32,559 nt of DNA from Candidatus Helarchaeota archaeon. GTDB taxonomy: Archaea; Asgardarchaeota; Lokiarchaeia; Helarchaeales; RDOG01. The position numbers and the translations under genes were made by a program. A model generated the notes under the pieces. The model was not told where the DNA came from. It ran no database searches and saw nothing but the letters and a program-made list of their open reading frames with translations. Position 1 is the first letter of the stretch. Every line of letters begins with the position of its first letter. Of this stretch, positions 1 through 32,559 are shown in pieces. The stretch lies in assembly GCA_029838215.1 (NCBI GenBank), contig JALGVI010000048.1, forward strand, positions 1 through 32,559, given 5' to 3'.

Positions 1-33
1 GATTAGGAATGAAAATTCAAGGAGTGTTTTAAC

Positions 34-792
34 GTGGGAAAGATATTAAGCGTTCACAGTTTTCGAGGAGGAACGGGTAAATCAAACATTACAGCAAATT
101 TAGCCGTTGCCTGCGCAATGTATGGAGATGCCCGTGTTGGAGTCATAGATACCGACATTCAATCCCCAGGAGTTCACGTGATCTTTGGACTTGGCGGAAA
201 AAAACTCCAGCATCCGCTCAATCAATACCTGCAAGGGCAGTGCAAGATCGAAGATGTTGCTGTCGATGTGACGAAATCCCTGAAACTAGAAAAAGGGCAA
301 CTCTTCATGTTCCCTGCGGCCTTGGAAGCCAGCGAGATCACCAAGATACTTCGAGAGGGCTATGAAGTGAGCATGCTCTCGGAGGGGTTTAACCAAATCA
401 TCGATAACATGAATTTAGATTACTTATTGATAGACACGCATCCAGGATTGAATGAAGAAACGTTCCTATCCATTGCAGTTTCGGATGGTTTATTCGTAGT
501 AATGCGTCCAGACTCACAAGATTACCTGGGAACATCCGTAACGCTTGAAATTGCCAAAAAACTGGATGTCCCGAACATATACATGATCATCAACAAGCTT
601 CTCCCAAAATATGATGTTGCATCCGTCAAGAAGGAAGTAGAGAAAACTTACAAGATTCCTGTTGCGGGCATTATTAAGTTCTATGAGGAACTTGCAGATA
701 CTGCCAGCAAGGAAGTTTTCATCACGATACATCCTGAACATGAATTGACAGGAATCTTTAAAGAAATTTACGAAATTGCCCGTCAAATATAA
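34..792 (+). CDS. ParA/MinD-family P-loop ATPase
   Basis: A 252-residue ATPase of the ParA/MinD (deviant Walker A) family, whose members position proteins, DNA or membrane complexes by ATP-driven dimerisation. The phosphate loop is FRGGTGKSNIT at residues 10-20. The nucleotide-contacting K16 is present, but the family's signature lysine (KGG) is an arginine, R11. The DTD switch region lies at 40-42 and the Walker B-like LLIDTHPG at 131-138. The start is GTG: an in-frame TGA at 10-12 closes the frame upstream, no other start lies between, and GGAG at 21-24 has good spacing. The C-terminal helix (about 239-252) is amphipathic and could touch membrane as in MinD, but this is a guess. The next gene begins 14 nt downstream, so the two are probably co-transcribed. 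The family is clear; the cargo is unknown. Confidence 0.9.
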   Translation: MGKILSVHSFRGGTGKSNITANLAVACAMYGDARVGVIDTDIQSPGVHVIFGLGGKKLQHPLNQYLQGQCKIEDVAVDVTKSLKLEKGQLFMFPAALEASEITKILREGYEVSMLSEGFNQIIDNMNLDYLLIDTHPGLNEETFLSIAVSDGLFVVMRPDSQDYLGTSVTLEIAKKLDVPNIYMIINKLLPKYDVASVKKEVEKTYKIPVAGIIKFYEELADTASKEVFITIHPEHELTGIFKEIYEIARQI

Positions 793-806
793 CATTGGGG
801 AACACC

Positions 807-1493
807 ATGGTTGAGGGAGACAAAAACCTATCTTTATTGCGGAACATCTCCGATCTACAAGCAAGCTTCAGTGAAATGACGAAAGAATTCCAGGCATTAA
901 TGAATAACAGCGAGATTCAGCAGGCAGTTCTAAAGCAACTTGGAGACATGTTCCAAAAATTTACGAGAATGCGGGAAGCATTATCCAGCATAATGAATTA
1001 TTTTGATTCAATTTTGCAGAAAAAACCCCGAAAGAACTTATCTACTTTAAGTATCATTGATACGATAAACATACCTGATAATCTTCGCAAGAGCATGATG
1101 GCAGTCATCCGATTTGGAAAGGCAACTGCAGAGAAAGTCGCTTCAAGGACTAAGAGAGAACCAACCGTAGAAGAGGAATATCTATCAATGCTTGTCCAGA
1201 TGGGTCATCTTAATGTCGAATCGAAGGATGGCAAGCAAGTTTATTCATTTTCAATGGGAAAGAGGAAATCACGCATATCAGATGAAATATGGAAGTCCCT
1301 CATCAAGGACAGGACCGAGATGATCAATTTCGTATGTTCAACGGAGATTGAAAAATCCGAACTTAAAAAAATGGATTTAGACGAAATGAAAAAGATGGTT
1401 TCAGGAATTGATGAGGATCTCAACGCCATCAAATCATATTTAAATGAATATATAACATCATTATCTGAACTTCAAAAAAAATACAAATTTTAA
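807..1493 (+). CDS. coiled-coil / winged-helix-like protein, partner of the MinD-like ATPase
   Basis: A 228-residue protein I do not recognise. Residues 1-70 look helical and coiled-coil-forming. Residues about 88-152 have the pattern of a winged helix: two helices, then ATAEKVASRTKREPTVEEEYLSML-like recognition segments (106-130) and a beta-wing ending in DGKQVYSFSM (141-150). Residues 180-226 are again coiled coil. The ATG at 807 is chosen over the TTG at 795 because GGGG at 797-800 then sits 6 nt ahead of it. It lies 14 nt behind the MinD-like gene, an arrangement typical of ParA/MinD partners, so it may be the adaptor or DNA-binding partner of that ATPase. That role is inferred from position and shape only. 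Confidence 0.75.
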   Translation: MVEGDKNLSLLRNISDLQASFSEMTKEFQALMNNSEIQQAVLKQLGDMFQKFTRMREALSSIMNYFDSILQKKPRKNLSTLSIIDTINIPDNLRKSMMAVIRFGKATAEKVASRTKREPTVEEEYLSMLVQMGHLNVESKDGKQVYSFSMGKRKSRISDEIWKSLIKDRTEMINFVCSTEIEKSELKKMDLDEMKKMVSGIDEDLNAIKSYLNEYITSLSELQKKYKF

Positions 1494-1570
1494 ATCCGAT
1501 TCACGTCATCAGAAGCAGAAGTCTGCCCACTCAATCATGGTGAGGTTATCATCGTTGAATAGAAAGTGAA

Positions 1571-1581
1571 ATTTTATTTAT
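1571..1581 (+). promoter_or_regulatory. TATA box for the giant coiled-coil gene
   Basis: The AT-rich box TTTATTTATT lies about 55 nt before the ATG at 1634. Transcription would start near 1602-1607, giving a leader of about 30 nt that carries GGGTGA at 1622-1627, 6 nt before the start. This suggests the long coiled-coil gene can be transcribed independently of the two genes before it. Confidence 0.4.
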
Positions 1582-1633
1582 TAAGATGTAAGAATAAATG
1601 TTACCCGTCAGGATCGATTTTGGGTGAGATTAA

Positions 1634-4429
1634 ATGACAGATTTAACCGTGAAGTTTCAACAAAAATTTTTAAAAAAATTGAAGAAAGGGCTTGAAGGTT
1701 TTAACGCCGCCGAGAAATCATTCCAAAGAGAGAATGAAACAACAAAAGAGCGGATAAAAACAAATCTGACTAAAATTTTCAATAAAGAATTCACCAAAAA
1801 GAATAATTCGATCCTGCAAAAAGAACTTGCACCAGTTGAGAATTCGATTTTTACGTTATCCAACAAGTTCGATGAACAAATTGAAAAAACAAAACAAGAA
1901 GCTGAGAATTTAATCAATGATTTCATTGAAAAATTGCTGAATCTCTCCGCTAACATAAATGATGAAATAATGAATAAGACCAAATCAGTAAAAAGTAATT
2001 TTGATCAATTACATGAAGAAATTTCCAAGATTTTTGACACAAACATATCGTATTTTTTAAATCAAGTTAAACTGTCCGAGGAAAAACTCAATTCGGATAA
2101 TGAAATGGCATACAAAAACAATTTTGAAAAAATAAAAGAATATTTCGATTTATCCATTGGAAATATTAAACAAATTGAGGAGTCAGAATTAAATCTCATC
2201 TCAAAAACGAAAGATTACATAGACGATACTTTAAACGCAAACAAGCACCAATTAAAGGAAGAAGTAAACGAGCTCGTTGTTTTCTTTAAGGAAACCCTCA
2301 GTAAATATCTTGAGGATTTTAATGCCGCCCATGATCGCTTGATGGGATTACTTCAAGAAAAAGTTACTGATTTTAAAACACGCATCCATGAATTCCATGA
2401 AGAGATTTCAAAACAACACGAAGGATTTAAAAAAGGATTACAAGCTCAAAATATCACAAATCTTGAGCAACTTCAGGGAATCTTATTCGACATTATTATT
2501 AAAATATTGCGTAAGATGAACGAAAAGTTTGAGAGAAATGTTCAGGAGTTACTAGAAAGCATTAAACAACAGGTCGCAAGTACCATTAAGCTCTTCCAAA
2601 ATGAAATCATTCAATATGAAGAAGATTCATACAACATATTTCATGAAATGATTTCAAGCCAAGAAAATGCGTTCAAAAAGCTGAAAGGAAATGTTGATGA
2701 AGTAATTGACGAATTTCATGATGACATTTCTCAATTAATAAAAGAATTTAAAACGGATTTATTAAAAACACTTGAAATTAACGAAAAAGAACATTCAAAC
2801 AGTATTGAAAAAATTACAAGTGAGATTTTGACGGCAGTCGAGAATAAGAATCAAATTTTTGAACGAATTCAAAATCAGTTCCTTGAAGTATTAGAAGTAA
2901 TCAATGAGAAAGTCATTGAGTCAGATGATCGCCTATTCAACGTCGAAGACAAAGGAGTCTACAACATCATCAATGACTCCACGTTTCGAAAAGAAATTCG
3001 AAATGTCAGGGCCGTTACGGCATTATTAAATAAACAAATTGAAGAACTAAAGACGCAACTACCTGCATTTAACCAGAAGTGCAAGGTCGATTACCAAGAA
3101 AAAATCAAGGAAGTAATTCCAAAAATCCTGACCGAAACCCACGTTGCGTTTCAAAACGACCTGAAAATGATGGCAGCAAATTTCGAAAATGAACTTGCAA
3201 AACACCAAGAAGGATTGCAAGCACGCATTGCTAAGTTAAAACAATCCGAAACATTTTTTGGGTTAGTGAATCAACACTTGCAGGTTTTTAAAGAAAATAC
3301 AGAATCATTGTTTGAGAAAATGAGCCTTCTTTCGAATAAATTTAAAGAAACCGTGAATTCTGCTTCGAATGCTTTAAACGAGAAAATAGTAGGCATGACG
3401 AATGCGGTTCGAGAACAACATCAATTAATTCAAAATACTTTTCGTTCTAATTTCGAGGAGATTTTCACGCAAAACCTCCAAAACGTAACAGTCTACGTGG
3501 AGCATCTTTTTACAAATAATGAACTACTTCCTATTGAATTCTCTAACTCGCTTGAAGAATTTGATGAGTTATATTCAGGATTGGCAAAAAATATAAGCAA
3601 ATTTCAAAAGTCAATTACCGAAGAATTTAATAACATGACTCCCGACTTGATGGGAAAAATAAATGAAAGCATGGATGTCTTTTTCAAGGATGTTAATGAT
3701 GACTTGGTAAGTTTTTCATCGGAGAGTAAAAAAGAAACGGAAAAAAGGATTGAAGATTTAAAGACTGCAGTCATCGAAAGAGTTCGGACACACAATCAAT
3801 TATTTGAAGATAATGCTTCTAAAGCAGATCAAGATATAAAGCAAGTAATTGAAGAAACCGCAGCGGGATTACATGAGATCATAGAGAAAAACGAAACTTC
3901 GGCTACATTAATATATAATAGTGCCGCAGAAGAAGGTGCTCAATTTTTTAAACGAATAGATGAAACAATTGGGACGTTTAGGAAAAATTTTTCCGATTCA
4001 TTCACGAATCTCAAGCAACTCACGATAGACAAAGTCTCCGAAACTACAAATAAGCTGCTCGATGTATTATTAGAATTTCCCGTGATGGTTCGTTCGGAAT
4101 ATGATGAAGAGCTCGAGAACTTCAAAAAAGAAATGCAACAATTCACGAATCTTCATGTCGACGTTCTTGTCAATGAGAAAGTCACTTTTATTCAAAACGT
4201 AAAAGAACATTCTACGGCTCTATTTAATCAACTTCATGATTCAGTGAATAATGATAAATTGTTGAACATGTTTTTAGAAGAAATCAATCAAAGACTGGAT
4301 GCCTCGATCGAACAGTTTCTCACGAGCTACGTGAAAATAACAAAGAAAATTCACGATCTTTTTATAAGGCTTTCAGAAAATGACCAAGAATTCTTGGCTT
4401 TCATGAGCGAAACGATTGAAGAAAAATAA
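1634..4429 (+). CDS. giant coiled-coil protein (931 aa)
   Basis: A 931-residue, almost entirely helical protein with no recognisable enzyme domain, signal peptide or membrane segment. It is rich in Lys, Glu, Asn, Gln and Phe, has no Trp, one Cys (in NQKCKV) and only about six prolines, as expected of a long rod. Hydrophobic residues recur at heptad-like or 11-residue spacing throughout. Some local segments resemble each other, such as EISKQHEGFKKGLQAQ and ELAKHQEGLQARIAKLK, hinting at degenerate internal repeats. It follows the MinD-like ATPase and the coiled-coil/winged-helix gene on the same strand after 140 nt with its own promoter. Candidate roles are a cytoskeletal or scaffold filament, an SMC-like tether, or a membrane-coating amphipathic protein. 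None can be shown from sequence. GGGTGA 6 nt upstream supports the ATG start. Confidence 0.85.
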   Translation: MTDLTVKFQQKFLKKLKKGLEGFNAAEKSFQRENETTKERIKTNLTKIFNKEFTKKNNSILQKELAPVENSIFTLSNKFDEQIEKTKQEAENLINDFIEKLLNLSANINDEIMNKTKSVKSNFDQLHEEISKIFDTNISYFLNQVKLSEEKLNSDNEMAYKNNFEKIKEYFDLSIGNIKQIEESELNLISKTKDYIDDTLNANKHQLKEEVNELVVFFKETLSKYLEDFNAAHDRLMGLLQEKVTDFKTRIHEFHEEISKQHEGFKKGLQAQNITNLEQLQGILFDIIIKILRKMNEKFERNVQELLESIKQQVASTIKLFQNEIIQYEEDSYNIFHEMISSQENAFKKLKGNVDEVIDEFHDDISQLIKEFKTDLLKTLEINEKEHSNSIEKITSEILTAVENKNQIFERIQNQFLEVLEVINEKVIESDDRLFNVEDKGVYNIINDSTFRKEIRNVRAVTALLNKQIEELKTQLPAFNQKCKVDYQEKIKEVIPKILTETHVAFQNDLKMMAANFENELAKHQEGLQARIAKLKQSETFFGLVNQHLQVFKENTESLFEKMSLLSNKFKETVNSASNALNEKIVGMTNAVREQHQLIQNTFRSNFEEIFTQNLQNVTVYVEHLFTNNELLPIEFSNSLEEFDELYSGLAKNISKFQKSITEEFNNMTPDLMGKINESMDVFFKDVNDDLVSFSSESKKETEKRIEDLKTAVIERVRTHNQLFEDNASKADQDIKQVIEETAAGLHEIIEKNETSATLIYNSAAEEGAQFFKRIDETIGTFRKNFSDSFTNLKQLTIDKVSETTNKLLDVLLEFPVMVRSEYDEELENFKKEMQQFTNLHVDVLVNEKVTFIQNVKEHSTALFNQLHDSVNNDKLLNMFLEEINQRLDASIEQFLTSYVKITKKIHDLFIRLSENDQEFLAFMSETIEEK

Positions 4430-4443
4430 AAAGAAAAAAGGAA

Positions 4444-5274
4444 TCAAGCGTGTTTATCCAGCCAATCACCCAAATCCTTGAGCACGATCTTCCGATCTTT
4501 CTCTAATTCATTGTAGACTTCGTGGAATAAACCATCGTAACGCTTTATTGTTTTGTCTTCCATGGTAAATTCTTTTTCCAATTCTTCGGAACCTGTTACT
4601 GCTTGATCTGCAGAGCCTTTTTGATAGAGAAGCGGTATCTTGAAATTTCCAACGATATGTTTTGCATTTTTAAATGCTTTTAAAAGTTCCATTCCCGCCT
4701 TAAAAGTCGTGTCGCTGAAAATGAGCGGATCCTCTTCATATGCCTTGACAACTTCAGGATCTCTACTAATAAACTCGGTTCCCAACCCCGCATCAATTCG
4801 TCCACGAGGTGAAATGATTGCTAGAAGTTTGCCGATAGCTCTAACAAAAGCACCCTTTCCACCACCAACAGCAGTCCCACAACCAGAAAGAATGAGTCCT
4901 TTTATTAAATCTTCATGCTTGGCAACAAAATAAATTGCAATGGCAGAACCCATGGAATGACCCAGCATGAAAATCGGTAGGTTGGGATGCTTTTTTCGGA
5001 TTAATTCATTAAAAATTTTTTCATCCTCAACATATTGATCAAACGAATCGACGTGACTTCTTATGCCTTCAGACTTGCCATGACCTCTATGGTCATTTGC
5101 ATAAACGGCGTATCCACGGGGTACCAATTCATTAACTACATTCATGTATCGCCCAGAATGTTCTGCCCACCCATGAACAACTTGCACTACTGCCTTTGGA
5201 TTATCAGGTAACCATGCTTGATAGTAAATCTTAAACCCATTAACGCCCTTGAATTCTCCTTCATCGTGTTTCAT
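4444..5274 (-). CDS. alpha/beta hydrolase, monoacylglycerol lipase / lysophospholipase-like
   Basis: A cytoplasmic serine hydrolase of the Hydrolase_4 (monoacylglycerol lipase/lysophospholipase) type. The oxyanion signature is HGWAEHSGRY, and the nucleophile elbow GHSMG gives Ser107. The acid is Asp223 in KGSADQAV and the catalytic histidine His251 in GLFHEVYN, so the triad is complete. The length, 276 residues, is normal for the family. The ATG at 5274 is preferred to the GTG at 5286 because AGGTG at 5288-5284 is then a ribosome site rather than part of the gene. It lies about 110 nt downstream of the membrane lipid-kinase-like gene on the same strand. Likely substrates are glycerol or lysophospholipid esters; what an archaeon with ether lipids does with it is not obvious. 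Confidence 0.88.
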   Translation of the reverse strand: MKHDEGEFKGVNGFKIYYQAWLPDNPKAVVQVVHGWAEHSGRYMNVVNELVPRGYAVYANDHRGHGKSEGIRSHVDSFDQYVEDEKIFNELIRKKHPNLPIFMLGHSMGSAIAIYFVAKHEDLIKGLILSGCGTAVGGGKGAFVRAIGKLLAIISPRGRIDAGLGTEFISRDPEVVKAYEEDPLIFSDTTFKAGMELLKAFKNAKHIVGNFKIPLLYQKGSADQAVTGSEELEKEFTMEDKTIKRYDGLFHEVYNELEKDRKIVLKDLGDWLDKHA

Positions 5275-5385
5275 TTCATTCAACACCTAAAACATGTTCA
5301 GTTTATTTTCTAAAATTCAAATGATATAAAAATTATAATTATCCAGTCTCTTATTTATGTTCATTCTTGCTTCCTTGACGTTTTC

Positions 5386-6600
5386 TTAAGGAATGAAATA
5401 AAAACCGAACGTATAAGCGGGGAAAAAGAGACCGAAAATGATAAGACCGACAATGCCACACAAAACAGGGTTGACTACATTATCCGAAACTTTTAGTGGA
5501 GGGCTAAAGTAGTCGATGATAAAGAAAACTCCAGCACCAGCTAAAGACATTAAAATCCCTGCTATAATGATGGTTAGGTTAATCGTTCCAAAATAGTAGG
5601 TGGCCATTATGAAATATGAAATTAGACCAAACACGAAGGAACCGATAATACCTCCCAAGCACCCTTCCCACGTTTTCCGAGTTTCGGGATGATTTGGATG
5701 AACCCGTCGCTTTCCAAGAGTTATGCCGACGATCGTAGCCATTGCGTCACCTAGTGCAGAAATGGAGATAGCGACCATTGCAACAACAGGAGGAAATAGT
5801 AGAACCGCAACCAACATGCCCGTAATGAGGTAAACATGCGGACCAAAAACGTTTCTTTCTTTGGTACGAATCATGTTCCCGACTTCTTTTATGGGATAAT
5901 ACCTGAACTTATAGATTCTGACCAAATCAGTAAGAATGCAAATATAGAAAATGATTGAAAGAACAAACGAACTGATGGATTTTCCAACGATAGGTAGTAA
6001 TTCAGGATGATTTACAAGGCTGACATCAGATCCAAAGAATAATTTCATAAATGGATCAATATTCACCACGTAATCATAAATAGCTTCGAATACCAACGCA
6101 CCAACAAATAAATAACAAACAATAAATCCGTTTACGAGTGAATGGAATAACTTGCGCGAAATTTCGAGATCTAATGGATTATTTTTGAAAGCCTGTTGCT
6201 GAAGGGCTTTCAATTGTGCTTCTTCAGTTTCGTAATCCTTTTTAATATAATGTTCAAAAAATGCGTAAATCATGATGTAAACGATAATCACGGAATTCAA
6301 AAATATGATGATCCCCGACATTGGACTCGGATAAGGATTGAAACGAAAGTTCAGATATACAAACGCATTCGAATTAATTGGAGCCACGATCTGACCTACA
6401 ATGACAACAAAGAACCCACTAATGGTCACATACACGCCAAGAACAATGCATAAAATGGCGGTGATGAAAGTTGAATATTTGGCTTCACTATTTTTCACAC
6501 TTTTTCGCACGACGAATAAAAGCAGAACAGCAATTACGAGAAATTGAATGCCGTTTGCAATATTAACAGCTCCATAAAAAGGCATGTCAGCAATCTCCAT
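5386..6600 (-). CDS. dolichol/phytol kinase-type CTP-dependent lipid kinase (membrane)
   Basis: A 404-residue polytopic membrane protein of the family that includes SEC59 dolichol kinase, VTE5 phytol kinase and yeast DGK1, related to phosphatidate cytidylyltransferases. These enzymes phosphorylate a lipid alcohol, usually with CTP. Family motifs are in order: ISRKLFH (147-153), DLVRIYKF (225-232), RTKERNVFGPHVYLITG (245-261), ALGDAMATIVG (282-292), RKTWEGCLGG (308-317) and DNVVNPVL (373-380). An N-terminal extension of about 145 residues with roughly four membrane helices precedes the core and is unusual. Polyprenol, dolichol, geranylgeraniol and diradylglycerol are all possible substrates. 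With the flippase nearby, a polyprenol-phosphate role in glycan assembly is one reading; isoprenoid salvage is another. Confidence 0.82.
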   Translation of the reverse strand: MEIADMPFYGAVNIANGIQFLVIAVLLLFVVRKSVKNSEAKYSTFITAILCIVLGVYVTISGFFVVIVGQIVAPINSNAFVYLNFRFNPYPSPMSGIIIFLNSVIIVYIMIYAFFEHYIKKDYETEEAQLKALQQQAFKNNPLDLEISRKLFHSLVNGFIVCYLFVGALVFEAIYDYVVNIDPFMKLFFGSDVSLVNHPELLPIVGKSISSFVLSIIFYICILTDLVRIYKFRYYPIKEVGNMIRTKERNVFGPHVYLITGMLVAVLLFPPVVAMVAISISALGDAMATIVGITLGKRRVHPNHPETRKTWEGCLGGIIGSFVFGLISYFIMATYYFGTINLTIIIAGILMSLAGAGVFFIIDYFSPPLKVSDNVVNPVLCGIVGLIIFGLFFPAYTFGFYFIP

Positions 6601-6741
6601 TTAATTCTTGCAGCTAATTGTTCTTTTGTTTAAAAGCGGAATTTTGTTTAAAAAACATTATTTTATGAACATAAACTATTGATTTAAAAAACCTAAATCC
6701 GAAAGGAAGCATGTAAACAAATTCAAGGAGAGATCAAAAAA

Positions 6742-6954
6742 ATGCCTATAAATTGGTATCTGTGGGACCAGTTCATATTTTTCTATAACATCCTCATGAC
6801 GGTTTTAGCCATAGTGGCTATTATTCATTTCTTTATGTTGTTGAATGATAGAAAAGTTAAACTAAACATAATTATTTGCTTGACCTGTGCCATACTAATA
6901 ATCAGCACGTCTATAGTGTACATGGTGACACCGATAATCTTACAATTCATATAG
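6742..6954 (+). CDS. small membrane protein, two helices (70 aa)
   Basis: A 70-residue protein with two hydrophobic helices, about residues 10-33 and 42-68, joined by a short basic turn NDRKVK (35-40). No family is recognised. GGAG at 6727-6730 precedes the ATG by about 11 nt, and a TTTAAAAAA box at 6683-6691 would start transcription about 30 nt ahead of the gene. It is divergent from the lipid-kinase gene. It may be a small subunit or regulator of a membrane complex, but nothing in the sequence says which. The hydrophobic pattern and ribosome site make a real gene more likely than chance. Confidence 0.55.
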   Translation: MPINWYLWDQFIFFYNILMTVLAIVAIIHFFMLLNDRKVKLNIIICLTCAILIISTSIVYMVTPIILQFI

Positions 6955-7087
6955 ATACTCCAAAAAACACGCTTTTTTTCTTCAAGTGCCGAAAAAATCA
7001 TTTCAAATATCATGTTAATAGTGGAAACTCCCCGTTTAAGTCAAGCAATATCAGAATATTTTAAAACCTTATATGCTCTAAATAACC

Positions 7088-7097
7088 TATAAATATA
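7088..7097 (+). promoter_or_regulatory. TATA box for the small HEAT-repeat gene
   Basis: TATAAATATA is a near-ideal archaeal TATA box. Transcription would start near 7118, right at GTG 7121, with GTG 7130 and ATG 7139 shortly after. The transcript is therefore leaderless or has a leader of only about 20 nt. This box is among the clearest promoters in the window. Confidence 0.6.
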
Positions 7098-7138
7098 GAA
7101 GTAAAATCATTTCAATTCAAGTGAGGATCGTGGAGTCC

Positions 7139-7771
7139 ATGTCGAAGGATGAACAGAACTTGGTAAAGCAAGCGATTGAATTTGTTGCGGAAGGCAATAC
7201 TCAGGAAGCCATCGCCTGCTTGATCGAAGCTTTGAATAATGACGACTGGTCTATTCGATCCTATGCTGCCCAGATCTTAGGAGAAATTGGGAAAGTCTCA
7301 CTGGATGAAAAATTATTCAGGAAAATCATTGATAGAATGTTAGAAGCCATCAAAATCGAGAAAGATGGTTGGGTTCGTGAAGCATTCACTAAATCATTTG
7401 GAAAATTGGGGCAAAATCATCCGGAAGTAATTCAAGAACTCCTACCTCCATTGCTTTCAGTTCTAATGGAAGATGATCACGATGGCGCTCGGGGAAGTGC
7501 GGTAAAAGCAATCGGGGACTTGGGAAGAATTCGCCCTGAACATGTTGAAAAATCACTGCCTGACTTGGCTGAAAAATTGGAGAGCGATGAATCTTGGCTC
7601 GTGCGATACTATTCAGCATATGCATTGGGAGAAATTGGAAAAACCATCCCCGAAAAAATAGAAACTTATCTTGAAACTCTAACGCGAGTAAACGAAAATG
7701 ACGTGGATAATGGAGTCCAAGATGCAGCGCGTGATGCTCTCGAAAAGATAAAAACGGCTTTAAATCAATAA
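7139..7771 (+). CDS. HEAT-repeat protein (about 210 aa)
   Basis: A soluble all-helical protein made of about five HEAT repeats, the paired-helix units used as protein-binding scaffolds. Recurring signatures include DDWSIRSYAAQILGEIGK, DGWVREAFTKSFGKLGQ, DGARGSAVKAIGDLGR and ESWLVRYYSAYALGEIGK, spaced about 37-40 residues. No catalytic residues are visible. GTG at 7121 and 7130 are alternative starts in the same frame; ATG 7139 is chosen because the conserved region begins just after it. It ends 14 nt from the flippase gene, which faces it, with an A/T-rich stretch between that could terminate both. The partner is unknown; HEAT proteins of this size often dock onto or regulate a larger complex. 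Confidence 0.85.
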   Translation: MSKDEQNLVKQAIEFVAEGNTQEAIACLIEALNNDDWSIRSYAAQILGEIGKVSLDEKLFRKIIDRMLEAIKIEKDGWVREAFTKSFGKLGQNHPEVIQELLPPLLSVLMEDDHDGARGSAVKAIGDLGRIRPEHVEKSLPDLAEKLESDESWLVRYYSAYALGEIGKTIPEKIETYLETLTRVNENDVDNGVQDAARDALEKIKTALNQ

Positions 7772-7785
7772 AAAAAGAAAAAAAA

Positions 7786-9507
7786 TTAGTCGGCAGATTT
7801 CTCTTCTTCTGTTTTTGTTTTTTGATTCCCGTACTTATAGAAGGGTGACTTTTGATTGATCTTTCTTATGGTTTCAACGAGGTTCTTCAAGATTGGAAAT
7901 CCACCAAAGAAGTCAAGGTCTTCATCGGCGAATCCTGCAAGACCGAGCATGCATAAAATGAAAATCCCGACAGGAATGATTGCACCACCTAGAAAAATGA
8001 GAATGGCATAAGTCGTATGAATTATTCCAGAAAGGATGATTCCAGCATTAGTGAACGTTTCTGCGAAATTGAGGTTGAGCATGATTAAATAATTGAACGG
8101 AACGAACAAAGAAACCAAATAATAGATTAGAATTCCAACAAACACGCTCACGGCTCCCTTCCATAAGACGTCAGTAAATTGACGGCTTGAAACCGAAACA
8201 CGTTTCAAGATATATCGGAAGCTAAATGGAAATAAAATCACGCAAATGATTAATAGACAAACGGGGCCAACATAAAGTGCAAATATGGGTGGAACTAGGG
8301 CTAAACCTAATGGCACGGCTATTATCTGGAACACTGTTAAAATTAAGATCAGAATAAATCCAATTTTGGCTTCACCACGGCCAATTGATAGACTACAAGC
8401 GAGAAATATCAAACCAATAAAAACGACCGCAACAGATTGAATGATGAACGGTAAGAATCCGGGAACATATTCAGGACCATGAATGACGAGTAATAAAGTC
8501 ATTGCTTGGCTGACATAAAGCGCAAGAAACAGCACGGATAGATTGTAACCCATCCGAAATGATGTTTTTACCAGCGAATCGATTTCTTGTTGGTCCTGAC
8601 GTGCGTGTGCCTCGGATATGGCAGGGACCTGTGGCCAACCAAACACGCAAGCAGATGCCATGACTCCAGCATAACCAGTGAAAATACTATAGATGCTTAC
8701 TATTGGACTTGTTGGAGTGAAAATTAGAGTATAATAGATCGATGATATCGCATATATGGTTCCAATGAGAATCAACATTGGAAAAGCAGAATACATGCCG
8801 TATTTTAAAATTGACTTTATCTCTGTTCGATCGACTTTTCCGATTAAAGCATTCATCTTGTAAGGTGCTGCCTTTTTCAAGAGAAAAACACCTGCCACGA
8901 TTTGAAAAATTGCCCCGATAAAAGCCAATCCCATGGCGATGATGATCCAATTTAGCGGCACGGGCATTATCAATCCAATTAATCCAAGTACGGAGCCGCT
9001 TGTTGCTAAAAAAGAAATAATGGAAACGTAATCGAATCGTTGAAGACCAGTAAGATTTCCAATAAACCAATCTCGGATGAAGGCAATGAAGACGGCAATT
9101 GAGACGATTAAAAACACGACACCTAAGAAGAAATTATAGGCAATGGTTATGATACCCATGATGATTAACAAGATAGAAAAAGTCAACCCCAATAGACTCA
9201 TCACGATGAAACCAGCTCGAGCGTGTTTGATAGCACTCGTTTCAGATTCAACCAAACCTTCTGAGATATATTTCGAGAGAGCTTGATGCATGCCCCCTGA
9301 AATCCAAGTAAATGCAAGACTTAATGAAAGACCGGCTGCAACCAAGCCATATCCTTCAGGACCGATCCCGACATCAGATCTTGAAAAAATGGCAGCAAAT
9401 ATCCATCCAACAACACCAGCACCCAGACTGAATACTAAAAGATATCCACCTCCGCCGATGATCTTTTGGGCGGCGATTTCATCCTTTTCAGAGCTTGTAC
9501 CACTCAT
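7786..9507 (-). CDS. MOP-superfamily flippase (polysaccharide / lipid-linked glycan type)
   Basis: A 573-residue integral membrane protein with about 14 predicted helices and the layout of Wzx/RfbX-like members of the MOP exporter superfamily, which flip lipid-linked sugars across the membrane. The N-terminal signature GGGGYLLVFSLGAGVVGWI, the following GPEGYGL and the amphipathic loop GGMHQALSKYISEGL are typical. The C-terminus is a charged cytoplasmic tail ending KTKTEEEKSAD. The ATG at 9507 is preferred over the TTG at 9528, since GAGG lies between the two. It is a lone gene, convergent with the HEAT-repeat gene and divergent from the ModE-like gene. The dolichol-kinase-like gene a little upstream makes a polyprenol-linked glycan plausible, but no glycosyltransferase is nearby. 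Confidence 0.85.
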   Translation of the reverse strand: MSGTSSEKDEIAAQKIIGGGGYLLVFSLGAGVVGWIFAAIFSRSDVGIGPEGYGLVAAGLSLSLAFTWISGGMHQALSKYISEGLVESETSAIKHARAGFIVMSLLGLTFSILLIIMGIITIAYNFFLGVVFLIVSIAVFIAFIRDWFIGNLTGLQRFDYVSIISFLATSGSVLGLIGLIMPVPLNWIIIAMGLAFIGAIFQIVAGVFLLKKAAPYKMNALIGKVDRTEIKSILKYGMYSAFPMLILIGTIYAISSIYYTLIFTPTSPIVSIYSIFTGYAGVMASACVFGWPQVPAISEAHARQDQQEIDSLVKTSFRMGYNLSVLFLALYVSQAMTLLLVIHGPEYVPGFLPFIIQSVAVVFIGLIFLACSLSIGRGEAKIGFILILILTVFQIIAVPLGLALVPPIFALYVGPVCLLIICVILFPFSFRYILKRVSVSSRQFTDVLWKGAVSVFVGILIYYLVSLFVPFNYLIMLNLNFAETFTNAGIILSGIIHTTYAILIFLGGAIIPVGIFILCMLGLAGFADEDLDFFGGFPILKNLVETIRKINQKSPFYKYGNQKTKTEEEKSAD

Positions 9508-9578
9508 TTTTCTTGCACGAATCCTCAAATTTTTAGGGAAATTTCAGATGAGAAAGATTAATTCTAACGATTTCCTTC

Positions 9579-9591
9579 ATAAAATAAATAT
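9579..9591 (+). promoter_or_regulatory. TATA box for the ModE-like operon
   Basis: CATAAAATAAATA lies about 78 nt before the ATG at 9664. It predicts a transcript start near 9611, placing the palindrome at 9628-9645 inside the early leader. Confidence 0.4.
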
Positions 9592-9627
9592 GTTATTAAA
9601 AAAAATTAGAGATAGTCAATTGAAACA

Positions 9628-9645
9628 TCGAGCTCATGAACTCGA
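9628..9645 (+). promoter_or_regulatory. 18-bp near-perfect palindrome, candidate operator of the ModE-like regulator
   Basis: TCGAGCTCATGAACTCGA reads the same on both strands except for one mismatched pair (C9633/A9640). It ends 18 nt before the ATG of a DNA-binding molybdate sensor, downstream of the predicted transcript start. Such a site fits roadblock-type autoregulation, or an RNA hairpin next to the start codon. The sequence does not match the Escherichia coli ModE site as I recall it, so assignment to this regulator rests on position only. Confidence 0.4.
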
Positions 9646-9663
9646 GAACGAAGTGGATTCAGA

Positions 9664-10242
9664 ATGAGCGAGGAGTTCCAAATCAAGTATAAATTCTGGC
9701 TTGGCAAGGATGAAAGCACAGATGGAAAGCGGCAGGGGCTGGGAAAAGGGGCAATTAAACTCTTAGAAGCCATAAAAGAAACCAGCAATCTTGGAAAAGC
9801 TGCTAATAAAGTGGGATATTCATACAAGTATGCGTGGAACATCCTAAAACGAATTGAAAAGCAATTTGGTCAAGAACCGGTGAAAGCATTTCGAGGCGGA
9901 AAAGGTGGTGGAGGAGGAGTAGAATTAACGGAGCTCGGTGAGAAATTATTACTTTATTATAAGGCGTTCCAGAATTTTTTAGATACGACTATTAGAAGCC
10001 CACATCAATGGAAATTCCAAGGATTGAACACGCCAGCACCCAATGTCATGACGGGAAGGGTCTTGAGTATCGAAAAAGACGAGAACGTGGCAATTCTTAA
10101 AATCGAAATCCCGGGACCCGTGAAGATCATGTCCATAATTACACGAGATTCGAAAAAAAGACTGGGAATTAAAAAAGGCGTACCGGTTGAATTATTGTTT
10201 AAAGCAACGGCAGTTTCAATTACAAAAGAGGAGATGTTTTAG
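9664..10242 (+). CDS. ModE-like regulator with a C-terminal Mop/TOBE domain
   Basis: A molybdate/tungstate-responsive transcription regulator of 192 residues. Residues about 25-105 are the ModE winged helix-turn-helix: GAIKLLEAIKETSNLGKAAN, then GYSYKYAWNILKRIEK and the glycine-rich wing FRGGKGGGGGVELTELGEKLL. Residues about 127-188 are one Mop/TOBE domain starting MTGRVLSIEKDENVAILKIE, the molybdate-binding fold. E. coli ModE carries two Mop units; here one is fused and a second is encoded separately just downstream. No modABC or tungstate transporter genes lie in the window, so its targets are elsewhere or are its own operon. A palindrome 18 nt upstream is a candidate autoregulatory site. 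Confidence 0.9.
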   Translation: MSEEFQIKYKFWLGKDESTDGKRQGLGKGAIKLLEAIKETSNLGKAANKVGYSYKYAWNILKRIEKQFGQEPVKAFRGGKGGGGGVELTELGEKLLLYYKAFQNFLDTTIRSPHQWKFQGLNTPAPNVMTGRVLSIEKDENVAILKIEIPGPVKIMSIITRDSKKRLGIKKGVPVELLFKATAVSITKEEMF

Positions 10243-10454
10243 TGGAGACGAGCGCACGAAATCAACTCAGGGGTAAAGTTGAGAAGTTAGAAGAAACAGA
10301 TTTGACTGCATTATGTGAAGTTATTGTAACTGAGACAAGCATTGTTACAGCCGTCATCGATCGTAGCGCGTTGGACTTGTTATCCATAAAAGAAGGCGAT
10401 GAAGTCTCGCTTTTAGTCAGTCCAAATCAAATAGTCGTCCGTGCTAAAAAATAA
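10242..10454 (+). CDS. stand-alone molybdopterin-binding (Mop/TOBE) protein
   Basis: A 70-residue single Mop domain. It has the family opening SARNQLRGKVEKLEE (residues 4-18), the central TAVIDRSALDLLSIKEGDEV and the terminal NQIVVRAKK. Proteins of this type (molbindins) assemble into oligomers that store or sense molybdate or tungstate oxyanions. The GTG start overlaps the preceding TAG by one base, and GAGGAG at 10228-10233 is correctly spaced, so translation is coupled to the ModE-like gene. It may supply the second Mop unit that the fused regulator lacks, or simply buffer molybdate. Which oxyanion it prefers cannot be told from sequence. Confidence 0.88.
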   Translation: METSARNQLRGKVEKLEETDLTALCEVIVTETSIVTAVIDRSALDLLSIKEGDEVSLLVSPNQIVVRAKK

Positions 10455-10465
10455 ATACTCAAGAA

Positions 10466-10488
10466 TCAAATCCTATATTAGGATTTGA
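10466..10488 (+). promoter_or_regulatory. perfect 10-bp inverted repeat centred on a TATA-like core
   Basis: The arms TCAAATCCTA (10466-10475) and TAGGATTTGA (10479-10488) are perfectly complementary and separated by TAT. The centre TATATTA would place transcription near 10503, just before the ATG at 10511, so the repeat could be an operator over the metallo-hydrolase promoter. It could equally fold as an RNA hairpin ending the ModE-Mop transcript, although no T-run follows. Confidence 0.5.
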
Positions 10489-10510
10489 AATAAATAACGA
10501 GTGGATTTAC

Positions 10511-11140
10511 ATGAAAATAAAATGGGTTTCTCACGCATGTTTTCAAATCACGGCAGATTCTGGCAAGGTTCTTTATACTGATCCTTACAATATTCCCGAT
10601 GGCATGGAGCCCGCAGATATAATATTGTGTTCTCATGATCACTATGATCATGCCGATGCAAAGGCGATTAAAAAAATAATCACGAAGGATACAACCGTAA
10701 TCTGCCCGAAATCCTGTGAAAACAAGCTTAAAAAATTCTCTCCGAAGACACTTGGAATCAATGACACCATCGAACTTGCGGGAATGAAAATCACGGCAGT
10801 TCCTGCCTATAACGTCGGAAAGGCATTTCATCCAAAGGCAAATAATTGGCTGGGATACATAATTGAAGTCGACAACAAAAGAATCTATCATGCAGGTGAT
10901 ACGGACCTCATAGATGAAATGAAAACCTTTGAAAATATTGACGTGGCACTCCTCCCAGTAGGTGACACTTACACGATGGGATTTGAGGCGGCAGCTGAAG
11001 CATGTGCCGTTATCAAGCCAAAAATTTGCGTGCCAATGCATGATTGGGACAAGGACCTCGAGCCATTTGTAAAAATGGCAAATGATAAGGCTCCTGACGT
11101 AAAAGTCGAAATTCTAAAAAACAAAGACCTTTCCATATAA
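10511..11140 (+). CDS. UPF0173-type metal-dependent hydrolase (metallo-beta-lactamase fold)
   Basis: A 209-residue cytoplasmic metallo-beta-lactamase-fold protein of the UPF0173/UlaG-like group. Metal ligands are visible: His8 in VSHACF, the SHDHYDHAD motif (H42, H44, D46, H47), H127 and D130 in YHAGDTD, and H177 in VPMHDWD. Residues around PVGDTYTMG (149-157) match the family's second loop. The length is slightly shorter than the usual 220-230. Members hydrolyse phosphoesters or lactones, but most have no known substrate. GAGTGG at 10500-10505 supports the ATG. It stands alone after the ModE-Mop pair and is separated from it by a perfect inverted repeat. Confidence 0.88.
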   Translation: MKIKWVSHACFQITADSGKVLYTDPYNIPDGMEPADIILCSHDHYDHADAKAIKKIITKDTTVICPKSCENKLKKFSPKTLGINDTIELAGMKITAVPAYNVGKAFHPKANNWLGYIIEVDNKRIYHAGDTDLIDEMKTFENIDVALLPVGDTYTMGFEAAAEACAVIKPKICVPMHDWDKDLEPFVKMANDKAPDVKVEILKNKDLSI

Positions 11141-11190
11141 TTTCTTTTTATTCTTTTAAAAAAAATCGTCAATTCTGCTCTTGATTGAAA

Positions 11191-11412
11191 TCAATGCTCG
11201 CCACGTAATGCCCGAACGCGATGAATCACTTCTCCCAATGTTATCGTTCCCTTAAAACAGCGAAGCGGAAGATCCAAGCAATCATGACATATCAGGGCAT
11301 TGTTTCCGTATTTTTCATGTCGCTTGAGAACTTTCTCCGATAAGACTTCATCACCAGTATCCAATATTTTTTCTCCACAGATCGAACAATAATTCATCAA
11401 ATTTTTATCCAT
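11191..11412 (-). CDS. small zinc-binding protein (73 aa)
   Basis: A small protein with paired cysteines that look like a zinc site: CSIC near the N-terminus, CHDC in the middle and a further Cys in PLRCFKG. A first knuckle with IC-GEKIL is followed by a helix rich in Lys and Glu, then the second knuckle. ATG 11412 is preferred to ATG 11418 because GGTG at 11425-11422 is then about 9 nt away instead of 3. No function is recognised. It lies between the metallo-hydrolase (convergent) and the eIF2B-like gene, whose stop is 35 nt upstream, so it may share that transcript. Confidence 0.7.
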   Translation of the reverse strand: MDKNLMNYCSICGEKILDTGDEVLSEKVLKRHEKYGNNALICHDCLDLPLRCFKGTITLGEVIHRVRALRGEH

Positions 11413-11447
11413 TCTCATTCACACCAAATGACGTCGTCTTGAAATCT

Positions 11448-12395
11448 TCAATCGAACAAATACTTTTTAAATAATTCTAATTCTTTTTGAGATTCCACTT
11501 TTTGAATGAAATTTTCTGGTGAAAGCACCCCATACTCCGAAACAATGGACGTGACGTACTTAGCAGGTGTCATCTCAAAATACTTGTTGATTACTTTAAT
11601 AGAAGTCTCCTGTTTCGGAAGAATTTCTCCGGGATCGTTTTCTTCAATTAAGAGCTCCTTGCCAAAATAATGCAAGATGTTAAATTTTGAACTTTCAGTT
11701 ATGACATGAAATGGCACGCGGAATTCTCTCGCCATTACTGCTAATGGGAAAGTTCCGACTTTATTTATAAAAGAACCATCTTTTAAAATGCTATCAGCAC
11801 CAGTAAGAATGAGATCCACGGGCATTACTTGTCCCATTGCCGCATCCACTAAAACAGTAATGTCATGTTTATTCAGATGACTCAGCATTTCAGCAGTTTT
11901 GATGCCTTCGTTTAATGGGCGAGATTCTAAAACATAAATTCTTAGTCGTTTCGGAGTTTTTCTAAATACTTCCAGAACCGTGGAACTGTAACTTAAGGTC
12001 ATCACGGAAGATGCTGGTTCAAGAACGGCTTGAGCATTTTTCATTAATTGGTTTCTGTTTTGTGCGGAGAGAATATTTTGGGCGTTCAATGCATTTATCA
12101 GGTCAGTTTTTAATGCCTGTAAAGTTATCGGAGGGTCGTTCAAGATTTTCAAGAGCGGCTTGAATACATGCAAAAGTGGAGCCATGTAAGGTCTCGTTTT
12201 CATTAAGACTTTAATGAGTTTTTCGAGGTCATCGATAAAAAGTTCGAACTTCTTCTCGTTGGACTTTTGGACTTGGAGCAATAGGGCAGCTTTTACTTTT
12301 TCCGTTAATTCTGCGGCACCGGACTGCTTGTCTTCCTTGATTTTCTTGATGAGTTTGCTCACTTCATGTATTACTGGCATCTTCGACGATCTCAT
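11448..12395 (-). CDS. eIF2B alpha/beta/delta-family protein (aIF2B-like)
   Basis: A 315-residue member of the superfamily that contains eIF2B regulatory subunits, ribose-1,5-bisphosphate isomerase and methylthioribose-1-phosphate isomerase. A helical N-terminal half (1-125) precedes a Rossmann-like C-terminal half with LESRP (156-160), LTGADSIL (197-204) and NKVGTFPLAV (211-220). The catalytic aspartate position is filled (D201). The loop where the isomerases have Cys reads TLSYSST (133-139), with no cysteine. An eIF2B-like regulatory role in translation is therefore more likely than isomerase activity. No Rubisco or AMP phosphorylase gene is nearby. A TATA box centred 25 nt before ATG 12395 predicts a leaderless transcript, which supports this start over ATG 12380. 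Confidence 0.82.
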   Translation of the reverse strand: MRSSKMPVIHEVSKLIKKIKEDKQSGAAELTEKVKAALLLQVQKSNEKKFELFIDDLEKLIKVLMKTRPYMAPLLHVFKPLLKILNDPPITLQALKTDLINALNAQNILSAQNRNQLMKNAQAVLEPASSVMTLSYSSTVLEVFRKTPKRLRIYVLESRPLNEGIKTAEMLSHLNKHDITVLVDAAMGQVMPVDLILTGADSILKDGSFINKVGTFPLAVMAREFRVPFHVITESSKFNILHYFGKELLIEENDPGEILPKQETSIKVINKYFEMTPAKYVTSIVSEYGVLSPENFIQKVESQKELELFKKYLFD

Positions 12396-12414
12396 TAAAG
12401 CAAAAATTGAACTT

Positions 12415-12425
12415 TATTTTTATAT
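12415..12425 (-). promoter_or_regulatory. TATA box for the eIF2B-like gene (leaderless)
   Basis: On the minus strand the box reads ATATAAAAATA. Its centre is about 25 nt from ATG 12395, which puts the transcript start on the start codon. No ribosome-binding site precedes that ATG, consistent with a leaderless message. Confidence 0.6.
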
Positions 12426-12492
12426 GAAATCATTTCTTAAATAATTAAATAAAATGCATCTTTGAAAATTGCAGAACGGAAGGAAACATGAA

Positions 12493-13227
12493 ATGGCACA
12501 CGAATACGATTTATCTAAAGGAAACGCTCCTCTGAGAGATGAAATTGCCAGCACGGAGATCTTCTTTTTAAACAAGAAGATAGGAAAACCCGAGGCAAAA
12601 GTGATCATTGAAAGTAAATTGAACAAGGTTTTTAAAGGAGCATCAGGAGTAGACGTTCAATATCTTGAAGTTAAGGATAATTATAATCCATACATTCACA
12701 TTCGAGGAAACTACAAGATCCGGTACTTGAAAAAACAGGTATTAAGCATTAATGTATCCCATGAAATCGTAGGGGCGAAAGTCTGCCAAGAATGCGATGT
12801 GGTGATGGAATTAGGCGAAGCTCGCCCAGGTGAGGAGAAGAAAAAACGAAAACTTGATATTCTCGTGGTGTTAAAAGCGCATCATGAACACGGAGACGTG
12901 GATTTAGCATTTGATCCAAATGGCAAGAAAATGAACCCTGATAAGTTAATGGGTTGGAAAAAAGAACCAGGTCCATCGGATTTTCTTGAAACAAATGGGG
13001 ATGAGGTTCGTAGATTTGCAGTCACGATTGAGCAAGCCATTGACATGCTTCGTAAACAGATCACTCGCCGCCCAACAGACGCGGTTCGTATTATTGAAGA
13101 AATCTTTGAAGTCTCAAAAGTAGAAGTCATTCTTAGTCCCGTCTATATTTATACGTTGAAATATCAAGATGATACGAGAAAAATCCAAATTGATGCAATA
13201 AACCAGTCATTTAAAATCATTTCTTAG
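12493..13227 (+). CDS. hypothetical protein with two similar domains (244 aa)
   Basis: I do not recognise this protein. It appears built from two related units. In the first, a helix (AKVIIESKLNKVFKG) is followed by strands DVQYLEVKDNYNPYIHI, GNYKIRYLKK and VLSINVS. In the second, AVRIIEEIFEVSKVEVIL is followed by SPVYIYTLKYQDDTRKIQI and DAINQSFKII. The helix-then-antiparallel-strands layout ending in an I-A-like strand recalls PepSY-type domains, a weak resemblance only. Between them is a charged region with a CQEC pair. ATG 12493 is chosen because GGAAGGAA at 12479-12486 lies 6 nt before it; a TTG at 12469 is in frame but lacks a ribosome site. It is divergent from the eIF2B-like gene and convergent with the AN1 protease. 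Confidence 0.7.
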   Translation: MAHEYDLSKGNAPLRDEIASTEIFFLNKKIGKPEAKVIIESKLNKVFKGASGVDVQYLEVKDNYNPYIHIRGNYKIRYLKKQVLSINVSHEIVGAKVCQECDVVMELGEARPGEEKKKRKLDILVVLKAHHEHGDVDLAFDPNGKKMNPDKLMGWKKEPGPSDFLETNGDEVRRFAVTIEQAIDMLRKQITRRPTDAVRIIEEIFEVSKVEVILSPVYIYTLKYQDDTRKIQIDAINQSFKIIS

Positions 13228-13252
13228 AGAAATAAAAAACATTTTAACATTC

Positions 13253-13260
13253 TTTTTTTT
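13253..13260 (+). terminator. T8 run after the two-domain hypothetical gene
   Basis: Eight consecutive Ts lie 26 nt after the stop codon, between two convergent genes. Poly-T alone terminates archaeal RNA polymerase efficiently. CTCCTT at 13261-13266 and AAGGAG further on are complementary and may add a weak hairpin. Confidence 0.45.
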
Positions 13261-13307
13261 CTCCTTATAGAATAAAAAAATTGAGATAAAAAGGAGCATG
13301 TATTTTT

Positions 13308-14417
13308 TTATAGATGATAGGAAATCAATGAATCGAAGAAGAACAACAACAGCACGCCGATGGCAATGATCAATAGAAGGACAGAAAGAAACCAGCGAGA
13401 TTTAGACCACTGTATTACTTTTTTGCCGTCTAGGATTGCAATCGGAACTAGATTAAAAATTCCAAGAAAGAAATTCAAGAACACGCCGATAACCAGAGGC
13501 GATTGAAATCCATCTAGTAACCCAAGCCCTGTCATGAATGCAGATTTCCCGAAAATAAATAGAAGTGCCAACAAAATCGTGCCAAAAGAGAAGTTATAAA
13601 GTGGACCTGCTAAGGCGATCTTTCCCATTGTCTTTTTTGCTTGGGCTTGTGGTGGAATCATGACTGCTCCCGGCAATGCGAATTTGAAAGGTAGAAATAT
13701 GCTAATGGCAGAAATGATCGTAAAAAATGGCGTTAATCTGAACTCGCTCCAATGCCCAAGTCGTATGCTTGCAAATTTATGCGCTAATTCATGACCGATG
13801 AATGCGACCACGCCCACTCCTACGGCAGTCATGAGCATGGCGAAAATGAGAATGGGAGGGTATGGAAGAATCGTGAAAATTTGACCGAAAATTATGAGAA
13901 ACATGCTCAATGTAATGCCGAAAATGATGAGGGTTGCTACAGACAATTGCCATACTTCTCGCTTGCTGGTGATCCCTAAGATCGGTTTTTCGGGTTTTTT
14001 CACGTGTCCCCACGGCACGAGCAACTTTCGAAAGCCCTTTGTATCGTACACGTAATAACGGACAACGGTTTCACCCGTTAAAGGATCAACATATTCTTCT
14101 ATATCAAAAACATTTTCAGGAATTTCGTGGTCATACTCATATTCAGATGATGAAAAATCCTCGGAAAATGGAGTGATCCTGCCCGTATCTCCCGCTTGAT
14201 CCACAAAATCTTGTTGCACGGGTCCTGATGAAGGCACGTCAACATGATAATCATCGTGAGATTGATATTGTACTTGTTCACGGTGTCTTGGACCCCGAAT
14301 TAGGTTCTTGCAGTCATGAGCTTCGGGAAGGCGATGATCTGCACAAAAGCTCAATTGACAGTATTTGCATTTAAAAGGCATGTATATCTCTTTACCGCAG
14401 TGGTCACATTTAACCAT
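13308..14417 (-). CDS. AN1-type zinc finger fused to an M50 site-2 protease
   Basis: A 369-residue membrane protein joining two modules. Residues 1-40 are a complete AN1 zinc finger with C4, C7, C17, C20, C25, H28, H34 and C36. An acidic linker of about 100 residues follows. Residues about 155-369 form a six-helix intramembrane metalloprotease with HELAH (209-213), AGPLYNF (270-276) and NLVPIAILDG (322-331, D330), the zinc ligands and active-site pattern of peptidase M50. Such enzymes cut membrane-bound proteins; the AN1 finger, which in eukaryotes associates with ubiquitin and proteasome systems, may recruit substrates or partners. TTTTATAAAA at 14446-14437 is centred 25 nt before ATG 14417, so the message is probably leaderless and TTG 14432 is not used. 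Confidence 0.9.
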   Translation of the reverse strand: MVKCDHCGKEIYMPFKCKYCQLSFCADHRLPEAHDCKNLIRGPRHREQVQYQSHDDYHVDVPSSGPVQQDFVDQAGDTGRITPFSEDFSSSEYEYDHEIPENVFDIEEYVDPLTGETVVRYYVYDTKGFRKLLVPWGHVKKPEKPILGITSKREVWQLSVATLIIFGITLSMFLIIFGQIFTILPYPPILIFAMLMTAVGVGVVAFIGHELAHKFASIRLGHWSEFRLTPFFTIISAISIFLPFKFALPGAVMIPPQAQAKKTMGKIALAGPLYNFSFGTILLALLFIFGKSAFMTGLGLLDGFQSPLVIGVFLNFFLGIFNLVPIAILDGKKVIQWSKSRWFLSVLLLIIAIGVLLLFFFDSLISYHL

Positions 14418-14436
14418 CAGGACTAACCTCAACTAG

Positions 14437-14446
14437 TTTTATAAAA
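14437..14446 (-). promoter_or_regulatory. TATA box for the AN1/site-2 protease gene
   Basis: TTTTATAAAA on the minus strand predicts a transcript start near 14415-14418, on the ATG at 14417. The GAGG that follows would lie upstream of the transcript start and so would not be a ribosome site. Confidence 0.55.
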
Positions 14447-14594
14447 CATGAGATTCCATCAATGATTGAACATATATTTATTAAAAGAGTTAATGTTTTT
14501 TAAAGAAATCATTCGTGAAGGATCTGATTAGGTAGGTCTCACGGAAAAAGTCGCCGTATTGAATAACGGAAATTAATCAAGAGATGAGAAAAAG

Positions 14595-15230
14595 ATGAGT
14601 GAGGATTTTAAGCCTTATAGTTCACCAATTCCAATAACTGGAACCAGTTATAGTGCTCAAATAGGAAAAAATCCAGAAGATAAATGGGTTATCAGGTTAA
14701 TCAAGGCACGTCAAGTTGTTGAAACCGAAGTTTTTGATGAATTGAATGGAAATTTAATGGTGGGTTTTATCTTACGCGCCACTGCCATCCCAATGTTAAA
14801 TCCATATAAGATTTCTCAAAATATTAAGATGCTTATCACGCAAGCCGAGCGTGGACCGCTTCAAGTCAAACCCCCTGCCCCAACACCACCACCTGTTAGT
14901 GCTGGAATGCCCGCGCAGGGAATGGGGAGCCTTACAGCAGGAATATCGCGAACTTCAGAATACGATATTCCACGTCCAAGTAGTTCCGCAGCACCTCCAC
15001 CAACCTCGATTCCTGCTGCGCCTGCGGCACCAGCGGCACCAGCGGCACCAGCTACTCCTGCAGCCCCTGTAGGATCCAATTGCCCGCAGTGTAGTTCACC
15101 AATTCAATCCAATTGGAATTTATGCGCATTTTGTGGACACGTGTTAAAAAAGCTAAATTGTCCGGGCTGTGGCAAGGAAATTAATTTTAGTTTCAAGATA
15201 TGTCCATATTGCGGTCTCGCTCTCAAGTAG
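14595..15230 (+). CDS. zinc-ribbon protein with an Ala/Pro linker (211 aa)
   Basis: A three-part soluble protein. Residues 1-95 form an unknown alpha/beta domain (VIRLIKARQVVETEVFDEL onward). Residues about 96-160 are a low-complexity Pro/Ala linker ending in an (AAP)n stretch. Residues about 161-211 are two zinc ribbons with four CxxC pairs: CPQC, CAFC, CPGC and CPYC. The double zinc ribbon suggests protein or nucleic-acid binding; no enzyme motif is present. A TATA-like CATATATTTATT near 14470-14481 would leave a leader of about 90 nt. Function unknown; tethered zinc ribbons are common in archaeal scaffold and regulatory proteins. Confidence 0.78.
   Translation: MSEDFKPYSSPIPITGTSYSAQIGKNPEDKWVIRLIKARQVVETEVFDELNGNLMVGFILRATAIPMLNPYKISQNIKMLITQAERGPLQVKPPAPTPPPVSAGMPAQGMGSLTAGISRTSEYDIPRPSSSAAPPPTSIPAAPAAPAAPAAPATPAAPVGSNCPQCSSPIQSNWNLCAFCGHVLKKLNCPGCGKEINFSFKICPYCGLALK
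15026..15052 (+). repeat. three perfect 9-bp repeats in the Ala/Pro linker
   Basis: GGCACCAGC occurs three times in tandem (15026, 15035, 15044) inside the zinc-ribbon gene and encodes the Ala-Ala-Pro linker. It is the only perfect tandem repeat I noticed, and its GC-rich codons differ from the AT-rich surroundings. Copy number could vary by slippage. Confidence 0.8.
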
Positions 15231-15399
15231 AATCGTTTGCACGATGCTTTTGAGCTAAGAAACATTCCTTTTTTCCAATTTTTGTCGAAATCATGCACTC
15301 CTTTATGTTTGAGAACCGCAAATTTAAAATAAACTCAACTTGAATAACTAAAAATAGGTAATCAGAAAAACGTGATACGAAGGAATGGTGTAGAATCAC

Positions 15400-15822
15400 A
15401 TGTCAGCTTTGATTGATTGGAAGAATGAGTGCATCAAAAAAGAACAGAAAATCATGGAGCTTGAAAAAAAACTTCAAGATTGTGCGAAGAAAAATATTGA
15501 ATTATTGAATGATAAAAAGGTAATGGAAGAATCAATTAAAAAACTTGAAACATTTGCTAATTCCATCCAGATGCAAGAGAAAGATCATAATAAAATAGTC
15601 GAGAAAATGGAGAAAGTATGGAAGGGTAAGGTTCTCGAAGCCGAACGAAAAATCAAGGCACTTGAAAAACTTCTCGAAGAAAAACGCAAGGTCGAATTTA
15701 ACGAACAATCCTTAACACTTCAGACATATTTGAAATCATATAAGGAAAAAATACAAAAATTGGAAGATGAATTAAAAGAAAAGGATCAGAAGATCAAAAA
15801 ATTAGAAGGAATTAAATTATAA
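15400..15822 (+). CDS. small coiled-coil protein (140 aa)
   Basis: A 140-residue protein that is charged and heptad-patterned along its whole length (IMELEKKLQDCAKKNIELL, then KIQKLEDELKEKDQKIKKLE at the end). No globular or membrane domain is visible, with one Cys and one Trp in the N-terminal third plus a second Trp near the middle. GGAATGGTG at 15383-15391 precedes the ATG by about 8 nt. The preceding 169 nt hold the end of the zinc-ribbon gene's transcript and an AT-rich promoter-like stretch near 15320-15334. It is convergent with the fabG-type gene. Function unknown. Confidence 0.72.
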   Translation: MSALIDWKNECIKKEQKIMELEKKLQDCAKKNIELLNDKKVMEESIKKLETFANSIQMQEKDHNKIVEKMEKVWKGKVLEAERKIKALEKLLEEKRKVEFNEQSLTLQTYLKSYKEKIQKLEDELKEKDQKIKKLEGIKL

Positions 15823-15869
15823 AAAACTATTTTTTAATTGTTTAACGGTGGACGTTGTCCATCGCTCAT

Positions 15870-16625
15870 CTACATGAATTGTCCGCCTGATACAAGTATT
15901 ACTTCTCCGGTTATGTACGAAGCCTCTTCAGATGCCAAAAACAAGGCAACGTTTGCGATGTCTTCAGGTTCTCCAGGACGTTTTAGTGGGACTTGGTCCA
16001 CGAGCATGTCGAAGATTTTTTGCGGCATGCTGGCAGTCATGTCGGTTTTTATGAGTCCGGGTTGTATGGCATTGACGTTTATGGGGGTTCCCTTGTAGCT
16101 CAGCTCTTTTGCAAGAGTTTTCGTCAAGCCCACCAACGCGGCCTTTGTAGCGGTATAATTCGCTTGACCAACATTACCAACTTTTCCCATGACTGATGAA
16201 ATATTTATGATTTTTCCCCATTTATTCTTCGTCATTATTGGAGCGGCAATCTTGCACATGTTGAAAACACCCGTGAGATTAACACGTATAACTTCATCCC
16301 ATTGTTCATTTGTCATCTTGAAAAATAATGCATCACGAATGATCCCGGCATTATTAACCAATATTAATTTGATATCATCAATGTTGAAATTCGCACGGAT
16401 GATTTCTTCTGCTTTTTTCACGTCATCACGATTTCCAACATCGCAATGAATGGCAATTGCCTTTCGCCCCAGAACCTCGCATTCCTTGGCGGTTTGCTCC
16501 ACAAGGTCTTTGAGAATGTCCAGACAAACAATGTCGGCACCTTCACGGGCAAATTTGAGTGCAATTGCTTTCCCAATTCCTCTCGCCGCACCAGTTACGA
16601 TGGCGACGGTATCTTTTAATCGCAT
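15870..16625 (-). CDS. fabG: FabG-type short-chain dehydrogenase/reductase
   Basis: A 251-residue NAD(P)-dependent reductase closest to 3-oxoacyl-ACP (or acyl-CoA) reductases. The cofactor motif is TGAARGIG (11-18), NNAG is present, and the catalytic triad is ISS...YTATK (Ser, Tyr, Lys) with the FabG-like NVNAIQPGLIKTDMT. The C-terminal end ITGEVILVSGGQFM is typical of FabG. No acyl carrier protein or other fatty-acid synthase gene is adjacent, so it may act on CoA esters or a different keto substrate. It lies 97 nt behind korC on the same strand, with AGGTGA just before the ATG and two copies of a 10-bp repeat in the gap. The SDR family is certain; the exact substrate is not. Confidence 0.85.
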   Translation of the reverse strand: MRLKDTVAIVTGAARGIGKAIALKFAREGADIVCLDILKDLVEQTAKECEVLGRKAIAIHCDVGNRDDVKKAEEIIRANFNIDDIKLILVNNAGIIRDALFFKMTNEQWDEVIRVNLTGVFNMCKIAAPIMTKNKWGKIINISSVMGKVGNVGQANYTATKAALVGLTKTLAKELSYKGTPINVNAIQPGLIKTDMTASMPQKIFDMLVDQVPLKRPGEPEDIANVALFLASEEASYITGEVILVSGGQFM

Positions 16626-16636
16626 TTTTTCACCTA

Positions 16637-16658
16637 CAGATATTTAGTCAGATATTTA
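16637..16658 (-). repeat. 10-bp direct repeats upstream of the FabG-type gene
   Basis: CAGATATTTA occurs at 16637-16646 and again at 16649-16658, separated by two bases, so the copies sit about one DNA turn apart (12 bp) ahead of the start codon. A close match, CAGATATCTA, is found at 19617-19626 upstream of korD. The spacing suits a dimeric or paired regulator, but the motif is AT-rich and could be chance. Confidence 0.4.
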
Positions 16659-16722
16659 ACATTAATCAGTAAAATGAACGAAATCGAATTTTATTAAAAT
16701 ACCGAAAAATCGTTAAACGACC

Positions 16723-17256
16723 TTATTCTAACAGAGAAAGACCAAGATCAAGTGCCTCCAAATTAATTGAAACGAATTTTCTCGGCACCAAATTTTTTAT
16801 CGAATCAATGAGAGATTTGGAGGAAACTATTGTTTTTAATCTTGTAAGAACGCCTATCATTATGATATTTGCAACTATACGCTTTCCCAATTTTAATGCC
16901 AATTCTGTAGCAGGGATGGCGACGATTTCATGACCTTGTTCTTCTGGCAATTCGACGCTATTTGAATTTATCAAAACCAAGGCTTTGGTTGTAATCAGCG
17001 GGAAATACACGTCGAATGCTTCTTGGGACATCGCTACTAAGATATCGGCTTTATCAATAATGGGAAAATTTATTGAACGATCTGCTGAGATTATCATGTC
17101 ACTTTTCAACCGTCCGCCACGTTGTTCAGGACCATAAGATTGAATTTGCGCGACCTTGTAGCCGTCTCTAATTGCGGCATCACCAAAAATAATGGAGGCT
17201 CTCACGATTCCTTGTCCTCCTTGACCAGAGAATCTAATTTTAATCTTTTTGTTCAT
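16723..17256 (-). CDS. korC: 2-oxoacid:ferredoxin oxidoreductase, gamma subunit
   Basis: A 177-residue gamma subunit of the 2-oxoglutarate (or related 2-oxoacid):ferredoxin oxidoreductase. The opening KIRFSGQGGQGIVRASIIFG (residues 5-24) and the following YGPEQRGGRLKSD are family hallmarks. The catalytic complex oxidatively decarboxylates a 2-oxoacid to its CoA ester and reduces ferredoxin; gamma forms part of the CoA-binding site. The ATG overlaps the end of the beta-subunit gene by 17 nt, so translation is coupled. It is the last gene of korDABC. Substrate choice between 2-oxoglutarate and a broader range cannot be fixed by sequence. Confidence 0.93.
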   Translation of the reverse strand: MNKKIKIRFSGQGGQGIVRASIIFGDAAIRDGYKVAQIQSYGPEQRGGRLKSDMIISADRSINFPIIDKADILVAMSQEAFDVYFPLITTKALVLINSNSVELPEEQGHEIVAIPATELALKLGKRIVANIIMIGVLTRLKTIVSSKSLIDSIKNLVPRKFVSINLEALDLGLSLLE

Positions 17257-18154
17257 CTTTGGCCGCCCAGAATTGTTTTTTTGCTCGTTTTTTCATTTCT
17301 TCGTATAATTCATGAAAATCCGACTTGTAAAGGTCACTAAATTCACCTATGAGTATCTTACCTGCCTTGGATTGAGTGATTTTAAACAAGTCACAAAGAT
17401 CATTATCAGGATAGGTTTTTGCACTTTCAAGGTGGTGCTTGGTCTCAGGAGAGTAGAGCAGAGAGTTATCCAGAAAAGAGCGAATCATTTTTCGTGGGTC
17501 TCCAGAGATATTACGTCGTCCATAGGATACGGGACAGGTACTGATCATTTCCACGAATGAAAATCCTTTTCTTGTAACGGCTTTTTTTATTGCGGTAATG
17601 GCTTGGACGGAATGTGCAACAGTCCAACGCGCCACGTAGACAGCACCAGCAGCTTTCGCTAGCACGCTTAAGTTAAACGAATGTTCGATGTTTCTATACG
17701 GAGTTGTCGTGCTCAGATCGCCCATTGGCATGGTCGATGATGCTTGTCCACCCGTCATGCCGTAGTTAAAATTATTGATACAAATGACGGTGATATCAAT
17801 GTTCCTCCTTATTGCGTGAATGAAATGACTCATTCCTATCGAACCCAAATCACCATCCCCTGTAATGACGATCACGTTGAGGGCTGGATTTGTCGCCTTG
17901 ATTCCCGTGGCAAAAGCTATGGCACGACCATGAGTCGTATGAAGCCCATCAGACTCGAAATAGGCGGGAAGACGAGATGAACACCCAATCCCTGATACCA
18001 AAACCAAATCATTTTGATTAATCTTCAAGTCATCTAATGCCCGCACTAAATAATTTAAAACCATACCATTTCCACAGCCGGGACAAAATATCGTGGGTAA
18101 CAGGGGTTCTCGCAAATATTTCTTAACGAGTTCTCTTCCCGTCTTGCTTGTCAT
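17240..18154 (-). CDS. korB: 2-oxoacid:ferredoxin oxidoreductase, beta subunit (TPP-binding)
   Basis: A 304-residue beta subunit carrying thiamine diphosphate. The TPP motif is GDGDLGSIGMSHFIH followed about 25 residues later by INNFNYGMTGGQ. Cluster ligands are likely CPGCG near the N-terminus, GIGCSSRLPAYF and the ISTCPVSYGRRN cysteine, as in single-[4Fe-4S] beta subunits. Its ATG overlaps the alpha-subunit stop by one base (TAATG) and GAGGTG precedes it. The C-terminal 70 residues (LYKSDFHELYEEMKKRAKK) are somewhat longer than in typical KorB. It works with the alpha, gamma and ferredoxin-like delta subunits encoded next to it. Confidence 0.94.
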   Translation of the reverse strand: MTSKTGRELVKKYLREPLLPTIFCPGCGNGMVLNYLVRALDDLKINQNDLVLVSGIGCSSRLPAYFESDGLHTTHGRAIAFATGIKATNPALNVIVITGDGDLGSIGMSHFIHAIRRNIDITVICINNFNYGMTGGQASSTMPMGDLSTTTPYRNIEHSFNLSVLAKAAGAVYVARWTVAHSVQAITAIKKAVTRKGFSFVEMISTCPVSYGRRNISGDPRKMIRSFLDNSLLYSPETKHHLESAKTYPDNDLCDLFKITQSKAGKILIGEFSDLYKSDFHELYEEMKKRAKKQFWAAKDEQKD

Positions 18155-19341
18155 TAGAGCACCTCTTTGATCTTTGCCAATATTTCCTCAGGTGAATGAA
18201 GTTCGCCCCCGATCTTGCCAAAACGAATTACTTCAGCATTTCCCCTCGAATACTCAGATACCTTGTGAAAAATTTGTCCCATGTTCATCTCAGGGACGAT
18301 AAAATATTTGGTCTTCTGGCTCAGATTGAAGATGAGTTCATCTGCAAAGGGCCAAATTGTTATCAATCGAAGATTTCCGACGCTAATATCCTGCGCACGT
18401 GCCATCTCAACGGCTTCAATTGCAGGACGCGATGTTATGCCGTGGCTCACGATGATGATTTTTGGATCATCGTCAAGGTATTGAGCTTCATACCTGACGA
18501 TGTCATCTCTATTGTCTGAAATTTTTTCGTAAAAACGCCTTACAAGTTCTTCATGGACTTTAGGGTCTTGTGTTGCTGGATACGATTTCCAATCATGAGT
18601 TAGCCCCGTGAGATAAGTATGGTATTCATCACCTAATTTGTCCATTTCCGGTACCTTGCTTTCAGGATGGGTGAAACCGGTCCGAAATGGAAGGTATTGA
18701 GATACGTCAATGGTGACAGGAGAGCGCTTCTTGATAACCACGTCATTTGGGTCAGGAATTATTAAGGATTCACGTAAATGAGCTGTAATGGCATCAGACA
18801 AGATGATGACAGGAGTTCGATATTTATCCGCAAGATTGAAAGCTTGGATGGTGATATCTAAACAATCTTGAACACCATTCGGAGCAAGTGCTATGATACT
18901 ATGATCACCGTGCGTGCCCCACCGTGCCTGCATTATATCCCCTTGGCTTGCCTTTGTTGGTTGACCCGTTGATGGTCCGGACCGTTGAACATCCACGATC
19001 ACGATGGGTGTTTCAGTCATGCAAGCATACCCAATATTCTCTTGCATGAGCGAAAAGCCGGGACCGGATGTTGCAGTCATCGTTCGGATTCCATTCCACG
19101 AGGCACCTATAATGGCAGCAATTGCAGCAATTTCATCTTCCATTTGAAGAAACATTCCATCAAGTAACGGCAAGAACTTAGCCATTTTTTCAAGAATTTC
19201 GGTGGCGGGCGTTATGGGGTATCCCGCGAAAAATCGGCATCCGGCTAAAAGAGCTCCATATACCATGGCATCATTACCCGTAACGAATTGCTTCTTTGGT
19301 TGAAGAATGTCTTCCAATTTAATTGCTTTATCCTTCAGCAC
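18154..19341 (-). CDS. korA: 2-oxoacid:ferredoxin oxidoreductase, alpha subunit
   Basis: A 395-residue alpha subunit. Signatures in order are GCRFFAGYPITPATEI, MEDEIAAIAAIIGASWNG, TSGPGFSLMQENIGYA and VQRSGPSTGQPTKASQGD, the last typical of the 2-oxoglutarate-type enzymes, followed by a transketolase C-terminal-like domain with HGITSRPA. GTG at 19341 is chosen because AAAAGGAGG lies just before it; the ATG at 19359 and GTG at 19377 upstream are inside the preceding gene. The start overlaps korD by 14 nt, a translational-coupling arrangement. It supplies the substrate-binding half of the active site together with beta. Confidence 0.92.
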   Translation of the reverse strand: MLKDKAIKLEDILQPKKQFVTGNDAMVYGALLAGCRFFAGYPITPATEILEKMAKFLPLLDGMFLQMEDEIAAIAAIIGASWNGIRTMTATSGPGFSLMQENIGYACMTETPIVIVDVQRSGPSTGQPTKASQGDIMQARWGTHGDHSIIALAPNGVQDCLDITIQAFNLADKYRTPVIILSDAITAHLRESLIIPDPNDVVIKKRSPVTIDVSQYLPFRTGFTHPESKVPEMDKLGDEYHTYLTGLTHDWKSYPATQDPKVHEELVRRFYEKISDNRDDIVRYEAQYLDDDPKIIIVSHGITSRPAIEAVEMARAQDISVGNLRLITIWPFADELIFNLSQKTKYFIVPEMNMGQIFHKVSEYSRGNAEVIRFGKIGGELHSPEEILAKIKEVL

Positions 19342-19573
19342 TTGTTGCCTCCTTTTCATTTTCAAATTCCTCGACACTAATGGCGAAATCAGGGCAGATT
19401 AGCTCGCATCTCTTGCAATTGATACAGGCTTCGGGATCTTTGACTTCTACAACATCGTATCCCTTCTTATTAAATCGACCTGAAAAATCTAACACGTTTT
19501 TCGGGCAGACCTCAATGCACAAGCCGCAACCTTTACAACATTCTTCATTTATCACGGGAACCAAGAATTTCAC
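19328..19573 (-). CDS. korD: ferredoxin-like delta subunit of 2-oxoacid:ferredoxin oxidoreductase
   Basis: An 81-residue protein with two [4Fe-4S] motifs: CCKGCGLCIEVCPKNV (12-27) and CINCKRCELICPDF (51-64). It shuttles electrons from the catalytic complex to free ferredoxin. It is the first gene of the D-A-B-C operon, the archaeal order. The start is GTG at 19573 with no clear ribosome site; a TATA-like ATTATTTAGAT (19601-19591) centred about 23 nt before it suggests a nearly leaderless transcript. The upstream gene is divergent. Confidence 0.93.
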   Translation of the reverse strand: MKFLVPVINEECCKGCGLCIEVCPKNVLDFSGRFNKKGYDVVEVKDPEACINCKRCELICPDFAISVEEFENEKEATSAEG

Positions 19574-19590
19574 CGCAAGGAAAACGCTTA

Positions 19591-19601
19591 ATCTAAATAA
19601 T
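19591..19601 (-). promoter_or_regulatory. TATA-like box for korDABC
   Basis: ATTATTTAGAT on the minus strand is centred 23 nt before the GTG of korD. The message would start at or just beside the codon. CAGATATCTA (19617-19626) lies about 15 bp further upstream and resembles the direct repeats before the FabG-type gene. Confidence 0.4.
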
Positions 19602-19604
19602 GAA

Positions 19605-21767
19605 ATGGGCGCAGTTCAGATATCTAAATATCCAAAGAAAAATTATAGCACGTCCAATAATACTTCATTGATGGATTCGTTAAATATATTTGGAAGCCTG
19701 AGTTTTAAGAATTTAGTAAAAAATCCCGAATTTCGTCAATTTTTGAGGGCTTTAGGAGGAGTGAATATCCATTCAGATGTGGAAAACATCGTTCCGTCAT
19801 ATTGGACATCAACTCGTTGGAGAATTGAAAAAATCAAAGGTAAGGATTACGTCTTATCCCCTGCATTTTACAGAGATGAAGATTTAAGCATTCGGTTTGC
19901 CATTCGCGTGGACAAGGACAAATTCCAACTAAACGTTCATGTAAAGAAAAAAAACGAAGAGAAAATACTTGATTCAATTGCATGTTATAAAATCGTAACA
20001 GAATACATGGAAGATGAAAAGAAAAGCACGTACAGAGTCGAGTTGACACCGTTCGAAGAATTATTCGTGACCATTTCGAATCTAGATGCTTATTTTCAGG
20101 AAAAATTACCGATATATGAAACTTGGGACTTGAATATTGTCAATCAGGCATTTGATATCGTGATCGAACGGGGATATGCCACGCAAGAGATTCGGAAGAA
20201 GAAATGCAAGGAGATCACTGAAAACATAATTCTCTTATCGGAAGATGAAGATCTCTACAAGGCGCAAATTTACATTCAAATCAAGTCCTTGCTGGATTTT
20301 TGGGATTTTGACTGGTTTAACGATCTCAATGAGCATGTTGATTTGTTGGGTTTTCTTCACGAAATCGCGGCAAAAGAGAGTTCCGAAGAAATTGAACACA
20401 AGATTGCATTCATAGCCGAGAGGCGAACGGATGAGCGACTCTTGGATAAATTCATTACAGAAATGACAACCATGAATTTAAATGCTAAGAATCGAGTTTA
20501 TTGGTTTGTTTCCTGCATAAAGCGCCAATCAATTCGCCGCAGGCTTGAAAGCATCTTGTTAAGACGTTTAGAACGAGAGAATGAAACGAATTCCAAGAAC
20601 ATCATCGAACTATTACTAAAAATAGGTCATGTTGAAAATAAATTACTGCTTTTCGAGAAATTTTCACGGTTGGATTTAACAACGAAAATATTCATTTTAG
20701 AGAATCTTGAATCAAACTTAGATCTCCGTCACGTGCCATTTCTAATGCAACTTTTAGAAGATAGAAACTGGCAAGTTCGGCAGAAAACCATCGAAATTTT
20801 GGCTCTAATAGGAGATATTAAAGTTGTCGAGCCCATCATCATTCATCTCGATGATTCGCATTTTTTGGTTCGTTCTCAAGCGGCTTCTCTACTCGGTCAA
20901 TTTAAAAGCAAGATTGCATTGAAGCCTCTCATCTTACGATTAAGAAAAGAAGAAAACATTAACGTGCAGATGAGCATATTGGATTCCATTGAGGAAATAA
21001 AGGAAAAATCGGCTTCATTTCCATTAATCGAGACTTTCAGGAACAAGCAATTTGAAGACAAAGTCCAAACCAGAATCATAGAAGTCCTTGCAAGGATTGG
21101 TGGAAGCAAGGTAGAAGAATTCTTGAAGGAATTGATGACTCCGAAAACCACGAAACACTTACTATTAGCGGCTCTGGAAGCGGCTAAATTGTTAAATGAG
21201 CAAGAAATAATTAAAAGCGTTTATCAAAATTTAACACATCCCGAACCAAGTGTTCGAATGAAAGCACTTGAAACGATTCGATTTTTTCCAACGCCATCAG
21301 AACCAGAAATAATCTTTGCTCGTCTTAAGGACGAGAGAAGCGTTCAATTGGAAGCAATTAGGACGATTGGGCACTTACAGATTAAGAACGGTTATATTCA
21401 TCTCGCACAATTGCTAAAATCAACAGATGATGAGATTGTTCGAGAAACGATCCTTTCGCTCGGTCGAATTAAAGATGAAAGGGGAATATCTTCCTTATTG
21501 AACATCTCGGACATCCGTTTTAGAAATCACGTGGCACTAGCTCTTCCAAAACTGATCAAGCACCCAACGATTTCTGCACTCATGAAACGTCTAATTAATC
21601 CAGATTGGAAAGTCCGGTTATCAGTCGTTCGGACAATTGGTGAGTTTAAAAACCCGGAATCAATTCCTGCCTTGATTTTTTCAATTCAAGATAAAAACGA
21701 AAACGTCCGCTCTGAAGCAAGGAAATTCTTATCAGAATATGAAAAGTTAAAAATAGAAATGAATTGA
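19605..21767 (+). CDS. large HEAT-repeat protein (about 720 aa)
   Basis: A soluble scaffold protein. The N-terminal 340 residues are an unrecognised mixed domain followed by helical stretches with possible diverged repeats. The C-terminal 380 residues hold about ten HEAT units of the PBS-lyase kind, for example DRNWQVRQKTIEILALIGD, DSHFLVRSQAASLLGQFKS, DDEIVRETILSLGRIKD and NPDWKVRLSVVRTIGEFKN. No catalytic motif is visible. The open frame extends further upstream but would overlap korD. ATG 19605 is the first that does not, and ATG 19671 is a credible alternative because ATTATAG at about 19641 suits a leaderless start there. It ends with no spacer against carS. Function unknown; probably a protein-interaction platform. 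Confidence 0.8.
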   Translation: MGAVQISKYPKKNYSTSNNTSLMDSLNIFGSLSFKNLVKNPEFRQFLRALGGVNIHSDVENIVPSYWTSTRWRIEKIKGKDYVLSPAFYRDEDLSIRFAIRVDKDKFQLNVHVKKKNEEKILDSIACYKIVTEYMEDEKKSTYRVELTPFEELFVTISNLDAYFQEKLPIYETWDLNIVNQAFDIVIERGYATQEIRKKKCKEITENIILLSEDEDLYKAQIYIQIKSLLDFWDFDWFNDLNEHVDLLGFLHEIAAKESSEEIEHKIAFIAERRTDERLLDKFITEMTTMNLNAKNRVYWFVSCIKRQSIRRRLESILLRRLERENETNSKNIIELLLKIGHVENKLLLFEKFSRLDLTTKIFILENLESNLDLRHVPFLMQLLEDRNWQVRQKTIEILALIGDIKVVEPIIIHLDDSHFLVRSQAASLLGQFKSKIALKPLILRLRKEENINVQMSILDSIEEIKEKSASFPLIETFRNKQFEDKVQTRIIEVLARIGGSKVEEFLKELMTPKTTKHLLLAALEAAKLLNEQEIIKSVYQNLTHPEPSVRMKALETIRFFPTPSEPEIIFARLKDERSVQLEAIRTIGHLQIKNGYIHLAQLLKSTDDEIVRETILSLGRIKDERGISSLLNISDIRFRNHVALALPKLIKHPTISALMKRLINPDWKVRLSVVRTIGEFKNPESIPALIFSIQDKNENVRSEARKFLSEYEKLKIEMN

Positions 21768-22574
21768 TTACCACGGAACTGACTTTTTACCGAGCTTGTA
21801 AGCAACAAAGTTAGCAAATAAGGCTATTAAGGGAGTAAATATGAGAATCAGAACGTAATAGTACCACGGTAAGAAATACCACGGCATTAGAAAGAGGGGC
21901 AACGTGAATAAAATCGAAATACATATGAAATCAATCTGATCTAGGACAGGAAATTGTGCACCTCTTGGAACTTTAAATCGCCTTTTAATAAAGGAGCCGA
22001 CGAGATCCCCCACGGGAGTTCCAATTGATAGCAATATGATTCGAGGAACGTGTACCCATATTATAGTTAAGGGATAAACAGCCAGAACCCGGGTGAATTC
22101 GTCGAACGTGATGAGTTTCATGGCAACATAATAGAGAGGACCACCGAATAGAGAAATTCGCGTTTCAAAATATGCGACACTTTGAGCAAGGAAATGCAAG
22201 AACAATAAAAAGGGCGAAATTGCAATCCCTATTATGACACCACCGATGAATCCCTCGACGGTCTTGCCATCTCCGAAGATTCTCTCACCATCAAAAAAGT
22301 TCTTGCCAAAATCAATGGGATGTGATGTTCTCCTGAGCGTTCCGGCAATAGTCATTCCTGCATTAGCAATAAAGGCCGGTGCAAAAGTAAGAATGGATAA
22401 CATTAACATTATAAGCCAATCTAGCGGTTTACCATTCAGTATCACAAAAATTACAAAAAGAATATTAATTACACCTAAAATCACGATGAAAATTTCGACA
22501 TTCCGAATGTCTTTCTTTCGAAGTGTATCTTTCTCAGCACGTATTGCCGTGAGGGATAAATCTTCGGAAGTCAT
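21768..22574 (-). CDS. carS: CDP-archaeol synthase
   Basis: A 268-residue polytopic membrane enzyme that transfers CTP to unsaturated archaetidic acid, giving CDP-archaeol, the branch point for polar head groups of archaeal lipids. Family hallmarks are AGTLRRTSHPIDFGKNF, GERIFGDGKTVEGFIGG and GTPVGDLVGSFIKRRFKVPRGAQF followed by PVLDQIDF. It is longer than the usual 170-180 residues because of an N-terminal charged extension of about 25 residues with a preceding helix, and an enlarged loop between helices (VAYFETRISLFGGPLYY...). GGAGG sits 6 nt before the ATG, and a TATA box at 22612-22625 serves it. This gene is the strongest evidence that the window is archaeal. Confidence 0.93.
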   Translation of the reverse strand: MTSEDLSLTAIRAEKDTLRKKDIRNVEIFIVILGVINILFVIFVILNGKPLDWLIMLMLSILTFAPAFIANAGMTIAGTLRRTSHPIDFGKNFFDGERIFGDGKTVEGFIGGVIIGIAISPFLLFLHFLAQSVAYFETRISLFGGPLYYVAMKLITFDEFTRVLAVYPLTIIWVHVPRIILLSIGTPVGDLVGSFIKRRFKVPRGAQFPVLDQIDFICISILFTLPLFLMPWYFLPWYYYVLILIFTPLIALFANFVAYKLGKKSVPW

Positions 22575-22611
22575 GTCTTTCCTCCGTGAGTTTATTAAGT
22601 GGACTAGAATA

Positions 22612-22625
22612 ATTTATTTAAAAAA
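22612..22625 (-). promoter_or_regulatory. TATA box for carS
   Basis: TTTTTAAATAAATT on the minus strand predicts transcription from about 22590, leaving a leader of roughly 16 nt that carries GGAGG. Confidence 0.5.
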
Positions 22626-22850
22626 GTTTTTAATTTCCAATCTTTTGGGAAAATCATCAGAATTAATAGAAAAAATCCCTTTTTAAAAACATCATCCAAG
22701 CACGATTGTTTAGATGCTTTTTAAATATGGAACTTTGCTTTGGCAGGTCTGAAGAAACTAATCTTCACGCCTTCTTCATTTTCTTTTATAAAAAACAATT
22801 GAAAAAAAATCGATAATTTACGACAAAAGATTTAAAGAGAAAGCGAAGAT

Positions 22851-22879
22851 AATTTGGATTATAAAACAGAATCCAAATT
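22851..22879 (+). promoter_or_regulatory. perfect 10-bp inverted repeat bracketing the TATA box of the hydrolase-CPBP gene
   Basis: The arms AATTTGGATT (22851-22860) and AATCCAAATT (22870-22879) are perfectly complementary with a 9-nt spacer. TTATAAAA (22859-22866) overlaps the first arm and spacer and would start transcription near 22888, 18 nt before the TTG start. A dimeric repressor bound here would block TBP. The match is too long and too well placed to be likely by chance, but the regulator is unknown. Confidence 0.6.
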
Positions 22880-22905
22880 CATGCCAATAAAGCATAAATC
22901 ACAAC

Positions 22906-24891
22906 TTGAAATTCTTGTCCAAAAAGACATTGTTATTCATTTTTAAGAAGGTTTTTTTAGTGGTAGGCATTTGCCTGTTCGCTGTTTCCCTGATAGTGAC
23001 TTTGACTTTCAACGTTTTCCTTGCTCCAAGTATTGAAACGCATTTTCAGATCGAAGTAAACCAGCCGTTTGGCATCTGGGGAGAAAATGGAACAGTTATT
23101 GATGCAGTGATATATCAACCTAGAGGAGTACCATTCACGCAAGTAGTTTATGCTAAAAGACCCGTGGTCATTCTCGTGCACGGTTTCAGTTGTGATAAAA
23201 CTTACATGAAAGGAGCGGCATATGAATTAAACAAGCGTGGTTTTGTAACGATTTCGATTTCGGCTCGAGGTCATGGTGCTTCAATGGGTCAATTTGCTGG
23301 CGGTGTTTATTTTTATAACGAAACTCTTGCAATGGTACAATGGATACGTGAGAATGCTGGACGGTTTAATATCGACGTGGATAGAATTGGATTAGTGGGA
23401 CACTCGATGGGAGCTGTGACCGTTACGAATGCCGCGACCATGGACCAAGAACTCGGTAACTTCTGGATAAATTCCACGGTGGCAATTGCAGGTCCAGTAT
23501 TAAACTACACGCGGGGAGACCCGGGCGTTCCTGGAACGGGTGAGGGTCAGTCCGAATTTTCGGCGCCTCATTTAATCGGTTTCTACTTACCACAGCTTGC
23601 ACTCACTCGAAACGTCCAAAGTAACATGCTCGAAAGCATCATAGAAGGTCGCGTGAACGATACGAAGCCGTATAACTATCTTAACATCATCGGTAGCATG
23701 GATCAAGCATTCACGGTGGCATCTGCCAAGGAAGTTGTATATGCGATGGGAGAACAGCCAGTCTTTGGAGTAACCGATTTTACGGCATTGCCTGAAGGAA
23801 CAGTATACGGCAATTTTCAGGATGGCACGGCAAGAAAACTCTCAGTGGTTCCCGGAATCGATCATCTTTTAGAAATGCACGATCCCGAAGTCCTTGTAGA
23901 AATGATTGATTGGTTTGAAGAATCCATGATGCTCACGACGGAAGCAGGATATCCCGGTCAGGTGAACGTGTTCAACATAACGGAACCAATAAGGTTCAGT
24001 GCCAATATATTTTGCATTTTGGCAATTTTAATTTTATTCATTCCACTTACGGTATACCTTGGCAATGCCCTTAAACCATTGATGGCACCATCCCCAAAGG
24101 CTGCTCATGACATCCCTGAAAAAGACACGAAGAAATTGTTCCTTATCTATGGTGCAATTTTTGCGGGTACCGCAATTCCAGTTTTACCGATAATATTGAC
24201 ATTTAACTTGCAATTTATCATTGCAACGGATTTCTTGCTATCAAACATATTTGTTCTCTTTGGATTCATTCATTCGATGATATTGCTCCCAGCTCTAATC
24301 ATCTTGATGATCTTTGAAAATAGAAAATACTCGGAAAAACTATCGGACTTTGGTCTTGCGAAGGAATCGATCCCATCAAGCATTCTATATGGAATCACAA
24401 TCGTTGGAATCTATTTTATCATGGGAAATTTGATAGCCACGAATAATTACCACAACATGATGCCTTACAAGATCTGGGGATTTCTTGAAATTTTCGGTTA
24501 TCTTTTCGTTTTCTTCTTGATAAGTGAATTATTCTTGAGAGGTCTCATTCAGACAAAACTGAGCCGATATAAAGGAAAGAAAATTTGGAAATTTCCGGGA
24601 AAGGAACTGATACTGACGTCATTGATAACGGGCACGATCCAAGGTACTGGACTTGGAATAATTTTCGGAATGTTCAACTTCTATGCATCGGGAAGTATAG
24701 TAACTGCTATATTGATTCCCTTTGCTTGCATTCTCCTGTTCGTACCCATTGCCGCCATTCAGGCTTGGTTTTATCGAAAATGTCGGAATGTCTTTGCTTC
24801 TATCATGGTGTCAAGTCTATTTCTTGCTTGGATCTTTAGCATCATCATGCCAGCCATAGATTCTGTAATGGTCTTTAACATCATTACTTAA
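22906..24891 (+). CDS. membrane alpha/beta hydrolase fused to a CPBP-like membrane domain
   Basis: A 661-residue two-module protein. An N-terminal helix (12-40) anchors it. An alpha/beta hydrolase domain of about 300 residues follows with VILVHGFSCDK, RGHGASMG, the GHSMG elbow (Ser167), Asp266 in IIGSMDQAF and His320 in PGIDHLL, so the triad looks complete and probably faces outward. Residues about 365-661 form roughly eight membrane helices. Near 540 is SELFLRGLIQTKL, resembling the EExxxR helix of CPBP (CAAX-type) intramembrane proteases, but the first Glu is Ser540, and no helix carries the expected His of motif 2 (TGTIQGTGLG instead). The membrane part is probably catalytically dead. The start is TTG with no ribosome site; no ATG lies between it and the anchor. 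A perfect inverted repeat surrounds its TATA box. Confidence 0.82.
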   Translation: MKFLSKKTLLFIFKKVFLVVGICLFAVSLIVTLTFNVFLAPSIETHFQIEVNQPFGIWGENGTVIDAVIYQPRGVPFTQVVYAKRPVVILVHGFSCDKTYMKGAAYELNKRGFVTISISARGHGASMGQFAGGVYFYNETLAMVQWIRENAGRFNIDVDRIGLVGHSMGAVTVTNAATMDQELGNFWINSTVAIAGPVLNYTRGDPGVPGTGEGQSEFSAPHLIGFYLPQLALTRNVQSNMLESIIEGRVNDTKPYNYLNIIGSMDQAFTVASAKEVVYAMGEQPVFGVTDFTALPEGTVYGNFQDGTARKLSVVPGIDHLLEMHDPEVLVEMIDWFEESMMLTTEAGYPGQVNVFNITEPIRFSANIFCILAILILFIPLTVYLGNALKPLMAPSPKAAHDIPEKDTKKLFLIYGAIFAGTAIPVLPIILTFNLQFIIATDFLLSNIFVLFGFIHSMILLPALIILMIFENRKYSEKLSDFGLAKESIPSSILYGITIVGIYFIMGNLIATNNYHNMMPYKIWGFLEIFGYLFVFFLISELFLRGLIQTKLSRYKGKKIWKFPGKELILTSLITGTIQGTGLGIIFGMFNFYASGSIVTAILIPFACILLFVPIAAIQAWFYRKCRNVFASIMVSSLFLAWIFSIIMPAIDSVMVFNIIT

Positions 24892-24912
24892 TCCTTTTTT
24901 TAAAAAAAAGGA
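24892..24912 (+). terminator. AT-rich palindrome after the hydrolase-CPBP gene
   Basis: TCCTTTTTTT followed directly by AAAAAAAAGGA forms a self-complementary stretch starting right after the stop codon, with a T7 run. It is a likely termination site before the chaperone operon. Confidence 0.5.
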
Positions 24913-25027
24913 ATGATTTCGACCTGATTTCTCATCATTAGTTTTCACGAAGGAGAAAAAGAGTGCTTTTTTTGACCGATTGAAAAGCGCATTGATGTAA
25001 CTTGTTTCTAGGCATTTTTCTCACAAG

Positions 25028-25096
25028 ATGTTAGGAACATTTATAAACTATTAATGACCAAGTTAGTTTAAGTAAAAAGTCACATAATGTTAGAAA
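25028..25096 (+). promoter_or_regulatory. grpE operon promoter with repeats (heat-shock control candidate)
   Basis: TTTATAAA at 25040-25047 predicts transcription from about 25070. ATGTTAGGAA (25028-25037), just upstream of the box, recurs as ATGTTAGAAA (25087-25096) in the leader. In addition TAAACTA (25044-25050) and TAGTTTA (25064-25070) form an inverted repeat between TATA box and transcript start. One or both could bind the heat-shock regulator of this operon. The elements are seen; the function is inferred. Confidence 0.45.
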
Positions 25097-25103
25097 ATAC
25101 GTG

Positions 25104-25724
25104 ATGAAAAAAGGGTCTGATGTTCCAATGAAAAAAAATGAAGAGAGATTTGAACCCGATTTCTCCGAGGATTCCGCAGAAAAAAAAGCGAAAGAAGTTA
25201 TCGAGATATCTAAAGCAGAATATGAACATTTAAAAGAACAGGATAAGTTGGCTAAGCGTTACCTATCCAGCCTTCATCAGATACAAGCAGATTTTGAAAA
25301 TTTCAGGAGAATTGCGGAGAAAAATAAGGAACATTATATCAAGTACGGGAATGAAAATATCATTAAAAAGTTAATTCGAATAAATGATGACTTGATTCGA
25401 GCCGTGCAGATGGCAAAAAGTCCCAAAGATGAAAATATAACCTTAAATGATTACGAAACTCTACATGCAGGATTAAGAATGATTCAAGAGAATCTTTCAA
25501 GACTTCTGGACTCAGAAGGCGTCAAACCAATCAATGCAAAAGGAAAGCCGTTTGATCCTTATGAACACGAAGTCATGTATGTAGAAGATACAACAGGAGT
25601 TCCGGATAATACATGCCTGGAAGAGCTTGAAAATGGTTATTATTTCAAGGATAAAGTCATCAGACCCTCAAAAGTGAAGGTATCACGTTATAACAAGCAA
25701 AAAAGTGAGGAAATTAGTGTTTAA
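25104..25724 (+). CDS. grpE: nucleotide exchange factor GrpE
   Basis: A 206-residue GrpE, the DnaK partner that releases ADP and substrate. A charged disordered start is followed by a long helix (about 35-100) with LSSLHQIQADFENFRRIAEKN, the family's dimer stalk, then the beta domain with GVKPINAKGKPFDPYEHEVM, ending NGYYFKDKVIRPSKVKVSR. Length and motifs are normal. Starts at GTG 25101, ATG 25104 and ATG 25128 are all possible and none has a strong ribosome site; 25104 is chosen. It begins an operon whose next gene, dnaK, is 26 nt downstream, so supply of cofactor and chaperone is matched. Confidence 0.93.
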   Translation: MKKGSDVPMKKNEERFEPDFSEDSAEKKAKEVIEISKAEYEHLKEQDKLAKRYLSSLHQIQADFENFRRIAEKNKEHYIKYGNENIIKKLIRINDDLIRAVQMAKSPKDENITLNDYETLHAGLRMIQENLSRLLDSEGVKPINAKGKPFDPYEHEVMYVEDTTGVPDNTCLEELENGYYFKDKVIRPSKVKVSRYNKQKSEEISV

Positions 25725-25750
25725 ATTAAGTAAAAATAAGGAAGTGATAC

Positions 25751-27616
25751 ATGATGCCAAAAAAAATTTTAGGAATTGATTTAGGAACTTCCAATTCAGC
25801 CGCAGCAGTCCTCATGGGTGGCAAGCCCACCATCATTCCGAGTGCTGAAGGCGTTTCAATCGGTGGAAAGGCATTTCCATCCTATGTAGCGTTTACGAAA
25901 GATGGACAGCGACTAGTTGGTGAACCAGCAAGACGACAGGCCATTTCCAATCCAGAACGAACCATCCAAGCAATTAAGCGTAAGATGGGTACAAACTACA
26001 AGGTAACAATTGATGGAAAAAGTTATACTCCTCAAGAAATTAGTGCAATGATCTTGCGAAAGATCAAGGAAGATGCAGAGGCATTTATCGGTGAGGAAAT
26101 AAAGGATGCAATCATCACGGTTCCAGCATATTTCAACGACAATCAACGACAGGCAACTAAAGATGCAGGCAAGATCGCAGGATTAAACGTTCTTCGATTA
26201 ATTAACGAACCAACTGCAGCAGCCGTTGCTTATGGTCTTGATAAGGAAGATAAACACCTAACAATTGCCGTTTTAGATTTGGGTGGTGGAACTTTTGACG
26301 TTACCATCATGGAGATGGGTGATGGTGTCTTTGAAGTCAAATCGACTGCAGGAGATACTGCTTTGGGTGGCACAGACATGGATAAAAAACTTGTCGATTA
26401 CATCGCCAATGAATTTCAGCGTGAACAAGGCATTGATCTGCGAAAAGACCCGATGGCACTTCAACGACTTCGAGAAGCAGCAGAAAAAGCAAAAATCGAG
26501 TTATCCAATGTTACGAGTACCGAAATAAATCTTCCATACATTACGGCAGATTCGAATGGACCCAAGCATCTCACGATGACAATCACGCGAGCAAAATTGG
26601 AACAGATAATTGAACCCGTGTTGGATCGACTTGATGGACCAATCAAACGAGCATTAAAAGATGCAGGTCTGAAAACGGTAGACAAGATAATTTTAGTGGG
26701 CGGACCAACGCGAATGCCATCAGTTCGTGAGCGTTTTGCAAAATTCTTCGGAAAAGAACCTGAACGCGGTATCGATCCAATGGAATGCGTTGCAATGGGT
26801 GCCGCAATTCAAGGTGGAGTCTTAACTGGTGAAGTCAAAGATATAATACTTCTTGATGTTACGCCATTATCGCTAGGCGTCGAAACTTTGGGCGGCGTGT
26901 TTACGAAACTCATTGAACGAAACACGGCAATTCCAACGCGAAAAACAGAGATATTCTCAACAGCAGAGGATAATCAGTCCGCAGTAACAATCCATGTTCT
27001 TCAAGGAGAACGACCCAAAGCTGCAAATAACATAACGCTCGGGAAATTTAACCTTGTTGGAATTCCTCCAGCACCACGCGGTGTTCCACAAATCGAAGTA
27101 ACATTTGATATCGATGCAAACGGGATTCTCAACGTCTCAGCAAAAGATCTAGCGACTGGCAAGAGCCAAGCCATTACAATAACTGCAAGTACGAAGATGT
27201 CTGAGGAAGAGATACAGAAGAAAATAAGAGAAGCAGAATCTCACGCAGAGGAAGACCGAAAATTCAAGGAACTTACTGAAACCAAAAATGCCGCAGAGGC
27301 ATTAGTATATCGTATTGAAAAAGTAATGAAAGAGAACGAAGAAAAACTCGGAGACCTGAGTGGAAAGATCAATCCATTAATCCAAAACCTCAGAGGTGCT
27401 ATTGAAGCAAATGACGTCCAAAGGATGAAAGAAGGAATTGAAAAATTGCAAAATGCTTTCCACGAAATATCGCAAAAACTCTATCAGCAACAAGGACCTG
27501 CAGGAGCAGAACAACAGGCATACCAATCCCAACCAGGATATGAACAACAATACCAAAATTACCAGAACGCAACAAATCCTGACGATGCGGTTGATGTAGA
27601 GTTCGAGGTGGATTAA
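25751..27616 (+). CDS. dnaK: chaperone DnaK (Hsp70)
   Basis: A 621-residue Hsp70. ATPase signatures are [12 protein letters not shown] (9-20), [31 protein letters not shown] and [13 protein letters not shown]; the substrate domain includes [14 protein letters not shown]. The N-terminal lobe lacks the insert found in proteobacterial DnaK and is of the Gram-positive/archaeal kind. The tail is Gln/Tyr-rich and ends [11 protein letters not shown], comparable to the acidic VDAEFEEV end of bacterial DnaK. AAGG at 25738-25741 lies before the ATG. Archaeal DnaK genes are generally taken to derive from bacteria, and the surrounding operon agrees. dnaJ follows after 81 nt, so a second promoter or processing site could lie there. 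Confidence 0.96.
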
Positions 27617-27697
27617 AAAAAGACAATTTTTAATCTCCCTTCCCTTTTTATTTTCGTGCGGTGAAAATAAATCGGAGAGAAGTATTGAGGTGAGTTT

Positions 27698-28687
27698 GTG
27701 CCAAAGAAAAACCTATATGAACTTCTCGGAATAAAGAAAGGTGCATCAAAAGAAGATATCAAGCGTGCCTTTCGTAAAATGGCTAGAAAATATCACCCAG
27801 ACGTGAATCCAGGTGATAAAAATGCAGAAGAGAAATTTAAAGAAATAAATCAAGCTTATCAAATCCTCATGGATGATGAAAAGCGAAAAATGTATGATCA
27901 GTTTGGCGTGATTGATGGCGATCCTTCTTCAAGTCCCTTCCAAGGAAGAGCGGGACCCGGTGGAACTTATACGTATTATACTACGGGAGGTCCCGGTGGC
28001 TTTGACTTCAGTGAAATATTTAGCAGGGTAGGAGGACGGGGAAGCGGAGTCCACGTGAATGTCGGAGATTTTGACTTCTTTAATGATTTAGGAGATATCT
28101 TCGATGTTTTTACAGGAGCACGCAGTACCCGAGGTAGAAAGAAAACGAGAAGACCACGAGCAGGTGAAGATCTTCGTTACACCATGGAAATATCGCTAGA
28201 AGAAGCTTTTCATGGAGGGGAACAAAGAATTTCCTTTCAAGATCCCATAACTAACAAAAACAAAACCCTTACGATAAAGATCCCTCGAGGAATTGCAGAT
28301 GGACAAAAACTTCGTCTTGCAGGCGAAGGAATGCCCGGGATAAATAATGGACCACCAGGTGATCTTTATGTGGTCATCAAGATTCGTCCTCATCCGATCT
28401 TTAAACGAGAAGGGAATGATTTACTGGTTAAAATTCCAATAAAATTAACTGATGCCGTTCTAGGTACAAAAATTCGAATTCCAAATATAGAAAATGAAAA
28501 AATCACGATTACCATACCACCAGGTACTCAACCCAATCAGAAATTCAGGGTAAAAGGAAAGGGTTTTCACATCTTGAAATCGTCGGAACGTGGAAATCTC
28601 ATTGTCGAAACGATCGTGAAAATTCCAAAGAAATTGAACTCGGAACAGCGTCAGCATTTTGAAAAATTGAAAAAAATGAATGTATAA
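27698..28687 (+). CDS. dnaJ: DnaJ-family co-chaperone without zinc finger (CbpA/DnaJ type II)
   Basis: A 329-residue J protein. The J domain (1-68) has [10 protein letters not shown] with the HPD triad at 33-35, followed by a Gly/Phe-rich linker (about 75-140, [19 protein letters not shown]). It then goes directly into the two C-terminal substrate-binding domains ([16 protein letters not shown] onward). The four CxxCxGxG repeats of classical DnaJ are absent, so it is of the CbpA/DnaJ type II architecture. The start is GTG, with GAGGTGAG about 7 nt upstream. It stimulates DnaK and delivers substrates. clpB follows 18 nt later. Confidence 0.93.
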
Positions 28688-28705
28688 ATTTAGGTGGTGT
28701 AAGTA

Positions 28706-31300
28706 ATGTTAAGATTTGACAATTTTACAATCAAGTTACAAGAAGCATTGATTGCTGCCAAGCAATTTGCAGAAGATAGTGGACATCAACAAATTGAAGT
28801 TGAACATTTTCTGAAAGTTCTAATCGAGCAGCCTGATGGTCTTGTACCGCTCATCCTTCAAAAAATAGGCTTAGAACCATCCCGCATTTTGCAAGACTTA
28901 ATGCGCGAGATTGAAAAGATTCCACGTGTTTCGGGATCAGGTTTCGGTGAAGCTACAATTTCACGTAGTCTAAAGCAACTTCTCGATGATGCATGGAAAG
29001 AAGTAGGGTTCATGCACGATTCCTACTGCAGCGTTGAACACGTTCTCATTGCCATCGTAGAATATTCAAAGACTCCGTCCGCAAAGATACTCAAAAAATA
29101 CAATGTTAATAAAGAGAGAATCATGCAAGCTCTGGTAACCATACGCGGAGCCCAAACCGTGACGGATCAAGACCCGGAAGGAAAATATCAGGCACTTCAA
29201 AAATATAGTAGAAATCTAACGGACATGGCTCGTCGAGGTAAGCTGGACCCGGTGATTGGTCGAGACGATGAGATTCGAAGAGTCATCCATGTTCTTTCAC
29301 GACGGACTAAAAATAATCCCGTGCTAATTGGTGAAGCAGGAGTAGGAAAAACGGCAATTATTGAAGGATTAGCACAGCGAATTGCAAGCGGCGACGTCCC
29401 TGATAGCATCAAAAATAAAGAAGTAATTGCATTAGACTTAGGTGCACTGGTCGCAGGTTCTAAATATCGAGGAGAATTCGAAGATAGACTAAAAGCAGTA
29501 TTGAAGGAGATAAACCAAGGTCAAGGAAAATATATCCTTTTCATTGATGAGCTCCACACGTTAGTCGGAGCAGGAGCCGCAGAAGGAGCCATTGACGCTT
29601 CCAACATGTTAAAACCTGCCCTAGCCAGAGGCGAATTACGTTGTATCGGTGCCACGACCATAAATGAATATCGAAAATACATAGAAAAAGATGCCGCACT
29701 TACCAGAAGATTCCAAACAGTATATGTCGCCGAACCGTCCATTGAAGATTCCATTGCCATCCTTCGAGGACTAAAAGAACGATACGAAAATCACCATGGC
29801 GTGAGAATACAAGACTCAGCAATAATAGCTGCAGTGACATTATCCCATCGTTACATAACGGATCGCTTTTTGCCAGATAAAGCCATAGACCTCATGGACG
29901 AAGCAGCTTCACGACTTAGAATTGAAATTGATTCCATGCCAACGGTCATTGATGAACTAGAACGGAAAATCATCCAACTTGAAATCGAAAAAGAAGCCCT
30001 GAAAAAAGAAAAAACAAAAGAATGCGAAGATAACTGCATCAAAATAGAACAAGAACTCGCCGAATTACGCGAGGAAAGCGAAAGAATGAAAAAACAATGG
30101 CGTGCAGAAAAAGAATACATTTCAAAGATAACGTCCATTAAAAAGCAAATCGAAAGCACGCGGTTAGAAGCAGAAAGAGCGGAGAAAGAAGGAGATTTAG
30201 GAAGGGCAGCAGAACTACGTTATGGAGTCCTCACGGATCTTAAAAAACAGTTAGAAGAAAATACAAAGGCCCTAGCAGAAATCCAAAAAGAAGATAAAAT
30301 GCTTAAGGAAGAAGTAGATGCTGAAGATATTGCAGCTGTCGTTTCAAAGTGGACGGGAATTCCCGTGTCCCGAATGATGGAAGGAGAACTCGAAAAACTC
30401 ATCCATATAGAAGACCGCTTGAAGCAACGCGTTGTTGGACAAGACCACGCCCTAACGTTAGTGGCAAACGCAATTCGACGCGGACGGTCAGGAATTCAAG
30501 ACCCAAACCGACCCATTGGAGTCTTCATCTTCATGGGACCAACTGGCGTGGGAAAAACAGAAACGGCAAGGGCACTTGCAGAGTTCCTTTTTGACGATGA
30601 AAATGCAATGATCCGGATTGACATGAGCGAATTCATGGAAAAACATTCCGTTGCTCGGCTCATTGGCGCTCCACCAGGATACGTGGGATATGATGAAGGC
30701 GGGTATTTAACTGAAGCAGTTCGGCGCCGTCCATATAGCGTGGTCCTTTTCGATGAAATAGAAAAGGCACATCCCGAAGTCTTTAACGTGTTATTACAAA
30801 TCATGGACGATGGGAGACTAACAGATGGACATGGTCGAACGGTCGATTTCCGAAATACCATCATAATAATGACCAGCAATATTGGAAGTCGATTAATCCT
30901 TGAAAAGCATCATACTCATGAAGATTTCGATGACGAAACCATACGCAAGACACTCGGAACGCATTTCAGACCTGAATTCATAAACCGCGTGGATGACATA
31001 ATCGTGTTCAATTTCCTCGAGAAAGAACAAATCAAGGCAATCGTGGACATCCAGATTCGCAAGCTCAATAAAATCCTGAGCGAAAAGAAAGTTCAAATTG
31101 AACTCACGGATGCTGCTAAAGAATTTCTAGCACAAAAAGGATTTGACCAGGACTTTGGAGCACGTCCATTGAAAAGAGCCATCCAAAAACATCTTCAAGA
31201 TAAACTGGCAATGGCACTATTGAAGCACGAATTTACAGAAGGCGAAACCATCCTTGTAGATGCGAGTGCCAAAGGTGGACTTGAATTCAAGAAAAAATAA
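28706..31300 (+). CDS. clpB: disaggregase ClpB (Hsp100)
   Basis: An 864-residue Hsp100 that pulls polypeptides out of aggregates together with DnaK. Double Clp-N repeats occupy 1-150. The first AAA+ domain has GEAGVGKT (209-216), pore loop [11 protein letters not shown] (Y254) and Walker B ILFIDELH (277-284). The coiled-coil middle domain spans about 405-535, which is what separates ClpB from ClpA or ClpC and docks DnaK. The second AAA+ domain has GPTGVGKT (611-618) and [13 protein letters not shown]. No IGF/IGL-type ClpP loop is seen, in keeping with a disaggregase rather than a protease partner. AGGTGG at 28692-28697 precedes the ATG. ClpB is patchy in archaea; here it is co-transcribed with its whole set of partners. 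Confidence 0.96.
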
Positions 31301-31312
31301 GGAGGAAACAAC

Positions 31313-31663
31313 GTGATTGAAATCAATCAAACAAATCTCCACGACATCGTAAAAAAAACACCTTTGGTTCTCGTTGATTTTTATGCAACGTGGTGCGCCC
31401 CCTGTCGGATGCAAGAAAACATACTGAAAAAACTCGAAAAGAAACACGGTGAACAGATTTTATTCACGAAAATCGATTTAGACGCAAACAAGGCACTTGC
31501 ACAACGATATGGAATCATGTCTATTCCAACTTTGATGTTTTATCTTAAAGGAAAATTAGTCCGATTCCCATCTAAAACACGCGGAAAAGTGGATAAACTC
31601 TTGGGCGTGCAAAATTACGGAAAATTGGATGAAATTCTAAATTTTCTCAAGAAAAAGATCTAA
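31313..31663 (+). CDS. trxA: thioredoxin
   Basis: A 116-residue thioredoxin with the active site WCAPC in DFYATWCAPCRMQ (about 22-34) and the cis-proline loop SIPTLMFYLKGKLV. It reduces disulfides in the cytoplasm. The start is GTG with GGAGG at 31301-31305, 7 nt upstream and directly behind the clpB stop, so it is the last gene of the chaperone operon. Its presence there suggests that thiol repair is induced along with unfolding stress. The C-terminal helix (QNYGKLDEILNFLKKK) is complete. Paralogue symbols are uncertain; the family is not. Confidence 0.93.
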   Translation: MIEINQTNLHDIVKKTPLVLVDFYATWCAPCRMQENILKKLEKKHGEQILFTKIDLDANKALAQRYGIMSIPTLMFYLKGKLVRFPSKTRGKVDKLLGVQNYGKLDEILNFLKKKI

Positions 31664-31678
31664 AATCAACACGCCCTA

Positions 31679-31689
31679 TTTTTTTTTTT
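31679..31689 (+). terminator. T11 run after the thioredoxin gene
   Basis: Eleven consecutive Ts lie 15 nt after the stop codon, just before the convergent ZIP-like gene. Poly-T is the main termination signal for archaeal RNA polymerase, so this likely ends the grpE-to-thioredoxin transcript. Confidence 0.6.
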
Positions 31690-31701
31690 ATTAAAAAATG
31701 A

Positions 31702-32559
31702 TTAATAAATGCTAAAAACTATTTCTATCACGTTTAATATGAAAATCAGCACGCTAAAAGCAACGGTACTTATCAAAAAATAACTCGGTCGGCCTTTTCC
31801 TTTTTCGGGAATGACTTCTCTCACGATTATGTACATCATTTCTCCACCGATAAAAGCGAAAATCACGGTGATCCAGAACTGATCGAGATAAAAAAAGATA
31901 TCCAACAATAATCCAACCACGATACCAATAGACGTAGCAGTAGATAAAAGCGACTTTTCAAGAAATCCCTTTCCCCTATGCATGTGAAATTCATACTCTT
32001 CATTTCCAAAGTGAATTTCAACGTGTCGTTTTAGTGGATTTGAAATTAGGGTTTTAAAAGCGGCGAATGCAAAAAATAAGAAAGCCGCAAAGATTTCCGT
32101 TGCCAATAGATCTACCAGAATTAAGCCAATCAGAAAATGATATACATAATCACTAATTGTATTTACAATAACCAGGTCCTTGTAAATGTGATTGATTACC
32201 GTCTTTTTTAAATGGGATTCTTCCATGAGTAATTCGCGTTCTTTTTCCTTGATTTTTATATCGGTATCTGCCAAAGATTTTAGGATATCATCATCAATTT
32301 CTTCATTCCTTATCTTGTCGATAACTGAACTCTCAATTCTTTTTTCTTCATCGACAAGCATTGCTTCTGCCTTTTTTATATCATTTATCCGTTTCTGAGA
32401 TTTCTTCTCGACGTCTTGTAGAATCCATTTCTCAGTCAAGTGAATGAAGACAAAACCAATCATTATAATTAAAAATAAGAGGCTTTCAATGGGTAATACG
32501 GGAAAGGTCTTCGTGATATATGGCAATAATTCAAGAAAGAAAAATGAAACCGAGATCCC
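31702..32559 (-). CDS. ZIP-transporter-like membrane protein, 5' end cut by the window
   Basis: A partial gene: the frame stays open to the window edge, so the N-terminus is missing. The visible 285 residues follow the ZIP metal-transporter layout. There is LELLPYITKTF and a helix with GFVFIHLTEKWIL (like ZIP helix 3), a charged coiled-coil loop of about 80 residues (QKRINDIKKAEAMLVDEEKR...), then helices beginning YVYHFLIGLILV, KSLLSTATSIGIVVGLLLD, FAFIGGEMMYIIVREVIPE and a final helix. The last two match ZIP helices 6-8 well. However, the HNxxEG and HExP metal sites are not found; only a histidine in YHFLIG remains. It may be a ZIP relative that no longer transports, or an atypical carrier. 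It is convergent with the chaperone operon. Confidence 0.6.
   Translation of the reverse strand, partial: GISVSFFFLELLPYITKTFPVLPIESLLFLIIMIGFVFIHLTEKWILQDVEKKSQKRINDIKKAEAMLVDEEKRIESSVIDKIRNEEIDDDILKSLADTDIKIKEKERELLMEESHLKKTVINHIYKDLVIVNTISDYVYHFLIGLILVDLLATEIFAAFLFFAFAAFKTLISNPLKRHVEIHFGNEEYEFHMHRGKGFLEKSLLSTATSIGIVVGLLLDIFFYLDQFWITVIFAFIGGEMMYIIVREVIPEKGKGRPSYFLISTVAFSVLIFILNVIEIVFSIY

Follow-up and report, generated by a model that had tools for sequence, protein, structure and literature searches.

A MinD-like ATPase, a winged-helix partner and sensor proteins with a common motif suggest a signalling or positioning module in Helarchaeales and bacteria

Introduction

Many ParA/MinD ATPases are orphans, with partners too diverse to be spotted, and the partners of A/D ATPases are described as contacting the ATPase via short, positively charged, disordered tails (PMC10241942). 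A DNA-binding protein accompanies such an ATPase in two described systems: FleN/FlhG is a MinD-like ATPase acting with the DNA-binding regulator FleQ (PMC10723142), and in the archaeal gene set AspA-ParB-ParA of pNOB8 a ParA-type ATPase is encoded together with a DNA-binding protein of winged-helix type (PMC5120986).

The window analysed here comprises 32,559 nucleotides and is one whole contig of a 3.6-Mb, 170-contig Asgard archaeon genome. It opens with a MinD-like ATPase (A) followed by a winged-helix protein (B), and comparison with other archaea and with bacteria adds proteins that carry a common motif, many of them sensors. The gene set suggests a signalling or positioning module, and no description of an ATPase, winged helix and motif-sensor set was found in the open-access literature. 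Comparative evidence thereby names two partners for a single ATPase, and one of the two is a portable motif carried by widely differing sensors.

Results

Locus and coordinates

The features of the locus are collected in Table 1. The initial annotation had claimed three open reading frames at the beginning of the window, and all three were found where it had placed them; the spacing of 14 nt that it gave between A and B holds when the ATG at 807, which yields a B of 228 aa, is taken as the start. The window opens on the edge of its contig and therefore lacks the gene that precedes A. Further along the window, consecutive genes for GrpE, Hsp70, DnaJ and a ClpB-like AAA protein were observed on the plus strand (25101–31300), together with two HEAT-repeat proteins (7121–7771, 216 aa; 19323–21767, 814 aa), a protein that joins an AN1 zinc finger to a peptidase M50 domain (13308–14432) and an ORF of 580 aa without any Pfam match (7786–9528).

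Table 1. Positions of the features described (window coordinates, except the last row)
Feature	Position	Strand	Description
Contig end; upstream gene of A missing	1..33	+	motif-protein gene expected upstream
A, MinD-like ATPase of the HSFRGGTGKSN family	34..792	+	252 aa, GTG start
P-loop HSFRGGTGKSN of A	55..87	+	Arg11 at the MinD/ParA signature-lysine position; Lys16 is the usual lysine of Walker A
B, winged-helix partner, helical arms at both termini	795..1493	+	232 aa from TTG
Winged-helix core of B, residues 87-152	1053..1250	+	helices and two-stranded wing; AlphaFold2 pLDDT 94-98
Basic IW motif following the wing, KRKSRISDEIWKSL	1254..1295	+	R..P..IW..L common to bacterial small winged-helix proteins (alignment)
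Rod, 931 aa	1634..4429	+	Trp-free, 11-residue periodicity; outside the conserved module
Start of candidate motif gene, first 29 codons, VSEKLKINLSKSEVKKEVKKIEESDYFTS	G000:C159 87-1	-	runs off contig end

Family, sequence and distribution of the ATPase

The first frame had been read as a ParA/MinD ATPase, which was borne out by matches above the cut-offs to the Pfam families ParA (2.6e-15), CbiA (3.7e-14) and AAA_31 and by archaeal MinD 1hyq as the best solved-structure match by sequence (9e-14); FleN is also among the solved-structure matches, and the C-terminus of A is short. Curated models gave scores below their cut-offs, both for MinD (TIGR01969, 84.1 of 201.75 bits; TIGR01968, 52.3 of 212.9) and for the KGGVGR-variant AAA ATPases (NF047398, 58.9 of 90 bits). 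The arginine at the signature-lysine position is invariant in an alignment of 12 ortholog sequences, and the same residue was observed in 21/21 Asgard orthologs and in 76/76 other orthologs, the latter fetched partly by an R-containing pattern so that only the Asgard count is unbiased, while 19 of 20 Asgard paralogs carry lysine. A as a known defence protein was considered and rejected, there being just a weak match to a candidate model.

Among 228 Asgard genomes, close orthologs of A (about 50–70% identity) occur in the order of the window, Helarchaeales, and in the Asgard families f18 and f28, and a scan of GTDB genomes exposed abundant relatives (about 50–55% identity) in Cyanobacteria and Chloroflexota, as well as in single MAGs labelled Bacteroidetes and Spartobacteria. 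The ortholog clade is split from the Asgard paralogs at 100/100 in the tree, the 21 Asgard orthologs lie on one side of a branch with support 83/99, and the nearest non-Asgard rows to A of the window are Anaerolineales. Judged by these sequences, A is a member of a distinct MinD-like family, and the tree, which leaves its root and the direction free, would fit a single transfer between bacteria and Asgard archaea. A second, degenerate MinD-like copy adjoins the intact ATPase in some loci, such as L107 (RRGTGRTS), L112 (LRGVGKSH), L121 (HACRHGLGASN) and L135 (YHGVGRSN), suggesting heterodimers.

The winged-helix partner

The second protein had been described as coiled-coil arms around a winged-helix core, and its AlphaFold2 model agrees, with helical arms at residues 7–75 and 163–230 that were modelled with less certainty than the core. 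The identity of the core was a check set beforehand, and it came out in favour of a winged helix by the model, by Foldseek matches to DNA-binding proteins including Sso10a-2, MarR, ArsR and AspA, and by profile matches of the B family, of which the best to a solved structure is AspA (2.3e-5), many MarR/ArsR regulators matching also. A profile made from 30 bacterial winged-helix neighbours only returned two B proteins as its top two matches among 588 Asgard ORFs, that of Hel_GB_A (5.4e-16), a Candidatus Helarchaeota genome of the same order as the window (locus L105, SUPS01000113.1, G082:C277), and that of the window (2.1e-14). On this profile evidence B is homologous to the small winged-helix neighbours of the bacterial ATPases; the arms are present in B of Helarchaeales, and the bacterial homologs, mostly of about 98–123 aa, are without them. 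From its modelled fold B probably binds DNA, which a winged helix need not do.

Conservation of the gene neighbourhood

A search with B only, blind to A, over 228 Asgard genomes gave matches in 23 of them, and a MinD-like ATPase was observed beside the B match in 24 of 29 loci fetched, the locus of the window not counted (in 23 of them inside the roughly 1.5 kb of flank retrieved, and in G082 one gene further on). Winged-helix profile matches lie at most two genes from an ATPase on the same strand in 86/103 cases (expected 24, maximum 39 in 2000 shuffles) and motif proteins in 36/50 (expected 16, maximum 25 in 2000 shuffles), counts that overstate independence as some loci are closely related. 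Across 117 loci, a winged helix was found within two genes of A in 73, the motif within three genes in 39, and neither partner close to A in 20 (about a sixth), and since the bacterial loci were fetched by ATPase-derived patterns with a simple ORF caller, these counts represent enrichment and not rates. A and B are a true conserved pair, with an association far above chance, as had been expected of an ATPase and its partner gene.

The loci of f18 and f28 are without the motif and have longin/winged-helix proteins in its place. In these families (L067–L078, L095–L100) the ATPase ortholog usually comes directly after a protein of about 430 aa with weak longin/roadblock/adaptor and winged-helix matches, which in f28 is itself preceded by a longin/winged-helix protein of about 300 aa; these proteins are another partner type of the ATPase.

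Several further arrangements were observed, such as a second winged-helix/ATPase set followed by a TPR-like protein of about 830 aa in f18 (L088–L090, L101); a second ATPase/winged-helix pair in the genome of the window (L079, G000:C149, 2130–2600 and 2597–3370), convergent and with ends overlapping by 4 nt; and multi-spanning transporter-like proteins adjoining the ATPase in Chloroflexota and in one MAG labelled Bacteroidetes (L126, L156, L160, L177), with a repeat-like region at the C-terminus of the L177 protein. In Asgard archaea, TPR genes are found repeatedly in the vicinity of these modules.

Motif proteins, sensors and fusions

Many bacterial neighbours of the ATPase end in the motif EIxE[ST][DE][YF]FxxLxxKAxxxR. 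The input domains of the motif proteins include CHASE2, dCache-HAMP, GAF-HAMP, an ECF-like membrane domain with HAMP, and cNMP-binding domains, a single motif being common to very different sensor domains, transmembrane or soluble, and in one protein (L138) the DYFxxLQxK core occurs eight times. The Helarchaeales relatives Hel_GB_A and G083 encode, immediately before A, a small soluble protein (110 and 137 aa) with the motif near its N-terminus and a TPR gene nearby, and a motif profile built from bacteria only ranks these two upstream genes 1 and 2 of 588 Asgard ORFs, with E values of 0.001 and 0.048.

When a profile from the Hel_GB_A and G083 pair was applied to the genome of the window, the best place was the terminal 26 codons of contig C159, a match that is weak alone (E 0.034) and lies in a gene cut mid-motif (IEESDYFTS) by the contig end. 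About 4 kb inwards lies a TPR gene homologous to the TPR gene upstream of the Hel_GB_A motif gene; it was rejected as the immediate upstream neighbour of the motif gene, with three other genes between. Contig C159, with the cut-off motif gene and the homolog of the Hel_GB_A TPR gene, probably precedes the contig of the window.

Natural fusions were also observed, such as a cNMP-binding domain, the motif and the ATPase in one 506-aa protein (L108); a degenerate ATPase with a winged helix at its end (L121, 385 aa); and a winged helix with a cNMP-binding domain and a further region, which may be a degenerate ATPase (L157). In the structure model of the L108 protein the motif is built as helices that are interrupted near DYF, and the N-terminal domain has a pLDDT below 50. 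As read from their sequences, the fusions are good evidence that ATPase, motif and winged helix act together.

The rod gene

The third frame had been described as a very long, Trp-free coiled-coil protein, of which the length of 931 aa and the lack of tryptophan stand. Its repeat is not a heptad: the hydrophobic period is 3.66, equal to 11 residues per three turns. Such a period occurs in coiled coils of right-handed type or in amphipathic helices like those of apolipoproteins, and a sub-threshold Pfam apolipoprotein match of the rod agrees with it. The genome of the window holds one full-length paralog with 22% identity (L193, 9518–13325), likewise Trp-free and of the same period, in another gene neighbourhood; the gene after it matches a FUZ/MON1-type longin slightly below the cut-off, and the genes before it we take, by eye from their sequence, to be MoxR-like and vWA-like. 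The gap between B and the rod contains an A+T-rich stretch. Identification of the rod as anti-phage ZorA or as a phage tape measure was rejected, since we take the padloc and PHROG matches to be of a kind that any long helical repeat gives.

Discussion

Proposed mechanism and alternatives

The conserved module has A and B at its core, and in its likeliest reading, for which we put the chances at about even, A serves as a nucleotide-dependent switch between a motif-bearing input protein and B as a DNA-binding output. ATP-bound A, probably as a dimer, would bind B or DNA; in one state of the sensor, the motif would dock on A through its charged C-terminal half and thereby raise or lower ATP hydrolysis, and the altered hydrolysis would cause A to release or capture B. 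The basic C-terminal half of the motif could act as a charged partner tail, since the partners of A/D ATPases are described as using such tails (PMC10241942). These contacts, the role of the motif as regulator of the ATPase, and an output that is transcriptional rather than positional are what we infer from the anatomy of the gene set; as an alternative output, the nucleotide state of A may control the placement of the sensors. A more general form, in which a MinD-like ATPase replaces the kinase and interchangeable sensors with one helical docking motif set its nucleotide state and so control a small winged-helix DNA-binding protein in Cyanobacteria, Chloroflexota and Asgard archaea, is put forward tentatively, as a possibility that we would place somewhat short of even.

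The main rival to this switch is a positioning system, in which A places clusters of motif receptors or scaffolds and B is a nucleoid-side tether or an autoregulator. A/D ATPases generally position cargo, as those of the ParC/PpfA/McdA type do, with partners described as touching them by short charged tails (PMC10241942), and the motif sits at the C-termini of sensors, many of them HAMP membrane receptors, and ends in K/R residues; the soluble cNMP-type motif proteins, however, are no obvious cargo, and the most regular neighbour of A is B, for which a system devoted to positioning alone has no need, so that we hold this reading to be unlikely, if a serious one. DNA segregation, with A as ParA and B as a centromere-binding winged helix like AspA of the Sulfolobus plasmid pNOB8, seems improbable: AspA is indeed both a fold match and the best solved-structure sequence match of the B family, and A matches the PHROG ParA family, but AspA acts through ParB (PMC5120986), which is not adjacent here, B resembles MarR and ArsR regulators equally, and segregation would not account for the linkage to Cache, CHASE2, GAF and cNMP sensors.

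The initial annotation had joined A, B and the rod as the three parts of a positioning or cytoskeletal system, for which the shared strand and order and the start of the rod 140 nt after B would speak. This link did not survive comparison and is very improbable, as the rod has no homolog at 1e-8 in the 227 other Asgard genomes and no relative beside other copies of the A-B pair, including Hel_GB_A, where no rod follows B, and its sole relative is the paralog of the same genome. The rod was accordingly rejected as the third component and should be regarded as a gene of its own, an unrelated neighbour. The third component that does recur is the motif-bearing sensors or adaptors, and a signalling or receptor-positioning module is thereby more likely than a cytoskeleton.

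With two partners named, the tie of such an ATPase to environmental signals becomes testable in cultivated bacteria such as Nostoc. The occurrence of the set in Helarchaeales, together with the longin/winged-helix variant in f18 and f28, adds an example to the study of regulatory modules among the archaea related to eukaryotes.

Comparison with known systems

MinD and its archaeal paralogs, such as MinD2 and MinD4 of Haloferax, have the same P-loop ATPase fold as A, archaeal MinD being its best structure match, whereas A has arginine for the signature lysine, scores far below the NCBIfam MinD cut-offs and is partnered by winged-helix and motif proteins without a MinC/MinE neighbour; no MinC/MinE-type match was found in B or the rod, the upstream side being lost at the contig end. 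The likeness to FleN-FleQ lies in an ATPase with a DNA-binding regulator, as in A with its predicted DNA-binding partner B. FleQ is an AAA+ enhancer-binding regulator, whereas B is a small winged-helix protein and the set of A adds sensors with a common motif; no FlhF, FleQ or flagellar genes were found among the window proteins scanned. In contrast to AspA-ParB-ParA, the A-B module is without ParB, for which no match was seen among the locus proteins scanned, has sensors, and also occurs in bacteria. The A/D ATPase positioning systems (ParC, PpfA, McdA, PomZ) likewise combine an ATPase with a short charged partner segment, but the partner segment of A is a conserved helical signature on many unrelated sensor domains, and a winged-helix protein is present as a further partner.
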